Shown here: piece after piece, positions 1 through 64,000 of the stretch
Layout of the letters: each line of letters begins with the position of its first letter
Position numbering within the stretch: position 1 is the first letter of the stretch
Source of the DNA: an uncultured Kiloniellaceae bacterium
Lineage (GTDB): Bacteria; Pseudomonadota; Alphaproteobacteria; Kiloniellales; Kiloniellaceae
Assembly (NCBI GenBank): GCA_947493695.1
Contig: CANLSF010000008.1
Span: forward strand, 1 to 64,000
Direction of reading: 5' to 3'
Length of the DNA stretch: 64,000 nt
Notes under the pieces: generated by a model
Seen by the model: the letters and a program-made list of their open reading frames with translations, nothing else
The model's database searches: none
What the model was told of the DNA's origin: nothing
Position numbers and translations under genes: made by a program

Positions 1-1
1 A

Positions 2-94
2 CTGGGCGAGCCTTTCCGCCGCGACGCCATGAAGAAGCCCGTCGCCGTCGCCGGCATCGATCCCAACGACATGCGGCCCCAACCTTCTCTCTAA
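2..94 (+). CDS. C-terminal fragment of an unidentified protein
   Basis: An open frame enters from the left edge and ends at TAA 92-94. About 30 residues are visible (ending DMRPQPSL). They contain no motif I recognise, so no function is proposed. A strong inverted repeat follows 22 bp after the stop. Confidence 0.6.
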   Translation: MGEPFRRDAMKKPVAVAGIDPNDMRPQPSL

Positions 95-116
95 GGCGCA
101 CCGCAGAGACGATAAA

Positions 117-144
117 ACGAAGGCGGGATCACTCCCGCCTTCGT
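117..144 (+). terminator. Perfect 12-bp inverted repeat, probable terminator
   Basis: ACGAAGGCGGGA and TCCCGCCTTCGT form a perfect 12-bp stem with a 4-nt loop just after the partial gene. There is no clear T-run, so intrinsic termination is likely but not certain. Confidence 0.6.
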
Positions 145-178
145 CACTTCAGCACCTATCTTGCCGGAATTCAAAGCC

Positions 179-547
179 ATGACCGACAATCCTTTCGCCG
201 TCGCCGTTTTCACCGACGAGCCCAAACGTGAAGTCCACCGCAGCCTCGATGCCGAGCGCGTTGTTTCCGGCGACCCCCAGCATCACACCCGCTTTTTCTT
301 TGAGAGCGAAGATGGGTCCCTGGTTTCCGGCACCTGGACCAGTACGCCCGGCAAGTGGCACGCCTTCACCGACCGCGACGAATTCTGCTATATCGTCTCG
401 GGCCACTGCCGCCTGATTGACGATCAAGGCTTTGCCCGCGAATTCAAGACAGGCGACGCGTTCCTGATTCCGAATGGTTTTCGTGGTTTCTGGGACGTGA
501 TCGAGACCACCACCAAGCACTTCGTGATTCGCGCGCACGAAGCGTGA
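179..547 (+). CDS. Cupin-domain protein (cupin_3 / EutQ-like)
   Basis: This 122-residue single-domain protein matches the small RmlC-like cupins. Visible elements are a glycine-rich strand (LVSGTWTSTPGKWH), the EFCYIVSGHCRL segment typical of cupin motif 1, and GDAFLIPNGFRGFWDV typical of motif 2. The family is a beta-barrel of mostly unknown substrate, often annotated as a sugar or amino-acid binding cupin. I start at ATG 179 because the upstream alternative is a TTG at 161 without a better ribosome site. It appears to be a single-gene unit. Confidence 0.8.
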   Translation: MTDNPFAVAVFTDEPKREVHRSLDAERVVSGDPQHHTRFFFESEDGSLVSGTWTSTPGKWHAFTDRDEFCYIVSGHCRLIDDQGFAREFKTGDAFLIPNGFRGFWDVIETTTKHFVIRAHEA

Positions 548-603
548 TACGCCGTCGTCAGTGCTCTTGGGGGCTCACCTGATCTAGAGCGGTACTGTGA
601 TCG

Positions 604-957
604 CTAGAGCTCCAGGCATCTGATTGGCAGGAATCCGGCCAGTGTTTCTGCAACGTATTCGGGGCTCGCGCTGAACTGCAGACCTGCAAAATCACCATGA
701 TTCCATGCAAGCTCGACGTCATAGTTGGCAAAGCCAAAGAGCGAGAGCTGTTTGATGGGGGCATCCGCAAAGAACCTGTTGATCCGAATCTTTGCGCCGT
801 TTGCGGATAAGTCGAACACGACGCAGTTCGTGATCAGGCCTGAGTCTGCCGGAACCGACATTTGCGCCGGAATGAGGACGCAAGCGCGCTCAAAGGCGCG
901 TCTTTCCTCATTTTGGAGCCTTTGCAAAATCGGGATGTCCTGGTCGTTTACGGCCAT
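604..957 (-). CDS. PilZ domain protein
   Basis: The 117-residue product consists almost entirely of a PilZ domain. It shows the arginine-rich segment RRAFERA near residues 19-25 and the D-x-S-x-x-G signature as DLSANGAKI near residues 49-57. PilZ domains bind cyclic di-GMP through these two motifs. The first motif is not the canonical RxxxR spacing, so nucleotide binding is inferred. There is no signal peptide or membrane segment. It would be a stand-alone cytosolic c-di-GMP adaptor. Confidence 0.8.
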   Translation of the reverse strand: MAVNDQDIPILQRLQNEERRAFERACVLIPAQMSVPADSGLITNCVVFDLSANGAKIRINRFFADAPIKQLSLFGFANYDVELAWNHGDFAGLQFSASPEYVAETLAGFLPIRCLEL

Positions 958-1372
958 AACCTGCGCCTCTCAAAGAGAAAACTGTCGGAGCTCGAAGACA
1001 ATCGTAATGGGAAACACTTAGGACTAATCTAAGATATTGGGTTAACGCCTCATAAACCCTACTTACGCGAGCTCCGCCGGTCCCAACGTTTAAAGTCACG
1101 GAAACCTTGCGGATTTACCGGGAGAGAGCAGCCGGTTTCGGGGCCGCCATGAGTCCCGCAAGATGATTAGCAAGCGCAATGGTCAGACACTGTGAGGAGC
1201 TAAAGTGTTCGAAAGCGATCCAACTAGTCTTGCTTGCGACCGGGAAGAAGCGCTTGTCAGATTGTGACCCTATTATACGGAATTTCTGAATTATCAATAC
1301 AAGAACTGCCGAATTTACTGCCTGATCCGAATGACGATATCTCTTCCATCAGATACACAAGGAGAGATCATC
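958..1372. other. Intergenic region, no gene seen
   Basis: This is the spacer between the PilZ gene (minus) and the ABM gene (plus). It should hold both promoters, but I see no convincing motif beyond an AT-rich stretch around 1270-1310. Small open frames here lack ribosome sites and look non-coding. Confidence 0.4.
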
Positions 1373-1663
1373 ATGAGTAAACTCACCATCGTCGCCCACA
1401 TCCGTGCCAATCCAGATAAGATCAATCTGGTGAAGGCGGAGCTCGAAAAGCTCGTTCCCGTTACCCGCGCGGAAGAAGGCTGCCTCCAGTACGACCTGCA
1501 TCAGGATAACGAAGATCCTGCACACTTCCTGTTTTATGAGAACTGGGAAACCCGCCCACTCTGGCAGACCCATATGAATGCGCCGCATCTTGCCGCTTAC
1601 ATGAAGGCGACCGACGGTGCTGTCGCCGAGTTCACACTCAACGAAATGAGCCAAATCGGGTAA
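1373..1663 (+). CDS. Antibiotic biosynthesis monooxygenase (ABM) domain protein, YgiN-like
   Basis: This 96-residue protein has the ABM ferredoxin-like fold signature: the opening strand KLTIVAHIRANPDK, EEGCLQYDLHQD, then FLFYENWE and the terminal helix HLAAYMKA. Such proteins are small dimeric quinol or polyketide monooxygenases or related heme-independent enzymes. The native substrate here is unknown. ATG 1373 is preferred because AAGGAG lies at 1359-1364 with good spacing; an upstream ATG at 1331 lacks this. Confidence 0.85.
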   Translation: MSKLTIVAHIRANPDKINLVKAELEKLVPVTRAEEGCLQYDLHQDNEDPAHFLFYENWETRPLWQTHMNAPHLAAYMKATDGAVAEFTLNEMSQIG

Positions 1664-1837
1664 CACTTCAGTGCCGATGGACCACTCTTCACGACCGGGG
1701 ATCGCAACCGGTTCCCGGACTGTAATCGCATCGATGAACAAAGGGCGCCTCACCTAAGAGTGAGTTCAACACGGCTCTGGGCTGTGCCAGACTTTGCAAG
1801 CCTGATCCTACCGTGCTGCTGCAAGATAGGCTTCAAA

Positions 1838-2344
1838 ATGTCCGTCGCCGCAATCACCCTTCGCCGTTTGAGGTCGAGAAGCTTTTTGTTTACGGCGCTT
1901 GGATTGATCCTCGCGCCCGTAGAAGAGGGCTTCTCGGCTACTTTTTGCGCGAACGTGGAAAGTCTCGCAGGCGAGGCGGGTTCGAACTTCTCGGACTGGA
2001 CGACAGGTGCAACCGGCGTCGGGGCTCGGCCGAAACTCTCTGGCGCCGAGGACTGCGCCGTCACGCAATCACTGTCGGGCTTGAAGACCTACCACTGCAC
2101 ATGGGAGTTTTCCTACAGGGCCAAGGACGCATATCTCCGCTTCGACGCGGTCAAGAAGCTCTTGAAGGAATGTTTCGGCGATGCCGCGTCCGTGAGCAGC
2201 GATCAGAGAGTCAACCATCCCGATTTCTACGATCTCCAGCTCTATCGCTTGAATCAAGCCGAGGTGGCCGTTTCGATTAAGGATAAAAGTGCGCTGCAAC
2301 GGACTTATCTCTTCCTTCGGGTGCGGGGGGCAAAGCTCAAATAG
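1838..2344 (+). CDS. Hypothetical secreted protein
   Basis: The predicted product has 168 residues. Its N terminus has basic residues (TLRRLRSRS), a hydrophobic core (FLFTALGLILAP) and a plausible cleavage near FSA, so it is probably exported. The mature part has several cysteines (TFC, DC, YHC, ECF) that could form disulfides. I do not recognise the family. The frame is open from a GTG at 1760, but the signal-like sequence begins at ATG 1838. Confidence 0.55.
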   Translation: MSVAAITLRRLRSRSFLFTALGLILAPVEEGFSATFCANVESLAGEAGSNFSDWTTGATGVGARPKLSGAEDCAVTQSLSGLKTYHCTWEFSYRAKDAYLRFDAVKKLLKECFGDAASVSSDQRVNHPDFYDLQLYRLNQAEVAVSIKDKSALQRTYLFLRVRGAKLK

Positions 2345-2423
2345 TCAGCCGTCGCTTATGGCTCTGAAGAGCGATCGGGAACCCGAGGGGTCGCAGACGA
2401 GAGAGGCCCTACGCACCCGGGCG

Positions 2424-3902
2424 TCAGTAATTCTGCCGCCCGATGGCATCCGCGATTAGCTGGACGCCCTGTTCGATCTTGTCTTTTGGAATGACTGAAT
2501 AGGCAATGCGGACAAAGTTCCGTGGCGGGGATTTCGAGGCGAAGAAACGCGCGCCCGGCTCGATTAGAACACTGTCATTCTTCAGTTCCTCAGCCAGCAG
2601 GGCGCTGTCGATCCCTTCGGGCAGTTCCAGCCAGACGCTGGCGCCGCCGATACTGTCTTTATTCGCGACCGTGAGGCCCGCGCCCTCCAGTGCCTTTTCC
2701 AGGATCAGCCAGCGGGCCTTGAATTCGCTGCGTTGCCGGGCGGCGTGGGCATTGTAGTGACCGAGCGCCAGGAAGTAGGCGGTGGCCCGCTGGGTGATGC
2801 CGGGCGGGTGCCGGGTGACCAGTGTGCGCAGGCCGCGTGCTTCTGTGATCAGGGGTTCGGCGGCGGCGATATAGCCCAGGCGCAGACCGGGGAAAAGGGT
2901 TTTGGAAAAGCTGCCCAGGTAGATCACCCGGTCCTGGTTGTCGATGGATTTCAGGGCGGGCAGGGGCGGTTTCAGGTAGTTCATTTCATAGTCGTAGTCA
3001 TCCTCGACCACGAGGAAGTCGCGCTCCTCCGCAAGCTCCAGCAGTCTGCGGCGCCGTGCCCTCGACATATTGACGCCGGTCGGCGCGTGGTGACTGGGGG
3101 TGATAAAAACCACCTGCACGCCTACGGGGATTTCCTCCACACACATGCCTTCCCGGTCTACAGGGATTGGCGCAACCTTGACCCCGGAGAGACGCAGCAT
3201 CTCGCGCAGCTCCGGATAGCCCGGCTCCTCAATGGCCGCGAAGGCCTGCTCGCGGTGAGACATCAAAAGGTGAGCGACGATCCAGAGCGCGTTTTGTGCG
3301 CCCAGCGTAACCAGAACTTCTTCCGGGCGGGCCGCAACTCCGCGGCCCGGCAGGCTGCGCATGACGATCTGTTTGACCAGCATGGGATCGTCGGCGTCCC
3401 GAAAGTCGCCCGCCGCCGCATCGAAATCCCGCTTGCCCAGTGCACGGCGCGCGCAGTCCCGCCAGGCATCGTGGGGAAAGAGGCTCTGATCCGCCTGTCC
3501 GTAGACGAAGGCATAGCGGTAGGCGCGCCAGTTCGCCGGTTTGACCTTCTCGGCAACCGCCGCATAGTCACCCGGCAGATGCTGGCTCCAGTCAAGCTTG
3601 TCGCTCTCCGCCCGGTCGCTCTCACCAGCAGCCAGCCGCAGGCTGGGGGAGGTCTCGGAAATCAGATACCCGCTGCGCGGCGCGGACACCAGATAGCCGT
3701 CCGCCACCAGCTCCTGATAGGCAGCCGACACTGTGATCCGCGCGATCTTGAGGTGCTGCGCCAGCGCCCGGGTCGAGGGCAGCTTGTCCCCCGGTGCGAA
3801 ACGCCCTGACCAGATCGCCCCGGAGATGGTTTCGCGCAGACGCATCTGCAGGCTGATGGCAGCGTTCTCGCTCAGAAAGATATGACTGACACTGATGTTC
3901 AT
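2424..3902 (-). CDS. MocR/PdxR-family transcriptional regulator (GntR wHTH + aminotransferase-like domain)
   Basis: The 492-residue product has the MocR layout. A GntR winged helix lies at about residues 18-85 (PSTRALAQHLKIARITVSAAYQEL), followed by a fold-type I aminotransferase domain from about residue 120. The PLP-binding lysine is K334 in SFSKTLFPG, and the cofactor-contacting aspartate is in EDDYDYE near 300-305. MocR proteins sense PLP or an amino compound and often control vitamin B6, GABA or taurine genes. No target gene lies adjacent: the next gene upstream is a chemoreceptor, transcribed divergently. The ligand is therefore unknown. Confidence 0.9.
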   Translation of the reverse strand: MNISVSHIFLSENAAISLQMRLRETISGAIWSGRFAPGDKLPSTRALAQHLKIARITVSAAYQELVADGYLVSAPRSGYLISETSPSLRLAAGESDRAESDKLDWSQHLPGDYAAVAEKVKPANWRAYRYAFVYGQADQSLFPHDAWRDCARRALGKRDFDAAAGDFRDADDPMLVKQIVMRSLPGRGVAARPEEVLVTLGAQNALWIVAHLLMSHREQAFAAIEEPGYPELREMLRLSGVKVAPIPVDREGMCVEEIPVGVQVVFITPSHHAPTGVNMSRARRRRLLELAEERDFLVVEDDYDYEMNYLKPPLPALKSIDNQDRVIYLGSFSKTLFPGLRLGYIAAAEPLITEARGLRTLVTRHPPGITQRATAYFLALGHYNAHAARQRSEFKARWLILEKALEGAGLTVANKDSIGGASVWLELPEGIDSALLAEELKNDSVLIEPGARFFASKSPPRNFVRIAYSVIPKDKIEQGVQLIADAIGRQNY

Positions 3903-4138
3903 GGCGAGAGGATAGCGGTGGCCCGGCGGCGGCGAAAGCCTTTGGCGGCGAAGTTGTGGTTGAAGGAAATTTCCTGAGCGTAACCCTTGGCTTGATACGA
4001 GTCTTTCACGCAGGGCGGTTGTCGTGTCGTATGTGAAGATACAAACAAAAAGTTGTAATTTTCACAAATGCTTAGGAATTTTTGGATATTAACTAATCAC
4101 TTGATCTCATTGCGTTTATCAGGAAACGGAATTTAGGC

Positions 4139-5488
4139 GTGACCACTTCAGGTAATCATCAGGAACTGCTTCAGTTTAACCGCATCGACGAAAAGATGAA
4201 AACGACGCTCAGGCAACTGAGGCCGATGTTGGAGCAGGCACTCCCGCCGATTCTGGCGCGTTTTTATCGGCATATTTCAGGCTATTCCGTTCCTGACAAA
4301 CTTTTCGGTGGTGAAGCTTCCAAGAAACATGCCGAGGCGCAGCAGTTGAAGCATTGGCTGCTGATCGCATCGGGAAACTTCGATCAGGATTACATCGAGT
4401 CCGTACGTGTGGTCGGCCAGGTTCATAACAGGATCGGGCTGGAGCCGGAGTGGTACATTGGCGGTTACGCCTATATCACCACCGAGTTGCAGCGTTGCAT
4501 CAGCAATCACTTCGACAGCCGATGGTCCAACGCTGCGATCAAGGCCAAGCGTGCCGATGCGCTCGCGGCGATTAATCAGGCCGCCCTGCTCGATATGAAT
4601 CTGGCGATCTCGATCTATCTGGACGAGGGCAAGAAGGACCGGGAAAAGGCCCTGGAGACTCTGGCTCAGCAGTTCGAGGGCAGCATCAAGAGTGTGGTTG
4701 ACGGCGTTGCCGGCGCTTCGGCGGAGGTGCTTTCAACGGCCCGGAATATGTCGACTCTCGCCGGACAAACCAGCGAGCAGGCGCTCTCAGTCGAGGAAAC
4801 CTCCAGACAGGCGATGGAGAATGTGGAGACCGTGGCGGCGGCGTCGGAGGAGTTGACAACTTCGATCGAGGAAATTGGTCGTCAGGTCGTCGATTCCAAT
4901 AAAATTTCCGGAGAGGCCATGGAAAAGGCCCGGCACACCAGTGCGCAGGTCGAAGGTCTGACCGGTGCTGCCCGGAAAATCGACGAGGTGGTTGGCCTGA
5001 TTCAGGAGATCGCCGAACAGACCAATCTGCTGGCGTTGAACGCGACCATCGAAGCCGCCCGCGCCGGTGAGATGGGCAAGGGCTTTGCGGTCGTGGCGAG
5101 CGAGGTAAAGTTGCTGGCCAATCAGACGGCCCAGGCGACGGACCAGATCGCAACCCAGGTTGCCGAGATCCAGGCGGCGACGGATGCCTCCGCCGGGGCG
5201 ATCAGGCAGATCGTCAGCACGATCGAATCGGTCAGCGAGATTTCCACCGGGATCTCGTCGGCTGTCGAACAGCAAAGTGCCGCCACCGGCGAAATTTCGC
5301 GTAACATTCAGGAAGCAGCCGTCGGAACCCGAAGTGTTTCAGGCAACATTGGCGGTGTTACCAAGGCCGCTCAGCAGTCCGGAGATGCTTCGGAACAGAT
5401 GCTGGAAGCTTCAAAGGGGCTCGACCGGGAATCGGAAAGCCTGCGCCGCGCGGTCGAGGAATTCCTGGCAAGTATAAGGGCGGCGTGA
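4139..5488 (+). CDS. Globin-coupled methyl-accepting chemotaxis protein (HemAT-like aerotaxis receptor)
   Basis: This 449-residue soluble receptor has an N-terminal protoglobin sensor (about 1-165). The probable proximal heme ligand is H96 in [18 protein letters not shown] coiled-coil signalling domain follows, and its hairpin tip is at about 289-327 ([21 protein letters not shown]). No transmembrane segment is present, as in HemAT. It should bind oxygen at heme and signal through CheA/CheW, neither of which is in this window. The start is GTG 4139 preceded by GGAAACGGA. An AT-rich 236-bp gap separates it from the divergent MocR gene. Confidence 0.92.
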
Positions 5489-5843
5489 CGCAGGCCAGGC
5501 AGGTCGTTGGAGCTATAAGAAAACAACAGATAGCGGCGCGCCGCCGAATTGGTGAAGCTGTGGATTTGCGTCTGGCTTCGTCGTCAGCGTGTTTCCAGTT
5601 TTACTCCTGATTTTCAGTAAAGCGAAAACGATCACTGCCATTTTTTGACTTTGAATAATTAAAAATGAGTGTCAAAATAGTGTCATGATTTTAGTTCCCT
5701 CATATTTATTCAAATTTTTGTGATTGTCGGATTATTTTACGAGTTTTTCCGATTATCTACTAATACGTCGATTATTTTTACATAAGTAATATTTGATTTC
5801 CGGGGAAAATTTGTAACTACCTGTATTCACAGAATTCTTATTG
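5489..5843. other. AT-rich intergenic region without a gene
   Basis: There is no plausible coding frame between the chemoreceptor and the PEP-CTERM gene. The stretch is markedly AT-rich from about 5640 to 5800. The only clear signal is the sigma-54 type promoter that follows at 5844. Confidence 0.5.
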
Positions 5844-5860
5844 TTGGCATACGAATTGCT
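5844..5860 (+). promoter_or_regulatory. Sigma-54 (RpoN) -24/-12 promoter
   Basis: The sequence TTGGCATACGAATTGCT matches the RpoN consensus TTGGCAY-N6-TTGCW, with the invariant GG at 5846-5847 and GC at 5858-5859 at the required spacing. Transcription would start near 5870, giving a leader of about 85 nt to the PEP-CTERM gene. Confidence 0.7.
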
Positions 5861-5956
5861 TTGAATCGCGCTTCCGATCCATCGGGTTTTCTCCCGGTAG
5901 GTCGTTTCTGTTGTGCACTCAAAAAATGAGAATATGTGAAGGAGATTGAACGCGTC

Positions 5957-6865
5957 ATGACGCTTTCAAAGTTACGGTATTTTTTGCTTCAGAGCGGTGT
6001 TGCCGCTCTTGCTCTGACTTCGGTATCCACTGTTGCGCAGGCGATTGTCGTCACACCCGATAGTTCGGTGAACTCCCTGACTTCGGCACTGCTCGGTAGC
6101 GGCGTCACCGTGACCGGCTCGTCGCTGTCCGGTCAGCAGTCCGGTAGTGCGGCTTCGAGCGGGACCTTTACGAACGATGCGGGAACCTATGGAATCGCAT
6201 CAGGCGTTGTGCTCTCGACGGGCGATGTGTCCGGCTATGGTTCCGGCCCAAATGTAAGCGAAAGCACAGCCACGCTCTACGGGACGGTGGCAACGCAGGC
6301 GCAGGAAGCCCTGCTGGATCCCATCTCAGGTGGAAGTTTCGATCATCAGGACGTCACGCAGCTCGATATCACCTTCGATGTCGACCAGTCGGTCAGCAGC
6401 ATTTTCTTCAACGTGATCTTCGGATCGGAGGAATTCCCCGAGTTCCTCGGCACCCAATTCATTGACGCCTTCGGCATCTATCTGAACGGCGTCAACATTG
6501 CGCTGTTCGACGATCTTCCGATCAACGTCAATCATCCTGATGTTATGGATCTTGTCGGAACCGAGCTGGATGGCATTCTGGATCCGACCGACGGTGCGGG
6601 AGATCCGATCATGCTATTCGAGGGCGCGGTTGCCGCCGGTTCGACCGGCAACACCCTGACCTTTATCCTGGCGGACTCCGGCGACGCAGATCTCGACTCG
6701 ACGGTCTACATCTCAGGTTTTGGTTCGGTTAACCCGGGCGGTGGAACGCCTGGCGGCGGAAATCCCGTTGATCCTGTTCAGGTCTCTGAGCCTGGTTCTC
6801 TGGCACTTCTGGGTCTTGGTCTTTTCGGACTGGCCGCTGCACGGCGGCGTATCGCTAAACGCTAG
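5957..6865 (+). CDS. Choice-of-anchor L domain PEP-CTERM sorting protein
   Basis: This secreted surface protein has about 302 residues. It has an N-terminal signal peptide (hydrophobic run SGVAALALTSVSTVAQA). A choice-of-anchor L domain is recognisable by FGSEEFPEFLGTQFIDAFGI and FLNGV/YLNGVNIA. A C-terminal sorting tail carries SEPGS, a hydrophobic helix and RRR. Exosortase would cleave and anchor it in the envelope or exopolysaccharide matrix. The usual PEP triad is SEP here. ATG 5957 follows AAGGAG at 5939-5944 (spacing 12); a GTG at 5936 is the alternative. Expression is probably RpoN-dependent through the site at 5844. Confidence 0.88.
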   Translation: MTLSKLRYFLLQSGVAALALTSVSTVAQAIVVTPDSSVNSLTSALLGSGVTVTGSSLSGQQSGSAASSGTFTNDAGTYGIASGVVLSTGDVSGYGSGPNVSESTATLYGTVATQAQEALLDPISGGSFDHQDVTQLDITFDVDQSVSSIFFNVIFGSEEFPEFLGTQFIDAFGIYLNGVNIALFDDLPINVNHPDVMDLVGTELDGILDPTDGAGDPIMLFEGAVAAGSTGNTLTFILADSGDADLDSTVYISGFGSVNPGGGTPGGGNPVDPVQVSEPGSLALLGLGLFGLAAARRRIAKR

Positions 6866-6940
6866 AGCCGGCTTTCATGCTCGCGGCGGTGGTTCATTGG
6901 CTGCCGCCGCGAGAACGAATACGCCTACAGTTCCTGCACA

Positions 6941-7384
6941 CTAACGCTTTCGCGCGGCGGTGCCGTAGGCAAGGATCTCAATGCCCTGCGCAATCCGGGC
7001 GGTCTCAAAGCGGGTGTTGACGATCACTGAAAAGCCTGCGCTGCTGGCGCTTTCCTTCATGCGCAATATGGCCTCGCGCCGTCCTCTGTCCAGCAGGCTT
7101 TCATAGCTTCTCATGCGTCCGCCGAAGATGTTCCGAAGGGTGGCAAGCAAAGCCTTGAAGCGGTCCTCGGCAATGACCGTCGCACCGCTGACCAGCTTCA
7201 CTTCCGCGGTCTCATAGCCCTCCGGCAAAGTTTCGCCTGAATGGATCAGAAGCGACCGGAAGTCCTCTTCCCGACGCCTGATCGAGCGGTAATGCCTGCG
7301 TTCGTTATAGGTTCCCGCGATCAGACCGATCACGATGAGAATGATCGGAACACCGAAATAGAGCGCGGCTTCTATCCCCCCCAC
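6941..7384 (-). CDS. YbjQ-like (UPF0145) protein with N-terminal membrane anchor
   Basis: The product has about 147 residues. A single transmembrane helix (FGVPIILIVIGLIAGTY) is followed by a YbjQ-type heavy-metal-binding-domain fold ending AQGIEILAYGTA. It shares the NIFGGRMRSYESLL...RREAILRM pattern with the downstream half of its neighbour's protein, so the two are paralogues. GTG 7384 overlaps the upstream gene's stop region (TGA 7386-7388) and gives tight coupling. A TTG at 7411 is possible. The molecular function of the family is not established. Confidence 0.75.
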   Translation of the reverse strand: MGGIEAALYFGVPIILIVIGLIAGTYNERRHYRSIRRREEDFRSLLIHSGETLPEGYETAEVKLVSGATVIAEDRFKALLATLRNIFGGRMRSYESLLDRGRREAILRMKESASSAGFSVIVNTRFETARIAQGIEILAYGTAARKR

Positions 7385-7385
7385 C

Positions 7386-7709
7386 TCAGCTTCCCTCTTG
7401 TTCGACGACAACTGCGGTACCGTATGCCAGGATTTCGGCTGCGCCCGGCGTAATGGTCGAGGTGCCGAAGCGGATGTTCAGGACAGCATTCGCGCCCGCG
7501 TCCTTCGCCTGCTGCATCATGCGTCGCAGGGCTTCGTTGCGCGCTTCCTCCAGCAGCTCCGTATAGCCTTTCAGCTCACCGCCAACGATGTTTTTGAGGC
7601 TCGCAAAGATGTCCCGTCCAATATGCTTGGACTGCACCGTGCTGCCTTGCACCAGGCCTTTGTGTTCTGTAATGCGCCAGCCGGGCAGGTGGTCTAGGTT
7701 CGTAAGCAT
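7386..7709 (-). CDS. YbjQ family protein (UPF0145)
   Basis: This is a 107-residue soluble YbjQ-type protein. Recognisable features are KHIGRDIFASLKNIVGGELKGYTELLEEARNEAL split over one helix pair, GANAVLNIRFGTS and the C-terminal EILAYGTAVVVE. Family members form pentameric rings with a dodecin-like core and have no agreed function. It is the first gene of a two-gene operon with the membrane-anchored paralogue at 6941. Confidence 0.85.
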   Translation of the reverse strand: MLTNLDHLPGWRITEHKGLVQGSTVQSKHIGRDIFASLKNIVGGELKGYTELLEEARNEALRRMMQQAKDAGANAVLNIRFGTSTITPGAAEILAYGTAVVVEQEGS

Positions 7710-7874
7710 TCAAGCGTTCCTCTGTTGCTTTTCTCATTTTAGGTGGTAGAGGTTAAGGATCCCTGCGGCCACGGTCTTGCCGTTAAACAGCCATTCTCCG
7801 CAGTTATCAAATGGGATGGAAACCCGCGAGTTTAAGGACGGATTTGTGCTCCATTGTGATGATTCGATAGTGAC

Positions 7875-8570
7875 ATGACCCCAAAAGCGGATCTCAAAAC
7901 AATCTACGATCGCATATGGTCGGGCGCGCGCGACAAGGCGCTTGCCAACAATATGGCCTGCGACCTGCCGCCCGATATCGGCGAGACGCGCTGGGGGCTG
8001 AGTCTGATTCTGCGGGTGCCCTTCCTGCCGGGCATTGCGGAGATCTGTCCCAGCTTGATCGAGCGCGCCGGAACAGGCCATTTCTGCTATGACAGCAGCA
8101 ACTTTCATATGACCCTGCGGTCGATCGAGGGTTACCGGGGAGATATCCCCGGCGGAGATCAGCGCGCACTGCTTTATGCGGAACGGGTCGCCGGGGTGCT
8201 GCCGGAATTGCGCGGGCTTTCCATCGATCTGAAGGGACTGACCTGCGGGAACTCGTCGGTCCTGGTGCAGGGCTGGCCGAGTATCGGCCTGCAGGCCTTT
8301 CGTGTGGCGTTGTTCCGGGCGCTGGAAGGGATCGAGATTTCAGTGCCGGGCGGCGAGATCTCCGCCGAGCGCGTGCGGAACACCGCGCATGCCTCTTTGT
8401 TGCTGCTCAACGCGCCGCTTGCGGATCCGGCAGGTTTCGCAGATTTCATCGATCAAAACCGCGACCGAAACTTCGGAGCTTTCACGCCGGAGGTCGCCGA
8501 GTTGGTCTTCTACCGGCGGACCCGGCGAGAGACCTTCGTCGAGACCCTCGCCTCGCTTCCGATCAACTAA
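7875..8570 (+). CDS. 2H phosphoesterase-superfamily protein
   Basis: The 231-residue product carries two H-x-[ST] motifs in 2H-like contexts: FHMTLRS (H78, T80) and AHASLLLL (H172, S174), about 94 residues apart. This is the hallmark of 2'-5' RNA ligase-like, LigT and cyclic phosphodiesterase enzymes, which act on 2',3'-cyclic or 2'-5' phosphodiester bonds. The substrate cannot be told. It stands alone between the YbjQ pair and a convergent hydrolase. Confidence 0.7.
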   Translation: MTPKADLKTIYDRIWSGARDKALANNMACDLPPDIGETRWGLSLILRVPFLPGIAEICPSLIERAGTGHFCYDSSNFHMTLRSIEGYRGDIPGGDQRALLYAERVAGVLPELRGLSIDLKGLTCGNSSVLVQGWPSIGLQAFRVALFRALEGIEISVPGGEISAERVRNTAHASLLLLNAPLADPAGFADFIDQNRDRNFGAFTPEVAELVFYRRTRRETFVETLASLPIN

Positions 8571-8615
8571 AAGCGGGAGACGCGGGAGAGCACCCGGGCC
8601 TCCCGCAACGTGGAC

Positions 8616-9590
8616 CTACTCCTGAAGAATCGTAGTGCGCCGGAATTCATCTTCCGGAAAGACCCGGCCCGAGAGCAGCGTCGCGAAGATGTGATCGAAG
8701 ACGATGCCCGGTTTACCCTTCTTCCGGCCGGACCTGAAATAGGAATGGCCTTTGGGGTTGTCGTAGGCGTTGTTCACGTCGTCGCATTCCACCGCATAGA
8801 CGTTGCGCGGCGTGAGTGCCATGTCTTCAGGGCCGCTGTGGCCCAGGCGCCGGGATGCGACCTTGTTCTTCAGGTTCGAGGCCTTGCTGGCACGCAAAGC
8901 CAGATCGTCCGAGGCGTAGTAGACCACCACGTTCCGCGAGGCGTGCGAGATCAGCTCGCCGGGCTCACCCACATGCACGGACTCGTTCACGATGTCGGCG
9001 GCGACCAGGAAGGTGTTGCGCATCAGCAGCGGAACACCCTTCGGCAGGTCGTATTTGTTCCAGGCGCTCAAGGTCTGACGCAGAACCCGATTGCCCATGG
9101 AGTGGGCCAGAACGTTGATCCGCTTCAGGCAGGGATCGGACTGCGGGTTATGCTCTTCGTCACTGCGCCAGCTCATGAATTTTTCCAGGACCCGGGCAAA
9201 GGCGAAGGCGCTTTGATCGGCAGCCTTCTGGTCATCCCAGTAGTCCTGAACGATGCCCATGTCGTCATCGCAGGGCCAGATCAGAGGGATCACCAGAACC
9301 TCGCCTTTCTTCTTTTGATCGCAGAGTTTCTGAAACTCCATCGCACCGTCAAAAACCGCGTCGGGCAGATTGGAGAACCCATGGATATAGATCAGGATCT
9401 GCCGGTATTTTGCGTCTTTCAGGCGCTTCAGAAAAGGAATGCTGCCAAGTTCCTTGCAGTCGTTCTTTTTTAAGCGCTCGCAGAAAAACACCGAATTGCT
9501 GGCGGCATTGTTCTTGAGGTCGAAGTCGAATTTTCGATTCTCGCTTGACCGGATACTCTGCTGGGGAAATCGATTTGTGATGAATAGCAT
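8616..9590 (-). CDS. Alpha/beta hydrolase (DUF900-like)
   Basis: The 324-residue product has an alpha/beta-hydrolase core. The oxyanion-side segment LIYIHGFSN is at about 67-74 and the nucleophile elbow AHSMGNRVL contains S164. A late GHSYF histidine is the probable base. The layout resembles DUF900 hydrolases, which are cytosolic esterase-like proteins of unknown substrate. ATG 9590 is chosen because GGGAGAC lies just upstream on the coding strand; an upstream ATG at 9614 is less likely. No signal peptide is visible. Confidence 0.75.
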   Translation of the reverse strand: MLFITNRFPQQSIRSSENRKFDFDLKNNAASNSVFFCERLKKNDCKELGSIPFLKRLKDAKYRQILIYIHGFSNLPDAVFDGAMEFQKLCDQKKKGEVLVIPLIWPCDDDMGIVQDYWDDQKAADQSAFAFARVLEKFMSWRSDEEHNPQSDPCLKRINVLAHSMGNRVLRQTLSAWNKYDLPKGVPLLMRNTFLVAADIVNESVHVGEPGELISHASRNVVVYYASDDLALRASKASNLKNKVASRRLGHSGPEDMALTPRNVYAVECDDVNNAYDNPKGHSYFRSGRKKGKPGIVFDHIFATLLSGRVFPEDEFRRTTILQE

Positions 9591-9822
9591 TTTTGTCTCC
9601 CAAATGACCGGCAAAAATATTTTTTCGAAACGGAAAGAATTTCAGATTCAGATTCGTTCGCAGTCTAACGTAAATTAGATCTTCAGTCGCCTTCGAATTC
9701 TATGTCGCTATGCGCCGGTTCAATCCATGCAAGGTTCAGCAGTCTCCGCTGGAAAGCGATCGGGTTTTGAGACACCATCGCAGAGGTACAACTCGAACGA
9801 TCAAGCCAATAGGGGAAGTCAT

Positions 9823-10926
9823 ATGAAACGACGCCGCTTTCTGAAAACGGCCGCACGGGGAGCAGCCGCAACCACAGCCGCCGCAGCTTCAACGGCGATC
9901 CTCGGGGCGCCCGCCATCGCACAGGAGCGCACTGAATGGCGCATGGCGATGCCCTGGCCGAAGAATGCGCCGGGCGTGGGTGTTAATGCCCAGCGGCTTG
10001 CCGACCGCATCACCGCCATGAGCGGCGGGCGCCTGACCGTGAAGCTCTTCGCCGGTGGCGAGCTGGTCCCGCCTTTTGAGGTTTTCGACGCGGTGCGCAA
10101 CGGGGCTGCCGAGATGGCGCATGCCACGCCCTACTACTGGCAGGGTAAAAGCAAGGCGCTGCATTACTTTACTGGATTACCGTTCGGTCTGACCGCCTGG
10201 GAAATGACCGGCTGGCTTTATTATGGCGGCGGGCAGGAGCTCTGGGACGAGGTCTATGCGGACTTTGGCCTGAAAGGATTCTACGCGGGCAGCAGTGGCG
10301 TTCAGGCCGGCGGATGGTTCCGCAAGGAAGTCACCGGCCTCGCGGATCTGCAGGGTTTGAAGATGCGGATCGCGGGCATCGGCGGCGAGGCGCTGCGCCG
10401 TCTCGGTGTGACTGTCGTTCTCACGCCGCCGGGCGAGATCTTTCCCGCCATGCAGAGTGGTGTGGTCGATGCCGCCGAGTGGGTCGGTCCCTGGAACGAC
10501 CTGGCTTTCGGTTTGCACAAGATTGCCAAGAACTATTATCTGCCTGCGTTCCACGAGGGTGGCCCGGCCTTGGAGGCCATCGTCAATAAGGAACTCTATG
10601 AGGCTCTGCCCGGCGATCTGCAGGCGATCGTTGCGGCTGCCTGCTCCGCAACGGCCAACGAGACTCTCGCCGACTTCACCCGCCACAATATCGTGTCCCT
10701 CGAACCCCTGGTGAGAGACCATGGCGTGATCCTGCGCGAGTGGCCGGAAGATGTTGTCGTCGCGCTTGGCGAAGCCACGAAAGAAGTGGTTGCGGAACTG
10801 GCGGCGACCGACGCCACAACGAAAAAGATCCATACCTCTTACAGCGAATATCTGGAAGGCGCCCGCAAATGGAGCGTGGTTGGCGATCAACGCTTCCTGG
10901 CCATGCGGGAAAAGGCGTCGGGGTAG
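9823..10926 (+). CDS. TRAP transporter substrate-binding protein, Tat-exported (DctP family)
   Basis: The 367-residue product begins with a twin-arginine signal (KRRRFLKTAARG followed by an alanine-rich core, cleavage after AIAQ). The mature part is DctP-like: WPKNAPGVGVNAQRLADRI, GMRIAG-type motif as LKMRIAGIGGEALRRLG, and VVDAAEWVGPWNDLAFGLHK, which matches the alpha-keto acid and lactate TRAP binders. It would capture a carboxylate in the periplasm for a TRAP permease, but no Q/M genes directly follow. ATG 9823 has AGGGGAAG upstream. It is an orphan binding protein in this window. Confidence 0.88.
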   Translation: MKRRRFLKTAARGAAATTAAAASTAILGAPAIAQERTEWRMAMPWPKNAPGVGVNAQRLADRITAMSGGRLTVKLFAGGELVPPFEVFDAVRNGAAEMAHATPYYWQGKSKALHYFTGLPFGLTAWEMTGWLYYGGGQELWDEVYADFGLKGFYAGSSGVQAGGWFRKEVTGLADLQGLKMRIAGIGGEALRRLGVTVVLTPPGEIFPAMQSGVVDAAEWVGPWNDLAFGLHKIAKNYYLPAFHEGGPALEAIVNKELYEALPGDLQAIVAAACSATANETLADFTRHNIVSLEPLVRDHGVILREWPEDVVVALGEATKEVVAELAATDATTKKIHTSYSEYLEGARKWSVVGDQRFLAMREKASG

Positions 10927-11094
10927 TCCCCTGCGCAGAGTCCACCTCAGAGTCGGGCGCAGGATCAGGCGCAGAGTAAGACAGAGACGGACTCAAAAGC
11001 GGAGGTCTGCAAAGGGCAGAGCTGGGAGCTCCGGTCTATTGGCCTGCGCCCCGGCTCCCGACAGAATCGATCTCTAAACTGCGGTTTGAGGATT

Positions 11095-11111
11095 GTTGCC
11101 GATCTGGCAAC
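11095..11111. promoter_or_regulatory. Palindromic operator GTTGCC-N5-GGCAAC (copy 1)
   Basis: GTTGCCGATCTGGCAAC is a perfect 6+6 inverted repeat with a 5-bp spacer, 83 bp upstream of the RidA start. A second copy lies at 12706 in front of the LysR gene and the TRAP operon. This geometry fits a LysR-type binding site. Confidence 0.7.
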
Positions 11112-11193
11112 GCATCCCTGCTGCATGGGCAATTCCTAACTTGAACGGCTTTGTCTATTTTTTGGGCATGTAGAGTCATTTGAGGAACAAAAA

Positions 11194-11688
11194 ATGTCAG
11201 AGCCCGTTGGAGAGATTGAGCAGCGCTTAATGGAAATGGGCTTGAAATTGCCGCCACCGCCAAAACCCATCGGCAATTACCTGCCGGGCGTTCAGGTGGG
11301 CAACATCCTCTTCGTATCCGGAACGTTAGGCACGGTCCGGGACGAAAATGACAACGACATCATGCCGATTAAAGGCAAGTTGGGTGGTGACCTGACCATT
11401 GAGCAGGGCTACCAGTCCGCCAGATACATGGCGCTCAACCACCTGGCATTGATGAAAAAAGTAATCGGAAATCTCGACCGGATCGAGCGGATCATCAAAA
11501 TGGTGGGTTATGTCAATTCTGCGCCGGGTTTCACCGAGGCCCATTTGGTCCTGAACGGTGCCTCTGATCTTTATGTGGATCTCTTCGGCGAAGAGCGGGG
11601 ACGCCACGCCCGGGCCGCACTCTTCCAGAATGAACTGGGATTGGATGCACCTGTAGAAGCAGAACTCAATGTGCTGCTAAAGGACTGA
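11194..11688 (+). CDS. RidA family protein (YjgF/YER057c/UK114)
   Basis: This 164-residue protein belongs to the larger Atu1372-like RidA subgroup. It has LPPPPKPIGNYLPGVQVGNILFVSG split across the entry strand, GYQSARYMALNHLALMKKVIGNLDRI, and VLNGASDLYVDLFGE near the end. RidA proteins deaminate reactive enamine/imine intermediates. Some subgroups act in amide or amino-compound catabolism, which would fit the linked amidase. The start ATG 11194 follows TGAGGAAC. The operator at 11095 suggests co-regulation with the TRAP/amidase genes. Confidence 0.88.
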   Translation: MSEPVGEIEQRLMEMGLKLPPPPKPIGNYLPGVQVGNILFVSGTLGTVRDENDNDIMPIKGKLGGDLTIEQGYQSARYMALNHLALMKKVIGNLDRIERIIKMVGYVNSAPGFTEAHLVLNGASDLYVDLFGEERGRHARAALFQNELGLDAPVEAELNVLLKD

Positions 11689-11696
11689 CCCGTCAT

Positions 11697-12653
11697 TCAG
11701 CTTGGTGCCAGGTTCGACCAGGCGGAGCGTGCATTTTCCAGCGCGGTCTGATCATAGGCTTGCCAGGTTCCGAATTGTTTCTGCGCAAACTCCGCAAAGG
11801 CCGTGGTGGCGGGAGAAAGCGTCCTTTGCTTCCGTGCCGCAAGGGATAGATTGCGGTTTTCAAACGCAGGGCAATCCAGATTCACCGGGATCAGTGTGCG
11901 ATCCAGCACCTCGCTGTAAACCGCCTGGACAGGCATAAAAATAACAGCGCTGTTCATGCGCGCGTAATTGCGCAGGAAATGAAGTTGGTTGCCGATCAGC
12001 TTGGGTGATACCTTCGCTTTGGCCTTCCTGGCCGCACGAGCCACTAGCTGATTGATCCCGAAACTGGAATCGGGCAGCAGATGATCGAACTTGAGAAGCT
12101 CAGCGAGAGAGATTTGTTTACCCGTCGCAAGACAGTGCTCCGGCGGTACGAATGCGTATAGCGGCTGCCTGTAATTGGACAGAATTTCAATTGCGTGATG
12201 GTGGGCATAGTCATAGACGAATCCCACATCGCATTCATATCTGTCCAGTGAGCCGATCACTTCGTCACGGCTGAGAACGGCCACTTCGAATTTCACGTCC
12301 GGATAGGTCTGAGAAAACTCCGTGAGAACTGTCGGCAGGAAATTTTCCGTGACACCCTCAACCGACCCGATTTTGATTGTGCCCCTGTGCAGAGACCGCA
12401 ATTGATCGATGTCCGAGCGAACAAGCTGCACCTGCGCATCAATTTTCATGCCGTGCTTCTTCAGTCGTTCCCCGGCTTCGGTCAGGCTGACACCGTCGGA
12501 TCTGCGCTCCAGTAAAGTGCAGCCGAGCTCGTGCTCAAGAGCTGAAATCTGCCGGCTGATAGCCGAGGCCGCCACGTGCAGGCGCTCGGATGCCCTGCGA
12601 ATAGACTGGCATTTGGCGACCTCTAAAAAGTAGCGCAGGGAATTCAAATTCAT
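11697..12653 (-). CDS. LysR-family transcriptional regulator
   Basis: This is a 318-residue typical LysR protein. It has an N-terminal HTH (LRYFLEVAKCQSIRRASERLHVAASAISRQ), a linker helix and a periplasmic-binding-protein-like effector domain (IKIGSVEGVTENFLPTVL, HCLATGKQISLAELL). It is divergent from the DctPQM operon and sits next to the copy-2 operator at 12706. It is convergent with RidA (8-bp gap). The likely role is sensing the substrate of the TRAP/amidase pathway and activating or repressing those genes and its own. Confidence 0.92.
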   Translation of the reverse strand: MNLNSLRYFLEVAKCQSIRRASERLHVAASAISRQISALEHELGCTLLERRSDGVSLTEAGERLKKHGMKIDAQVQLVRSDIDQLRSLHRGTIKIGSVEGVTENFLPTVLTEFSQTYPDVKFEVAVLSRDEVIGSLDRYECDVGFVYDYAHHHAIEILSNYRQPLYAFVPPEHCLATGKQISLAELLKFDHLLPDSSFGINQLVARAARKAKAKVSPKLIGNQLHFLRNYARMNSAVIFMPVQAVYSEVLDRTLIPVNLDCPAFENRNLSLAARKQRTLSPATTAFAEFAQKQFGTWQAYDQTALENARSAWSNLAPS

Positions 12654-12705
12654 AAGATTTCAGCCAGTCTCTTTGATATGGAACTCTAAAACTAATTACT
12701 GCGTT

Positions 12706-12722
12706 GTTGCCGAAATGGCAAC
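12706..12722. promoter_or_regulatory. Palindromic operator GTTGCC-N5-GGCAAC (copy 2)
   Basis: GTTGCCGAAATGGCAAC lies 53 bp upstream of the LysR start and about 220 bp upstream of dctP. It shares TTGTTGCCGA and TGGCAACGC with the copy at 11095. Confidence 0.75.
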
Positions 12723-12944
12723 GCGACCATCTCAAGTCGATACTTCCAAGGCTCTTCTTAGGGATGCGATAGTTCAAGCAACAACGAGGGTAACGAAGGT
12801 AAACTTCGTCTGAAAACGCACTCAGAATTGCTTTTCCAGCCCCAGGAGGTTGAAGCGAAGAGCGTCGCGTCGTCTGTCGCGAACGCGCTCCGAAATTCAC
12901 TATTGAATGAACCGTATTAAATCCGGCAGGGAGATTTTACGATT

Positions 12945-13922
12945 ATGAGAATCAAGACAACGTTCGCCGCAATAGCTCTCGTCAGCGCGATGACGGGAAG
13001 CGCCTTTGCCGACACCGTAAAACTGAAACTGGGTCACACAGGCGCACCAACGCATCACTATCAGATGATTTCGCAGCAGTTTGCCGACAAGGTGAAAGAG
13101 CGCACCAACGGCCAGGTCGAAATTCAGGTGTTCCCCGCGGACCAGCTCGGTAAACAGCTGGAAGCCGTTGAAGGCACTATGATCGGCACCCAGGACATCT
13201 TTCTTGTGTCCGACACGGTGCTGTCCAACTGGGTTCCCGATATGGGGATTTTAAACCTGCCCTTCCTCTTCTCGTCATTGGACGACGTGCATAAAGTGCT
13301 GGAGGGGCCGGTCGGCGATAAACTGGAAGCCAAAATGGAGGGGACCGGCGCCGTCGTGATCGGCTGGTGGATGGGCGGTTTACGCAACGTCACCAACAAC
13401 TCAAAGCCGATACTCAAACCCGAAGACCTTGAGGGCGTGAAAATCCGCGTCCCTGAAGGTGAAGTTTTTGTCGAAACCTTTAAGGCGATGGGCGCCAATC
13501 CGGTGGTCATTTCTTTCGGCGAACTCTATTCCGCGCTTCAGCTCGGTACAGCAGATGCGCAGGAGAATCCACCCGCACACATCCTCACGAAGAAATTCTA
13601 CGAGGTGCAGGCCTACACGTCCAAAACAGCCCATATCTATCTTGGTTCCCCCCTGATCATGAACGAAGCCAAACTGAATGCCATCCCGGAGGAATATCGC
13701 AAGATTTTGCTTGATACCGCCACGGAAATGGCTGCTGTCCATCTCAAAATGGTCAATGATCTTGAGGACGGGCAATGGGCGGAATTGGCTAAGCTGGGCA
13801 ATCAGATCAGTGAAGTTGAGACGGGACCGTTCAAAGCAGCAACGGCGCCGGTTATCGAAAAGTTCAAGAATAAACTGGACGCGGGTATCATTGAGGAAAT
13901 CCAAGCCATCCTGGCGAAATGA
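12945..13922 (+). CDS. dctP: TRAP transporter substrate-binding protein DctP
   Basis: The 325-residue periplasmic protein has a Sec signal (MRIKTTFAAIALVSAMTGSAFA). DctP features follow: KLGHTGAPTHHYQMISQQFADKV, FPADQLGKQLEAVEG, LEGVKIRVPEGEVFVETFKAMGANPV and LGTADAQENPPAHI. The usual LRVP-like arginine motif is present as VKIRVPE, which contacts substrate carboxylates. It is the first gene of a P-Q-M operon with the amidase downstream, so the ligand may be a carboxylate carrying an amide. Confidence 0.93.
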   Translation: MRIKTTFAAIALVSAMTGSAFADTVKLKLGHTGAPTHHYQMISQQFADKVKERTNGQVEIQVFPADQLGKQLEAVEGTMIGTQDIFLVSDTVLSNWVPDMGILNLPFLFSSLDDVHKVLEGPVGDKLEAKMEGTGAVVIGWWMGGLRNVTNNSKPILKPEDLEGVKIRVPEGEVFVETFKAMGANPVVISFGELYSALQLGTADAQENPPAHILTKKFYEVQAYTSKTAHIYLGSPLIMNEAKLNAIPEEYRKILLDTATEMAAVHLKMVNDLEDGQWAELAKLGNQISEVETGPFKAATAPVIEKFKNKLDAGIIEEIQAILAK

Positions 13923-13935
13923 CAGACATTGCTGA

Positions 13936-13963
13936 GCGGCCGCATTATTGAGGATGCGGCCGC
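13936..13963 (+). terminator. Intercistronic hairpin between dctP and dctQ
   Basis: GCGGCCGCAT and ATGCGGCCGC form a perfect 10-bp stem with an 8-nt loop and only a short CTTTC after it. It probably protects or partly terminates the message so that the binding protein is made in excess of the permease. Confidence 0.65.
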
Positions 13964-13984
13964 CTTTCAGGAAGACGGCGGGCC

Positions 13985-14458
13985 ATGAAAATTCTGGATC
14001 TGTTAGAGATTGCGATTAAGAGCCTCGCAGGTATCTTTCTCTGTACTGTCTTCGTCCTTGTGACTGCCCAGGTGGCCAGCCGTTTCATTTTCAATTTTTC
14101 CTTCGCGGCAGCCAGCGAAATATCAATTTACGCGGCAATTTGGTCGGTGTTTTTGGGGGCTGCCGTCGCTTTTCGCGGCAACCGGCATATCGCAATGGAT
14201 TTCGTGAAAAACGCCCTGCCGAAACGCCTGCAAAAATTCCTGAATCTGTTCATTTTCCTGTGCTTGGCATTGTTCTTGGCGATCATCACGCTCAAGGGCT
14301 ATGACCTCTCGCTTCGGGCCATGCGGCAGGTCTCGCCGGCGGCTGGATTGCAGGTCGGATACGTTTCCATGGCTATGCCCGTCTGTTCTGTGCTGGCATT
14401 GGTTTTCCTGATCGAAAACTTTGTCACCCAACTTAAAAAAGCACCCGAAAATGACTGA
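13985..14458 (+). CDS. dctQ: TRAP transporter small permease DctQ
   Basis: The 157-residue protein has four hydrophobic segments (about 13-33, 43-62, 82-101, 123-144) and the DctQ landmark EISIYAAIWSVFLGAAVAFRGNRHIAMD. It forms the small membrane subunit paired with DctM. The stop overlaps the next ATG by 8 bp, which indicates translational coupling. Confidence 0.93.
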   Translation: MKILDLLEIAIKSLAGIFLCTVFVLVTAQVASRFIFNFSFAAASEISIYAAIWSVFLGAAVAFRGNRHIAMDFVKNALPKRLQKFLNLFIFLCLALFLAIITLKGYDLSLRAMRQVSPAAGLQVGYVSMAMPVCSVLALVFLIENFVTQLKKAPEND

Positions 14459-15713
14459 GATTTTGTTTCTGACACTTTTCGGATTGCTCCTCATCGGGAC
14501 ACCCGTGGCGTTCGCTCTGGGATTGGCTTCGGTCTCTGCCCTGTACTTTGGAAGCTCGATTCCGCTGATCATCATGCCGCAGAAACTCTTCAATGGTCTG
14601 AACAGCTTTCCCTTTCTGGCCATTCCACTCTTCTTGCTGGCGGGCAATATCATGGCTGCCGCCCAAATCTCCGAACGTTTGGTCAAGCTTGCCGGTCTGA
14701 TGCTCGGTCGGTATCCCGGCGGCCTTGCGCAGATGTCCACCGGGGCATCGGCGTTTTTCGGCGCTATCTCCGGTTCCGCACCTGCGACCTCCTCCGCCAT
14801 CGGATCCATTCTGATCCCCGCCATGGTCAAACGCGGATATCCTGCGCCTTACGCCGGCGCCGTCATTGCTTCATCGGGCGCCCTGGGCCTGATCATTCCG
14901 CCCAGTCTGACCATGGTGGTCTACGGCACCATTGCGGATGTTTCGATCGGCAGCCTCTTTATTGCAGGGATCATTCCGGGTCTGACGATTGCCTGCGCGA
15001 TCGGGCTCGTGAACTACGCAATGGCGCGGAAAAACAAGCTTGAAAGAGAGCGCGCGCCGGATCGTAGCGAAGTCTTCAAGATTATCAGCGAGAGCGGTCT
15101 CGCCCTTGTCATGCCGGTCATCATCTTGGGTGGCATATATGGCGGCGTCTTTACCCCCACGGAGTCCGCTGCCGTGGCGTGCCTTTATGGCCTAGTCGTC
15201 GGCGTTTTCATTTATCGCTCGATCTCCCTCAAGGCTCTGGGGCCCATCTTTATGGATACTGCGATTGCCTCGGCCATCGTTATGTACCTGATGGGAACCG
15301 CTAACGCTTTTTCCTTCATCATCACGGCGGAACAAGTGCCCCAGACGGTCGCAGCTATGATTCTGGATGTCAGCAACGAGCCGACCCTGATCATGTTTCT
15401 GGTGATGATCCTGCTTCTCGTTGCCGGTACGTTTCTGGATAATGTGGCCGCACTTGTCCTGCTTGTTCCGACACTGGGCGCATTGATCGCTTCGGTTGGA
15501 ATAGATCCGGTCTACTTTGGCGTTTTCACGGTCATCACCTTGGCCGTGGGGAATTTTACACCGCCTGTCGGATTGAATCTTTTCATCGCGGCGGGACTGT
15601 CCGGTTCGAGCATCGAGGCCATTTCAAAGAGTGCTTTGCCTTACATCGGCGCCTACATAGCAATCCTTGTGCTCGTCATTCTCTTTCCTGCCGCCGTCAT
15701 GATTCTTGTGTGA
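14451..15713 (+). CDS. dctM: TRAP transporter large permease DctM
   Basis: The 420-residue protein has about 12 transmembrane segments. DctM signatures include PLFLLAGNIMAAAQISERLVKLA, GASAFFGAISGSAPATSSAIGSI, GYPAPYAGAVIASSGALGLIIPPS and FTPTESAAVACLYGLVVG. It is the sodium-driven transport subunit of the TRAP system. ATG 14451 overlaps the dctQ stop. The amidase begins 66 bp downstream and is probably in the same operon. Confidence 0.94.
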   Translation: MTEILFLTLFGLLLIGTPVAFALGLASVSALYFGSSIPLIIMPQKLFNGLNSFPFLAIPLFLLAGNIMAAAQISERLVKLAGLMLGRYPGGLAQMSTGASAFFGAISGSAPATSSAIGSILIPAMVKRGYPAPYAGAVIASSGALGLIIPPSLTMVVYGTIADVSIGSLFIAGIIPGLTIACAIGLVNYAMARKNKLERERAPDRSEVFKIISESGLALVMPVIILGGIYGGVFTPTESAAVACLYGLVVGVFIYRSISLKALGPIFMDTAIASAIVMYLMGTANAFSFIITAEQVPQTVAAMILDVSNEPTLIMFLVMILLLVAGTFLDNVAALVLLVPTLGALIASVGIDPVYFGVFTVITLAVGNFTPPVGLNLFIAAGLSGSSIEAISKSALPYIGAYIAILVLVILFPAAVMILV

Positions 15714-15778
15714 AGCGACAGCGGCAAGCGTCCATCAACGGCTCCCACCGACAGTCCTTTACCCAGCAAGGCTCTTAA

Positions 15779-17152
15779 ATGGTTTCGAAGATCCCAGAGG
15801 CGCAATCCGCCACAGAACTGGCTCGCAGGCTTCAAGATGGTGAGACCACCGCCGTCGAGATCGCGGGGCAACATCTGGACCGGATTCGTAAACACGCTGA
15901 TCCCTCCATATTCATCACTCTGACGCAAGAGCGTGCGTTCCGGGAAGCCGAAGCCAGCGATCAGCGGCGACAGATGGGAAAAACAAAGGGCCCCTGGGAT
16001 GGCATCCCCGTCGTTTGGAAGGATCTCTTCGATACCCAGGGGGACCCAACCACAGCGGGCGCCAGGGTTTACCAGAACGCTCCACCGGCACATCAGGATG
16101 CCAGCGTTGTCGCTGCGTGCCGCGATGCCGGTATGGTATGTCTGGGCAAAAGCAACTTGTCCGAATTCGCCTATTCCGGCCTCGGCCTCAATCCCCATTT
16201 CGGAACGCCGGTCAATCCGCGTTCAGACGCTACGCCGCGCGCTCCGGGCGGATCCTCCTCGGGTTCCGCCGTTGCCGTGGCAGCCGGGCTTGCCCCGATC
16301 GCGGTCGGCACGGACACCGCCGGGTCCGTCCGTGTCCCGGCCAGTTTTTGCGGTATTCCCGGTTTTAAGTCCAGTCAGAACAGATATGCAAATGACGGCA
16401 TTTTCCCCTTATCGAGCAGCCTCGACTCCGTCGGGTCATTTGCGCAGACGGTTGATGAGCTCATTGCACTTGATGCCATCATGCGGGTTAAGCCTGTTAT
16501 GCCTTCAGCACAGGCGAACTCGGATGAACCGGAGTTCATTGTGCCGCAGACCCTGGTCTTCGACGATGTCGCGCCGGCAATCCTGAAGCAATTCGAAGCC
16601 TTCACTGAACGGCTTTCAAACGCGGGCTTCAAGGTGAGCAGGGTGTCTTTTCCGATTTTCGGCGAAGTTACGCTGTTGTTCCGCAGGCACGGCACACTGA
16701 CAGTCGCTGAGGCAGCGACACTTCACAGCGCGCTCTTGATGAGCGATCAGGCGGCCTTGATGGACCAGCGGGTGCGGACCCGTATTCTTACGGCGTCCGG
16801 CTTTTCCGCCCAAGACTACATCAAGCTGCAATGGGAGCGCGCACGCCTTCAGCAGGAAACCGGCGTACAGCTTGGCGGGAAGTTCCTGTTGTTTCCCACC
16901 GTTGCCGTGACAGCCCCTAAAATATGCGACCTTGAAGCGGACGATGAGCATTTCGCCGAAGTCAATCTCAAGGTTCTCAGAAACACCATGCTTGGGAATT
17001 ATCTGGGAACGCCGGGGGTGACGCTGCCGATAGGTGCCGATGAAGACGGGCTTCCGATCGGCGCGCTGATCTCGACCGCTTTCGGACAGGACGATCGGGT
17101 CCTCGCTGCCGCAAAAACCGTAGAGTTCTGTGCCGATCCCGGGCCCAGATGA
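15779..17152 (+). CDS. Amidase-signature family enzyme
   Basis: The 457-residue product has the full amidase signature. The catalytic lysine is K81 in VVWKDLF, the cis-serine lies in the glycine/serine-rich stretch GGSSSGSA (157-164), and the nucleophile is S183 in GTDTAGSVRVPA. These enzymes hydrolyse carboxamides or transfer ammonia. The lack of GatB/GatC partners and the TRAP context favour a catabolic amidase over tRNA amidotransferase. It would act on the imported substrate, releasing ammonia or an amine. Confidence 0.92.
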   Translation: MVSKIPEAQSATELARRLQDGETTAVEIAGQHLDRIRKHADPSIFITLTQERAFREAEASDQRRQMGKTKGPWDGIPVVWKDLFDTQGDPTTAGARVYQNAPPAHQDASVVAACRDAGMVCLGKSNLSEFAYSGLGLNPHFGTPVNPRSDATPRAPGGSSSGSAVAVAAGLAPIAVGTDTAGSVRVPASFCGIPGFKSSQNRYANDGIFPLSSSLDSVGSFAQTVDELIALDAIMRVKPVMPSAQANSDEPEFIVPQTLVFDDVAPAILKQFEAFTERLSNAGFKVSRVSFPIFGEVTLLFRRHGTLTVAEAATLHSALLMSDQAALMDQRVRTRILTASGFSAQDYIKLQWERARLQQETGVQLGGKFLLFPTVAVTAPKICDLEADDEHFAEVNLKVLRNTMLGNYLGTPGVTLPIGADEDGLPIGALISTAFGQDDRVLAAAKTVEFCADPGPR

Positions 17153-17264
17153 TATCGCGGTCGTGGAGGCTCTGCGCGGCCCCGGATTTCAAGACATTCG
17201 AGGTGCGGTCTCAGCAGTCCGCCTATAACCTGGAAGCTCTGCCTAACGGCTCTCCAGCCGTGCT

Positions 17265-18164
17265 TTACAGCCGTGCATGGGCTCGCACGGGAAAGGTGCC
17301 CATGCCGCGGACTTTCGGTGGTGCGGCAAAAAAGCGGAAACCTTCGACGGGCAGGGCGGAAAGGTTGGTCATGTGTTCCACGATGGGTATTTCCGCGCCC
17401 AGAAGCACTGAATGCACCGGGCGCGTGCCGCCGCTGATGTCGTCGATGTTCAGGGAGTCGATGCCCACAAGATGAACCCCCTGGTCACGCAGATAGTTCG
17501 CCGCCGCCTCGGTCAGGAAGGGATGGCCCTCGAAGTACTGGTCTGTGCCCCAGTGTTTGTCCCATCCGGTTTCCACCAGCACGGCCCGCCCGGCAAGATC
17601 GCAGGCGGCGAAGGTCTGCCAGTCGATAGCGCGGCCTTCGGTGCCCGATGCCCGAACCACCAGGCCCGGCAGATTTGAGATCCGCTCCAGCTTCAGGCCC
17701 TCCAGGTCGTGTCCGTCCCGATAGCGGTGGGCGGGCGTGTCGATATAGGTGCCGGTGTTTGCCACCATCTCGATCTTTCCGATCTGAAACTCTGTTCCCT
17801 CGTCATAGTGGTCATGTGAGTCGAGAAAGGAAATGTGGTCGCAGATCAGCGGCGCGGGCAGGCCCTTGTAAGTGATCATGCCTTCGACGATGGTATGGCT
17901 GAGATCGATTAAGGTCGCGTCCTCAACTGTAACTCCCCTGTCCGTCGCATGCTTTGCGCGTTTATGCCGCTCCTCGATGATCTCTTTGTTGAGAATGCGG
18001 ACTTCGCCTACCATCAGCAGGTTCATATCCCTGATGATGTGTTCCGCGAGCAGGTCATCGCTGATGTCCTCGCCTTCAATATCGAGGCGGAAATCCTGCC
18101 CCTGAATCCCACCGCCATTAGAGAAATCGACCTCGAAGTCGAAGGTAACGCGCCGGTCGGTCAT
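17265..18164 (-). CDS. Cyclase family protein (kynurenine formamidase-like metal hydrolase)
   Basis: The 299-residue product has the cyclase-family fold from about residue 80. It shows LIDLSHTI, then ANTGTYIDTPAHRYRDGHDL (the HxGTHxDxPxH motif, with the first His replaced by Asn and the second by Tyr). A C-terminal GIDSLNIDDISGG segment follows. The family hydrolyses amides such as N-formylkynurenine using Zn or Mn. About 80 N-terminal residues precede the domain and are of unknown role. It is convergent with the amidase, so the link to that pathway is only positional. Confidence 0.8.
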   Translation of the reverse strand: MTDRRVTFDFEVDFSNGGGIQGQDFRLDIEGEDISDDLLAEHIIRDMNLLMVGEVRILNKEIIEERHKRAKHATDRGVTVEDATLIDLSHTIVEGMITYKGLPAPLICDHISFLDSHDHYDEGTEFQIGKIEMVANTGTYIDTPAHRYRDGHDLEGLKLERISNLPGLVVRASGTEGRAIDWQTFAACDLAGRAVLVETGWDKHWGTDQYFEGHPFLTEAAANYLRDQGVHLVGIDSLNIDDISGGTRPVHSVLLGAEIPIVEHMTNLSALPVEGFRFFAAPPKVRGMGTFPVRAHARL

Positions 18165-18227
18165 ATTGGGCTTCCTGATGTCTCTGGTGATTTACTGATA
18201 CTTGGGTCGCGTTGCGCGCTTTTGAAG

Positions 18228-18857
18228 CTAGCCGATCAGCATTTTTATGACTTGCTCGGCTTCCTGGCGGGCGGTTTCGCCGCTGGAGTCGTCGGCGCTA
18301 TGGGCTTTGCGCAGCCAGGCGCCGTCCATGTAGGCCTGCAGGGCGCGCCGGGCCGTCTCCATATGGTTTGGCGGCAGAAGCTGGCCGAGCTCCGCATTCA
18401 GGTTGGTGCGTACACGGCTGCGATTGATCCGCTGCAGACGTGCGAGCGGTTTGCTGTAGGGGGCGTAGGCCCAGAACTGCATCCAGACATTACAGGTTTC
18501 GCCCGTGAAGAGCGTATCGCTAAAGTTCGCCAGGATCAGGGCGCTCAGGCGCGCACGATGCCCCTCCGCGCGCGACAGACGGTCGAGGGTCTCGCGTTTT
18601 AGCGCAGCCAGAAAGCGGCGCATGGTGGCCTCCAGCAGTTCTTCCTTGCCGCCGAAGTAATAGTGAATGCTGCCAGCCGAAGCTCCGGCCCGCGCGGCGA
18701 TCTGATTGACCGTGACCGCCGCAAAGCCATGCTCTGCGACCGCGGAGATAGCGGCGTCGATCAGTTCCTCGCGGCGGACATCTTTTATGCGCTGTCGGCC
18801 CATAGTCTCCCTCGTGACGCCTCTCGAACGCATCGCAGCTGCGCCGGACTCACTCAT
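18228..18857 (-). CDS. TetR-family regulator, BetI-like
   Basis: The 209-residue product has a TetR HTH (FAAVTVNQIAARAGASAGSIHYYFGGKEELL) and a C-terminal domain of BetI type (ILANFSDTLFTGETCNVWMQFWAYA). It is divergent from a BCCT transporter at 19306, matching the common BetI/choline-transporter pairing. The perfect palindrome at 18937 is the likely operator. Several starts are possible; ATG at 18803 (MGRQRIKDV) would give a typical TetR N terminus. The ligand is inferred to be choline, betaine or a related compound. Confidence 0.85.
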   Translation of the reverse strand: MSESGAAAMRSRGVTRETMGRQRIKDVRREELIDAAISAVAEHGFAAVTVNQIAARAGASAGSIHYYFGGKEELLEATMRRFLAALKRETLDRLSRAEGHRARLSALILANFSDTLFTGETCNVWMQFWAYAPYSKPLARLQRINRSRVRTNLNAELGQLLPPNHMETARRALQAYMDGAWLRKAHSADDSSGETARQEAEQVIKMLIG

Positions 18858-18936
18858 TTCATTCAGTAAATTGGTCGGGCAGCAACAGCTTACACGGCTC
18901 TATATAGGGCTTCAAGTTGTACAAGCGATATTTAAA

Positions 18937-18952
18937 TTGCACGATCGTGCAA
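18937..18952. promoter_or_regulatory. Perfect 16-bp palindrome, probable TetR operator
   Basis: TTGCACGATCGTGCAA is a perfect palindrome lying in the divergent spacer 80 bp upstream of the TetR frame. A smaller palindrome, TTGTACAA, sits just to its left. It is the best candidate for the regulator's own operator. Confidence 0.65.
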
Positions 18953-19028
18953 AATTCTGCATACTTAGATATAAAATTTACACACCGGGGTATTCAGAAG
19001 AGGCTATGATCCTCTGAAACTTGGGGTG

Positions 19029-19257
19029 AACAGGAGCCTGATCGTTCCATTCGGTTGAGAATGGAGCGTGAATCAGTCTCCCAATCAACAGGAGCCTGAT
19101 CGTGCCATTCCTCAGAATGGGGCGTGAATCAGTCTCGTAAATAACAGGAGCCTGATCGTGCTGTTCCGATGAATTGCACGTGAATCGGTCTCGTAAATAA
19201 CAAGAGCCTGATCGTTTCGTTTCACTCAAAGCGCGGCGGGAATCAGTGCCTTAATAA
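19029..19257. repeat. Four tandem 56-58 bp hairpin repeats
   Basis: Units begin at 19029, 19087, 19143 and 19199. Each contains GGAG or AGAG, then CTGATCG, a variable 8-10 bp stem-loop, CG, a TGA or GGA bulge, ATCAG or ATCGG, and (in units 1-3) a CTC that pairs with the GAG. Stems differ in sequence but keep pairing, including G-U pairs. A fifth copy in inverse orientation lies at 34950-34997. They resemble REP-type palindromes with a bulge. Confidence 0.85.
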
Positions 19258-19305
19258 CTCGGGGGAGAGCGGTTCTCGCTCTGGATCGCTGCAGGAAAAG
19301 CGGTC

Positions 19306-20535
19306 GTGCCCCGCATGTGGGAGGAAGCCGTGACTTTAGTTTTATCAGCGGGCGTGCTGCTCGCTCTGGCGATGGTGGTGTTCAGCCTCGTCAAATGGGG
19401 GAATCTTGAGTGCATCGGTGTGACACCGGTGCCGCTTTTCACCTTTATTGCCATTCTCTTCACCTCGGGTCTGGATGTCGGCCTGATCATGTTTCCGCTG
19501 ACTGAATTTCCAGTCTACGCTGACCTTGCGGCAAATCCCGAGTATGCCTTTACCAACCCGCTCGCGATCGAGTTCGGGTTCTGGGGCTTCATGATCTGGG
19601 GTTTCTACTTCCTGACCAGTTTCTACTTCTGTGTGATCGAGCCGCGGGTCGGCTTTTTCGAGATCCCCTGGGTGAAGCTGTTGAACAACATCGTCATCAT
19701 CGGCACCTGTGCCTTCACGGCGTATCTCTTCCTGACCAACCTGCCGTGGTATGCGCCGCAGATTGGCGATGGCGAGTCTATTACCGCGACCTTCTATCTG
19801 ATCGTCTTTGTGGTGATCCTGGCGTCGGTCTATTCCAGCACCGACATCAAGTACGTGAAGATCCTCAGTCTGGCGTCGACCTGGCTGTTCCTGGGCCTGA
19901 TTGCGCTGATGGCGATTTCAGCGGGCATGGGCGGCACGGCTCTTGTCGAGAGCGCCGGGCTGATCGGCGGTTACTTCACGAACATTCATGAGTTCGTTCT
20001 GCCTATCAATGACTACCACGAATTCTATCTTTTCTGGTGGTTCGCCTGGAGCATCATGATCGGTCAGTTCACCTCGCGCTTTGTCGGTGGCCTGAAGACC
20101 TGGCAGGTACTGATTGCTCTTGTGGTCTTCCCCTCGATCCCGCTCGCGATCTGGTTCTCGGTGCTCTACTACTATCACCTCAACGCCCTTGAGATTGCCG
20201 GTTTCTTCAGCATTGCGATGATCATCGTCGGGGTCACCTTCGTGATCAACTCACTGGATTCCCTGACCCGGCTCTACTCGGACAACATGACGTTGACAGT
20301 GGCCCGTTTGGGACGTTTGAAGTACATCGGCCTCCACGTGGCGCTGCTCTTCGGACTGACCCTGCTGTTCAAGCTCGACTTCCTGCAGATCCAGTGGATC
20401 GGCGCGATCGTCATCGGGCTCTACTTCGCCTGCCTCGGCTACATCATTTATGCCAAACGCGGTGATGTCATGGCGATCCGGACCTCACCGGAAGGCCGCG
20501 AGGTCGACTTCAGCAAGATTGAAAAAGCGCACTAA
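19306..20535 (+). CDS. BCCT-family transporter-like membrane protein (compact)
   Basis: The 409-residue protein has about 10 hydrophobic helices. It carries BCCT-like segments: TFIAILFTSGLDVGLIMFPLTE (matching the usual LFSAGMGIGLxFWGVAEP) and FYLFWWFAWSIMIGQFTSRFVGG (matching the tryptophan-rich BCCT signature). VTFVINSLDSLTRLYSDN is also present. BCCT proteins import betaine, choline, carnitine or DMSP. It is shorter than the usual 500-650 residues and appears to lack the first helix and the C-terminal tail. The start is GTG 19306 or ATG 19315. The divergent BetI-like regulator supports a quaternary-amine substrate. Confidence 0.75.
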   Translation: MPRMWEEAVTLVLSAGVLLALAMVVFSLVKWGNLECIGVTPVPLFTFIAILFTSGLDVGLIMFPLTEFPVYADLAANPEYAFTNPLAIEFGFWGFMIWGFYFLTSFYFCVIEPRVGFFEIPWVKLLNNIVIIGTCAFTAYLFLTNLPWYAPQIGDGESITATFYLIVFVVILASVYSSTDIKYVKILSLASTWLFLGLIALMAISAGMGGTALVESAGLIGGYFTNIHEFVLPINDYHEFYLFWWFAWSIMIGQFTSRFVGGLKTWQVLIALVVFPSIPLAIWFSVLYYYHLNALEIAGFFSIAMIIVGVTFVINSLDSLTRLYSDNMTLTVARLGRLKYIGLHVALLFGLTLLFKLDFLQIQWIGAIVIGLYFACLGYIIYAKRGDVMAIRTSPEGREVDFSKIEKAH

Positions 20536-20552
20536 TTTCGCTTGCTAAAATG

Positions 20553-20596
20553 ATCCCGGCGCTTGCTTCCTATGTGGAGCGGGCGCCGGGATTTTT
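20553..20596 (+). terminator. Rho-independent terminator
   Basis: ATCCCGGCGC and GCGCCGGGAT form a perfect 10-bp stem followed by TTTT, 18 bp after the transporter stop. Confidence 0.85.
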
Positions 20597-20948
20597 CGTT
20601 TCTGATGGTTCAGGTGCCTGCGGATCCCGACCGCCGAGTGTTTATCGTAAAGACGGATCCCGACAGAGCCTGTCCGTGCAGTCGTTTCCTGAAATCCGCG
20701 CCACGAAGTCAAGTTAATCCCCCGATTCTATGCAGATCGTCCGCAAGACTGTGCTGAAAGTTCAGAACGCCCGGCGAAACTTGATTTAGCGTCCGGGCTT
20801 CAACAACTACTCAATCAGCCGGAGCGAGAGACAGCTTTGGATGTCGTCGAAAGAGAGCATCTGTGATTAACCCTCTCGTCTCCAGAGCTGATTAGATCAA
20901 CTGATTTGAAGCCGCCGCTGCGCGCTTCTCTTGATAAGGATATGACTC
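20597..20948. other. Intergenic region, no gene seen
   Basis: This stretch between the BCCT terminator and the MAPEG gene contains only short frames without ribosome sites. It presumably holds the MAPEG promoter, but no box is clear. Confidence 0.4.
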
Positions 20949-21359
20949 ATGGAAACGGCCTATTTCTATCTCGCCCTGAGCGGGATGCTCACGGTTCTTC
21001 TCTGGACGCCCTACATCTTAGCCCGGGTTTTTGTCTGGGGCCTGCCGACCTTTCTGAACAACTACCCTGCGGGCTTCCCGGTCGAGCAGCCGGCGCCGCC
21101 GCTTTGGGCGGAACGGGCGAAACGCGCCCATCTCAATCTGGTCGAGACCATGCCGGCGTTCATCGCCGTTGTTTTGGGAGTGGCGTTCTTCGGTGGCGAG
21201 ACAGCCGGTCCTACAGTCGGACTCTGGGCGCAGATCTTCTTCCTCGCGCGCCTTGCACATGCAGTGGTCTACACCCTGGGTGTCCCCTACCTGCGCACGC
21301 CGACGTATCTGGTGTCCTGGGCCGCCATTCTGATCATCGGTGCACAGGTTGTGATCTGA
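20949..21359 (+). CDS. MAPEG family membrane protein
   Basis: The 136-residue protein has four hydrophobic helices. MAPEG features are RAKRAHLNLVETMPAFIAVVL (the glutathione-binding RAxRAHxNxxE region) and RLAHAVVYTLGVPYLRTPTY. Bacterial MAPEG proteins are membrane glutathione transferases or peroxidases or simply uncharacterised. It is a single-gene unit followed by two inverted repeats. Confidence 0.88.
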   Translation: METAYFYLALSGMLTVLLWTPYILARVFVWGLPTFLNNYPAGFPVEQPAPPLWAERAKRAHLNLVETMPAFIAVVLGVAFFGGETAGPTVGLWAQIFFLARLAHAVVYTLGVPYLRTPTYLVSWAAILIIGAQVVI

Positions 21360-21371
21360 AGTCTCTGATCG

Positions 21372-21413
21372 GGCAGCAATTGCATAAAGGCATGAACGCT
21401 TCAGCAATTGCTG
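21372..21413 (+). repeat. 11-bp inverted repeat after the MAPEG gene
   Basis: GCAGCAATTGC and GCAATTGCTGC are perfect inverted arms separated by 20 nt, 12 bp after the stop. There is no T-run. Confidence 0.6.
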
Positions 21414-21420
21414 CCTGAAT

Positions 21421-21454
21421 CCCCAATGGCGGCACTCTGCCGGTGGGGTGTTTT
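21421..21454 (+). terminator. Probable rho-independent terminator
   Basis: CCCCA...CGGCA ctc TGCCG...TGGGG form an imperfect stem followed by TGTTTT. Confidence 0.6.
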
Positions 21455-22427
21455 ACTACAGGTCTCAAATGATTTTGCGTTTTTGCTTTGCGTCGATTTC
21501 TCTATAGCTCCTTTTGCGTTCAATCTATTTTTTAAGTCCGCTGGCCGGGCACATAGATCCGTCTCTTATGCTTGCTGGAAAAGTCTCAGAACTTCATTTC
21601 TCTGCGTCCTGATTTCTCTTCGTACAGGCGTGCCGCATTCGTTGCTCAGTTTCTGGGCGGTAATCAATTGCCGAACTGCAAGGGCGGCAGTCCCGCTCCT
21701 CTCGCCATGTTTCGATGTTGTAATGCTAAGTAAAAAATTTTCTATTTACATATAATTATTTTATTTTTTGCAAAAAATAGCAAATTTTTATTCAACGGAA
21801 CACGTGAATAGCACCTTCATAACGTGAAGGCCGATTCAACATAAATTGGCTGCTTTTTCGAATGTCCTTGCAGGGTATTCTGACTGTTTCGGCCCTGCTC
21901 TACGGGATGAGATTCAATGATTAGCGGCTCATTTCCTCGCGTTCACATCTTCGGCTGATTTTGTAAGAATAATTTATATATCTGATTTATATAACAAAAA
22001 AAATAGACCCTATTGAAAACGCATGCGAAACTTTACCGATCGTAAAGAGAATCGGTCGATTAATATGCCTCAGTCGCGGGCGAGGGTTTTCATGAAGGTG
22101 TTTTCGTCCAACCCAACGGTCGTTTTGAAGTTTGAGTCCAATCGAATTTGCTTGGAATCGAAGCTGAAAGAGAAACATGTAAGTGATACAAGATATTGAT
22201 ATAATGTGAAAAAAATTACATATTCGTACAAATTATATAACTATACTGTATTCGATGAAATTAATGCTTTGTATTTTTGGGTTAAATTTATTCCTGACAG
22301 ACGTGAGGCCCGGCCGGATGCCGGCGCTGACCCTCGCGCAAGGGCAAGGTTTGTCTGTGCTTTTTGACTTCACCGAACGTAAGGATGGCTTCACGAGCCC
22401 TTGTTTATAATTCGAGGTAATCGACCT
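21455..22427. other. Long AT-rich gene-free region
   Basis: Nearly 1 kb without a convincing gene. Open frames at 21408-21755 (plus) and 21987-22178 (minus) have no family resemblance and poor starts. The stretch 21720-21790 and 21960-22290 is strongly AT-rich, with homopolymer runs. It could contain regulatory or decayed sequence, but I see no defined element. Confidence 0.45.
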
Positions 22428-23327
22428 ATGGCAATCTCAGCTCGCTTTTCCGTTTTTATCCTGGCTGCCGTCATTCTCCTGAGGGCGCCTCAACCTCTGC
22501 TGGCCGAGGATCCACAGGATCAATGGAAGAGTGAATTCCAGCAGGCGCAGAAGATCGAACGCGCTCTGACCTCCGTGGAGAACGCTCTGCATGCGTTGGA
22601 GCTTTGGCGCAAGGAGGCTGTGCCGCATGTTCAGCTCACGGATCTCGCCCGGATCAGTGTTCCGCAGCAGCTCAAGTTCTTGTCTGTCCAGTTCCATATC
22701 ATCGAGCGGGCGACCTTAACCGAGCAGGAGTGGGAAGAGCTGGAGGCGCTGAAACGGCGCTACTGGTCGGCGGCTGGATTCTTTGAGGCCAAGGCACGGG
22801 AAAGCACCAGTCCGGCGCAACAATGTGTTCGTCTGCTCTATGAGGATCTCGAGCAGCTTGAGGCGACGGCAGGCGATGGAGAGGCGGTCCAGGGCAGGCA
22901 GGGGCACCGCCTTCTGACCATACTCGGCACTGCTGAAACTATGTCTCGCATTCGGAGGCAGGACCCGGCTTATCCCCTGCATGAAGTGATGGAACGCTTC
23001 GCGCCGCACGCCAAAAGCTACGTGCTGGCGAAACAGGAATTGCTTGAAATTCAACCCGGCGCCAAGCAGCAACGTCACGCTCGCTATTATCTGGATCAGG
23101 CGCAGTTACGGATCGAACACGCGGTGCCGCCCAATGACCCCGAGCTTGTGAGTTTTCTGGAAAAGGCCGAGGCCTCGCTGCGGGAGTCCAGGGAACTCGC
23201 CCCTGACTACTTTAATCCCGAAGGTATGGAAGAAACGCTTTCTGACTTCTGGAGCTATACCCGATCATCGAAGCCGGAAGAACGCCAGCCGGAGACAGCC
23301 CGGCCGGGGGTGGCGCGGAATTCGTAG
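22428..23327 (+). CDS. Hypothetical exported helical protein
   Basis: The product has about 299 residues with a Sec signal peptide (RFSVFILAAVILLRAPQPLLA). The mature part is rich in charged and helix-forming residues (for example FQQAQKIERALTSVENALHALELW and ARYYLDQAQLRIEH), suggesting a helical-bundle periplasmic protein. I do not recognise the family. ATG 22428 is preceded by GAGGTAA. The gene stands alone downstream of the long AT-rich gap. Confidence 0.65.
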   Translation: MAISARFSVFILAAVILLRAPQPLLAEDPQDQWKSEFQQAQKIERALTSVENALHALELWRKEAVPHVQLTDLARISVPQQLKFLSVQFHIIERATLTEQEWEELEALKRRYWSAAGFFEAKARESTSPAQQCVRLLYEDLEQLEATAGDGEAVQGRQGHRLLTILGTAETMSRIRRQDPAYPLHEVMERFAPHAKSYVLAKQELLEIQPGAKQQRHARYYLDQAQLRIEHAVPPNDPELVSFLEKAEASLRESRELAPDYFNPEGMEETLSDFWSYTRSSKPEERQPETARPGVARNS

Positions 23328-23433
23328 GTCCTTATCCGCGGGCCGTCGCTGGCAAGCCGCGAGAGGCCCGACCCGCTGCAAACTCATCTTGCCGATCAGA
23401 CAAACCGTCACGCTTATAGAAAAAGGAATACAT

Positions 23434-24249
23434 ATGTCCGAAGCGCTCCAGTTCGATTACAGCTTAGGCCACGAGGAAGCTTTTCTGGGCTACCTGCGTT
23501 TCAGGAATGCCGAGACCTCTGTCCGTTTTGCCCGTGATCGGATCCGGCAGGATAGCCGAATTCTCGACTGTGGCTGCGGACCCGGGTCGGTGACCGTCGG
23601 GCTGGCCGCCTGGGCGCCGCAGGGCGAGACCATCGGGATCGACGTGAATGGCGCGCAGCTCGCGGGCGCGCAGGCTTCGGCGCAGTCTCTCGGGCTCGAA
23701 AATGTCTCTTTCAGAGAGGCGGACATTTTCAATCTGCCGTTCGAAGACAACAGCTTCGATTTTGTTTTTGCCCAGACCGTCTTTTGCCATATTCCCGACC
23801 GGGACAAGGCCCTGCAGGAGATCCGCCGTGTGTTGCGACCGGGTGGTCATGTCGGCCTGCGCGATATCATCAACAGCCAGGTCGTGATTTTTCCGGACGA
23901 GTCCCGGCTGCACAAACTCAACAGGATGATCCGCCAGGGCATTCTCTCGACCGGTGGTGATCCGGATGTCGGGCGTGTTCTCGGTCCGCTGCTGCAGGCA
24001 AACGGCTTTGACGATATCACCGTGTCTCTGGATTGGGAGCAGGCGCCTCAGGACGCGCACCGCAGAGAATATCTCTGCAATCTCGCCGACACGCTCGATA
24101 AAGGCGGGCTGGGCATACGCGCTTTGGAAAACGGCTGGTGCACGCCGCAAGAACGCGACGAAATCGTCGCGGCCTGGCGCAGGCTCGCCGACGATCCTCT
24201 CGGCTGTTCCGGACTGCCGCTGGTTCAGGCGATTGGCCGGAAACCCTGA
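23434..24249 (+). CDS. Class I SAM-dependent methyltransferase
   Basis: The 271-residue enzyme has SAM motif I as ILDCGCGPGSVTVG (about 43-56) and the acidic motif II in IGIDVNGAQL. Motif III is in FVFAQTVFCHIPD, and RRVLRPGGHVGLRD is typical of UbiE/Methyltransf_11 proteins. The acceptor is unknown. ATG 23434 follows AAAAGGAA. The next gene, cutA, starts 94 bp downstream and may be co-transcribed. Confidence 0.9.
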   Translation: MSEALQFDYSLGHEEAFLGYLRFRNAETSVRFARDRIRQDSRILDCGCGPGSVTVGLAAWAPQGETIGIDVNGAQLAGAQASAQSLGLENVSFREADIFNLPFEDNSFDFVFAQTVFCHIPDRDKALQEIRRVLRPGGHVGLRDIINSQVVIFPDESRLHKLNRMIRQGILSTGGDPDVGRVLGPLLQANGFDDITVSLDWEQAPQDAHRREYLCNLADTLDKGGLGIRALENGWCTPQERDEIVAAWRRLADDPLGCSGLPLVQAIGRKP

Positions 24250-24342
24250 CGCGTTGAAAGCGATTATCTCTGGTGAGCCCCTGATCTGAGGCTGTATTCT
24301 CTCCCGGTTCATTCCACAAGATTGCACCGGGACTCCAACGAG

Positions 24343-24699
24343 ATGCCGAAGAAAACAACCGCGGACCAAAGCTTGGCTCTGGTTCAGATCACTGCCCCTG
24401 ATCAGGCTGTGGCGCACAGGATTGCGAATGCGCTGGTCGAGCAGCGCCTCGCGGCCGCGGTGCATATTGCAACTATCACCTCCGTCTATCGCTGGCAAGG
24501 TGCGGTCGAGCGGGCGCCGGAGGTGGTTCTGACTGCGAAGACCCTGGCGGCTCGTTTTGAGGAGATTGCAGGGCTGGTCGATGAAATTCATCCCTATGCA
24601 CTGCCGCCCATTCTGCAGATCGATGTTACGCACACCACGCCCGCATACGCCGACTGGATCGTAGAGAGTGCGGGTGGGGAGGGTGGCAGCCTTATATGA
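24343..24699 (+). CDS. cutA: Divalent-cation tolerance protein CutA
   Basis: The 118-residue protein matches CutA1. Visible segments are ALVQITAPDQAVAHRIANALVEQRLAAAVHI, TSVYRWQGAVERAPEVVLTAKT and DEIHPYALPPILQIDV (the conserved HPYxxPxI motif). CutA forms very stable trimers; its role in metal tolerance remains uncertain. It overlaps the next gene by 4 bp (ATGA), so the two are translationally coupled. Confidence 0.93.
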   Translation: MPKKTTADQSLALVQITAPDQAVAHRIANALVEQRLAAAVHIATITSVYRWQGAVERAPEVVLTAKTLAARFEEIAGLVDEIHPYALPPILQIDVTHTTPAYADWIVESAGGEGGSLI

Positions 24700-25673
24700 A
24701 GCAAATCGCACTGCAACACATCGCCAGGATTCCGCCTGCGCCGAAGGGGTTCGAATTTGTTTCCGTTGGCATTTCGCTCAAGGGTGAGGCGCTGTTTCTC
24801 TACATCGAGAAGAGTTCGAAGGCATACATCGGTCAGCGGGGTGAAAGTCCTGGGCCGATGCCCTCGTTCAATGCCGAAGGTCGCGTCGAGTTGATTTACA
24901 AACTGCGTGTGATGGATGGAGAGGCATCCAGGGAGATGGATCTCCCGCGCATCGACTTTGGCTTTCCCAGGATCGATCTGCTCAGCGATGGATCTTTTGT
25001 CTTGGTGAACGCTCATGCGCAGTGGAAGTCGAGCGGCGAATATGATCTGAACGGTTTGATTTATGATCGTGCGACGGGTGAGAAGAAGAGATTCTTTGCA
25101 GGTGATGGTATCCAGGATATCGGTGTCGATGGGCATGACCGGATCTGGGTTTCCTATTTCGAATGGGGGGTCGATGGCGTCTTTGGTTTTCGCGGTGCGG
25201 GCGCAGATTTTAAGATCCAAGAGGGACCGCATCTGATTGGCCGCGAGGGGCTCAATTGCTTCGATCACAGCGGCGAGCTGATCTGGCAGCACGATCAGAA
25301 GGAGATGTATGTCGGTGATTGCACCGCGCTGAACGTCTCCAGGGAAGCGGCTCATTTTGTTTTCTCACCCGATCTCTATCTGGGTGGAGTTTCTAGTGGT
25401 TTTGAGAGCGATTACCGCAGGATCAATTTGACGAACAGCAGTTGCTTCGCGATTTCTCCCGAGCGTGCTTTCTTTATCCGTGGCGCGGGGCGCTCCTTGG
25501 GGACCGCTTATTTGATGAGTTTTGAGCCAAGCAATGCATCAAGTTTGGTGAAATGCCAACTGGTGTTGTCGAACGGAAACGTCGTGAAGAGTGGTCGGGC
25601 CGTTGGCAGGGGGGCGTCATTGCATCTTTTCACGAAGAAAGACTGGTACAGCGTAAATCTGCAAGGTCTTTGA
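24696..25673 (+). CDS. Hypothetical beta-rich protein, coupled to cutA
   Basis: The 325-residue product has no recognised domain. Repeated short strands with aspartate turns (RIDLLSDGSFVLVNA, IQDIGVDGHDRIWVSYF, GLNCFDHSGELIW) suggest a beta-propeller. There is no signal peptide. The ATGA overlap with cutA indicates one operon. Function cannot be proposed. Confidence 0.65.
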   Translation: MKQIALQHIARIPPAPKGFEFVSVGISLKGEALFLYIEKSSKAYIGQRGESPGPMPSFNAEGRVELIYKLRVMDGEASREMDLPRIDFGFPRIDLLSDGSFVLVNAHAQWKSSGEYDLNGLIYDRATGEKKRFFAGDGIQDIGVDGHDRIWVSYFEWGVDGVFGFRGAGADFKIQEGPHLIGREGLNCFDHSGELIWQHDQKEMYVGDCTALNVSREAAHFVFSPDLYLGGVSSGFESDYRRINLTNSSCFAISPERAFFIRGAGRSLGTAYLMSFEPSNASSLVKCQLVLSNGNVVKSGRAVGRGASLHLFTKKDWYSVNLQGL

Positions 25674-25677
25674 AAGT

Positions 25678-25701
25678 GCCTGAGTCTGATCAGGCTCAGG
25701 C
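25678..25701. terminator. Bidirectional terminator-like inverted repeat
   Basis: GCCTGAG and CTCAGGC flank an inner CTGATCAG between two convergent genes. It overlaps the stop of the minus-strand kinase. Confidence 0.55.
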
Positions 25702-27273
25702 CCGGAGTTGAAATTCCGAAAAAGCGTTCTCCGGCGGGCGCACCCGGCTGGCCGGTATATGGACGGTCACCGACGTGCCCTGATCCGGCACGCTCGCGAT
25801 CTCGAGCCTCCCGCCGTGGGCTTCGGTCAGGAGCCTGCAGAGGGGGAGGCCGAGGCCCGTGCCCTCCTGTTTCCGGTTGAGGCCGCTATCGACCTGACCA
25901 AAGGTTTCCAGGGCCATGGGGATCTGCTCGGGGCTCATCCCCACACCGCTATCGCTGAAGATAATGTCGATCCCGTCTTCGCGCCGTGTCAGTGTGATTT
26001 CGAGTGTCCCGCCGCTCAGGGTGAACTTAAGGGCGTTGGAAAGCAGATTAAGCGCAATCTGTTTTATCCTTCGGTGATCGAGCGTCGCGAGGATCGCCTC
26101 CGAAGGAAGTCTGGTCGAAATCTCAACCTCGGCTTCAATGGCTCTTTGCGACATCAGTCGCACACAGCCACGCAGAAGGTCGCCGACGTCTACCGGTTCT
26201 TCGTGAAGGACGAGGCGTCCGGCTTCGACCTTTGAAAAGTCGAGCACGTCGTTGATCAGGCTCAGAAGGTGGTTGCCGCTCTGATTGATGTCGGCGGCAT
26301 ATTCCAGGTAACGGGGATTGCCGACCGGGCCCAGAGTTTGCGCCTTCAGGAGTTCCGAAAAACCTATGATGGCGTTGAGCGGCGTTCGGAGCTCGTGGCT
26401 CATGGTCGCCAGGAATTGGGATTTGGCTTGGCTTGATGCAGACGCGACCTTTAGCGCCTGGCTAAGTTCCTTCGTCGTCTCCTGAAGCTCACGCTTGGTT
26501 CTCTCCAGTTCCTTGACGTAGCTGCGCAGGCGTCCGGCTTCCCGCGCGCTCCGGTCTGCGAGGTAGCCGTCGAGATACGCACAGAGCATACCGGTGGCGA
26601 GGAGAATGATGCTGGCTGCCGCGACGATGATGGCCAGAGACTGCCGCCCGAGCAGGGGGGTGCCCGTGAAGGCGTTCAGAGGATCGTATGGCATCGTGAC
26701 GGCGGCCATGGCCGTGAAGTGCAGGCCGCAGGTCGCCAGAGAAAAGGCGGCCACAACCATTGACTTTCCAAAGCGTCCGGAGTGGCGCGGAACCAGGTAA
26801 AAGGCGAGCAGTGAAAAGAGGACGCCCACCAGTATGGACGCAGCAACGTAGTTCGGGTCCCATTCCAGGTGGAAGGGGCCTTTGAGGGCGCGCATGCCGG
26901 TAAAGTGCATGGCCCCGATCGATGCGCCGACAACCGCGCCTCCGAGCACCCAGAAACCTCGTTTGGCTATCCAGAGACCGACGGCCGAGACCACGATGGG
27001 TATGAAGGCAGACAGGATCGTGATCGAGGCGTCGTATCTTATCGTCCAGGGCGTGCTGTAGGCCAGCATGGCAACGAAGTGCGTGGCCCAGACGCCACTG
27101 CCCATCGCCACGGCTGCTGCGAGAAGCCAGGCGCTGCTGCGTGGCCGGCTCTGTTCCATGCCCCGATATAGCAGGCTGAAGGCGGTTTGGCTGGCGAGCA
27201 GGCAAATGAAGATCGACATGACAATCAGCCAGAGGTCGTGCTCATTAACAATGCAGCTTATCACTTTCGTCAT
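25696..27273 (-). CDS. MHYT-domain sensor histidine kinase
   Basis: The 525-residue membrane kinase begins with an MHYT sensor: seven helices with the histidine motifs WATHFVAM (about 62-69), AMHFTGM (121-127) and GLHFTAM (183-189). A coiled coil, HisKA (phospho-acceptor H293 in MSHELRTPLN) and HATPase_c (GSGVGMS-type and GTGLGLPL boxes) follow. MHYT domains are thought to bind copper and sense O2, CO or NO. No response regulator is adjacent, so the partner is elsewhere. Confidence 0.93.
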   Translation of the reverse strand: MTKVISCIVNEHDLWLIVMSIFICLLASQTAFSLLYRGMEQSRPRSSAWLLAAAVAMGSGVWATHFVAMLAYSTPWTIRYDASITILSAFIPIVVSAVGLWIAKRGFWVLGGAVVGASIGAMHFTGMRALKGPFHLEWDPNYVAASILVGVLFSLLAFYLVPRHSGRFGKSMVVAAFSLATCGLHFTAMAAVTMPYDPLNAFTGTPLLGRQSLAIIVAAASIILLATGMLCAYLDGYLADRSAREAGRLRSYVKELERTKRELQETTKELSQALKVASASSQAKSQFLATMSHELRTPLNAIIGFSELLKAQTLGPVGNPRYLEYAADINQSGNHLLSLINDVLDFSKVEAGRLVLHEEPVDVGDLLRGCVRLMSQRAIEAEVEISTRLPSEAILATLDHRRIKQIALNLLSNALKFTLSGGTLEITLTRREDGIDIIFSDSGVGMSPEQIPMALETFGQVDSGLNRKQEGTGLGLPLCRLLTEAHGGRLEIASVPDQGTSVTVHIPASRVRPPENAFSEFQLRA

Positions 27274-27668
27274 GCGAAACGCGCGCCGGGTGTTGCAGAA
27301 ACGTCCTGAAAAGTAGCGAAATATTCTTAAAAAATAATATAGTTAAAATACTGTCTGATAAAAGGTGTTGTAATAATTTTTTACGCCGTATTAATAAATA
27401 AACAATTTGTGTTTATATGGAATTCTACTGGCAACTCGAGATTGTTTTGTATTTATATGTTTATTATATAGTTGATGTATATTGGAAATGCGAAGCATCT
27501 CTTTGCAGTAGGCGGTTGACCCCTGAGCGCTGCCGTACACAGTAATTCCAATCGCACCTGGGCGTCCTTTCGGTTGAAGGGAGGCTGTTCTATCTCATAG
27601 ACTTAGCTCTCAATGTCATCAGGCGGTCACGCAGCCCTGCCTGGGTCAAAAGAGGAAAGGGGCCCGAC
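27274..27668. other. AT-rich intergenic region
   Basis: This divergent spacer between the MHYT kinase and the I78 lipoprotein is very AT-rich from 27310 to 27490. No gene or clear operator is visible. Confidence 0.4.
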
Positions 27669-27962
27669 ATGAGTCTTCTGCGAAACCGAGCTCTAATTGC
27701 CGCCGCGGCTCTATCAGGACTGTTTCTGCTTGCGGGTTGTGCGACTGAGGAGGTTAACACTGCGAACGTGGCAAGCGACGCTTGCGGCGCCGAAGGCTAT
27801 CAGAGCCTGGTCGGACAGCCCTTGGCCGCGGTGAGCCTGCCTGCTTCATTGAAGAGCCGCATCATTCAGCCCGATGATCTGGTCACGCAGGACTATGTTG
27901 AAGAACGCCTGAATATCGAAACGGATACGCGCGGCACGATCATGCGGGTGTTCTGCGGGTAG
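27669..27962 (+). CDS. I78-family peptidase inhibitor lipoprotein
   Basis: The 97-residue precursor has a lipobox LLAGC, so a mature lipoprotein starts at Cys24. The mature part matches inhibitor I78. It starts DACGAEGYQSLVGQPLAAV, then has the conserved RIIQPDDLVTQDYVEERLNIETD, and ends VFCG with the paired cysteine. These proteins inhibit serine proteases in the periplasm. The ribosome site AGAGGAAAGGGG precedes the ATG. Confidence 0.88.
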   Translation: MSLLRNRALIAAAALSGLFLLAGCATEEVNTANVASDACGAEGYQSLVGQPLAAVSLPASLKSRIIQPDDLVTQDYVEERLNIETDTRGTIMRVFCG

Positions 27963-27969
27963 CTTCTCT

Positions 27970-28335
27970 TCAGTCTTTCGGATAAAGACTCTGCATGCGG
28001 GTTCCGCGCCGATAGGCGCGGTAGGTCCGCCGCGGCATCGTCATTGCGCCCAAAAGAATGAGCGGCGAACAGAAGAGCGTTGCCCGCCAGTCCGGATAAC
28101 GGCCCGCCCCCCATTCCCAGGCTGCTAGCTGGATCTCCCCGCGCAAGGTCAGGGGATAGCCGGTGATAACGTGATGCAGATCGTGCGCGTCGATTGCCTT
28201 CTGCCGCCAGACGAAGTTGGGTAGGCGCAGCGTGACCGGGCCCAGCTTGCAGGTCCAATGGGAGGAATCAGGCGCTTCAAGCGTGTGCCGTCGCCTTAGC
28301 AGAGCCAGAGGCAGATCGTGCTCATTCCGCTTCAT
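27970..28335 (-). CDS. Coq4-like protein
   Basis: The 121-residue product carries the Coq4 metal motif HD-x2-H-x11-E as HDLHHVITGYPLTLRGE (H51, D52, H55, E67). Coq4 proteins act in ubiquinone biosynthesis (C1 oxidative decarboxylation in recent work). This short bacterial form is divergent, so its role is uncertain. ATG 28335 overlaps the desaturase stop by 4 bp. A longer frame continues upstream but is antisense to real coding sequence of the desaturase in another frame and is rejected. Confidence 0.72.
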   Translation of the reverse strand: MKRNEHDLPLALLRRRHTLEAPDSSHWTCKLGPVTLRLPNFVWRQKAIDAHDLHHVITGYPLTLRGEIQLAAWEWGAGRYPDWRATLFCSPLILLGAMTMPRRTYRAYRRGTRMQSLYPKD

Positions 28336-29333
28336 CCGGCGGCCTTCCCACTGGCGTCGACATGACCTGACATCTCCGCCTGTTCCGGAGCGGCGACACT
28401 GAGGGCGCGGGTGGTTACAGGTGTGATTCCAGGCCGCGCCGGCAGCATGGCGGGCAGCTTCACGTTCGACGCAAGCCCAAGCCATTCGAGCAGTTGAATA
28501 AAGCGATAACCCAGATCGATCTGGCCCGGGTAGAGGCCGTGCCGCGCCGAACTGGGAAAGGCGTGATGATTGCTGTGCCAGCTTTCGCCCATTGTGGGAA
28601 TGGCCAGCAACGGCACGTTGTAAGCCTGAATAACTGCGCCATCGACCGTCCAGTCCTGCGGTCCGCGGGTGTGGGCAAAATAGGAAATGAACCAGTGCAT
28701 CGTCGTACAGGCCGCGACCCGCACCGGCACGCCCCAGACCACCCAGGACCAGTCCCCGAGCCAGTAGAGCAGCAGCGCAATCGGGATTTGCTGCAGCATC
28801 CAGGTGCGATCCAGAAAGCGATAGAAGCCGTCGTCGCCAATCCCCGGGCCCGGATCGAAACCAGGTGGTCGCGTGAGCTTGAGGCGAAAATTCAGGTAAT
28901 AGAAACCATCGAGTAGGAGCGGTTTTGCGTGACGCAGGAACCAGTGACAATCTGCCTGGCGTTGTGCCCAGTCGCGGCTGTCATGCAATCGGATTGTCCA
29001 GATCGGGCCGCCCATACCGACGGCGGTACCGAACCATACCAGCGTGCGCTCCAGCCACTTCGCACAGTCAAAACTGCGATGAATCAGCCGGCGATGAAAA
29101 CCCACCGAATGTCCGGCGCAGAGGGTGATGGCGGCGGTCGCCAGAAAGACGGCAAAGGCGCTCCAGGTGAAGGTCAACGGGCCCAGGACAAGCGCCGCGC
29201 AGAGCATGGTACCGTTCCAAACAGAGCGGGGCGCATCCCATTCCAGCGTTCCTTCCACTGCACTGGCTTTGTCCAGGCCGGAGAGGGAATTGACCTTGAA
29301 CGCGCCTTTGCCTGCACCGCCTGCCTCACTCAT
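28332..29333 (-). CDS. Acyl-CoA/fatty-acid desaturase
   Basis: The 333-residue membrane enzyme has the histidine boxes of the membrane desaturase superfamily: GHSVGFHRRLIH, HDSRDWAQ and ESWHSNHHAF. Hydrophobic helices surround them (ALVLGPLTFTWSAFAVFLAT; IALLLYWLGDWSWVVWG). The second box is HDxRDWAQ instead of HRxHH, a variant I associate with a proteobacterial subgroup. Diiron desaturases insert double bonds into acyl chains. It is the middle gene of a three-gene operon with ATGA overlaps on both sides. Confidence 0.88.
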   Translation of the reverse strand: MSEAGGAGKGAFKVNSLSGLDKASAVEGTLEWDAPRSVWNGTMLCAALVLGPLTFTWSAFAVFLATAAITLCAGHSVGFHRRLIHRSFDCAKWLERTLVWFGTAVGMGGPIWTIRLHDSRDWAQRQADCHWFLRHAKPLLLDGFYYLNFRLKLTRPPGFDPGPGIGDDGFYRFLDRTWMLQQIPIALLLYWLGDWSWVVWGVPVRVAACTTMHWFISYFAHTRGPQDWTVDGAVIQAYNVPLLAIPTMGESWHSNHHAFPSSARHGLYPGQIDLGYRFIQLLEWLGLASNVKLPAMLPARPGITPVTTRALSVAAPEQAEMSGHVDASGKAAG

Positions 29334-29863
29334 CGTTTCTTACCTCCAGTGCCCAAGGTGCGGTTTAACAGGCGCGCCGCTCTGCCGCCGACACCGACTA
29401 TCCGTCGCAGTGTGCCGGGCGCCAGACGCTGTGCGCCGGCATCAATCGCGGCGATATCTTCAACCAGCTCTTTGAGGCGGGTTGCCTGGCTGGCCACTGT
29501 AGGGTCTTCGTTTTTCCGCTCGTGATGCCAATCTCGCAAAGCGTCCAGCGCAAGCGGCAGTTCGCGCGATCGTCTTGAATCGAGGGCCTGTGTCATGAGG
29601 TCCCAGGGATCGCTCTGCGTTGCCCAACCCCCATCAGTTCCGACCACCAGTTTTTCCTCCGAGAGCCAACTCAGGGCGGCGTCGAGTGAATCCTGTTCGA
29701 GTATCAGCACTTCGCGCAGGGTCTCCGCGGTGACCGGCCGGGCCAGTAAGTAAAGCACGCCATGGACCCGGCAGGCATCCCGGGGAAATCCCCAACGCGG
29801 TCCGACACTGCCGAGCCATTCGACGATTTCCAGTGCGGCAGGTGATGGCTGGGAATGAGGCAT
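29330..29863 (-). CDS. GbsR/MarR-like winged-helix regulator
   Basis: The product has about 177 residues. It shows the GbsR-type entry FPRDACRVHGVLYLLARPVTAETLREVL, then LDAALSWLSEEKLVVGTDGGW, a winged helix, and a helical C terminus (TRLKELVEDIAAID). It is the first gene of the operon with the desaturase and the Coq4-like gene. The start could be upstream at ATG 29944. An inverted repeat at 29973 overlaps a good promoter, so it probably represses its own operon. Ligand unknown. Confidence 0.75.
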   Translation of the reverse strand: MPHSQPSPAALEIVEWLGSVGPRWGFPRDACRVHGVLYLLARPVTAETLREVLILEQDSLDAALSWLSEEKLVVGTDGGWATQSDPWDLMTQALDSRRSRELPLALDALRDWHHERKNEDPTVASQATRLKELVEDIAAIDAGAQRLAPGTLRRIVGVGGRAARLLNRTLGTGGKKR

Positions 29864-29953
29864 AAACGACGGGTTCACTCGGTTTCTGTCTGGTAGGGGG
29901 CGTTGCCGCGATTCATGGGACTCTTGCCTGTGAGGGTCTCTCATCAAAGTTGT

Positions 29954-29991
29954 CCCAGCAGTATATATAACTCCTTATGTTAGTTAAGGCT
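29954..29991 (-). promoter_or_regulatory. Promoter with overlapping CCTTA-N7-TAAGG palindrome
   Basis: On the minus strand, TTAACT and TATACT are separated by 16 nt and form a sigma-70-like promoter in front of the regulator. CCTTATGTTAGTTAAGG (29973-29989) overlaps the -35 box and would suit autoregulation. Confidence 0.5.
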
Positions 29992-30223
29992 TAAGCCACC
30001 TCACGTGACCTCCGCTGCGACAGGCGAAGTGGGGCATTAATCCTGAAAGTTGCATATCAACAGCCAGGTTCCACGGTCTTTTGTCGGTCTATAGGGGCAA
30101 TCCCTAACTTGAGCCGCCGACACAACCTGCGATCATCTCGTCAATCGAAGCGGATAGACTTCTGTTTTGGAAAAGATGATGACTCCATTCCTCACTCTTT
30201 GCGCCGCTAATAAAGGAGGGAGG

Positions 30224-30727
30224 ATGGCAAACCCTGGGGGCGGGATGTCGGCGAATTACGAAGAAATCTGGGAGCAGTTGTTGCATGACAACTGCCTCAT
30301 CGAGACGATAAAGAGTTTTGAGGCGAGTGAGGACAGGGTTTGGTACTGCGACTGTCCGGTGTTGGAAGCGGACAAGATCTTATCGGATGAGATCGACGGC
30401 AGGTTGTGTGAAACTGCGATCCGCCTGGGGCTCGATCTTCTGCGTGACTGGTCGCGATCTTCGACCGAAGTCACATCGGTCCTGACCTCGGAACCTTTCC
30501 TTCGGATTGACGGCAATTGGCTGCAACTTCAGGATCAGGCTCCGCCGCCTTCCGTCAATATCTGCCTGGCGAAAACACCGGAGCTCCTGCAGTCGGGCTC
30601 TTTCGATATTGCGACCCCGAAAAAGCTTGAATTCGACTATGAAATCGACCTCTCGGATATGGAAGCCAGACAGATCGACGGCTTTGGCGGCGGACACTCC
30701 TGGCTTCTGAGAACGCGGCAGCCTTGA
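30224..30727 (+). CDS. Uncharacterised acidic protein, paralogue of the gene at 43267
   Basis: The 167-residue cytosolic protein has no domain I can name. Residues around LGLDLLRDWSRSSTEV, SEPFLRIDGNWLQLQ and APPPSVNICLAKTPEL align closely with the interrupted gene at 43267 (LGLDLLRDWTHAAEE, SKPYLSIDGNWLAG, AAPPSVVVHLAKSAGEF). ATG 30224 follows a strong AAAGGAGGG at 30212-30220. Small, acidic paralogues scattered among unknown genes resemble immunity proteins, but there is no direct evidence for that. Confidence 0.7.
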   Translation: MANPGGGMSANYEEIWEQLLHDNCLIETIKSFEASEDRVWYCDCPVLEADKILSDEIDGRLCETAIRLGLDLLRDWSRSSTEVTSVLTSEPFLRIDGNWLQLQDQAPPPSVNICLAKTPELLQSGSFDIATPKKLEFDYEIDLSDMEARQIDGFGGGHSWLLRTRQP

Positions 30728-30756
30728 GCGCAACCGACGTTCCAGTGTCAAAAAAC

Positions 30757-31416
30757 TCAAAAGAAATTTTTGGTTTGAAAGAGGTCGTTGTTGTCGTCCA
30801 TCACGATATAACCCGACGCGTAATGATCCGGTGAGTAGACGAAAAAATCACCGATGATGTGCCACAGCACACGTGGACCGTCGGACTCCGGCAAGACGCC
30901 CGTGCCGCCGGCATTAATCGGAATCCTGGGATTGGCGTTGGCGGGACCGATATGGAACTTCGTCTGGTTCTGCAGGTTGGTCAGAAGCGTTTGATGGGTA
31001 AAGGTCGCGCAATTGAATTCAACGAAGGCCGCCATATTAGCCGCCGGGTTCGGAACGTGGTGCGTCACAGCGTTGCGGGCATAATCCCACCAGATTTTTT
31101 CGACATTGCCAGCTTGAAACTGAGCGTTGGTGATGGGCTCAACGGAATTATAAGTCGTGCCATTGATTGTAAAGGAGAGGTTGGCGTCGCCATGGCACGA
31201 GCGGACCCCCATGCCTTGAGTCGCCGCCCAACCGACGTATTTGCTTTTCGCCATGTTCGTGTTGATTGCGGCGGCTTTTCCGCCATTAAGCTTTATGTTG
31301 CGTTGCGTGATTTCATAGATCGTTTCCAGCGCTGCCTGGTGCGGTGTATTGCCTTTCGCGTTCGTCGCGGTATCCAGTGTTGAGATTTTAACGTAGCCGG
31401 AATTCTGGATCGTCAT
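30757..31416 (-). CDS. Hypothetical protein
   Basis: The product has about 219 residues. No signal peptide or membrane helix is visible. The sequence is asparagine-, threonine- and histidine-rich (GVRSCHGDANLSF, YARNAVTHHVPNPAANM, FVEFNCATFTHQTLL). One cysteine/histidine pair, CHGD, could be catalytic or metal-binding, but I cannot place it in a family. ATG 31416 has GAGGGGAC upstream; longer starts exist up to 31470. It is convergent with the gene at 30224. Confidence 0.6.
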   Translation of the reverse strand: MTIQNSGYVKISTLDTATNAKGNTPHQAALETIYEITQRNIKLNGGKAAAINTNMAKSKYVGWAATQGMGVRSCHGDANLSFTINGTTYNSVEPITNAQFQAGNVEKIWWDYARNAVTHHVPNPAANMAAFVEFNCATFTHQTLLTNLQNQTKFHIGPANANPRIPINAGGTGVLPESDGPRVLWHIIGDFFVYSPDHYASGYIVMDDNNDLFQTKNFF

Positions 31417-31609
31417 GTCTCGTCCCCTCGCCATGAGTGAAATGGAGGGGCTCGACTGAATGTTCGTCAAATCTCGATGTGATCCGAACCCCTGCTTACC
31501 TCATTGGATATGGCGAAAACGCAGCAGAGTTTGATCCATAGAATTTGCATAGTGCATGCATAGGAATCTTTGTACCGGCGCAGTTCGAAGGCGCGCGCGG
31601 GCAGCGCTC

Positions 31610-31972
31610 TCAGTTCACCGGAGGCCCGGCGATCTCGGCTCTCCATGCCGCGACCGTATCCGCGAGGGCATCGGGGTCCCGGGTGTCAATGGGGTAGTCG
31701 ACGATCATTGGAATGTCCAGTGGAGCGCCGGAGGGTCGATGCATCTTGCCGGTTGGAATGGAGACCGCGCATCTTTCGATTTCCTGCGGGCAGGTTGTCA
31801 GGCGGCGTATGAATTGGATGATAGTTTTCTGGCCCGGCAGTTTGAAGAGTCTGACCGCTTGCCCTGAAGCCAGGGCACAAATCTCAATGACTGATTGGGC
31901 GTCGCGAGCGGCTTGTGAGTTCAGTGGTAGAGGCGTTCGCCGGTAAACGCGCTGAGGGTCAGGTGTCGCCAT
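31610..31972 (-). CDS. Hypothetical protein
   Basis: The frame encodes about 120 residues ending RAEIAGPPVN. The composition is protein-like (MIVDYPIDTRDPDALADTVAAWR), but I recognise no family. Overlapping plus-strand frames at 31556-31867 are arginine-rich and look like shadows. The ribosome site is weak. Confidence 0.45.
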   Translation of the reverse strand: MATPDPQRVYRRTPLPLNSQAARDAQSVIEICALASGQAVRLFKLPGQKTIIQFIRRLTTCPQEIERCAVSIPTGKMHRPSGAPLDIPMIVDYPIDTRDPDALADTVAAWRAEIAGPPVN

Positions 31973-32061
31973 ATAATGAATCTTGTAAAAAACCACCTGA
32001 GCGTGTATTAATTTATTAAAAAACGCTCATGTATAGCGATTGTCTGAAGAAGGAAAAGACC

Positions 32062-33330
32062 ATGTCTGATCTGCAGAGGCTGAGCGCGCATTTCAAAGAT
32101 CAATGGAGCAAATTGCCAGCGTCCGAGAGGAACAGGCTCGAGCCTCTCATCAGCGAAGGTCACGCCTATTTACTCAGCATTCGTGCCGGTAACGAACCAG
32201 CAGTCGGCCCGAAGCCGGAACGAGAATTTTTGCTTGCTTACAGTATTCTTCATGACGACCCAGATGGTCTGTTGAGAGACCTCGAGGCGACCGAAACTTA
32301 TGTCGATGGTCATGGTTTGGTGTATTTTGGCGGGGCGACTTATGATGAGACGGACCCCAGATGGATCTATTGTCCCTTCGCCTGGGACGAGACCGGTCCG
32401 ACGCCCGGCTTCAACAACCATCCCCAGACGATTGAAATTCCCAACGATCTGAAGATCTACCTGCTGGGAGATTGGGGTGGAAACAACGCGGCGGCACGTG
32501 ACTGCGCACGGCAGGTCACGCCGGGGAGTGAGGATTTGGTCATCCATCTGGGGGATGTCTACTATGCGGGAACCAACCAAAACGGCAGGATTGAGAAGGA
32601 TTACCAAAAGGAACATTTCTTAAAGCCATGGCCCGGCCCGGCTGGAAGATCCTTTGCGTTGAACTCAAACCATGACATGTACGCTCATGCAACCGGGTAC
32701 TTCAACACCACTTTAAAGTCATCTTTGTTTCAAGCTCAGGCCGGTTGCAGCTACTTCGCGCTCTATAACGATTCCTACCGCATCGTGGGACTGGACTCCG
32801 CCTACTATGACAAGGACCAGAGCGGGTGGCCTGACGGTTTCATGATCGGGGACATCGGACCGATCGGGCCGGGAACACAGGCGCAGTTTTTGAGCGACCA
32901 AGCAAGCTTGGCGCAGCACGCGGGGGCGGAGTTGATTATCCTCTCTCACCACACGGGATTGACGTTCGATGGGTCGGAGAGATCGGTCTTCGGGACCCAG
33001 GTCATGCAACAAATCGCTCCATACAACGGGCGCGTGACCTGGTATTGGGGCCACGTGCATATCGGTGCCGTTTACAAGACCTATAAAGACGAAACGCCTG
33101 TTTTTCTCCATGGCCGATGCTGTGGACACAGCTGCATTCCCTGGGGCGTTGCCACTGACCTGAACGCACCAAACGTCGAGTGGTATGAAAAGAAGGTCGA
33201 GGGACCCGGCGTCAACTACTTTGTTGCCAACGGGTTTGCGACCTTGACGCTCGGGATCGGCGGCTCCTTGACGGAGGCCTTCTATCGTCAGGACGGCAGT
33301 TTGAGTTGGAGCAAGTCTACATCGCAGTGA
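32062..33330 (+). CDS. Calcineurin-like metallophosphoesterase
   Basis: The 422-residue cytosolic protein has the metallophosphatase motifs in order: GDWGGNNA near the first metal site, HLGDVYYAG (GDxxY), NSNHDMYAH (GNHD variant with NSNHD), LSHHTG and WGHVHIGA. The two-metal site is therefore complete apart from GNHD reading NSNHD. N-terminal 110 residues are unassigned. The substrate is unknown. ATG 32062 is preceded by GAAGGAAAAG. It lies in the island of poorly known genes. Confidence 0.82.
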   Translation: MSDLQRLSAHFKDQWSKLPASERNRLEPLISEGHAYLLSIRAGNEPAVGPKPEREFLLAYSILHDDPDGLLRDLEATETYVDGHGLVYFGGATYDETDPRWIYCPFAWDETGPTPGFNNHPQTIEIPNDLKIYLLGDWGGNNAAARDCARQVTPGSEDLVIHLGDVYYAGTNQNGRIEKDYQKEHFLKPWPGPAGRSFALNSNHDMYAHATGYFNTTLKSSLFQAQAGCSYFALYNDSYRIVGLDSAYYDKDQSGWPDGFMIGDIGPIGPGTQAQFLSDQASLAQHAGAELIILSHHTGLTFDGSERSVFGTQVMQQIAPYNGRVTWYWGHVHIGAVYKTYKDETPVFLHGRCCGHSCIPWGVATDLNAPNVEWYEKKVEGPGVNYFVANGFATLTLGIGGSLTEAFYRQDGSLSWSKSTSQ

Positions 33331-33443
33331 GACCGGGCTGGTGGCAAATTTACCAGATGCCTCCGGCTCCTGCTATGACAGCGCCCACGCGTGTCTCTTT
33401 CGGGGGCTGAATTCCGGTTCCGGAAATGAGTTTTTCTCCGGCG

Positions 33444-33992
33444 TCACACCGCATTTTTTAACCGCCGGCGCGTTTCCATCAGGGCGAAGCCCAGCAGGTT
33501 CTCGCCGTTCCATTGCCCCGGGTCTTCGATCCTCGGATCATCCGCCGCCAGACCCACGCCCCAGACCTGATCCAGCGGGCTGGCCTCGACCAGGACGCGC
33601 GCGCCTGTATTCAGCAGGAATTGCTCCAATTCGGGATTCTGCTGGAATTTCTCGACGTTGCCGCGCACGACGATGTCGAACTTCCGTTCATCCCAGAGGG
33701 ATTGATCGAAGGAACGCACCTCGCGGCCCAGCGCCTTGGCTTTGCCCGGATTGCCGGCAGCCAGAATCTCTTCCCGCTTGCCTTGGTCGCCGAACAGCCT
33801 TGCTTTCTCGGCCATCATGAAATGCTCGACCGTCAGGTACAGCTCGCCGTTCTGTGTGAAGGGCGCGTCGTACCATTGACTGAAACAGGCCTTGGTAACC
33901 TGGCCTTCCGTCTTTCTGTGGCCCCAGAAATAGACGTACTTCACACGGTTCCCCGTGCTCAGGTAGGTCATGAGTTCCTCTATGTTCTTCAT
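33444..33992 (-). CDS. NADAR family protein (YbiA-like)
   Basis: The 182-residue product matches the NADAR family. It has FWGHRKTEGQVTKACFSQWYDAPF, YLTVEHFMMAEKARLFGD, GRxVRxFDxxxWDExKxxIV as GREVRSFDQSLWDERKFDIVVRG split across strands, and NLLGFALMETR. NADAR proteins include the riboflavin-intermediate N-glycosidase YbiA, and other members remove ADP-ribose from guanine in toxin-antitoxin settings. ATG 33992 has GGGAGTC upstream. No DarT-like toxin is adjacent. Which activity this copy has cannot be told. Confidence 0.9.
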   Translation of the reverse strand: MKNIEELMTYLSTGNRVKYVYFWGHRKTEGQVTKACFSQWYDAPFTQNGELYLTVEHFMMAEKARLFGDQGKREEILAAGNPGKAKALGREVRSFDQSLWDERKFDIVVRGNVEKFQQNPELEQFLLNTGARVLVEASPLDQVWGVGLAADDPRIEDPGQWNGENLLGFALMETRRRLKNAV

Positions 33993-34121
33993 CAACAGAC
34001 TCCCGTCGAGCTGCGGCCGTGGCCCGCCGCCCACTTTTTGTAAACCCGCCGCATCTCGGCGCGATCGGCACCGACCGCTTGCAGGGCCTGTTCATTGCTG
34101 ATCCTTCGTAACTCGTATGGT

Positions 34122-34754
34122 TCAGCTTTGCGAAAACGACGCATCCATTTCTTTTCTGTCAAAATCCAGGAGGTAGTGGTTGAACCGATTGTACAGCTCT
34201 CCGAGAAGTGGCCTATTCGGCCCGACGATATCCATTCCGCGATCGTCATATGGGAAAACCAGAATCTCTTTGTTCAGATTGAACAGGTACACCATCGCAT
34301 CCGCGCGCGGTCTGATAGGCCCAAAGTCAGATGTAAAGGCCAACCACAATGCGTTCGTCAGAAGTTCAGGTGAGGCATTGAATGCTAAGTAGTGCCAAAC
34401 CCATTCTTGGCTGTTCTCTTCGACTTCCCACTCGTATTCTCGTTCGTCAGGTTCGACCCAGTGCTCCTTTTCAGTAAATGGAAAAAGATCAAGATCGCGT
34501 AGCTGTCTAAACTTAGCCAAGAACGATATCAGAGCCGGTCTTCCATAAAACTTGAAGCAAACAGTCATATCTTCATCTTGTCTAAAAATGTGACTGCAGA
34601 CTTCCAGAGCCTTTCGATGCGCGGTCAGGAACTGGTCGAGATAGTAGCCTCCTTCGGATAGCTCCATCCGTAAGCCGCATTTGTAAGTATAAAAGAGGGG
34701 GCGCTCGAACGCCTTGCCATCAAAAATTTTCTCGATCTCAGAACGAAGACTCAT
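34122..34754 (-). CDS. DUF3885 domain protein
   Basis: The 210-residue cytosolic protein ends with the DUF3885 signature MVYLFNLNKEILVFPYDDRGMD followed by ELYNRFNHYLLDFDRKEMD. The N-terminal half has LDQFLTAHRKALEV. DUF3885 proteins are of unknown function and are often found near polymorphic toxin or immunity genes. It lies upstream of the NADAR gene on the same strand (129-bp gap), so the two could share a transcript. Confidence 0.8.
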   Translation of the reverse strand: MSLRSEIEKIFDGKAFERPLFYTYKCGLRMELSEGGYYLDQFLTAHRKALEVCSHIFRQDEDMTVCFKFYGRPALISFLAKFRQLRDLDLFPFTEKEHWVEPDEREYEWEVEENSQEWVWHYLAFNASPELLTNALWLAFTSDFGPIRPRADAMVYLFNLNKEILVFPYDDRGMDIVGPNRPLLGELYNRFNHYLLDFDRKEMDASFSQS

Positions 34755-34842
34755 GACGTGCTTTCTTTGCTGAATTTCGTGACCTCATGACTTCAAGTGA
34801 GGCCTTGGAACGACACAATCGAATTCTTCTGTCGGAGTGAGA

Positions 34843-34864
34843 CCGGGAGCTTTTACACTCCCGG
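34843..34864. terminator. Perfect 7-bp hairpin
   Basis: CCGGGAG and CTCCCGG flank an 8-nt loop in the spacer between the slipin gene and the DUF3885 gene. It may terminate the slipin transcript. Confidence 0.5.
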
Positions 34865-34949
34865 CCCCTCCGGTCATCCGGACTTCCTGATCCAGGCCTG
34901 CCTGGCCCGGTCTTCACCGGCACACGCAAGATGATTACACCTTGCCCTA

Positions 34950-34997
34950 GAGGCTGATTCACGCCTTTCACGGAAACCGTGAAAAGCGATCAGACTC
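34950..34997 (-). repeat. Fifth copy of the hairpin repeat, directly after the slipin stop
   Basis: On the minus strand the unit reads GAGTCTGATCG, a CTTTTCACGG/CCGTGAAAGG stem, then CGTGAATCAGCCTC. It has the same GAG-x-CTGAT-CG...CG-TGA-ATCAG-x-CTC frame as the tandem copies at 19029. The inner stem of 12 bp (including the CG) is unrelated in sequence but fully paired. Confidence 0.8.
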
Positions 34998-36118
34998 TAA
35001 CGCGGCCGGATCCGCACCAGATCGTCCAGCACGCCATCCATGCCGTTACCGACGATGACGTTACCGACCTTCTCGGACACCTTCTCAAGCGCCTCGAGCT
35101 CCTTCAGCCGCAGCAGGATGGGGTTGTCCTCCATCAGCTTTGCGGTGTTCAGAAGCGACCGCGTTGCCGCAGTCTCCTCGCGCCGCTTGATGACGTTGGC
35201 CTGTGCGGTCTTCTCCGCCTCGATGACCCGGTTCATCAGCTCCCGCACGTCTCCGGGCAGGATGATATCCTTCACACCGACGGAGGGGACCTCGAGGCCC
35301 GCGTCGCCGAGCTTGGGCAGCAGCAAATCCGCCACCGCCGCGTTGATGCCCAGCTTGTCGCCAAGCACCTCTTCGAGCGTCCGGGTGCCGATCACCTGCC
35401 GCAGAGCAAACTGGAGCTCCTTGTACAGGAAGTCCTTCAGGTCCGCGGTCAGCGCAACAGCCTTAAGCGGGTCAGCGACCCGGTAGACAGCCGTCACGTT
35501 GGCCCGCAGGCCGATCCGGTCTTTGGTCAGCACCTCCTGACCGGTGACCTCCAGGCTCTGCAGCCGCAGGTCAAAGGTCACGACATCGATGCGCCGCAGC
35601 GCCTTCACGAAGGCATAGCGGCCCGGCGTGAGCTGCTTTTGCAGCACGCCATCGACGTAGAGCAATCCGACGTGATCGGAGACCACCTCGGCAACGGCCA
35701 CCAACTCCCGCGCTCCCAGCCGCACCAGGGGTGCAACCAGCCGCTCGGGCAGCTCGATGTCGTTTGCCGCGTCCAGGACGTCGATGGCCATGTTCCGCAG
35801 CGCCTTGGCGTAGAAGGCTACACTGCGCGGCGCAACCAGCCCCGCCAGCTTGCCGTCGGCGGCGACCAGGCCCATCTCGTCATCGCCCATGTCGGCGACG
35901 AGGAAGCGGTCCTCAACCACCGTGCGGTGGGTCAGGTACAACGCTGCCAGCGCGGGTTCCTTCACGGGCATGGCCCGCAGGTCCAGCTTGATCACCTCGA
36001 TCTTGCCCCGTCCCCGTAGGAAGCGGTGCACGCCGGGTTCCAGCACCCGCTCAAACGCCCGGTTCCGATACAGGAGACCGAGCTCGTAGTCCGCAATTTT
36101 CTCGGTCTTGTAAACCAT
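34997..36118 (-). CDS. Slipin / SPFH (band 7) domain protein
   Basis: The product has 373 residues. It shows an SPFH core in the second half: LRLQSLEVTGQEVLTKDRIGLRANVTAVYRV, LYKELQFALRQVIGTRTLEEVL, GLEVPSVGVKDIILPGDVRELMNRVIEAEKTAQANVIKRREETAATRSLLNTAKLM distributed over consecutive segments. There is no N-terminal membrane helix, unlike many slipins, so it is probably peripheral or soluble. Slipins of this type occur in RtcB-type RNA-repair operons. Here no rtcA, rtcB or rtcR is present, but two tRNA-like sequences lie upstream on the same strand. The start ATG 36118 has AAAGGAC upstream. Confidence 0.88.
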   Translation of the reverse strand: MVYKTEKIADYELGLLYRNRAFERVLEPGVHRFLRGRGKIEVIKLDLRAMPVKEPALAALYLTHRTVVEDRFLVADMGDDEMGLVAADGKLAGLVAPRSVAFYAKALRNMAIDVLDAANDIELPERLVAPLVRLGARELVAVAEVVSDHVGLLYVDGVLQKQLTPGRYAFVKALRRIDVVTFDLRLQSLEVTGQEVLTKDRIGLRANVTAVYRVADPLKAVALTADLKDFLYKELQFALRQVIGTRTLEEVLGDKLGINAAVADLLLPKLGDAGLEVPSVGVKDIILPGDVRELMNRVIEAEKTAQANVIKRREETAATRSLLNTAKLMEDNPILLRLKELEALEKVSEKVGNVIVGNGMDGVLDDLVRIRPR

Positions 36119-36369
36119 CGAACTTGTCCTTTCTCTTCTTTCTTTTCTTCTTGTTTTTTCCCCTCGCGAGGGACCGGAACCGAAGAAAGTTCCTATAAAA
36201 TATAAGGGCCTGTTTAGAGCCAGGTTGTTGTCGTGGCGGGAACACATAGTTCCAGCGGGCAGGAGCAGACGGCGCGATGTGGCAGGTCCCACACAAGACG
36301 TCTGCGACGCCCCCGCTGGGGCTAAGCGACCCGTCGCGGCAATAGCCTGGTTCTATACAGGTCCTCGAA
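36119..36369 (-). other. Leader region between the candidate RNA and the slipin gene
   Basis: No gene is seen. It contains an A/G-rich purine tract on the coding strand just before the slipin start (36120-36160) and a CCCTCGCGAGGG palindrome at 36164-36175. The same core, CTCGCGAGGG, recurs at 36968-36977. Confidence 0.4.
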
Positions 36370-36652
36370 AAGGAATACCGGAAGAGCCCCGGCTTTGGGC
36401 TCTGGACGGCCCCGACGTTCTCCCTCCGTCACCTGAGCAGACCCCCGGGGTGCCGGTCGCCGCCGAGCTTCCTCCCGAGGGACAAAGCTGCAGCGGCGGC
36501 ACGGCGTGCCGGGGCCCTTTTCAGGCAACGTTGGAGCACGTGGAGAGGCCGCACGAAGCAACCCGTCACCTGGCGTTGTTCCTGGCGCGCGCTCTGACCG
36601 AAGTCAGTGGCACGCGCGTCCGAACAGCGCCTGGCGCTCTTCCGGTATCCTT
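36370..36652 (-). ncRNA. Candidate structured RNA upstream of the slipin gene
   Basis: The ends are inverted copies: 36370-36387 (AAGGAATACCGGAAGAGC) and 36636-36652 (GCTCTTCCGGTATCCTT), pairing 17 of 18. Inside, on the minus strand, are CTGAC-TTCG-GTCAG (a UUCG tetraloop stem at about 36597-36610) flanked by CGCGCG arms, and GCCGCCG...CGGCGGC with inner AGCTT/AAGCT (36459-36500). There are also local hairpins AGCGCC/GGCGCT and GAGCCC/GGGCTC. No coding frame fits. Function is unknown. Confidence 0.45.
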
Positions 36653-36682
36653 CGTTTCTGATCAGCTTGGAAGGCTGAGTGA

Positions 36683-36747
36683 GATGGAGGGACTCGAACC
36701 CTCTACCGCTAGATTATAAGTCTAGTGCTCTACCAATGAGCTACATC
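36683..36747 (-). ncRNA. tRNA-like sequence 2 (UAU anticodon loop, truncated acceptor)
   Basis: The D arm (GCTC/GAGC), anticodon arm CTAGA-CTTATAA-TCTAG and T arm GAGGG-TTCGAGT-CCCTC are intact. The acceptor stem has only four pairs (GATG/CATC); the outer three positions mismatch and run into the neighbour's CCA. No CCA is encoded. It cannot be a normal tRNA-Ile and is either a decayed or a specialised tRNA-like RNA. Confidence 0.7.
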
Positions 36748-36748
36748 G

Positions 36749-36823
36749 TGGTGCCAGACACGGGGATCGAACCCGCGACCTCCGGATTAATGTCCGGCGC
36801 TCTACCAATTGAGCTAGTCTGGC
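36749..36823 (-). ncRNA. tRNA-like sequence 1 (Asn-like, six-base anticodon loop, encoded CCA)
   Basis: It has a perfect 7-bp acceptor GCCAGAC/GTCTGGC, D arm GCTC/GAGC, T arm GCGGG-TTCGATC-CCCGT, and an encoded ACCA end. The anticodon stem CCGGA/TCCGG encloses only CATTAA, six bases rather than seven, and U33 is missing. Outside the loop it resembles tRNA-Asn. It is followed within one base by tRNA-like sequence 2. Decoding is not expected. Confidence 0.75.
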
Positions 36824-36832
36824 CAACCAAGT

Positions 36833-37571
36833 ACTTAATGCTCGATACACGCACAGCATATTACCAATACCGAGCGCGCCGGCCGGGCTTTTGAACCCGA
36901 ACCATAGAGCGGTTTGTTACCGGCGTTTGCCGGTAAAAAATACCAAACGAATGAAGGCTCCTGATCCTCTCGCGAGGGATACTTCTCGTGGTCGTTTATG
37001 TCTGTAAATGTTTCATCATCGTCCTGCCTCCGTTGCTTTGTTTAAGCCGGGGCGGGACACGCGCAGAACGCGGGTCTAGACCCCGGTTGTTGTGGCCCAG
37101 TTCGCTGGGCATAAACTGAATTCCCGTATCATCAGCGGGCTTTCTCTTGCGCGTTGAAGCGAATTGCCTTTAGCAAAACGCTGTGACCGACCGCGTTATT
37201 GCGACCGGGAGGCAGGGTATAATCCGGAAGCGGTTCGAAAATCAACCGTGAATTGGGTGCGGCCTGCAAAAAGACTGATTGGAAAAGCCTGCGCGCGTGA
37301 TGCGTGTGAAATATTGCGTAAGGGGCGAGACAGAGTGACGCTTGATTGCGCGAAGCAGATAGGACGACGTGAGCGAAAAAAGAATCGGCCAAGCGACGAA
37401 AGAACAACCCAGCCGCTCCGACAGCGAAATAAATCCCCAGGATAAAGAGCCTCACGCTCCAATAAAATTAGCAATCAGTAAGGGAATAACTTTTACACAA
37501 ACTATTTGAGCGGGAATTTTGGAACTGAGATCATAGCAACCATCGGTAATCTTTGTTTATAGGAGACGAAA
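36833..37571. other. Gene-poor region with several small hairpins
   Basis: No convincing gene is seen; frames at 37132-37455 (minus) and 37164-37445 (plus) overlap each other and lack family resemblance. Hairpins include TTACCGGC/GCCGGTAA (36918-36937), GGGTCTAGACCC (37072-37083) and GCCCAG-TTCG-CTGGGC (37095-37110). A weak T-arm-like piece, CGGG-TTCAAAAG-CCCG, lies at about 36884-36899 on the minus strand, upstream of the tRNA-like pair. Confidence 0.4.
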
Positions 37572-38186
37572 ATGGTTTTTAAGATCTGCACCTCTGCTCT
37601 TATGAGGTTGGCGCTTGCCGGAACTTTAGCTTTCGGTCTCGTGCCCTCCGAGGCCCGCGCAACCGCGATCCTGGACGTCGTTGACGGTCAGCTCTTGGGG
37701 GCGCGTAATCTCGATGTGGATGGCGCACTCTACGATGTGACCTTTGTCGAAGGCTCCTGTTTTACGCTCTTTGACGAATGTGACGAGGCCTCGGATTTTC
37801 CGATCAACGATGAAGCGACGGCCCGCGCGGCAGGGCAGGCCCTGCTGGATCAGGTTTTTATCGATAGTGTCTTTGGCGAGTTCGATTCAGATCCATCACT
37901 CACAGGCGTCTGCAATTTGCCTGATGGCTGCCAGTTGATCATTCCCTTCTCGGTCGACCGTAATCTGGTAAGCTGGATTTTGTCGGTCAACGGACCGGAT
38001 GAGTCTCTGGATAATCTCTTCGACGGCACGATTCCTAAACGGAACGATACCAGTGAAGCGCCATTTGCCGCATATGCGTTTTTCTCACGCACCAGTACCT
38101 CGATTCCGGAACCTTCTACGCTCCTCCTTTTCGGGCTGGGCTTAGTTGGTCTGGGGCTTACCAGCCGGCGTCGCCGTCTGGTGTAG
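37572..38186 (+). CDS. PEP-CTERM sorting domain protein
   Basis: The 204-residue secreted protein has a signal peptide (LALAGTLAFGLVPSEARA) and a classical PEP-CTERM tail: IPEPSTLLLFGLGLVGLGL followed by SRRRR. The central region (DVTFVEGSCFTLFDECDEASDF) has cysteines and no assigned domain. An exosortase elsewhere would process it. Unlike the PEP-CTERM gene at 5957, I find no good sigma-54 box upstream. The ribosome site AGGAGACG precedes the ATG. Confidence 0.88.
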   Translation: MVFKICTSALMRLALAGTLAFGLVPSEARATAILDVVDGQLLGARNLDVDGALYDVTFVEGSCFTLFDECDEASDFPINDEATARAAGQALLDQVFIDSVFGEFDSDPSLTGVCNLPDGCQLIIPFSVDRNLVSWILSVNGPDESLDNLFDGTIPKRNDTSEAPFAAYAFFSRTSTSIPEPSTLLLFGLGLVGLGLTSRRRRLV

Positions 38187-38198
38187 TCGGATCAAACG

Positions 38199-38221
38199 GG
38201 GACCGTCCTTGCGGCGGTCCC
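38199..38221 (+). terminator. Terminator-like hairpin
   Basis: GGGACCG and CGGCGGTCCC pair with one bulged base around a short loop, 12 bp after the PEP-CTERM stop. There is no T-run. Confidence 0.5.
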
Positions 38222-38311
38222 GCGGTCCGTTGTTGGTAGCGCAGAGTGCTTCCAGGAGCCCGACGAGGATCAGCGTGACATAAGCTTACTCTGATCAATA
38301 GACTGTGGTCG

Positions 38312-39502
38312 ATGAACACACCCCTTTCTGCATCCCCCTCACGTGAGCTGATCCTCCAGGCGCTGATTCTTTCGGTCGGTGCTGCTGTTGCGCTTGGCTT
38401 TTCGCGTTTCAGCTACGCCCTGCTGCTGCCCGCCATGCGCACGACACTGGATTGGAGCTACGCGGAAGCGGGAAGCCTCAATACCGCCAATGCTCTGGGT
38501 TACCTGATTGGTACCTTGACGACCGCGCGCTTGGTGAAACGCATGGGGATCGGGCGGTGTTTCTGGGTTTCCCTGCTGCTGACCGGAGCGGCTTTATTCA
38601 CCACGGGCTTGACCGAAAACTATACTGCTCTGCTGTTCTTTCGCCTGCTGAACGGCATAACCTGCGCCTTCACCTTCATATCGGGCGCGACCCTGGCGTC
38701 GCATCTGGCCAAGGACGGCCATGGCGGTCTGGTGCTCGGGCTCTATTTCGGGGGTGTGGGCACCGGCATCTTTCTCTCGGGTCTCGGATTGCCGCAGGCT
38801 ATGGCGTATGACGCCGGGCTCTGGCCCTATCCCTGGCTGGCGATGGGGGTGCTCACTTTTATCGCGGTTTTCCTGGCGCGACCCGTTGCGCTCAAGGTGC
38901 CCACCGCCGGCGTCCAGACCAGCGGCGCGGCGCCCTGGCGTTTCCCCATCCAGCTCTGGCCGTCGCTGCTTGCCTACTTCCTTTTCGGTCTGGGTTACAT
39001 CAGCTACATGACCTTCATTGTCGCCTATCTGCGCTCCGGAGCTGTCTCGACCTGGGTCATAAGCCTTTTCTGGCTGCTGCTTGGGATCAGTGTTTTTGCA
39101 TCGGCATTCGTGTGGCAGGGTTTGCTCGATAAGGCCCGCGCCGCGGGTTACGCCCTGGCCAGCGTCCTGGCGGTGGTCGCGTTGGGAACGGCGCTGCCTT
39201 TGCTCTCCACCTCGCTTCCTGTCGTATTGGTTTCGGGCATACTGTTCGGCGGCGCGTTCCTGACCGTGGTAACTGCAGTCACTAACATTGCCCGCTGCGC
39301 CCTTCCGGCGCATGCCTGGGCCAGCGGAATCGCGTTGTTCACGCTGCTGTTTTCAATCGGGCAGACGATCGGCCCGATGGTTGCGGGCGTCTTGGCCGAC
39401 CAGTCGAATTCCTTCACCTCCGGCTTTGCCCTGTCGGTCAGCTGTCTGGTCGTGGCCGCCGTTCTGGCGCTTCTACAAAGGGCGCAGGACGACCCGCACT
39501 GA
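38312..39502 (+). CDS. MFS transporter, YbfB/YjiJ-like
   Basis: The 396-residue protein has about 12 transmembrane helices. The opening VALGFSRFSYALLLPAMRTTLDWSYAEAGSLNTANALGYLIG is characteristic of the YbfB family when read as consecutive helix 1 and 2. RLVKRMGIGR matches the MFS loop 2-3 motif. The substrate is unknown. The gene follows a short intergenic gap and appears monocistronic. No regulator is adjacent. Confidence 0.88.
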   Translation: MNTPLSASPSRELILQALILSVGAAVALGFSRFSYALLLPAMRTTLDWSYAEAGSLNTANALGYLIGTLTTARLVKRMGIGRCFWVSLLLTGAALFTTGLTENYTALLFFRLLNGITCAFTFISGATLASHLAKDGHGGLVLGLYFGGVGTGIFLSGLGLPQAMAYDAGLWPYPWLAMGVLTFIAVFLARPVALKVPTAGVQTSGAAPWRFPIQLWPSLLAYFLFGLGYISYMTFIVAYLRSGAVSTWVISLFWLLLGISVFASAFVWQGLLDKARAAGYALASVLAVVALGTALPLLSTSLPVVLVSGILFGGAFLTVVTAVTNIARCALPAHAWASGIALFTLLFSIGQTIGPMVAGVLADQSNSFTSGFALSVSCLVVAAVLALLQRAQDDPH

Positions 39503-39664
39503 GACCACAAAACCCTATCTCTCTCCCGCTGGCTTGCCCACAGAGATGAACACAGTCGCCGGATTCGGGGACGGCCTCTGCAATCGACCGCTCAAGCCTA
39601 TCCGCCCGCGACTTTCGATACCCCCAGTCTCCGCCCGGCGACTAAGACATACCTGAAACATTTC

Positions 39665-40171
39665 TTAAGGTGATGGTTGCCAATGCTCAGCGATGTTTTC
39701 CATGGAGCGCAGGGCCTGATCCAGTTCGGCTCCCAGTTCGGTCAGGCCATAAGTCACTTCCGGTGGGATCGTCGGTTCGTAATGGCGAAAGACGATGCCC
39801 TCGGCTTCCAGCATGCGCAGACGGTCGGTCATAACCTTTGAGGAGATACCCTCGACCCGCCGCCGCAGTTCTCCGTGCCGGGTGGGACCGTTGTTGCTGA
39901 GCACCCAGAGGATGTGCGGCGTCCATTCGCCCGACATCAGGCGGAAGACGATATCGAGCTGACAGCCTTTCGAGATGGCTGAGCCGGAGGCTTCACCCGC
40001 GGCTGAGCCGCTGGTTTTATCCGCTGACTTGCGCTGGGTTGTGCCGGAATTCGCGGCTTTGCGTTTGCCCGCTGTTGCGTTTGCCGCTTTGCTCGCTTTT
40101 TTGCCCTCGTCCTTGCGCGGTTTTTTGTCAGAGTTTCCCACTTTAGGCACCTTTGGTTCCCTGGTTACCAA
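39665..40171 (-). CDS. HxlR-family regulator with Lys/Ala-rich N-terminal extension
   Basis: The HxlR winged helix occupies about residues 69-168, with CQLDIVFRLMSGEWTPHILWVL, GELRRRVEGISSKVMTDRLRMLEAEGIV and the terminal YGLTELG. About 65 preceding residues are lysine-, alanine- and serine-rich and probably disordered. The start may be TTG 40171 or GTG 40150. It is divergent from an isochorismatase-family gene. HxlR proteins commonly sense electrophiles or quinones and control the neighbouring gene. Confidence 0.88.
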   Translation of the reverse strand: MVTREPKVPKVGNSDKKPRKDEGKKASKAANATAGKRKAANSGTTQRKSADKTSGSAAGEASGSAISKGCQLDIVFRLMSGEWTPHILWVLSNNGPTRHGELRRRVEGISSKVMTDRLRMLEAEGIVFRHYEPTIPPEVTYGLTELGAELDQALRSMENIAEHWQPSP

Positions 40172-40197
40172 AACGTGCCTACTTTACAGTGGTAACC
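40163..40197. promoter_or_regulatory. GGTTACC-N21-GGTAACC inverted repeat, possible HxlR operator
   Basis: Perfect 7-bp inverted arms lie in the divergent spacer. The left arm overlaps the TTG start option of the HxlR gene, which fits autoregulation and argues for the downstream GTG start. Confidence 0.5.
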
Positions 40198-40304
40198 ACT
40201 GAAACAACAATCCTTTGTAACAAGACTGCTTTCGGAGTGGATCGGATATCACCGGACCTCTTCCGGCAACGCGGGGCTCTATAATCCAAACAGAGGACAC
40301 AGCT

Positions 40305-41003
40305 GTGCTGACCAAACCAGAACTCCTAACGCCCGAGAATTGCCAGGTTATTTTCATCGACCAACAGCCGCAGATGGCTTTCGGCGTACAGTCAATCGAC
40401 CGTCAGGTCTTGAAGAACAACGTGGTCGCACTCGCCAGATCCGCCCGGCTTTTTGAGGTGCCCACCACGATCACCACGGTCGAAACCGACAGCTTCTCCG
40501 GACATACCTTTCCCGAACTTCTCGCGGTCTTTCCCGAAGCGCCTTTACTGGAACGTACCTCGATGAATTCCTGGGACGATCAGAAGGTTCGCGATGCCCT
40601 GGCCAAAAACGGGCGCAAGAAGCTTGTCGTCTCCGGCCTCTGGACCGAGGTCTGCAACAACATGTTCGCCTTCTCCGCTATGGCGGGCGGCGATTACGAG
40701 ATCTACATGGTGGCCGACGCCTCGGGCGGGACCACGCAGGAGGCCCACGATCATGCCATGCAGCGCATGATCCAGGCCGGCGTCGTTCCGATGACCTGGC
40801 AGCAGGTTCTGTTGGAATGGCAGCGGGACTGGGCCCGGCGCGAGCACTATGATGCAGTGATGGATATCGTGCGCGAGCATTCGGGCGCTTACGGCATGGG
40901 TGTCGACTACGCCTATACTCTTGTTCACGGGGCAGAGGAACGTATCCCTCACGGGCCGCGTCTGGCCCCGGTCGCAGCCAATGAGGGAGAGGCGGCGGTG
41001 TAG
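40305..41003 (+). CDS. Isochorismatase-family hydrolase (YcaC-like)
   Basis: The 232-residue cytosolic enzyme has the cysteine-hydrolase fold: FIDQQPQMAFGV with D19, LLERTSMNSWDD where R84 replaces the usual lysine, and VVSGLWTEVCNNM with catalytic C117. HAMQRMIQAGVVPMTW is typical of YcaC-like proteins. The YcaC substrate is not settled. GTG 40305 is preceded by AGAGGA. Likely controlled by the divergent HxlR protein. Confidence 0.88.
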   Translation: MLTKPELLTPENCQVIFIDQQPQMAFGVQSIDRQVLKNNVVALARSARLFEVPTTITTVETDSFSGHTFPELLAVFPEAPLLERTSMNSWDDQKVRDALAKNGRKKLVVSGLWTEVCNNMFAFSAMAGGDYEIYMVADASGGTTQEAHDHAMQRMIQAGVVPMTWQQVLLEWQRDWARREHYDAVMDIVREHSGAYGMGVDYAYTLVHGAEERIPHGPRLAPVAANEGEAAV

Positions 41004-41202
41004 GGCCGGATTGCCCCGGACGTCGCGACAGGGTTTGCACGGATGGCGCAGATCTCAATCTGAAGATTAGCGGCCTCGGGACAGATACCCTTTTGAAGGC
41101 GTCATCCCGAGGCCGCGACCCCGGAGCCGCCACGCCGGGGGTGTTAACTCAGATTGTTTCCGGCGCAAAGGTTTCAGGCCGGAGGTCTCGGGCCGAAGGC
41201 CT

Positions 41203-41727
41203 TTACCCTGAAGCCTCGCTGGCCTTGCTGCTCCGCAGAAGGCGACCGAATTCCCGGATCAGGGTTGCGCTCGAGTTGTTGCCGACCAGCACGTTACGCC
41301 TGCGTCCCTCGCCATCGAAGAGGATCAGCGTGACATGACCCACGCCATGTTCATTGGCGAAGTCGCGGCCGTCGTCGCTGCGGATGTTTGCGACCAGATA
41401 CTGAAGCTCCCCGTCGTCAAACTCCGCCAGGGCATCGCGGGCTTCGCCCTGTAGTTCCACACAGCGGGGGCAATTGGGGTCATGGATCTGAACGATGGTC
41501 GGCATGCCGTTGCCAAGTTTCGTGAGGTCCAGTTCCGCGATCGTCGCACTGACATGGCTGATCGCGTAGACACCGCCGGCCAGCACAACGGCTCCTAATA
41601 TGCCCCATTCCCCAAATCGCCGCATGGCCTCGCGCCGATTGCTTTTCTTTGGTGCATTCCCACCGCCGTTGGTGGACGAGGGTTTCTGGCTCCCGGCTGG
41701 TTTATTCTTGATTTTCTTTCGTTTCAT
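41203..41727 (-). CDS. Membrane-anchored thioredoxin-like protein with CPRC motif
   Basis: The 174-residue product has a basic, disordered N terminus (KRKKIKNK), one transmembrane helix at about 42-58 (GILGAVVLAGGVYAISHV) and a thioredoxin-like domain outside. The active-site motif is DPNCPRCVELQ (C86, C89). A cis-proline-like turn follows in HGVGHVTLILFDGEG. It is probably a periplasm-facing thiol-disulfide protein, but its partner is unknown. A longer frame to 41892 is less plausible than ATG 41727. Confidence 0.7.
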   Translation of the reverse strand: MKRKKIKNKPAGSQKPSSTNGGGNAPKKSNRREAMRRFGEWGILGAVVLAGGVYAISHVSATIAELDLTKLGNGMPTIVQIHDPNCPRCVELQGEARDALAEFDDGELQYLVANIRSDDGRDFANEHGVGHVTLILFDGEGRRRNVLVGNNSSATLIREFGRLLRSSKASEASG

Positions 41728-41998
41728 CGCTTTTCGCAGCTTCTCTTGTTGAAGATTCCCGTCTTCGCGGTCCGGGCATTGCCGATCCGGTCTGAGACAG
41801 ATCCACATCACCCCACTTGCTATAACGAGGCGCAGGGAAAAAAGTTCGCGGGAATTGCGTTTTTTTATTTTTGACTCTGGGGGTGCAGGCAAGTTTCGCG
41901 TTCACCAAGGGCGGAAAAGCCCTGGAAATGCCGGGTTTCAGGGCTCAGCGCCGAGTGCTCTGCCAAACTCGCGAGATCCCACGATCCGCTTGCTGCGG

Positions 41999-42220
41999 TC
42001 AGTCCCGAGGCCCGTTTCTCTGGCCGTCGGCCTCTTGTTGCTTCTTTTTGGAATTCCCGATGCCCGCCCCAATAATCAGGCCGAATGTCAGGCCCAGCGC
42101 CAGACCCATGCCGCTATCGCCAATGGCGGCCCCGAGCGCAAGGCCGATGGCCATTCCTACGGCCAGACCCATGCCGGTGTAGTACGTCACCGGATTCTCT
42201 TTACGTTCCTGATCACTCAT
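41999..42220 (-). CDS. Small glycine-zipper membrane protein
   Basis: The 73-residue protein has two hydrophobic helices built from glycine-spaced repeats (GMGLAVGMAIGLALGAAIG and GMGLALGLTFGLIIGAGIG) and a charged C terminus. Such repeats are typical of small membrane proteins of unknown function. ATG 42220 is used; the frame continues to 42271. Confidence 0.65.
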   Translation of the reverse strand: MSDQERKENPVTYYTGMGLAVGMAIGLALGAAIGDSGMGLALGLTFGLIIGAGIGNSKKKQQEADGQRNGPRD

Positions 42221-42542
42221 GACTGCGTTCCATGTGGCATTTGTACATAGGTAGGCGTGAATAATTTTCAACTCACGGTATTTCGTGCAAGAGGAAAAGG
42301 GGAAGCCTGTTTCGCCGAAAGTTCCAGCAGCGGTCTTGGTTCAGGCGCAAAATAGATCCCCACAGATGGCCTGTCGTGCTTATGAATCTTCTCTAGAAGC
42401 GGTTCAGACCTATTGCTTCGCCGTCTATTTCGCCTTTGACCACATCGGCCGAAGCCTTTGATTTGATCAATGCCGTCAGTGCGCGCTGTCACAGGCCTTT
42501 GACTTTCCCGCCCGGACATGCGCCCGATGGCGGTGGGTAGGA

Positions 42543-43151
42543 ATGAAAGGAAGGAACGACGGCGTGAGCGAAGACAGGAAGGATTTACCGCGCGGAATAG
42601 AGTGGCAGCCCGGCCAGACAGATGAAGCATGGGAGAAAGAGATTACGGCCTTCCTGGAGGCAAGTGAAGAGCTCAGACCCAAAACGCCACGGGTGATCGA
42701 AACCCATGCGACATGCAGCAGTTGGCAAAGGAAGCCCTTCGAGGAGACTGTTGAGATTCGCTACGAGGACCGTTTCTCGCCGGAAGAATTCGAGAAGCTC
42801 AAAAAGGGACTGATCCCGGCGGCAATGGAAGACAAATGGTTCATCTACTTTGAGGGGGATCAGCTTTTCCTGCATCGAAGCTGGACCGGAAGCGGGGTCT
42901 ATAGGGTGATCTTAAAGCAAGAAGAAGATGGGGGTGGAGAGGTTCTTTCCGCTCACTACGCGGCGGAATTTCGCGAAGAGTCCGAGCTGGAATATGGCGT
43001 CGCGCTTTTGGCTTTTCTGATCGGTAATCTGCTCCTTGATCGTGGTCTTCCTTTCCCCAAGCCTGCGGGCGTAACAGAACCCGCACTGGGTGTGTTTCAG
43101 CACGGAATGACCGGAACAGGCTATCCTGAGGAAACACCTGGCAAAGAATGA
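42543..43151 (+). CDS. Uncharacterised cytosolic protein with FHRSWTG-like motif
   Basis: The 202-residue product has a compact central region DKWFIYFEGDQLFLHRSWTG followed by YRVILKQEEDGGG and a C-terminal LLAFLIGNLLLDRGLPFP. This pattern recurs in many bacterial hypothetical proteins, but I know no function. GTG 42564 with GGAAGGA upstream is an alternative start. It lies 115 bp before the interrupted gene at 43267. Confidence 0.72.
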   Translation: MKGRNDGVSEDRKDLPRGIEWQPGQTDEAWEKEITAFLEASEELRPKTPRVIETHATCSSWQRKPFEETVEIRYEDRFSPEEFEKLKKGLIPAAMEDKWFIYFEGDQLFLHRSWTGSGVYRVILKQEEDGGGEVLSAHYAAEFREESELEYGVALLAFLIGNLLLDRGLPFPKPAGVTEPALGVFQHGMTGTGYPEETPGKE

Positions 43152-43266
43152 AAATGCGAGTGATCGCGCGACGTACCAAACAGGTATGGCCCGGCAATTG
43201 CGTCACAGCATATGGCCGAGGGGCATCGGGAAGAAGGACCCGTGAAGAGGAGAGGTTGGACCGCCG

Positions 43267-43773
43267 GTGAAATACGATCAGATCAAAGAAAAGCTGTTAT
43301 GAGAGAGCAGGCTTTTGGAGATTGCACAGTATCTTCAAACCTCTGAAGAGCCGACCTATCTTGCCGACCGTCACGTGTTGCACAGCGAACGGGAGAGGAT
43401 CAAAGGCCTGGACATAGCGGTCCGGGATCTGGGCATCCTGCTCGGCCTCGACCTCCTCAGGGACTGGACCCACGCGGCGGAGGAGATCCGTTGGCTCTTC
43501 ATCTCAAAACCCTATCTCTCGATAGATGGCAACTGGCTGGCCGGTGTGAAGAACGCGGCCCCGCCCTCCGTTGTCGTGCATCTGGCGAAGTCTGCGGGGG
43601 AGTTCCGGTCCATGAAGCAACCGCGCGCCTTGGCGAAGAAGCCGGATTTCGATGTAAGCCCTGCGGCGGACTTTTCCGGGTTCGACTGTTTGTATTTCGA
43701 GAACGCGATCGACGATGAGGGTCTCCCTGACTACACATGGTGCTTCCGGGTGAGGAATGGCAGGTTTCCTTGA
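43267..43773 (+). pseudogene. Paralogue of the 30224 gene, interrupted by an in-frame TGA
   Basis: Reading from GTG 43267 gives VKYDQIKEKLL, then TGA at 43300-43302, then ESRLLEIAQYLQTSEEP and onward to TGA 43771-43773 in the same frame. The whole aligns without gaps to the protein at 30224 (NYEEIWEQLL-H-DNCLIETIKSFEASED). The single TGA therefore replaces one codon. Either the gene is a recent pseudogene, or translation restarts downstream at TTG 43315 to give a 152-residue form. A purine-rich ribosome site (AGAGGAGAGG) precedes the GTG. Confidence 0.7.
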
Positions 43774-43792
43774 ATGCTGCGAAAAAAAAGAG

Positions 43793-43850
43793 CTGCAGTG
43801 TTGCCGATAGGATGCAAAATTTTAGACCTGACCCCATATTAAGACTGCAG
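43793..43850. repeat. Short element with CTGCAGT/ACTGCAG ends and a GACCTGACCCCAT core
   Basis: Perfect 7-bp inverted ends enclose 44 bp that contain TTTAGACCTGACCCCATA. The reverse complement ATGGGGTCAGGT recurs at 50249. It lies between the interrupted gene and the EamA gene. Confidence 0.45.
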
Positions 43851-43851
43851 A

Positions 43852-44703
43852 TCACGAAGCCCTGGTTCTGATCGAGAAAAGCACCGCGATAAAGACGAGC
43901 GATCCGCCGAGCAAGGTCGCGGTGCTTGGGATCTCCGTAAAGAGCAGAAATGCGAAAAGCGGCGCGAGCGGGGTTTCCAGCGCACTTAAAAGAGCGGTCT
44001 GTCCGGAGGGTACCCGTTTGGCGCCTTCCGCCAGGGTGACCGATGCAATGGCGAACAGCAGTCCGAACGCGGCGAGGATAAAGACTTCCGCCGGTTCGAC
44101 AGCGAGCGGGCTTCCAAACATCGCGGCAAGGGGCAGCAGGAACAGTGACTGCAGCACCTGAGGGCCTGCGCCGGGCGTTGAGGGGTATTTTCGGTAGATC
44201 ACCATGATCGTCGCCATGGCGATGGTCATCCAGAGGGCCAGAAAATCTCCGGTCAGGCTGATCTCTCCCAGAGAACCCGACACGATGATCGACACACCTG
44301 CTAGCGCGCCGGCAGATCCCGCCATCGTTCGTGCTGAAACCCTCTCGCCAATGGCAAACCAGGCCAGCAGCGCCGCGATCAGCGGGGCGGCGGCATAGAT
44401 CAGCGAAACATTGGCGATGGAGGTGAGCTTGAAGGAGGGGATAAAGGCGGCCGTGCCCAGCGCGCCAACCACGCCGATAGCCAATCCGCTGTAACCCATG
44501 CCCAGGAAATTCTGCCGCAGGCTACCGCGCCTTGCTGTCCAGAAGGTCGTGAAGGCAGCGGCAAAGAGGCCACGCCAAAAGATCACCTCCCACGACCCGG
44601 CGTCGACGCCCTTTGTGAAAAGGCCCGCCGTGCTGAAGGTGATCGCCGAAACCACGAGCAGAAGGACGCCGGTGGTATAGTCTGAGCGCGCGGCTTGCTT
44701 CAT
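43852..44703 (-). CDS. EamA-family (DMT) transporter
   Basis: The 283-residue protein has ten hydrophobic helices in two EamA repeats. The first repeat begins VVSAITFSTAGLFTKGVDAGSWEVIFWRGLFAAAF, and the second ends VPSGQTALLSALETPLAPLFAFLLFTE, which is the typical EamA closing motif. The family exports metabolites such as amino acids. Its start overlaps the DUF1127 gene stop by 4 bp, so they form one operon. Confidence 0.9.
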   Translation of the reverse strand: MKQAARSDYTTGVLLLVVSAITFSTAGLFTKGVDAGSWEVIFWRGLFAAAFTTFWTARRGSLRQNFLGMGYSGLAIGVVGALGTAAFIPSFKLTSIANVSLIYAAAPLIAALLAWFAIGERVSARTMAGSAGALAGVSIIVSGSLGEISLTGDFLALWMTIAMATIMVIYRKYPSTPGAGPQVLQSLFLLPLAAMFGSPLAVEPAEVFILAAFGLLFAIASVTLAEGAKRVPSGQTALLSALETPLAPLFAFLLFTEIPSTATLLGGSLVFIAVLFSIRTRAS

Positions 44704-45005
44704 GCCCGCCGGTCGCCGTTATCGAACCTTCTGCGGGCGATCGTGTCAGGTGTCTCGCGGATCATCTCCACCATACTCGGGACGACCCGAACGCGCTGCA
44801 GTCCTATGTCTGCCAGAGCGTGGTCATTCAAAGCCCGCAGCTCGCGGATCTCTGTGCGCCACCTCCACCAGCGGATCAGACCGCCGATCACCCGGCGAAG
44901 CGCGTCACCCGGGAATGCCGTTTCCGTCTCCACCAGGTTCGCACGCAGTTCGGGGTGCTCCGGGAAGCAGCTCTCCGGGCTGGGTGGCTGGCAAGTCGCG
45001 TTCAT
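44700..45005 (-). CDS. DUF1127 domain protein
   Basis: The 101-residue protein carries DUF1127 in its middle: RRVIGGLIRWWRWRTEIREL followed by RALNDHALADIGLQR. DUF1127 proteins are small, arginine-rich, and in alphaproteobacteria some act in RNA-linked or phosphate/stress responses. ATG 45005 follows AGGGAGAA. It is coupled to the downstream EamA gene. Confidence 0.82.
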   Translation of the reverse strand: MNATCQPPSPESCFPEHPELRANLVETETAFPGDALRRVIGGLIRWWRWRTEIRELRALNDHALADIGLQRVRVVPSMVEMIRETPDTIARRRFDNGDRRA

Positions 45006-45230
45006 GGCGTTCTCCCTCGGATGCCGCATCGCTCTTTTGTTGAGATCTTGGATTTAGAAATATTCAATAGAGTGAATCGCTTTTGTTGACGCAAATCGGG
45101 TGCTCATCAGCTTTGAATAGCTTAAAAGATAGGAATATTCATAATCTCGAACAAACGAGAAGATCTGTGCTAATCTGTTAGAAAATCTAAGCTATAGATG
45201 TCATCGCAGACCCAGGCAGAGATGTAGAGA

Positions 45231-46157
45231 ATGGCCCGGCCCCTCCCGCCCCTGAACGCACTCCGCGCCTTCGAAGCAGCCGCCCGGCACCTCAGCTTCA
45301 CCAAGGCGGCGGCGGAGTTGAGCGTCACGCCGGCTGCGATCAGTCATCAGATCAAGGCGCTTGAGGCGTTGCTGGGCGTGTCCCTGTTTCACCGCCTGCC
45401 ACGTGCGCTGCGCCTGACGGACGCCGGTCAGGCGGCCCTGCCGACCCTCAGTCAGGCTTTCGAAATGATGTCCCAGGGGGTCGAGCAGATCCGCGCCCAC
45501 AGCGAGAGCGGATTGCTGACCATCAGTGTCAGTCCCGCCTTCGGCGCCATGTGGCTGGTGCCCCGGTTGGAACGCTTTCGCGCCCGGCATCCGGAGATCG
45601 AAACCCGGATCGACGGTACCGACCGCCGGGTCGATCTGACGCGCGGCGATGCCGACGTGGCGCTGCGCTATGGCCCCGGCGGTTATGAGGGCGTGCGGGT
45701 CGACCGCCTGTTCGGCCAGGTCAACACACCGGTTTGCAGCCCGGCGCTCTTAAAGGGCGCGCGGCCCCTGCACAGACCGGAAGACCTGCGCCACCACACC
45801 CTGCTGCACATTGTCTGGAAAGACGCCGAGGCGAGCTGGCGCATGTGGCTGCTGGCCGCCGGCCTGCCCGAGATCGACCCGACCCGCGGTCCGCATTTCA
45901 CCCAGGAGAACATGGCGGTGCAGGCCGCGCTCGATGGCCAGGGCGTGGCTTTGGTCGGCGATATCCTGGCCGCCGACCACCTCGCCGCCGGTCGCCTCGC
46001 CCGCCCCTTCGCTCCGCATCTCAGCACGCCGCTCAGCTTCGCTTACTATCTGCTGAGCGCCAAAGACAACGCCGAGCAGCCCAAGGTCACCGCCTTTCGC
46101 AACTGGTTGCTCGAGGAAGCACGGGTGGCGCGGCCCGAGGCCGATGAGGAGGCTTGA
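45231..46157 (+). CDS. LysR-family regulator, GcvA-like
   Basis: This 308-residue protein has the GcvA-type HTH (LPPLNALRAFEAAARHLSFTKAAAELSVTPAAISHQIKALE spread over the first 45 residues). Its effector domain has FRARHPEIETRIDGTDRRVDLTRGDADVALRYGPG. GcvA-like LysR proteins regulate amino-acid or beta-lactamase genes. It is divergent from the DUF1127/EamA operon, so that transporter is the most likely target. Confidence 0.92.
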   Translation: MARPLPPLNALRAFEAAARHLSFTKAAAELSVTPAAISHQIKALEALLGVSLFHRLPRALRLTDAGQAALPTLSQAFEMMSQGVEQIRAHSESGLLTISVSPAFGAMWLVPRLERFRARHPEIETRIDGTDRRVDLTRGDADVALRYGPGGYEGVRVDRLFGQVNTPVCSPALLKGARPLHRPEDLRHHTLLHIVWKDAEASWRMWLLAAGLPEIDPTRGPHFTQENMAVQAALDGQGVALVGDILAADHLAAGRLARPFAPHLSTPLSFAYYLLSAKDNAEQPKVTAFRNWLLEEARVARPEADEEA

Positions 46158-46252
46158 GAGCGGGGAGACATTGATGTCACTGCGTATCGAGGCGGATAGC
46201 TGTTCCCTGCTTTTATTTTGAATGTGAACGACGCTGAATTTAAGGCCTGATT

Positions 46253-46269
46253 CTAATCGCAGATTAGAT
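46253..46269. repeat. 7-bp inverted repeat TCTAATC-GCA-GATTAGA
   Basis: A perfect inverted repeat lies 67 bp upstream of the gene at 46336. It could be an operator for that gene; nothing else supports it. Confidence 0.4.
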
Positions 46270-46335
46270 CGAAGCTATGTTGCGCCAACACATGCAATGC
46301 GAATATAATCGGAATTTCCGCAACAGGAGGTTGAT

Positions 46336-47064
46336 GTGCCTAGCTTAGCTGACTTCCGCGAGAAACTTAAGGACGACACCGATGCTGCGATGACCCAGTA
46401 CAGCATCCTCATCGACGCTCCAAGTTTAGATTACACCGGCGTCGGTACCGAGAACGTAGCGTTTGACGAGTTCAAACAGGTGAAGGTTGTTTTCGAGTAC
46501 AAATTGGAAACTGGAAAGCACATTATCAGCATGCGCGCCGCATCCAACGGCGATGGCAGGAAAATCTGGTATCTGCCCTGGAAGAATGACGCCTTTGGTG
46601 CCGTCGCAAAGGCCACTCTTGATGGCAAGGGGCCACGCTATTTTGTGACGTCACAGTTGGATGGATGTCGATTTACGATACAATACCACGATACCGACCG
46701 GAAGACGGCCACCGTCCTCCATCTGGCAGGGGATCATGGTGGACCGGGTAAGCTGGGATCCGAAAAAAGGGATGTGCTGGAGACACAGAACCTCCCCAAT
46801 GGCTCGAAACCCACACTGAAGCGCCGATTCTCGATTGGCTTTGGCCCAGGCAAGAATAGCGCTTCCGGTGCGGCTTACAAGCTGAGCAGGTCTAGCACCA
46901 GTTACTACGATGGTGGCATGGGAACCGTGTTCGGGTACCGCAACAAAGCGGATGCCTGGGTGTTTTACGGACTTGATATTGAAAGAAACCAAGGCAAGGG
47001 GCTGATCAATCTCGGGACTGGTAACAAGGTCACTGGATCGCTCAACGCGAACTCTCAGTTGTAA
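46336..47064 (+). CDS. Hypothetical protein with a CNF/CheD-like LxGC...H motif
   Basis: The 242-residue product has no recognised full-length family. Residues 103-135 read FVTSQLDGC-RFTIQYHD...ATVLHLAGDHGG, with C111 and H129. This resembles the LSGC...H arrangement of the CNF1, BLF1 and CheD glutamine-deamidase fold in motif and spacing only. The N terminus and the glycine/serine-rich C terminus are unassigned, and there is no signal peptide. GTG 46336 follows AACAGGAGGTTGAT, a strong ribosome site. Deamidase activity is speculation. Confidence 0.6.
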   Translation: MPSLADFREKLKDDTDAAMTQYSILIDAPSLDYTGVGTENVAFDEFKQVKVVFEYKLETGKHIISMRAASNGDGRKIWYLPWKNDAFGAVAKATLDGKGPRYFVTSQLDGCRFTIQYHDTDRKTATVLHLAGDHGGPGKLGSEKRDVLETQNLPNGSKPTLKRRFSIGFGPGKNSASGAAYKLSRSSTSYYDGGMGTVFGYRNKADAWVFYGLDIERNQGKGLINLGTGNKVTGSLNANSQL

Positions 47065-47177
47065 GGCCGACCGTCGTCGGTCTTTATGTGTCAGATAGAC
47101 CTCAGACCACAATTTCCAGGCTTTCTGCCCAAGGTTCGCGCGCCAAACCGGGACCTGCCCCTGACGACTTTGCGAGG

Positions 47178-48059
47178 TTACAGACTCTCCTCCTTCACCC
47201 GCCGCTCGCGGTAGAAAGTGTAGATCCCCATGCCGACGACGACGAGGCTGCCGAAGAGTGTCCAGCCGTCGGGCACCTCGCCGAACAGCAGCAGGCCCAG
47301 CAGGATCGCCCAGATCAGCACCGAGTAGCGGAAGGGCGAAACGAAGCTGACCTCGCCCACCCGCATGGTCATCACGGCGAAGAGGTAGCCGAAGAAGAGG
47401 AAGCCCGCCGCACCTGCCAGGAATGCCAGGGCGCTGCCGCTGACCGGCTGCCAGGGCACGGTCAGGGACATCAGGCCGCCGACCGCGGTGAGGACGAAGG
47501 AGGAACTGAGCGCGACATAGGCCGAGGGTATGCCCGCCGAAAGGCGCCGGGTCGTGAGGTCCCGCAGCACGATGAAACCGACCGCCGCGACCGCCCAGAG
47601 CGCATAGGCGTTAAAGCCCTCACCGCCCGGGCGCACGATGATCAGGACGCCGGAAAAACCCACCGCGATCGCCGTGTAGCGCCGCCAGCCGACCTTTTCG
47701 CCCATGAAAAGTGCGGCGGCCAGGGTGACCGCCAGGGGCAGGGCCTGCAGGATGGCCGTCGCATTGGCGATCGGCATGTTGAAGAGCGCGGTCAGGAAAC
47801 ACAGCGTGCCCCCGACCTCCGCCGCCGCCCGCACCGCCATGATCCCGGCGTCGCGGCGGGACGGCAGATAGAAGAGCGCGCCGCGCTGCCGCACGAGCAG
47901 GCCGACCAGCAGTGTCGCGAAGATGCCGCGCAGGAAGATGATCTGATAGAACCCGAGCTCCCCCGAGATCAGCTTGATGGTCGCGTCGTTCAGCGCAAAG
48001 CCCGCCATGGAAATGGACATGAAGAGGGCGCCGCGGACATTGTCGGAAAGGTTCTGCAT
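47178..48059 (-). CDS. EamA-family (DMT) transporter
   Basis: The 293-residue protein has ten hydrophobic helices. It opens MSISMAGFALNDATIKLISGELGFYQIIFLRGIFATLLVG, a common start of RhaT/EamA exporters, and closes with FRYSVLIWAILLGLLLFGEVPDGWTLFGSLVVVGMGIYTFYRERR. The substrate is unknown. It is a separate unit from the EamA gene at 43852, which belongs to a different branch. Confidence 0.9.
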   Translation of the reverse strand: MQNLSDNVRGALFMSISMAGFALNDATIKLISGELGFYQIIFLRGIFATLLVGLLVRQRGALFYLPSRRDAGIMAVRAAAEVGGTLCFLTALFNMPIANATAILQALPLAVTLAAALFMGEKVGWRRYTAIAVGFSGVLIIVRPGGEGFNAYALWAVAAVGFIVLRDLTTRRLSAGIPSAYVALSSSFVLTAVGGLMSLTVPWQPVSGSALAFLAGAAGFLFFGYLFAVMTMRVGEVSFVSPFRYSVLIWAILLGLLLFGEVPDGWTLFGSLVVVGMGIYTFYRERRVKEESL

Positions 48060-48208
48060 AGGCGGGGGAGATTAACCGACTAAGGGGCCCGATAGCCATG
48101 CTGCTTCTGCACCCCCCTCCCGCTCTGCTGCCGGAGCGTCTCTGATTTGAAAGAGTGGGGGCTCAACTTGCGCCTGGTTACATTACTTTGCGACAAAGTC
48201 GAAGCGCG

Positions 48209-48577
48209 CTATCTATTCGCCAATGATTTCAGCTGATCGAGTGCAATTTGTCTGTAAAACCTGGAGTCACATGCCCCCAAAGATTCTTGATAGACAATGC
48301 GAGCTTCCTCAACCAAGCCTTCGTCAATCAATTTACCGGCTTTGATAATGGCATCGCCGAGCGATCTTGCCCCACTTCGTTTCAAGTCTCGAACCTGTTT
48401 TACCAATTCGACGAAGTTGTCTGGACGCACCTCAACGCCTCTGCTTTCTTCGCTCGCCAACTCCTGCAACATTCGCATCAACGCATTTCTTGAAGTTTCA
48501 GCAAACTGCTGCCGAAGATCGTTGTCTGATAGTGAACCCCAATAATCAAGTTGGTCAAAGTCAGTAGTATCAGACAT
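48209..48577 (-). CDS. Hypothetical protein
   Basis: The 122-residue acidic, helical protein has no recognised domain. The sequence LIDEGLVEEARIVYQESLGACDSRFYRQIALDQLK has a TPR-like helical look in its last 35 residues. It is the first gene of an AT-richer island. Confidence 0.6.
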   Translation of the reverse strand: MSDTTDFDQLDYWGSLSDNDLRQQFAETSRNALMRMLQELASEESRGVEVRPDNFVELVKQVRDLKRSGARSLGDAIIKAGKLIDEGLVEEARIVYQESLGACDSRFYRQIALDQLKSLANR

Positions 48578-48782
48578 CGCAGTTCCCAGATAATTTTCGA
48601 AATACGAGCATTAGCTATAGCTCATTTGGTGTGGGCAGGTTCAGGCTTGTTTTGTGCGTCCTTGGCCACAAAGCCATAGTCGGGCACTTGATACAAATTC
48701 CCGTAAAAATGAACAGTTAATCAATTCTTATTGCCACTGAAGATAAGTGAGGTGTCACAACTCATGGTATGTGGGAAATTTG

Positions 48783-49187
48783 ATGCCGACTCTGCACTTC
48801 ATGACTCTTTTGGTGGCTCTTATCCTGTATCAATCCGCACTTGTTTACGGGTATTTTAGCGTTAGGACGTTGAGTGCCGATCAGCGTACGATTTTTACAC
48901 AGGGCGCTGGAGCTCGTTGGTTCGCCGTTGCGCTCTTTGCGGTGTTTTTGACGGGCGTCTGGGTGGATGATCCTCTTTGGAAACTGCTTTTAATGTTTCT
49001 GCCAATGATCATTTTCACCGGATCGGGGTTTGGCTCTGCAAAGAAGTTGAAGGCGAGTGGGTTTTCGGCGGATTTCGTGCGGCGAATTTCACGAGCGAAT
49101 TTTATGTTTTACGGAAGCGCCTTCGGTTTTGCGTCGTACGTCTGTTTGACCATATTTTACGCATGTTCGTGCACGGTAGATCAATAG
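48783..49187 (+). CDS. Hypothetical four-helix membrane protein
   Basis: The product has about 134 residues with four hydrophobic segments (LLVALILYQSALVYGYF; WFAVALFAVFLTGVW; WKLLLMFLPMIIFTGSG; ANFMFYGSAFGFASYVCLTIF). The family is unknown. ATG 48783 is preferred over the GTG at 48747. Confidence 0.55.
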   Translation: MPTLHFMTLLVALILYQSALVYGYFSVRTLSADQRTIFTQGAGARWFAVALFAVFLTGVWVDDPLWKLLLMFLPMIIFTGSGFGSAKKLKASGFSADFVRRISRANFMFYGSAFGFASYVCLTIFYACSCTVDQ

Positions 49188-49282
49188 AATTTACGCGTTG
49201 TTATGTTTGCGGTACGTGAGCCCGGTCACAAAGATTCTTTAACTGCCTCAAGCGATGTGCTGAGGGAGATGGATGATGAAGT

Positions 49283-49504
49283 ATGATCACAGATAAAAAA
49301 ACCGCAAAACAAGTGAGCAGATTGCTTCTACATTGCTGCTCCGACCTTGATCAATCGGTGTCTTTAGTGATGGAGTATTGCGATAAAGAAGAGTTTCAGG
49401 AGTACAGAAAAACCATGGGTGATGTCATGGGTATACTATATCAAGATATTCTGGCCCCTATTTATAAATTACATCCCGAATTGAAACTGGATGAATTAGA
49501 TTAG
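49283..49504 (+). CDS. Small conserved-looking hypothetical protein
   Basis: The 73-residue, acidic, cytosolic product ends APIYKLHPELKLDELD. It reads like a conserved small proteobacterial protein with a helical DQSVSLVMEYCDKEEFQEYRK centre. Function unknown. ATG 49283 follows GAGGGAGATGG. Confidence 0.6.
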   Translation: MITDKKTAKQVSRLLLHCCSDLDQSVSLVMEYCDKEEFQEYRKTMGDVMGILYQDILAPIYKLHPELKLDELD

Positions 49505-49651
49505 GACACTATCAAGCGCCTGAGGTAGCGCAACCTGATCACGATTATACACTGAGGCAGATCTTGCTTCCTGCATCAGGTCCAGGGAGGATGCGACAAC
49601 TGAGACCTCACTTCCTTCGCTGGCTTCGTTCCTTAAGACTGAGGATTCAAA

Positions 49652-50188
49652 ATGACGTCGATGGTGGTTCAGTTTCATGCAACACCAGAAGAAATCCTGG
49701 AGTTTATCAAATCGGTAACTCTTGACCTCCGACTGACATTGACACTTGTGCGCTTTAAGCCTTTTTTTTTGAAAGAGCTGGAGAGCAGGGAGATACAACG
49801 TCTAAACGATTTGAGTTCTGCGGATCTAGGTGTGTCCTATTTATTGAGTCAGCAGCCTCTGAATCTCGAGGCAAATTCGAAAAATATGACTTTGGAACTG
49901 AATCCTGGATGTGTGATTGTCGAAGTAGGAAAAATGACAGAATTTGCACTTCACGAATCATGCTTATCGTTTGTGTCTGAAGATCATGAAGAAATCGGAA
50001 CGGCAAAAAAAGTAACCTCACGTTTAAAGAAGATTACTCGCGCGGGAGTCGATGTCGTGAATTCAGAGTCCGGCGCTACCGGCAGGATACGATCACATCG
50101 TTACAGCGAAGGCGCGCGTATTAAATGTAAGGAGGGCCTAAAGTTAATTCCCCTGTCAGGATCGAACTATATTCGAATTCCAGAATGA
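49652..50188 (+). CDS. Hypothetical protein
   Basis: The 178-residue product is cytosolic and low in GC compared with the flanks. There is no recognised domain; the N terminus MVVQFHATPEEILEFIKS could be a small alpha/beta domain and the C terminus is basic. It is one of the island genes with 49283 and 50279. Confidence 0.55.
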   Translation: MTSMVVQFHATPEEILEFIKSVTLDLRLTLTLVRFKPFFLKELESREIQRLNDLSSADLGVSYLLSQQPLNLEANSKNMTLELNPGCVIVEVGKMTEFALHESCLSFVSEDHEEIGTAKKVTSRLKKITRAGVDVVNSESGATGRIRSHRYSEGARIKCKEGLKLIPLSGSNYIRIPE

Positions 50189-50248
50189 CATTCTGATGAA
50201 ACACTGTAACCGTGATCAGGTCTCAATTTGAGCGTGACCTAGTTGTAG

Positions 50249-50260
50249 ATGGGGTCAGGT
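50249..50260. repeat. Second copy of the ATGGGGTCAGGT motif
   Basis: ATGGGGTCAGGT occurs between two island genes, near a related CAGGTCTCAATTTGAG at 50217-50232. The reverse complement is at 43824-43835. Confidence 0.4.
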
Positions 50261-50278
50261 TGAGCTACCCCTATCAAA

Positions 50279-50842
50279 TTGAAACTGATTCCTTATAAGT
50301 ACCAATGTTGGTTAGAGATGCTTGATCCAGATCTCCCAATTCGTATGTACTTGGAAGCCATGAGCCGGATTCACGACGCGAACATTCTTAGCTCAGCGTT
50401 ACGAAAACGTTCCGATTCAGCGCCGATCATTAGGATACTCGCGTTCGAAGTTTTGCTGAAATGCGTTCTGGTGATCTGTAATAAGAGGCTTCAGAAAGGC
50501 CACAATTATTGTGATCTTTGGAATCAGATTCCTGATTCAGAAAGAGAATCAATCTTGAAAACTGCCCAGGAAAGAATGCCAGGTCATGCGAATCTTAGTG
50601 ACTTGAATGCGCTGTTTGAGGCCTACACAAACATTTTTATGCGGGCTCGTTATAGTTATGAAAAATACAAAGACCTGACTAACGATGAGATTAAAGAACG
50701 AGGTGAGCGATGGATCGCTAATGGTGGTAAAATAGAAGACGCTGATTTCGCGTATTATCCCTCGGAGTTGACCTGCCTGATTGCTGGTTTAAGTCACTTT
50801 ATTGAAGACCGGTTGAGCATAAAGTCAGGCGTCCAAATTTAA
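50279..50842 (+). CDS. Hypothetical protein, HEPN-like
   Basis: The 187-residue product is mostly helical. RILAFEVLLKCVLVI, KGHNYCDLWNQIP and FMRARYSYEKYK resemble the helix order and the RYPYE end of HEPN-type proteins, which occur in toxin, defence and kinase-like settings. No RX4-6H RNase motif is obvious. The start is TTG 50279 or the internal ATG at 50318. Low GC and position suggest recent acquisition. Confidence 0.5.
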   Translation: MKLIPYKYQCWLEMLDPDLPIRMYLEAMSRIHDANILSSALRKRSDSAPIIRILAFEVLLKCVLVICNKRLQKGHNYCDLWNQIPDSERESILKTAQERMPGHANLSDLNALFEAYTNIFMRARYSYEKYKDLTNDEIKERGERWIANGGKIEDADFAYYPSELTCLIAGLSHFIEDRLSIKSGVQI

Positions 50843-50913
50843 ATTTCAAACAATACTAGCAGGTTTGCCGTTATCCGCCCCGAAGCAGCGGTGAAAGATT
50901 GTATTGGGGGCGC

Positions 50914-50931
50914 GGGGGAACGCGTTCCCCC
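50914..50931. terminator. Perfect 18-bp GC palindrome
   Basis: GGGGGAACGCGTTCCCCC lies between the convergent HEPN-like gene and the DUF2783 gene. It probably terminates one or both units, although no T-run follows. Confidence 0.55.
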
Positions 50932-50951
50932 GAATCAGTTTCCCCTATTCC

Positions 50952-51149
50952 CTACAAACCCTTCCCCGCCGCCTCAACGGCTTCCGCAATCACACCTTCA
51001 TCCCCAACATGATTCGCCAGCAGCAGCACCAGCCGGCTGTTGAAGGCCTGGCTCTGGTCAGCCGTTAAATCACGATGCGCGTCGATCAGGACCTGATAGA
51101 TATCGTCCGGACGGGCGAGGCGGGCTTCGCTTTTGAGAGAATTGCTCAT
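50952..51149 (-). CDS. DUF2783 domain protein
   Basis: The 65-residue protein has the DUF2783 pattern RPDDIYQVLIDAHRDLT and FNSRLVLLLANHVGD. It overlaps the upstream oxidoreductase gene by 4 bp (ATGA). DUF2783 proteins regularly accompany flavin monooxygenases in aromatic catabolic operons; the biochemical role is unknown. Confidence 0.85.
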   Translation of the reverse strand: MSNSLKSEARLARPDDIYQVLIDAHRDLTADQSQAFNSRLVLLLANHVGDEGVIAEAVEAAGKGL

Positions 51150-52855
51150 GCGGCGGTTCCTTCCTGCTCGGCTTCTGCTTCAGCAGCCACCAAACCCTTC
51201 CCCAGCGCCCGATTTAACGCCCCCCGGATCGCCTGCGGGTCGGCTTCGCGCCAGCGGGCGGTGACGTGCTGGTCGGGGCGGATCATATAAAAACTGCCGG
51301 GGCGGGCGTCGTAGCGGGCTTCGGCCATCAGTTGTGCGCTGTCGATCAGCGCACCTGCCGGGACATCGCTGCCGGGTGGGAAGATCGGCACCAACCGCAC
51401 CGGCACCTCCAGCGCCGCAAGGCTCCCGCGCAGCTGGGCGAGGCTTTCTGCGGTCTCGTCGCTGCGGGCGAAGTAGAGGCCGCAGAAATCGCCGCCCAGG
51501 TGGTGCAGCAGCCAGCTTTTCTTGCCGTCGAACGTGACCGGGGCATCTGCGCAAGGCGCGCCCGGCAGCATCTGGCCGATGAAGCCTTTGCTGTCGGGCG
51601 AATTCAAACCCGACTCACTATAGGTCGAGGGCAGAGACAGGCGTCCGCTGTTCACCAGCTTGCGGGCGAAGTCATGCTCCCTTGCCAGATCCAGCACGGC
51701 ATCCCGAAACGCGCGGCTGGCGTCGCTTTTTGGGGTGATGAAATCAGTACTGCGGGTGGAGTTCAGGATGTTTTCGTCGGCGGCGAAGGCGCGTTCTTCG
51801 TGGTAGCTTTTGAGCAGGCTTTCGGGGGCTTTGCCCGACAGGACCAGGTCCAGTTTCCAGATCAGATTATCGATGTCCTGCAGGCCGCTGTTGGCGCCGC
51901 GGGCGCCGAAGGGGGAGACCTGGTGGGCGGAATCGCCGATGAAGAAGATGCGGCCGTGGCGGAATTTTTCCAGGCGGCGGCATTGGAAGGTGTAGACGCT
52001 GACCCACTCCAGCTCGAACTCTACGTCCTCGCCCAGCATTGCCTTCAGGCGCGGGATGACCTTTTCGGGTTTGCGTTCTTCCTCCGGGTCGGCGTCCCAG
52101 CCGAGCTGCAGGTCGATGCGCCAGACGTCGTCGGGCTGTTTGTGCAGCAGGGCGGACTGGCCCTTGTTGAAGGGCGGGTCGAACCAGAACCAGCGCTCGG
52201 TCGGGAAGTCGGCCTTCATGATCACGTCGGCGATCAGGAAGCGGTCCTTGAAGATCTGGCCCTTGAAGTCCAGGCCCAGCAGGCGGCGGGTGGTGCTGCG
52301 CGCGCCGTCGGCGGCCAGCATGTAGTCGGCGGCCAGACGGTATTCGCCGTCCGGGGTCTCCAGGGTGAGTGTGACGCCCTCTTTTTTGTTGTCGACACCG
52401 ACGAGTCGGTTGTTCCAGCGCAGGTCGATCTCCGGGTGCTTCAGGACTTCGCGGACGGTGAAGGCTTCGAAGTGGTACTGCTGCAGATTGATGAAGGCGG
52501 GCATGCGGTGGCCTTCTTCGGGCAGCAGGTCGAAGGCATAGAGCTGTTCCTCGCCGAAGAAGACCTTGCCCTTTTTCCAGGTCACGCCCTTTTCCACCAG
52601 GGCGTCGCCGACACCCAGCCGGTCCATGATCTCCAGCGCCCGCTTCGACCAGCAGATCGCGCGCGAGCCGGTGCTGACCGTGTTGTCATCGTCGAGCACC
52701 ACGACCTTACGGCCCCGTTTTGCTAGGTCGAGCGCGGCGGCGAGACCCACCGGCCCCGCGCCGATGATGACGACCGGGTGCCGCACCGGCGTCGCGGCGG
52801 ACTGATCCGGCGAGGGCTGATAGGTGAAGTCGGTTGGCGCTGTGTCTTCGGACAT
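51146..52855 (-). CDS. FAD-dependent aromatic monooxygenase (MhpA/PheA/TfdB family)
   Basis: This 569-residue flavoprotein has GxGxxG in VVIIGAGPVGLAAALDLAKRG (28-48) and the DG motif in YMLAADGARSTTRRLLG. The GD motif is in RIFFIGDSAHQVSPFGARG, and a C-terminal thioredoxin-like domain follows. It hydroxylates a phenolic ring with NAD(P)H and O2. In the homogentisate operon it may supply homogentisate or a related diphenol; the precise substrate is not known. Upstream lies a 25-bp hairpin separating it from the MBL gene. Confidence 0.88.
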   Translation of the reverse strand: MSEDTAPTDFTYQPSPDQSAATPVRHPVVIIGAGPVGLAAALDLAKRGRKVVVLDDDNTVSTGSRAICWSKRALEIMDRLGVGDALVEKGVTWKKGKVFFGEEQLYAFDLLPEEGHRMPAFINLQQYHFEAFTVREVLKHPEIDLRWNNRLVGVDNKKEGVTLTLETPDGEYRLAADYMLAADGARSTTRRLLGLDFKGQIFKDRFLIADVIMKADFPTERWFWFDPPFNKGQSALLHKQPDDVWRIDLQLGWDADPEEERKPEKVIPRLKAMLGEDVEFELEWVSVYTFQCRRLEKFRHGRIFFIGDSAHQVSPFGARGANSGLQDIDNLIWKLDLVLSGKAPESLLKSYHEERAFAADENILNSTRSTDFITPKSDASRAFRDAVLDLAREHDFARKLVNSGRLSLPSTYSESGLNSPDSKGFIGQMLPGAPCADAPVTFDGKKSWLLHHLGGDFCGLYFARSDETAESLAQLRGSLAALEVPVRLVPIFPPGSDVPAGALIDSAQLMAEARYDARPGSFYMIRPDQHVTARWREADPQAIRGALNRALGKGLVAAEAEAEQEGTAA

Positions 52856-52995
52856 ACCTGAAGTCTCCCCAGTCTGGAGTCTCGTCTTTTTCTGTTACTT
52901 GCTCGATCTAGCCGCCGAGTTTTTGTTCGCTCTAGCTTCGGTGCCAGCCCGCGTGTTGTTTGATTAAGTTTCGCCTGGTGGCGAAACCGGCGCCA

Positions 52996-53059
52996 GCCCA
53001 CTCCCCCTCCCGACCACCCATTGGAATTATCATGTGGGTGGTCGGGAGGGGGAGTGGGC
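52996..53059. repeat. Perfect 25-bp stem, 14-nt loop
   Basis: The arm starting at 52996 (GCCCACTCCCCCTCCC...) is the exact inverse of that ending at 53059 (...GGGAGGGGGAGTGGGC). It is intercistronic in the minus-strand operon. It may stabilise mRNA or reduce read-through; there is no T-run. Confidence 0.85.
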
Positions 53060-53093
53060 CGGAACCGCATCGGCGTCAGCCGATTTAGATCAA

Positions 53094-54071
53094 TCAAGCT
53101 TCAGCAAATTTCACATCCTTATCCCGCTCCAGGGCCGCCCACATTTCGATATCCCGTTCTGCGGTCCAGATGCGCGGGTCGGTGATGCCCTGGGCTTCGT
53201 CGAAGGCGCGGGTCACGTCGAAGGGCATGCAGTGCTCGAAGATCACCCACTCGCCGTATTTTTCCGACAGCTTGGCGAAGGTCTCGGCGTAGACGGCGTT
53301 GAGTGCTTTCTTGTCGGCCACGCCTTTTTTGACGGCTTCGAACATCTCGCTCACGAAGGCCTGGGTGCCGTCGATGGCTTTGGCCACGTCCTCGGGGTTT
53401 TCCAGCGCGTCGCCCCGACCGGGGATCAGCTTCTGGGCGTCGAACTTGCGCAGGTTGGCGAGGGTGGTCGGCCAGTCGGTCAGGTAGGCGTCGCCGGTGT
53501 AGGGCGTCGCGCCGAACTCGACCAGATCGCCGGCAAAGCAGATCTTGTCGTCGGGCAGCCAGGCGATGATGTCGCCCTTGGTATGGCCGCGCCCGATGTG
53601 TTTCAGCTGCACTTCGCGTTTACCCAGACGCAGGGTCATCTCGCTTTCGAAGGTCATGGTCGGCCAGGTCAGGCCGGGCACGGATTCGACTGAGTCAAAG
53701 AGGCGCGGGAAGCGCTGGACTTCCGATTTGAAATCCTGCGCGCCGCGTTCGACGATCAGATCATAGGTGCCCTGGCTGGAAATGATTTCCTGTGCGCCGT
53801 AGGCCGAGGCGCCCATGACGCGGACCGCGTGGTAGTGGCTGAGCACCACATGCTTGATCGGCTTGTCGGTGACGCCGCGGATGCAGTTGATCAGGGACTG
53901 CGCCTGGACCGGGGTGGCCTGGGCATCCATCACCATCACGCTGTCGTCGCCGATGACCACACCCGAGTTGGGGTCGCCCTCGGCGGTGTAGGCGTAGACG
54001 CCCTCGGCCAGTTCGGTGAAGGTGATTTTCTTTTCCTGCAGGTCGCCCTGCGAAGCAAATTTAGCCGTCAT
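53094..54071 (-). CDS. MBL-fold hydrolase-like protein with altered zinc motif
   Basis: The 325-residue product has the metallo-beta-lactamase layout: strand-loop VVLSHYHAVRVMG, HIGRGHTKGDIIAWLP and FAGDLVEFG. The first metal motif HxHxDH reads HYHAVR (H79-R84), so D and the third H are missing, which would change or abolish the second zinc site. Similar homologues accompany homogentisate genes, so the change may be family-specific. The role in the pathway is unknown. Confidence 0.82.
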   Translation of the reverse strand: MTAKFASQGDLQEKKITFTELAEGVYAYTAEGDPNSGVVIGDDSVMVMDAQATPVQAQSLINCIRGVTDKPIKHVVLSHYHAVRVMGASAYGAQEIISSQGTYDLIVERGAQDFKSEVQRFPRLFDSVESVPGLTWPTMTFESEMTLRLGKREVQLKHIGRGHTKGDIIAWLPDDKICFAGDLVEFGATPYTGDAYLTDWPTTLANLRKFDAQKLIPGRGDALENPEDVAKAIDGTQAFVSEMFEAVKKGVADKKALNAVYAETFAKLSEKYGEWVIFEHCMPFDVTRAFDEAQGITDPRIWTAERDIEMWAALERDKDVKFAEA

Positions 54072-54127
54072 GTTTTTCTCTCCTGCGGGAGGCTTTCGCC
54101 CCTATGTCTGTTAGCCTCTTGTAACTG

Positions 54128-55114
54128 TCAGCCTTCGTGCTTCACGACCTTCTGGTCGATGGCGCCGAAAATCGAATGGCCGTCCTCGGCCAGCATCTCG
54201 ATGCGGACCCGGTCGCCGAACTGCATGAAGGGGGTCTTGGCCGCGCCCTCATCGATGATCTCCAGCATACGCTTTTCCGCGAGGCAGGAAGAGCCGGAGG
54301 AACGGTCCAGGTTCGACACCGTGCCCGAACCCACGATGCAGCCGGCCATCAGCTTGCGCGACTTGGCGGCATGGGCGATCAGCTGCGGGAAGGTGAAGGT
54401 CATGTCCGTGCCCGCGTCGGGCTTGCCGAACAAATCTCCGTTCAGGTGCGTGACCAGGGGCAGGTTGACCTTGCCGCCGTCCCAGGCATCGCCCAGTTCG
54501 TCGGGGGTGACCGCCACGGGCGAAAAGGCGCTGGAGGGTTTGGCATGGAAGAAGCCGAAGCCCTTGGCCAGCTCGGCGGGGATCAGGTTGCGCAGGGACA
54601 CATCGTTGACCAGCATCAGCAGCTTGATGTGCGACCCGGCGTCCTCCGCACTGACGGCCATGGGCGTGTCGTCCAGGATTACGGCGATCTCGCTCTCGAA
54701 GTCGATGCCCCAGTCCTCGCTGCCCGCCACCACGTCGTCGCGCGGGCCGATGAAGTTGTCCGACCCGCCCTGATACATCAGGGGGTCGGTCCAGAAGCTC
54801 TCGGGCAGTTCCGCGCCGCGTGCCTTGCGCACCAGTTCCACGTGGTTCACGTAGGCCGAGCCGTCGGCCCACTGATAGGCGCGGGGCAGGGGGGATTCCA
54901 GGGTCACCGGGTCCAGCTCGAAAGCGGCGGACAGGTCACCGGCGTTCAGCTTGGCGTAGACCGCTTCCAGTTCCGGGGCTTTGGTCTCCCAGTCTTCCAG
55001 GGCGGCCTGCAGGCTGGTGGCGATGCCGGGGACTTCCACGGCGCTGGTCAGATCGCGGCTGACGACAATCAGGGTGCCGTCGCGGCTGGCGGATTTGATG
55101 CTGGCGAGTTTCAT
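54128..55114 (-). CDS. Fumarylacetoacetate hydrolase family protein
   Basis: The 328-residue protein has the FAH catalytic fold: DFESEIAVILDD (metal Glu/Asp), GSHIKLLMLVNDVSLRN, KGFGFFHAKPSSAFSP and the C-terminal GSGTVSNLDRSSGSSCLAE. Fumarylacetoacetase cleaves fumarylacetoacetate to fumarate and acetoacetate. Placement next to hmgA with maiA nearby fits that assignment. Its length and N-terminal domain suit the bacterial FAH type used in homogentisate catabolism. Confidence 0.9.
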   Translation of the reverse strand: MKLASIKSASRDGTLIVVSRDLTSAVEVPGIATSLQAALEDWETKAPELEAVYAKLNAGDLSAAFELDPVTLESPLPRAYQWADGSAYVNHVELVRKARGAELPESFWTDPLMYQGGSDNFIGPRDDVVAGSEDWGIDFESEIAVILDDTPMAVSAEDAGSHIKLLMLVNDVSLRNLIPAELAKGFGFFHAKPSSAFSPVAVTPDELGDAWDGGKVNLPLVTHLNGDLFGKPDAGTDMTFTFPQLIAHAAKSRKLMAGCIVGSGTVSNLDRSSGSSCLAEKRMLEIIDEGAAKTPFMQFGDRVRIEMLAEDGHSIFGAIDQKVVKHEG

Positions 55115-55171
55115 GGGGATCTCTCTGCGTTTGTAGTTTGTTTTAGTCTGTTTCTTTTTAAGTGACGCACG

Positions 55172-56311
55172 CTAAGTGACGCGCCAACTCTTCACATAGT
55201 CCGGCTGTTCGATGCCGCTGGGCAGGTCACCGACCTCCAGGGCGTCGCGGGTGTCGATCATCACGGCGTATTCGTCGGTCGCGGCCTTCTTGGGTGTGAA
55301 GGCCCCGGCCAGGGCTTTGGGGTGCGGGCCGTGGGTGAAGCCGCAGGGGTGGAAGGTCATCATGCCCGGATGGATATTGTCCCGGCTGAAGAAATCCCCG
55401 GCGTGATAGAACAGCACCTCATCGTAGTCGTCGTTGTTGTGATAGAAGGGCACCTTCAGCGCATCCGGATCGCTCTCGAAGGGGCGCGGCGCAAAGGTGC
55501 AGACCACGAAGCGATTCCCGACGAAGGTGGTGTGGGCCGAGGGCGGCAGATGGTAACGGTCGCTCAGCAGCGGGCGGATGTCGCGCACATTGATACGCAC
55601 CGGCGCCAGATCGCCTTTCCAGCCCACCGCATCCAGCGGATTGAAGGGGAAGGTCACGGTGCTGACCGCGTTGCGGCGCTTGATGGCGACCTGCCAGGTC
55701 TTTCCCGAACCGTTGGCATCGGCCTGCTGGTCCTTGAAGGCCTCGTTGAGACTTGGGATATCCAGCATGGCCGGATCGAAGATCGCGTGCGGGCCGAGCA
55801 TGCCCTTGTCGGGCAGCATGTAACTGCCGTTCGTGGCTTCGATCAGCAGGGCGGTCATGGGCTCTGATGATTCCAGCCGCCACATGGTGCCGCGCGGGAT
55901 CATGATGTAGTCGCCGGCTTCCACCGCCAGATGACCGAAGTCGCAGAAGAGGTCGCCCTTGCCCTGGTGCAGGAAAATCAGTTCGTCGCCGTCGCCGTTG
56001 CGCGCGAGTTTCTCCATGGTCTCCGGCACCCGCCAGAAGCGCACCTGGACCGAGGCGTTGTGAAGGACGGTCTTTGCGTCCCAGGGCGAGGCCTCGATCT
56101 GGTTGATCAGGGTCAGGTCGAACGCGCGCGGGCGCAGCGGACCTTCCCAGTCGATCCAGCCGGTCGGCGGATTCTTGTGATAGATGTGCGCCGCCGGGCC
56201 GAAGAAGCCCTCCTTGCCCATCTCCCGCTCATAGGTGCCTTCGGGCAGATTGGTGTGGGCCTGGCGGGACGAAAGTCCTTCGACCCGGGGAAAGGAAATA
56301 TGGCGTTTCAT
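55172..56311 (-). CDS. hmgA: Homogentisate 1,2-dioxygenase
   Basis: The 379-residue enzyme shows HmgA features: YEREMGKEGFFGPAAHIYHKNPPTGW, ELIFLHQGKGDLFCDFG (cupin), and the iron-site region HNNDDYDEVLFYHAGDF with FHPCGFTHGPHP. It opens the ring of homogentisate to maleylacetoacetate. ATG 56311 has AAGGAA upstream. It heads the operon hmgA-FAH-MBL-monooxygenase-DUF2783. Promoter control by the MarR operator at 56691 is inferred. Confidence 0.94.
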   Translation of the reverse strand: MKRHISFPRVEGLSSRQAHTNLPEGTYEREMGKEGFFGPAAHIYHKNPPTGWIDWEGPLRPRAFDLTLINQIEASPWDAKTVLHNASVQVRFWRVPETMEKLARNGDGDELIFLHQGKGDLFCDFGHLAVEAGDYIMIPRGTMWRLESSEPMTALLIEATNGSYMLPDKGMLGPHAIFDPAMLDIPSLNEAFKDQQADANGSGKTWQVAIKRRNAVSTVTFPFNPLDAVGWKGDLAPVRINVRDIRPLLSDRYHLPPSAHTTFVGNRFVVCTFAPRPFESDPDALKVPFYHNNDDYDEVLFYHAGDFFSRDNIHPGMMTFHPCGFTHGPHPKALAGAFTPKKAATDEYAVMIDTRDALEVGDLPSGIEQPDYVKSWRVT

Positions 56312-56690
56312 GCTCTCGTGTTCCTTCAGTCTTTCGAGCGGCAATTTCTCGCTCCGCTCGTTTCTTTCAGTCCGTCACACCCATCCCACCGAGCCTTTCT
56401 CGCCGAGCCTCTCAGGCCGAGCCTTTCAGGCCGAGCCCGGGGAAATCACGGGTGGTCGCTTCGCGGCGCATGCCGGTCCTCTTGCGTGAACGGAAATCCG
56501 GCAGGCTCCTATCGGTTGGACCCAGGCGCGACTTCTGCCTTGATAGTGTCCCGCCCGTCGGAGGTTTTCGGGAAGAAGGTCGCAAATGACTGCGCCCGAT
56601 TATCCCCATGCGGGGCCTCTCCCTTCACGGCCTCGTTCAGGGGCCTGCGTCTGAGCTGATTTCCGCTCATTGTTTGTTCCTGTCAAAATG
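56312..56690 (-). other. Long leader of the hmg operon
   Basis: About 380 nt lie between the promoter and hmgA. It holds tandem 14-bp repeats (56389-56438). A frame at 56412-56609 (minus) has no family resemblance. It could be a structured or regulatory leader. Confidence 0.45.
56389..56438. repeat. Three and a half 14-bp tandem repeats
   Basis: CCGAGCCTTTCTCG, CCGAGCCTCTCAGG, CCGAGCCTTTCAGG and a partial CCGAGCCC follow directly on one another in the hmg leader. Confidence 0.8.
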
Positions 56691-56704
56691 GTTTCAAATG
56701 AAAC
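56691..56704. promoter_or_regulatory. MarR operator GTTTC-N4-GAAAC (hmg promoter)
   Basis: GTTTCAAATGAAAC sits in the exact 17-bp spacer between a minus-strand -35 TTGACA (56713-56708) and -10 CATTTT. It also lies next to a plus-strand TATTGT. The same sequence with C for T is at 63177. Binding would block hmgA and the divergent MarR gene. Confidence 0.78.
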
Positions 56705-56895
56705 TATTGTCAAGTTATGCGTTGTCCTGATGGGCGGGTTTGGCCTGAAATTCGGGTGTCCACAGACTCGTTTCCAGGGCGGCGCAGATGGGGGATCGAG
56801 CGGCCAATCGGGCCACAGGCGCTCTATCCTGTTGAGAAGGAGCAGGATTCACGCGTATCTTTGCGCCGACAATGGTATCGGGATTCGGAGATTTC

Positions 56896-57486
56896 ATGAC
56901 CGGCAAAGCAGAGTCAGGCGAAACGAGAGGCCGCAGTGGCGAGAAACGCGCCCGGAGCGAGCGGGGCCGCGGCGCGCGCCAGAGGGCCGGTCGCGAAACG
57001 GCTGCGCCATCCAAAGCCAGAGCGTCCGGCCAATCCGGCGAACCAGGTCCGGGTTCGGCCTTGGAGCTGGACAATTTCCTGCCTTACCGGCTCTCGGTCC
57101 TGAACAATATGGTCAGCCGGGCACTGGCCGAGCAGTATCAGGCGCGTTTTGGCCTCTCGATCCCGGAATGGCGGGTGATGGCCAATCTGGGCCGCGCGGC
57201 GCCCATGTCCGCCAACGAGGTCGCCGAGCGTACCTCCATGGACAAGGTCAAGGTCAGCCGCGCCATCTCCCGCATGCAGACCGCGGGTCTGCTGAAGCGC
57301 GAGACCGATCCGCGCGATCATCGGGTCAGCAGTCTGAGACTTTCCGCCAAGGGCAAGAAGATCTACGACAAGATCGCGCCCATGGCCCTGGCCTGGGAAC
57401 AGGAGTTTCTCTCCGTCCTCAGCGAGCGGGAAATCGCGGCCTTCGATAAAATCCTCGGAAAACTCGACAAACGCATCCGGGAATAG
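56896..57486 (+). CDS. MarR-family regulator of homogentisate catabolism (HmgR-like)
   Basis: The 196-residue product has about 50 basic, probably disordered N-terminal residues. A MarR winged helix follows: YRLSVLNNMVSRALAEQY, FGLSIPEWRVMANLG, NEVAERTSMDKVKVSRAISRMQ and the wing ETDPRDHRVSSLRLSAKG. It is divergent from hmgA, and the shared palindrome at 56691 and 63177 is its likely site. Effector: homogentisate or a metabolite of it, by analogy only. ATG 56896 is preferred. Confidence 0.9.
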   Translation: MTGKAESGETRGRSGEKRARSERGRGARQRAGRETAAPSKARASGQSGEPGPGSALELDNFLPYRLSVLNNMVSRALAEQYQARFGLSIPEWRVMANLGRAAPMSANEVAERTSMDKVKVSRAISRMQTAGLLKRETDPRDHRVSSLRLSAKGKKIYDKIAPMALAWEQEFLSVLSEREIAAFDKILGKLDKRIRE

Positions 57487-57591
57487 CGAAAGCTGTGGCA
57501 TTTCTATGTCATAACGACTTGTTTTTCTGCATTATGGCGATATTGTTCGTGTAGAAATTCGATTTTAGATTGATTAAGGCGAGGTAGGCCG

Positions 57592-57909
57592 ATGGTATTT
57601 GCGATGTCGCGTCAGATGTCTCTGGCGCTCTTTTTATGTGTAGTGGCGGTTGGGCTAAGTCCAAGCCAGACTCAGGCGGAGGACTCCGGTCTCTACACGC
57701 TTGGGAAGTACACGGCCTACGCACGCCATTGCGGCCATCACAGCCTGGCCAAGGAACTTCAATCGCGCTATGGCGATTTGGAAGATTTCAAGACCGGCCA
57801 GCGCCGGAACGACCTGCAAATGTATGATTCCGTCCGCCTCGCTTGCGGCAAACTGGAAGATGTCCTCGAGGACTTCCTCGAAAAAGTGCGGGCAGAAGGC
57901 GCGAAGTAA
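57592..57909 (+). CDS. Small exported protein, paralogue of the next gene
   Basis: The 105-residue precursor has a signal peptide (LALFLCVVAVGLSPSQTQA). The mature part has LYTLGKYTAYARHCGHHSLAKEL, RYGDLEDFKTGQRRN and CGKLEDVLEDFLEK. The same pattern occurs in the following gene (LYNLGKAAAFARYCGHADLALKA, GGYRDFKQGLDQN, CEELEERLTTYFKE). The two conserved cysteines probably form a disulfide. Function unknown. ATG 57604 is another possible start. Confidence 0.75.
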   Translation: MVFAMSRQMSLALFLCVVAVGLSPSQTQAEDSGLYTLGKYTAYARHCGHHSLAKELQSRYGDLEDFKTGQRRNDLQMYDSVRLACGKLEDVLEDFLEKVRAEGAK

Positions 57910-57961
57910 CCGCAGAGGGCAAGAGGTTTTTTTGTGCTCATGATAATCACAGGGGAAAGAA

Positions 57962-58768
57962 TTGATTTTTAAAATCAATGCCTTGGTTTGCGGGATTCTG
58001 CGGTGGATGCCGGCGCGGAGGTCGCTTCCGGGGGCCGTCCTTTGCCTGGTTCTCGGTGCGTCGGCGTCAAGCGCGGAAGAACAGAGCACCCTATACAATC
58101 TCGGAAAGGCTGCTGCCTTTGCACGCTATTGCGGACATGCGGATTTAGCCTTGAAAGCGCGCGAGAATTTTGGCGGCTACCGGGACTTCAAACAGGGCCT
58201 GGATCAGAACCTATTACCCGAATCCTATATTTGGGATGTTGATTGTGAAGAGCTCGAAGAAAGGCTGACGACGTATTTTAAAGAGGCCGATGCCCGCTCA
58301 ATTGAGTTTCCGAAAGGACACCCCAAAGCCCATGTCACGCTGAATGCCGGGGAGCGCGATGTGATTGAGCAGCAAGTCTACAACGACCTTGTTTCTGAGA
58401 TTTTATCCGAAGACGGCACCTGGGACGACCACCAGGATGGCGGCGGGAGCGCGCCGATTGCGTCCTACAAAGACTTCAAGCAGGGAAGGATAAACTACAA
58501 GACCCTAGTGGCTTGCCTGACGTGGGATAAGGAAAGTAAAGCCATCGGGTATCTGAGTTGGAGCGCCCATGTGCGCCGGGGATGGTGGAGATCGCAAAAA
58601 TATACGATGCAGCAGTGTAACGCCGCTCGAGAACAAGGCGAGCTGGACTGCAGTTGTCGAGCAGTTGATCATGGGGGCAAAAGTGTTCTGGTGCTGCCTG
58701 ATCACATCCTCACTGCTTATAAACGCCGGATGGATGCGGCGTCCATAGGGGGCGAGCCGGAAGGTTAA
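57962..58768 (+). CDS. Exported protein with the same LYxLGKxxxxARxCGH domain
   Basis: The 268-residue product starts at TTG 57962, just after AGGGGAAAGAA, or ATG 58007. A signal-like segment (LPGAVLCLVLGASASSAEE) is followed by the paired-cysteine domain of the preceding gene. A C-terminal part contains DFKQGRINYKTLVACLTWDKESKAIGYLSWS and a second cysteine group (CNAAREQGELDCSC). It is a tandem paralogue plus an extra domain. Function unknown. Confidence 0.7.
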   Translation: MIFKINALVCGILRWMPARRSLPGAVLCLVLGASASSAEEQSTLYNLGKAAAFARYCGHADLALKARENFGGYRDFKQGLDQNLLPESYIWDVDCEELEERLTTYFKEADARSIEFPKGHPKAHVTLNAGERDVIEQQVYNDLVSEILSEDGTWDDHQDGGGSAPIASYKDFKQGRINYKTLVACLTWDKESKAIGYLSWSAHVRRGWWRSQKYTMQQCNAAREQGELDCSCRAVDHGGKSVLVLPDHILTAYKRRMDAASIGGEPEG

Positions 58769-58925
58769 GGCTCGGTACCAAAAACTGCGGTACAAAAAAT
58801 ATACAATTTTAAGTAACTATATTTTTTTATAAATTCTCCTTAAAATAGTTTTCGAGTTATCCGAAATTTAACTTCTCTCAGTTCATTTACTCCCCAGAAG
58901 ATTGTGGAGTCTTTGGGAGAAGGCA

Positions 58926-59807
58926 GTGAAAATTCTATTCAAAAACAATAATTTTCGTGACAATATTGCCTTTGTAGCCATTGCGATTCTGGCCTTCGCC
59001 ACTGAACCTGCGATTGTTGAAGCGCAGAATAATCCCTATAGCCCCATAAATTTTACCAAACCTCTGAGCTTGTCTCGCGGAAATCTTTCGCCTGGCTCAC
59101 AAAATAGCGTTTATTTGAGCCACAAGGACTCTTGCACGCTGGTGCAGGCCGAATGGGGTTGGGAGCCCACGGGCTGCGACACGATCGAACACATCGTTTT
59201 CGACTATCGCTCAGGTATTGATACTTTGATTTTGGAAACGCCGGACCGGGAAGGCTATGTAAACTTTGACGATTGGAATCAGGAGGATGCATCGGCGGAG
59301 ATCGATGTGATATGGAGTGACCTCGTCCTGGGCCTGCGTCAGCAGAGTAAAGCCTTGGGGCAGAGAATCCGGCCGGTCAAGTGGATCGTCTACCCGACTT
59401 TGAACAAAAAGAAATCCTACATGTACTATGCCTATCTGATGGATTGGGATGGCGAGCCCACAATCAATGCCAAGGCCACTGTATTTGACCGGCAAGGTCA
59501 TGTTCCAATCAGTATCGTGCCGGTCAAAAGCGATTTGACCGAAGCCCAGCTCACGCGCATGGTCGAGGCGACGATCAAGTCGTACAGGTCTGAGCGCAAT
59601 CAGGCTTATGTTGACTTTAGGGATGGAGACAAAATTGCCGCTGTTGGGGCGATGGGGGTTCTGGCGTCACTCGTAGGCGTCAAGTATGGAAAGGCCGTCA
59701 GTTCCGGGTTCTTCGCAATATTACTCGCCTTCGCGAAGAAAGCCTGGTTTTTGATTTTGATTCCGCTTGCTTTCCTGAAGAACGTAATTTTCGGAAAGAA
59801 AGACTAG
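58926..59807 (+). CDS. DUF2167-like membrane-anchored exported protein
   Basis: The product has about 293 residues. An N-terminal signal/anchor segment (NIAFVAIAILAFATEPAIVEA) precedes a domain with KWIVYPTLNKKKSYMYYAYLMDWDGEPTINAKATVFDRQGHV. The C terminus YVDFRDGDKIAAVGAMGVLASLVGVKYGK followed by a terminal helix and KKAWFLILIPLAF matches the end of DUF2167 proteins. Function unknown. GTG 58926 follows GGGAGAAGGCA; a TTG at 58902 is alternative. Confidence 0.72.
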   Translation: MKILFKNNNFRDNIAFVAIAILAFATEPAIVEAQNNPYSPINFTKPLSLSRGNLSPGSQNSVYLSHKDSCTLVQAEWGWEPTGCDTIEHIVFDYRSGIDTLILETPDREGYVNFDDWNQEDASAEIDVIWSDLVLGLRQQSKALGQRIRPVKWIVYPTLNKKKSYMYYAYLMDWDGEPTINAKATVFDRQGHVPISIVPVKSDLTEAQLTRMVEATIKSYRSERNQAYVDFRDGDKIAAVGAMGVLASLVGVKYGKAVSSGFFAILLAFAKKAWFLILIPLAFLKNVIFGKKD

Positions 59808-59842
59808 CAACACCGGGCGCAATTCTGTTTCTGCGCCCTTCT

Positions 59843-60364
59843 TTACGCGAAGGGGGCAGCCACCGCGTCGACGACCCAGACTCCGTCTTCGAGCCGCCAG
59901 CGGATGTACATCAGCTCACGCATATCAGGCCGGTCCGGAGGTGAAAAGCGGGCGTCCTCGGCGCGTTGCCAGGGACGGGCGTGCGTGCTTTCGACGTAAT
60001 CCCTGACGCTGTCGCCATCGCCATCAAAGAAGCTTTCGTAGAGGCCGCTACGGTTGTTCAAATCCCGGCGCAGGTCAGATGTACTATGGACGCTGCGGCT
60101 GTCGGCGTCACCGATAGTGCTCTCGAAAGTCCAGACGCCGCGTTGGGGAAAGAGTGTGGTAAAGGCTTCTGTATCCGAGGCTTTCAGTGCTGCGACGAAA
60201 CGGTTCATGGCGTATTGCAGCGATGTCTGTTCGCTCTCTGTCAACGCCGAGGGGCTCGGCTCAGCTTCAGTTTCTTGCGTGGGTGAGGTGTCTTCGGGGC
60301 TGGCACAAGCAACCAGACTGAAGCCAATCAGCAGCGCCGATAGTGAAACAGTGAAACTCTTCAT
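59843..60364 (-). CDS. Hypothetical lipoprotein
   Basis: The 173-residue precursor has a lipobox FSLVACAS. After a short acidic linker is an NTF2-like or SnoaL-like domain (MNRFVAALKASDTEAFTTLFPQRGVW, WRLEDGVWVVDAV). Seventeen base pairs separate it from the upstream CHAP-like gene, so they form an operon. Confidence 0.75.
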   Translation of the reverse strand: MKSFTVSLSALLIGFSLVACASPEDTSPTQETEAEPSPSALTESEQTSLQYAMNRFVAALKASDTEAFTTLFPQRGVWTFESTIGDADSRSVHSTSDLRRDLNNRSGLYESFFDGDGDSVRDYVESTHARPWQRAEDARFSPPDRPDMRELMYIRWRLEDGVWVVDAVAAPFA

Positions 60365-60380
60365 GGCACGATCTCCCTCC

Positions 60381-60902
60381 TCAGCGGCAGACAATCTCAC
60401 GGGCATAGGCGGTCGGCCAGCGGAAGCCAAGCAGCCGGCGTTTGGGGTAGGGGCGGATCGAGACCTGGTTGCTGCCCCGTCCCGTATCGCCGCGCTGATT
60501 ACCGCCCAGCAGGATCACGTCGTTTCCGTCCACACCGACACAAAAAGCCACGTGCCCTTGCCAGCCCTGGCGCGAGCCGCGCCATAGGACCGTGACCGCA
60601 CCATACATCGGCGCGTCGTCCGGCAGGGGATTGCCCCATTTTTTCCACGAGCGTGCGGTCGGCTTATCGGTGCCGGGGATCGAGGTCTTTTCCATCACCC
60701 AGTTGACAAAGGCCGAGCACCATTCGGACTCATCATTTTGGAATTGCCACTTGTGTTTCATGGTCGAGAAATACTCGACGATCCGAGGGTTGTGGGCGTT
60801 GCCGGGCAGTTCCTTGACACCGTATTCCCCGAGCGCATGCTCCATCCAGGGGAAGCGGCTGAAGTTCGCGGGGGTCATCATGGTGGGACCAACGGCCTGC
60901 AT
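60381..60902 (-). CDS. TIGR02594/CHAP-like amidase-fold protein
   Basis: The 173-residue product matches TIGR02594: WMEHALGEYGVKELPGNAHNPRIVEYFS, the catalytic Cys in SEWCSAFVNWVM (C62), SWKKWGNPL, GHVAFCVG with H117 and GGNQ near the end. These NlpC/P60-like proteins cleave peptidoglycan cross-bridges or related amides, often as phage or secretion effectors. No signal peptide is visible. Downstream lies the lipoprotein, which could be its partner. Confidence 0.85.
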   Translation of the reverse strand: MQAVGPTMMTPANFSRFPWMEHALGEYGVKELPGNAHNPRIVEYFSTMKHKWQFQNDESEWCSAFVNWVMEKTSIPGTDKPTARSWKKWGNPLPDDAPMYGAVTVLWRGSRQGWQGHVAFCVGVDGNDVILLGGNQRGDTGRGSNQVSIRPYPKRRLLGFRWPTAYAREIVCR

Positions 60903-61070
60903 GGAAATCTCCTTTAAAGAATCTGGTCACGCACGCCGATGCGGTGGACAGCGCCGCCGGAAAGTGGCGGTGAGGGTAAAAATAAATTTATATGCTTACA
61001 AATAATTATTTAACAATAGGGCTTGTTTCGACTTTATGCAAGTTCGTGGTTTGGAAGGTTATTTGCTCGG

Positions 61071-61514
61071 CTACTCGCGCTTTGTCCTAGCCATTGCTTG
61101 CTCCGCTACACGACCCACCGCCGGGCTTTTGCCGCTCGGATCTGAGATAATGGCTTCGTATTCAAACCACTCTGCCTCCGAGACGTCATCGGCGGCAACA
61201 GGGGTGCCGCTGATGTAGTCGCACAGGACGGCGACCAGAACATAGTGATGCTCCAGCACGCCATTCTTGTCGTGCAGAATGACATCGACAGATGTGAGGA
61301 TATCGCGCGCTTCCGCTTCGATGCCGGTTTCTTCCTGCAGTTCGCGGACCGCGGCTTCCATGACCGTTTCGCCCAGTTCGATCTTGCCGCCGGGAAAGCC
61401 CCAGAGGCCCGCATTCGGCCTGTTGTTCCTGCGCACCAGCAGGAGCTGAGAGTCGCGCACCATAACGGCGAGCGCCGCGGGAATTGGTCTTTCTGTCATG
61501 CCGGTAAGATCCAT
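61071..61514 (-). CDS. NUDIX hydrolase
   Basis: The 147-residue enzyme has a complete Nudix box, GGKIELGETVMEAAVREL followed by QEETGI (about 42-65). The C-terminal part resembles ADP-ribose or dNTP pyrophosphatase-type NUDIX proteins. The substrate is not known. The start may be ATG 61514 or 61499. Confidence 0.88.
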   Translation of the reverse strand: MDLTGMTERPIPAALAVMVRDSQLLLVRRNNRPNAGLWGFPGGKIELGETVMEAAVRELQEETGIEAEARDILTSVDVILHDKNGVLEHHYVLVAVLCDYISGTPVAADDVSEAEWFEYEAIISDPSGKSPAVGRVAEQAMARTKRE

Positions 61515-61683
61515 CTGAAGCAGGATTGAAATCAGGTTACGTCATCTGTGTCGGTAAATAAAATTCTGCGGCCTGTCGGATTCCGGAAGTCTGCTGCGTC
61601 TATGAAGTAAGCAAGCCGGGAACCGAAGGTCCATCACCACTGATGCGCCCGGTGAATCTATTGGAACAGAGGAAATAATCGTA

Positions 61684-62088
61684 ATGACACTCTCTATCGC
61701 GCCCCTCTTTGCGGGGCTGTTGATCGTGCTTCAGGTCGTCATGACCGCCTTTGTCGGGCTCTTCCGGGTTAAGTCCGGCATTGAGTTCCTGGACGGTGGG
61801 AACGTCACCATGACGCGGCGTATGCGCGCCCATGGCAACTTCACCGAGACGGTGCCGATTGCATTGCTGGTCATGGTGCTGGCTGAGCTGAGTGCTGCGC
61901 CGGCATTACTGCTCTGGTCCGGTGGCTTTGCATTGCTGGCCGGACGTTTGATGCATGCCTATTCGATTGTGAAACATGGCACTTCGCCCGGGCGGGCGGT
62001 TGGAATGTTTCTGACGGTCCTGCCCATGACGGTGTTCGGGGGTTTTCTGGTGTGGTCCATCCTGACATCTTCAGCGCTGGTGCGATAA
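61684..62088 (+). CDS. MAPEG family membrane protein
   Basis: The 134-residue protein has four helices. It shows MTRRMRAHGNFTETVPIALL (the RAxxNxxE glutathione-region form) and AGRLMHAYSIVKHG. It is a second MAPEG gene, not a close copy of that at 20949. The next gene (TfoX-N domain) begins 10 bp later and is likely co-transcribed. Confidence 0.88.
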   Translation: MTLSIAPLFAGLLIVLQVVMTAFVGLFRVKSGIEFLDGGNVTMTRRMRAHGNFTETVPIALLVMVLAELSAAPALLLWSGGFALLAGRLMHAYSIVKHGTSPGRAVGMFLTVLPMTVFGGFLVWSILTSSALVR

Positions 62089-62098
62089 GGAGAGACTG

Positions 62099-62425
62099 AT
62101 GGCGTATGACCCTCATCTTGCTGATCTCATGCGCGCGGCATTGGAACCACGCAGGGGTATCAGCGAAAAAGCGATGTTTGGTGGCTTCTGCTGGTTTTTG
62201 AACGGCAACATGCTCTGCGGCGTGGAGGTCGGTCGCTTCATGTTTCGGGTCGGAAAAGAGCGGGAGGCCGAAGCCAAAGAGCGCCCAGGCGCTGAACAGG
62301 TGGTGTTCAGCGGGCGGCGCATGGGCGGTATCGTCTGGGTCGAGGCTGACGCCTGTCTTGAAGCTGGACTGGATGAGTGGATTGATCTGGCGTCGCAGTT
62401 CGCCGGATCACTTCCTCCGAAGTGA
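62099..62425 (+). CDS. TfoX N-terminal domain protein
   Basis: The 108-residue protein matches the TfoX-N fold: MRAALEPRRGISEKAMFGGFCWFLNGNMLCGV and RMGGIVWVEADACL. It is a stand-alone domain, unlike Sxy/TfoX competence regulators. Function unknown. In operon with the MAPEG and DUF2461 genes. Confidence 0.9.
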   Translation: MAYDPHLADLMRAALEPRRGISEKAMFGGFCWFLNGNMLCGVEVGRFMFRVGKEREAEAKERPGAEQVVFSGRRMGGIVWVEADACLEAGLDEWIDLASQFAGSLPPK

Positions 62426-62440
62426 AGGGGTGCAGACTCA

Positions 62441-63106
62441 ATGGCAGAAAAGAATTTCGAGGGATTCCCCGCTGATGGACTCCTGTTTTTGCAGGACCTG
62501 ACGGCAAACAACAATCGGCCCTGGTTCGAAGCGAATCGTGCCAGGTACAAAAGTGCGCTCGAGGCCCCGGCAAAGCTGTTCCTGCGCGAAATGGAACAAA
62601 CTTTGTCTCGGCGCTTTGGCGAGGCTTTCACGGGAAAGATCTTCCGGATGCACCGGGATCTTCGCTTCTCGAAAGACAAGACTCCCTATAACACTCACGT
62701 GCGTATGGCTTTTTTTGCGGCGGGGGATACGCAGGCGGGCCGAGGGTTTTACGTCTCGCTGGAACCCCAGGGCTTTACTTTAGGCGGTGGCGTGATGAGT
62801 TTTACACCGCCGTGCCTGGAAAATTTCAGGCAGCTGGTGGTGGATGAACGGCAAGGACCTGCGCTCGGTCTTCTGCTCAGTGTGCTGGACCGTGATGGAT
62901 TTCGGCTGGATGCGCCGGAACTGAAAAGAGTGCCCGCAGGCTTTGACAAAACCCATCCGCGCGAGGCGCTACTTCGGCGTAAAAATCTCACTCTCTGGAA
63001 GGATTTTGACGATCATGATGCCCTTGGGGGGAAAGCTGTCGTCACATTCTGCGTTGGGATTTTTGAGGCTCTGGGGCCACTTCGTGAGATGCTGAGTGAT
63101 CTCTGA
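62441..63106 (+). CDS. DUF2461 (TIGR02453) family protein
   Basis: The 221-residue product has the DUF2461 features: FPADGLLFLQDLTANNNRPWFEANR, DLRFSKDKTPYNTHVRMAFF, FYVSLEPQGFTLGGGV and HPREALLRRKNLTLWKDF. The family function is unknown. Fifteen base pairs separate it from the TfoX-N gene. Confidence 0.9.
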   Translation: MAEKNFEGFPADGLLFLQDLTANNNRPWFEANRARYKSALEAPAKLFLREMEQTLSRRFGEAFTGKIFRMHRDLRFSKDKTPYNTHVRMAFFAAGDTQAGRGFYVSLEPQGFTLGGGVMSFTPPCLENFRQLVVDERQGPALGLLLSVLDRDGFRLDAPELKRVPAGFDKTHPREALLRRKNLTLWKDFDDHDALGGKAVVTFCVGIFEALGPLREMLSDL

Positions 63107-63176
63107 TTTCATGGCCGAACCGGACGCTTCTTGTGGTCAGTGATTCGATGGGCTGCATTCCAAGACTGTTTACTTA

Positions 63177-63190
63177 GTTTCAAACGAAAC
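63177..63190. promoter_or_regulatory. MarR operator GTTTC-N4-GAAAC (maiA promoter)
   Basis: GTTTCAAACGAAAC lies immediately upstream of a TATCAT -10 box (63191-63196). It differs at one base from the hmg operator at 56691. Confidence 0.75.
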
Positions 63191-63237
63191 TATCATGCGT
63201 GCTGATGCCGACAACTGGTCTTGGAGGTCCGACGCAC

Positions 63238-63876
63238 ATGAAGCTCTACAGTTATTTTCGCAGCTCAGCAGGCTGGCGGGTGCGTATCGTGCTTGCGCTC
63301 AAGGGACTCGATTATGATCTGGTACCGGTTCATCTGATGCGTGAGGGCGGCGAGCATCTGACCGCCGAATACGCCCAGACCAATCCGCAGAAACTGGTGC
63401 CGGTACTGGAAGAGGATGGTGCTGTCTTCGCGCAGTCAATGGCGATCATGGAGTATCTTGAGGAGACCCACCCGGAGCCGTGCCTCCTGCCGGGGGATGC
63501 GAAGCGACGTGCTGAAATCCGAGCCTTTTGTCAGGCGATCGCCTGCGAGATTCATCCACTTAACAATCTGCGGATATTGAAGTATCTGGTGCGCGAACTT
63601 GGACAGGATGAGGATGCCAAGCTGGCCTGGTATGCGCACTGGATTCAGGAGGGTTTTCGCCCGATCGAGCAATTGTTGGGATCCGGTGACGGACCTTACT
63701 GTTTTGGTGCCGAACCTACCCTCGCGGATGCCTGCCTGGTGCCACAGGTCTTCAACGCTGAGCGCTTCGACGTGGATCTATCGGAATTTCCGAAAATTCG
63801 GGCGGTCAATGCGGCCTGTCTCGCGCATGAGGCAATCGCCGCGACGGTGCCTTCGTTACAGCCGGACGCCGAGTAA
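63238..63876 (+). CDS. maiA: Maleylacetoacetate isomerase (zeta-class GST)
   Basis: The 212-residue enzyme has the zeta-GST N-terminal motif SSAGWRVRI (residues 7-15; usual SSCxWRVRI) with S at the catalytic position, and NPQKLVPVLEEDGAVFAQSMAIMEYLEE. The C-terminal NNLRILKYL and DACLVPQVFNAERF are typical of MaiA. It isomerises maleylacetoacetate to fumarylacetoacetate, between HmgA and FAH. ATG 63238 follows TTGGAGG. Likely co-regulated with hmgA through the shared operator. Confidence 0.93.
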   Translation: MKLYSYFRSSAGWRVRIVLALKGLDYDLVPVHLMREGGEHLTAEYAQTNPQKLVPVLEEDGAVFAQSMAIMEYLEETHPEPCLLPGDAKRRAEIRAFCQAIACEIHPLNNLRILKYLVRELGQDEDAKLAWYAHWIQEGFRPIEQLLGSGDGPYCFGAEPTLADACLVPQVFNAERFDVDLSEFPKIRAVNAACLAHEAIAATVPSLQPDAE

Positions 63877-63886
63877 GGGGCAAGCG

Positions 63887-64000
63887 CTAACCGCGTTTCA
63901 GATATGCCGCCGCACCGGTAAGGGCAGGGTAATCGGCTGTGATTACGTAGCAGGGAATTGCGGCGACGTAGCCAGAGAGGCGGCCTTTGTCTTCAAAGCG
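63887..64000 (-). CDS. glk: Glucokinase, C-terminal end (partial)
   Basis: The last 37 residues, RFEDKGRLSGYVAAIPCYVITADYPALTGAAAYLKRG split as a bacterial Glk end, match the FrdKGR...PvyvI...LxGAAaYL signature. The 5' part lies beyond the window. It phosphorylates glucose. Convergent with maiA. Confidence 0.85.
   Translation of the reverse strand, partial: RFEDKGRLSGYVAAIPCYVITADYPALTGAAAYLKRG

What the first reader, a model, noticed from the sequence alone, without database searches (positions are those of the whole stretch)
36683..36823. Tandem degenerate tRNA-like genes upstream of slipin
The first has a perfect acceptor, D and T arms and encoded CCA, but a six-base anticodon loop without U33. 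The second abuts it, has a normal-size UAU loop but only four acceptor pairs and no CCA. Neither can decode normally, yet the arms have stayed paired, which argues against simple decay. They may be tRNA mimics used to sense or bait nucleases or repair enzymes.
Basis: partly seen in the sequence, partly recalled or inferred. Interest (0 to 1): 0.75.

Follow-up and report, generated by a model that had tools for sequence, protein, structure and literature searches.

The report
Slipin-linked tRNA-mimic RNA pair
Upstream of a membrane-protein gene that is often linked to RNA repair, this bacterium and many distant ones carry one or two fake tRNAs that keep a tRNA's shape while their anticodons differ between species, which points to a non-coding RNA with a job other than making protein.

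Summary
On the minus strand, 36823-36683, two abutting tRNA-like genes precede a slipin (SPFH) gene. A has full arms and CCA but a 6-nt anticodon loop (CATTAA); B has a UAU loop, a 4-bp acceptor stem and no CCA. This is not decay. Of 58 genomes of the order (own included), the pair is in exactly the 14 that have this slipin, directly upstream of it. In 63 of 69 such slipin loci from several phyla a tRNA-like element lies upstream, an abutting pair in 32 (controls 0). The cloverleaf covaries, yet 15 related genomes have 13 distinct A loops and 14 distinct B loops, against one tRNA-Asn loop in 14. B's short acceptor is a class feature. In alphaproteobacteria the pair sits in a larger conserved stretch: a mini-ORF upstream, and downstream a covarying domain (268 nt here) closed by 14 base pairs. 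RtcB RNA ligase lies within 4 kb of the slipin in 14 of 14 sampled non-alphaproteobacterial Pseudomonadota. One published precedent: a single 'mutant tRNA' in Pelobacter carbinolicus. Best explanation: a non-decoding tRNA-mimic RNA of the tRNA-damage/RNA-repair response; nuclease bait or alarm is my preferred mechanism (about 0.4), inferred and not shown.

The parts
36752..36823 (-). tRNA-like A (encoded CCA at 36749-36751): full 7-bp acceptor, D and T arms, 6-nt anticodon loop CATTAA without U33
36683..36747 (-). tRNA-like B: 4-bp acceptor GATG/CATC, 7-nt loop CTTATAA, no CCA; abuts A
   Evidence: 4-bp acceptor conserved in the class
36662..36678 (-). hairpin just 3' of B (TCAGCC..AAGCTGA)
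   Evidence: covarying 4-bp stem in the alignment of 16 sequences, (helix 1)
36378..36645 (-). 268-nt structured RNA domain closed by a long, slightly interrupted helix (CCGGAAGAGC.. with ..GCTCTTCCGG)
   Evidence: covariance model R1
36843..36904 (-). two conserved hairpins immediately 5' of A
   Evidence: 98.0% and 99.5% of cells paired; 9 of their 20 pairs never vary, 7 of 20 have a change on both sides
36996..37019 (-). mini-ORF ATGATGAAACATTTACAGACATAA (MMKHLQT*); an ATG..stop frame of 6-8 codons with an SD-like sequence lies at the matching place in 17 of 17 alphaproteobacterial loci
   Evidence: coding was not tested statistically and the SD pattern was permissive
37020..37060 (-). hairpin directly before the mini-ORF; its 3' strand holds the SD-like GGAGG
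   Evidence: predicted in single-sequence folds of 17 of 17 loci; not in the consensus fold of the alignment, which pairs the same 5' strand with an upstream stretch
34997..36118 (-). slipin/SPFH gene (Pfam Band_7, 103 bits) downstream of the RNA

Best explanation
It is a non-decoding, tRNA-mimicking structured RNA that belongs with a slipin-type SPFH protein and, in the sampled Pseudomonadota outside alphaproteobacteria, with the RtcB RNA-repair ligase. Shown by sequence: the association, the maintained cloverleafs, the acceptor truncation in B, the free anticodon, and in alphaproteobacteria a mini-ORF leader and a structured 3' domain. Inferred mechanism: the RNA is made (perhaps under translation stress, sensed by the mini-ORF leader) and presents two tRNA-shaped anticodon arms that need not take part in translation. 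Ribonucleases that cut tRNA anticodon loops (colicin-, PrrC- or VapC-like, or phage-triggered) cut these arms too. This either soaks up the nuclease or makes 2',3'-cyclic-phosphate ended halves that report tRNA damage and are sealed by RtcB where it is present. The slipin would give a membrane platform for this. The anticodon is free to change because it never decodes, and change may follow the nucleases met by each lineage.
For: Pair and slipin occur together in 14 of 58 genomes of the order (own included) and both are missing in the other 44. Element upstream in 63 of 69 slipin loci over several phyla, 0 in controls. Cloverleaf of B: 263 cells with changes on both sides against 87 in shuffles (0 of 500 reach it); anticodon stem 100% paired with 5 of 5 pairs covarying (pairing of at least 4 of 5 was a parser condition). 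Anticodon freedom: on the slipin tree B positions 34/35/36 change 25/23/18 times in 52 leaves against 7/9/9/10 at 32/33/37/38; the free T-loop site 59 changes 32 times in 61. In 15 genomes 13 A loops and 14 B loops are distinct; tRNA-Asn has one loop in the 14 of them where it was found. B keeps an anticodon-loop architecture: U33 in 42 of 54 seven-base loops; of 10 loops with G37 all have G36, of 44 without G37 only 8 do, p 2e-6. Repair context. Published: tRNA 5' halves with cyclic phosphate bind RtcR and switch on rtcBA (PMC7790460, passages); in Anabaena a slipin, rtcB and a tRNA operon are all raised when the repressor TrcR is lost, and translation-inhibiting antibiotics relieve TrcR repression (PMC10272220, passages).
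Against: No expression data. The anticodon changes about as often as the freest sites, which shows lack of constraint and not positive selection. Only 14 of 54 seven-base B loops (6 of 38 unique ones) equal a real tRNA loop in my reference set (column shuffles mean 8.6; 102 of 5000 reach 14), so B does not plainly copy host tRNAs. RtcR is absent in all 14 pair-bearing genomes of the order, so RtcR sensing cannot apply there. 10 of 12 other alphaproteobacterial genomes with the slipin have no RtcB match, so RtcB is not obligatory. Seven elements look like possible working tRNAs by loop, U33, acceptor and CCA (5 of 32 A; 2 of 63 nearest-slipin elements, L091 and L098). PMC7790460 reports that the tRNA-like YrlA of Salmonella was not cut by the nuclease studied there.
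Confidence: 0.42

Rival explanations
1. Cis-acting leader of the slipin mRNA. The mini-ORF, hairpins, tRNA-like pair and 3' domain form one regulatory leader; ribosome stalling on the mini-ORF, or competition for tRNA-processing enzymes (RNase P/Z), decides whether the slipin is expressed.
For: All parts lie on one strand directly upstream of the slipin; distance of the nearest element to the slipin 206-973 nt in the 63 parsed loci (the filter allowed 150-1000). Mini-ORF in 17 of 17; its 5' flank can form a hairpin that holds the SD-like strand or pair further upstream, which could be a switch. A terminator-like site lies at 36393-36377, the 3' end of the 268-nt domain. The Anabaena slipin is listed in a regulon that translation inhibitors release (PMC10272220, passages).
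Against: No sigma-70 promoter-like site, and 3 terminator-like sites on both strands against 1.6 expected. Very short ORFs arise easily. A leader gives no reason for two cloverleafs with free anticodons.
Confidence: 0.25
2. Y-RNA-like scaffold. The tRNA-shaped RNA binds the slipin, RtcB or another RNA enzyme as part of an RNP; only the L-shape matters, so the anticodon drifts neutrally.
For: Anticodon rate is near the free-site rate. D stem nearly invariant, inner acceptor and T stem covary. YrlA RNAs with a tRNA-like domain sit in rtc operons (PMC7790460, passages). The slipin is the constant partner of the loci found here (they were found through it).
Against: U33 and the G36-G37 coupling in B are not expected if the loop is irrelevant. 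YrlA match is far below cut-off (19.7 against 69 bits). D/T conservation is partly built into my parser.
Confidence: 0.23
3. Decaying or spare tRNA genes, or attachment-site remains, kept by chance next to the slipin.
For: Both elements are defective by decoding criteria; bodies change faster than tRNA-Asn (88-95% identity in congeners against 75 of 75).
Against: Covariation, class-wide 4-bp acceptor, exact co-occurrence with the slipin in the order and linkage over phyla. Phage and plasmid matches are at 60-90% identity, and most annotated rows among those listed name tRNA genes.
Confidence: 0.04
4. Functional suppressor or specialised decoding tRNAs.
For: Five of 32 A elements and 2 of 63 nearest-slipin elements have 7-nt loop, U33, at least 6 acceptor pairs and CCA.
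Against: Loops of 5, 6, 8 or 9 nt in 21 of 32 A elements; B has CCA in 1 of 32 pairs and at most 5 contiguous acceptor pairs in 27 of 32; anticodons differ between congeners; the own genome has ordinary tRNA genes besides, such as tRNA-Asn(GTT).
Confidence: 0.03

Closest known systems
'Mutant tRNA' Pcar_R0061 of Pelobacter carbinolicus (PMC3543383, section 'The mutant tRNA' read in full)
   Same: A degenerate tRNA directly upstream of a stomatin-like gene beside rtcA/rtcB/rtcR; U33 lost, anticodon changed, acceptor defective, arms kept by reciprocal changes; its authors already proposed substrate or guide for RNA-repair enzymes.
   Different: One element in one species; no pair, no class-wide free anticodon, no mini-ORF or 3' domain in that section. 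Our locus lacks RtcR and linked RtcB.
YrlA / bacterial Y RNAs of rsr-yrlBA-rtcBA operons (PMC7790460, passages)
   Same: tRNA-mimicking non-coding RNA in an RNA-repair operon; inhibition of an anticodon nuclease was suggested there too.
   Different: No significant match to Rfam YrlA; two cloverleafs in tandem here, slipin as partner.
Anabaena trn operon with rtcB and slipin under TrcR (PMC10272220, passages)
   Same: tRNA genes, RtcB and a slipin in one regulon released by translation stress.
   Different: A 26-gene tRNA operon on a megaplasmid, with the slipin listed as a separate gene (alr0740); here one or two non-decoding elements directly before the slipin. The Anabaena slipin locus itself was not examined here.
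Phage tRNAs with anticodon-loop changes that evade anticodon nucleases (PMC10264068, passages)
   Same: Evolution of anticodon loops in an extra tRNA set, proposed to be driven by anticodon nucleases.
   Different: Those are phage tRNAs proposed to work in translation; here chromosomal tRNA mimics that do not look able to decode.

Membership tests
Decoding tRNA | 7-bp acceptor stem and CCA end | tested here: not met
   A meets it in the window; B has 4 bp and no CCA; in the class the three outer B pairs are unpaired in 32, 35 and 30 of 49
Decoding tRNA | 7-nt anticodon loop with U33 and an anticodon kept among orthologues | tested here: not met
   A: 6 nt, no U33; in 15 genomes 13 distinct A and 14 distinct B loops against one tRNA-Asn loop in 14
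tRNA-like fold (RF00005) | covariance-model score above gathering cut-off | tested here: met
   60.1 and 59.8 bits against 29
YrlA Y RNA (RF02553) | Rfam gathering score 69 bits | tested here: not met
   19.7 bits, E 0.38
YrlA Y RNA (RF02553) | Ro60/Rsr gene nearby | not tested
   No search for the TROVE family was run; the 10 window proteins scanned against Pfam showed none
Pcar_R0061-type slipin-linked mutant tRNA | degenerate, structure-preserving tRNA directly upstream of a stomatin/slipin gene | tested here: met
Pcar_R0061-type slipin-linked mutant tRNA | rtcR, rtcA and rtcB in the same locus | tested here: not met
   own RtcB lies on another contig; RtcR absent; RtcA was not searched for in the own genome
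RtcR-controlled rtc operon | RtcR regulator in the genome | tested here: not met
   0 of the 14 pair-bearing genomes of the order; but within 6 kb of the slipin in 8 of 14 non-alphaproteobacterial genomes
Known large ncRNA families (GOLLD, ROOL and the like; association with tRNAs recalled) | Rfam match at gathering threshold | tested here: not met
   only two tRNA matches in the whole window

The most novel reading that the evidence does not exclude
A previously undescribed class of slipin-linked RNA in which tRNA mimics, often in tandem, carry an evolvable anticodon loop as bait or alarm for tRNA-cutting toxins. In alphaproteobacteria it is built into an RNA of roughly 700 nt with a mini-ORF sensor and its own structured 3' domain. 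It would be an RNA arm of the tRNA-damage response that works without RtcR and sometimes without RtcB.
Probability: 0.33. Interest if true: 0.9.

Novelty: new variant of a known kind. Interest (0 to 1): 0.8.

Why it matters
tRNA genes are among the most conserved sequences in a genome, and the anticodon is what defines each one. Here a tRNA shape is kept over several phyla while the anticodon is free to change, beside one kind of SPFH protein and often beside an RNA-repair ligase. If real in vivo, it gives a handle on three open points: what bacterial slipins in repair operons do, how tRNA damage is sensed where RtcR is missing, and whether cells keep sacrificial tRNAs against anticodon nucleases. 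Gene finders may also count such elements as tRNAs with odd isotypes (ARAGORN calls them Ile, Lys, His, Met and so on), which can distort tRNA and codon studies.

Tried and rejected
Phage or plasmid origin: 'distant' BLAST of the pair found matches at 60-90% identity only (11 of 77 phage records and 9 of 20 plasmid records with at least 80% of the query covered). I saw the 20 best rows of each: most annotated phage rows name tRNA genes, one names hypothetical proteins, and the plasmid rows carry no annotation under the match. Known ncRNA family: no Rfam match above cut-off but tRNA. Shared promoter or operator with rtcB: short-word BLAST between the pair regions and 15 rtcB upstream regions gave no consistent motif in the part of the output I saw (my script cut the list). 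B loops as copies of host tRNA loops: weak. The 3' domain in other phyla: model R1 hits only the window (a training sequence) and L084 (not in training, E 8e-9); the other 67 of 69 sources gave nothing better than E 0.87. Long-range helices of 200-280-nt span exist in several distant loci, but many are no longer than shuffled ones. A survey of R1 over the order could not be run. Against a neat picture of the 5' part: the consensus fold of the upstream alignment (95.1% of cells paired, 11 of 28 pairs with a change on both sides, 0 of 500 shuffles) does not contain the pre-ORF hairpin that each single sequence is predicted to form; misalignment or a true alternative pairing are both possible. 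Limits of my counts: the parser demands D and T arm features and at least 4 of 5 anticodon-stem pairs, so conservation of these is partly built in; alignment A4 holds 50 of the 63 B elements (7-nt loop, 4-bp D stem and 5-nt variable region only); the 'B' of a locus without a pair is simply the element nearest the slipin. Loci without an element above the cut-off: L088 and L151 (45 and 136 nt upstream held), L117, L140, L145, and L138 (which has an Rfam tRNA match at 29.9 bits). L104 starts at the slipin and was not parsed.

Papers: PMC3543383 section 6 read in full; PMC7790460, PMC10272220, PMC9938897, PMC9650030, PMC7652931, PMC13086221, PMC7159879 and PMC10264068 passages only; others as search listings. 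The review by Burroughs and Aravind 2016 (NAR) and the Anabaena tRNA-operon paper (PMC8421152) are not held, so I cannot exclude that they mention this association. Searches behind 'not in print'.

Full report
What is there. The window is contig C8 of a 6.46-Mb genome; its nearest named relatives at this locus are Kiloniellaceae/Rhodospirillales: an uncultured Kiloniellaceae bacterium, a Pelagibius sp. and Denitrobaculum tricleocarpae. On the minus strand at 36823-36683 lie two abutting tRNA-like genes, found by ARAGORN and Rfam RF00005 (60.1 and 59.8 bits). A slipin gene (Pfam Band_7) starts at 36118 on the same strand.

Conservation with the slipin. BLAST of the pair against 58 genomes of the order, own included, finds it in 14 as a two-element match (L051-L064). 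A search with a slipin profile finds this slipin in 14 of 61 genomes of the order, and these are the same 14; the 44 other genomes seen by both searches have neither. In 14 of 14 the slipin follows the pair. ARAGORN finds tRNA genes upstream of the slipin in 38 of 40; the two without, L088 and L104, hold 45 and 0 nt upstream. Class (6 of 385 genomes with the slipin) and phylum (23 of 398) samples gave 26 further loci; ARAGORN alone finds tRNAs in 18 of 26, and Rfam, run on 20 of the 26, adds L116, L138 and L143. With a structural parser, 63 of 69 loci have an element above the cut-off within 1 kb upstream, and 32 have an abutting pair. Controls are clean: sense 62 of 67, antisense 0, Markov shuffles 0, inside the slipin gene 0, upstream of rtcB 0 of 15. 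Several beta- and gammaproteobacterial, Myxococcota and Pirellulaceae loci hold 5 to 15 tRNA genes, mostly of ordinary type by ARAGORN; the odd element or pair usually lies apart from these, nearest the slipin.

The anatomy of the class. In the 32 pairs, A has a loop other than 7 nt in 21 and CCA in 18; B has CCA in 1, and at most 5 contiguous acceptor pairs in 27. In an alignment of 50 B elements (49 distinct rows), the four inner acceptor pairs are formed in 41, 47, 49 and 48 of 49 sequences, and the three outer ones fail in 32, 35 and 30 of 49. The short acceptor is thus a feature of the class and not damage in one genome. The B cloverleaf has 263 cells with changes on both sides against 87 in shuffles, none of 500 reaching it, and sliding the partners collapses it. 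A minority look normal by loop, U33, acceptor and CCA: 5 of 32 A, and 2 of the 63 elements nearest the slipin.

The free anticodon. On the slipin tree, B positions 34, 35, 36 change 25, 23 and 18 times over 52 leaves with 7-nt loops; positions 32, 33, 37, 38 change 7, 9, 9 and 10 times; the unconstrained T-loop site 59 changes 32 times over 61 leaves. In 15 genomes (the 14 of the order plus one more) there are 13 distinct A loops and 14 distinct B loops; an ordinary tRNA-Asn keeps one loop in the 14 of them where it was found and is 75 of 75 identical in the four congeners, while their A and B bodies are 88-95% identical to the window's. B still looks like an anticodon loop: U33 in 42 of 54, and all 10 loops with G37 have G36 against 8 of 44 without G37 (p 2e-6), the combination that in real tRNAs goes with m1G37 (recalled). 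Exact matches to real tRNA loops are few (14 of 54, shuffles mean 8.6). This shows lack of constraint on the triplet within a kept loop architecture; it does not show positive selection.

A larger RNA. In 17 alphaproteobacterial loci the conserved stretch goes on in both directions. Upstream, 158-196 nt before A, there is an ATG with a 6-8-codon frame behind an SD-like sequence (17 of 17; 12 of 17 are of the form (M)MK..T-stop; own MMKHLQT*, 36996-37019). Single-sequence folding gives a hairpin right before it in 17 of 17. The consensus fold of the upstream alignment instead pairs that 5' strand further upstream, and adds two strong hairpins next to A; in all 11 of 28 pairs have a change on both sides against 3.9 in shuffles, 0 of 500 reaching it. 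Downstream, a hairpin follows B, then a domain of 222-274 nt (268 in the window) closed by a long helix. RNAalifold gives 50 pairs for it, 30 with a change on both sides; 90.8% of cells pair, 124 cells have changes on both sides against 48 in shuffles (0 of 500 reach it), and slid structures fall to 52.2% or less; the closing 14 pairs are formed in 98.7% of cells. A covariance model of this domain finds it in one locus not used to build it (L084 3717-3931, E 8e-9, between its tRNA-likes and its slipin) and not significantly in the loci of other phyla searched. No Rfam family reaches its cut-off on any part but the tRNA-likes. That all this is one transcript is inferred.

The RNA-repair context. 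In the 14 non-alphaproteobacterial genomes of the phylum sample that have the slipin, RtcB lies within 4 kb of it in 14 and RtcR within 6 kb in 8. Among the 40 named loci, RtcB is found in the DNA held in 6 (L089, L095, L096, L102, L103, L111), RtcA in L111 and Thg1 in L092. In the order, RtcB is present in 12 of the 14 slipin genomes against 16 of 47 others (Fisher p 0.0015), on another contig in all 12; RtcR is present in 0 of 14. Of 12 other alphaproteobacterial genomes with the slipin, 10 have no RtcB match at all. The slipin is the constant partner, but the distant loci were found through it. Published facts that bear on this: tRNA 5' halves ending in cyclic phosphate bind RtcR and switch on rtcBA in Salmonella (PMC7790460, passages); rtcB, a slipin and a tRNA operon rise when TrcR is lost in Anabaena, and translation inhibitors relieve TrcR repression (PMC10272220, passages); an SPFH gene sits in the rtc locus of P. 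aeruginosa (PMC13086221, passages).

What it most likely does. Shown: a conserved, structured, apparently non-decoding tRNA mimic linked to the slipin and often to RtcB. Inferred: transcription as an RNA, and its role. I favour bait or alarm for anticodon-loop nucleases because the arms keep an anticodon-loop architecture, do not look usable in translation, and sit with enzymes that mend cut tRNAs. The rivals, a cis-acting slipin leader and a Y-RNA-like scaffold, are close behind, and my data do not separate them.

Relation to what is known. The nearest precedent is Pcar_R0061, one 'mutant tRNA' between rtcR and a stomatin-rtcA-rtcB operon in Pelobacter carbinolicus, whose authors argued from reciprocal mutations that it is not a pseudogene (PMC3543383, section read). 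The present work turns that single case into a class, adds the pair, the free anticodon, the class-wide short acceptor, and in alphaproteobacteria the mini-ORF and the 3' domain. YrlA works alike in outline, but the sequence is not a YrlA by its model. I found no description of the class in eight searches of open papers; two relevant papers were not held.

Noticed in passing
L153 (own genome C3:463300-464900), also L155, L157, L158: Just upstream of rtcB a terminator-like hairpin with T-run (CCTCCC..GGGAGGGTTTTT) is seen in the own genome and three relatives printed; in own, L155 and L158 a GGGAGGG stretch further upstream could pair with its 5' arm. A possible attenuator of rtcB, judged by eye.
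   Followed up: no
window 33444-34754 (-): A DUF3885 gene and a NADAR-domain gene follow the slipin on the same strand; of the 40 named loci only L072 and L074 have a NADAR match in the DNA held, and none has DUF3885.
   Followed up: partly
L086, L089, L090, L093, L094, L095, L096, L103, L109: 5 to 15 tRNA genes around the slipin in several phyla; in L089 and L096 they lie between rtcB and the slipin.
   Followed up: partly
L098 2081-3145; L092 5600-6370: A reverse-transcriptase gene upstream of the pair in Cyanosarcina and a Thg1 (tRNA-His guanylyltransferase) gene downstream of the slipin in Acaryochloris.
   Followed up: no
window 36940-36952 and about 36187-36205 (-), and alphaproteobacterial relatives: A near-repeat of the form ATTCGTTTGGNACTTT lies both upstream of the pair and just before the slipin in several relatives (clear in L081 and L075; the second copy is poor in the window); it may be an operator or RNA box framing the element.
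   Followed up: no
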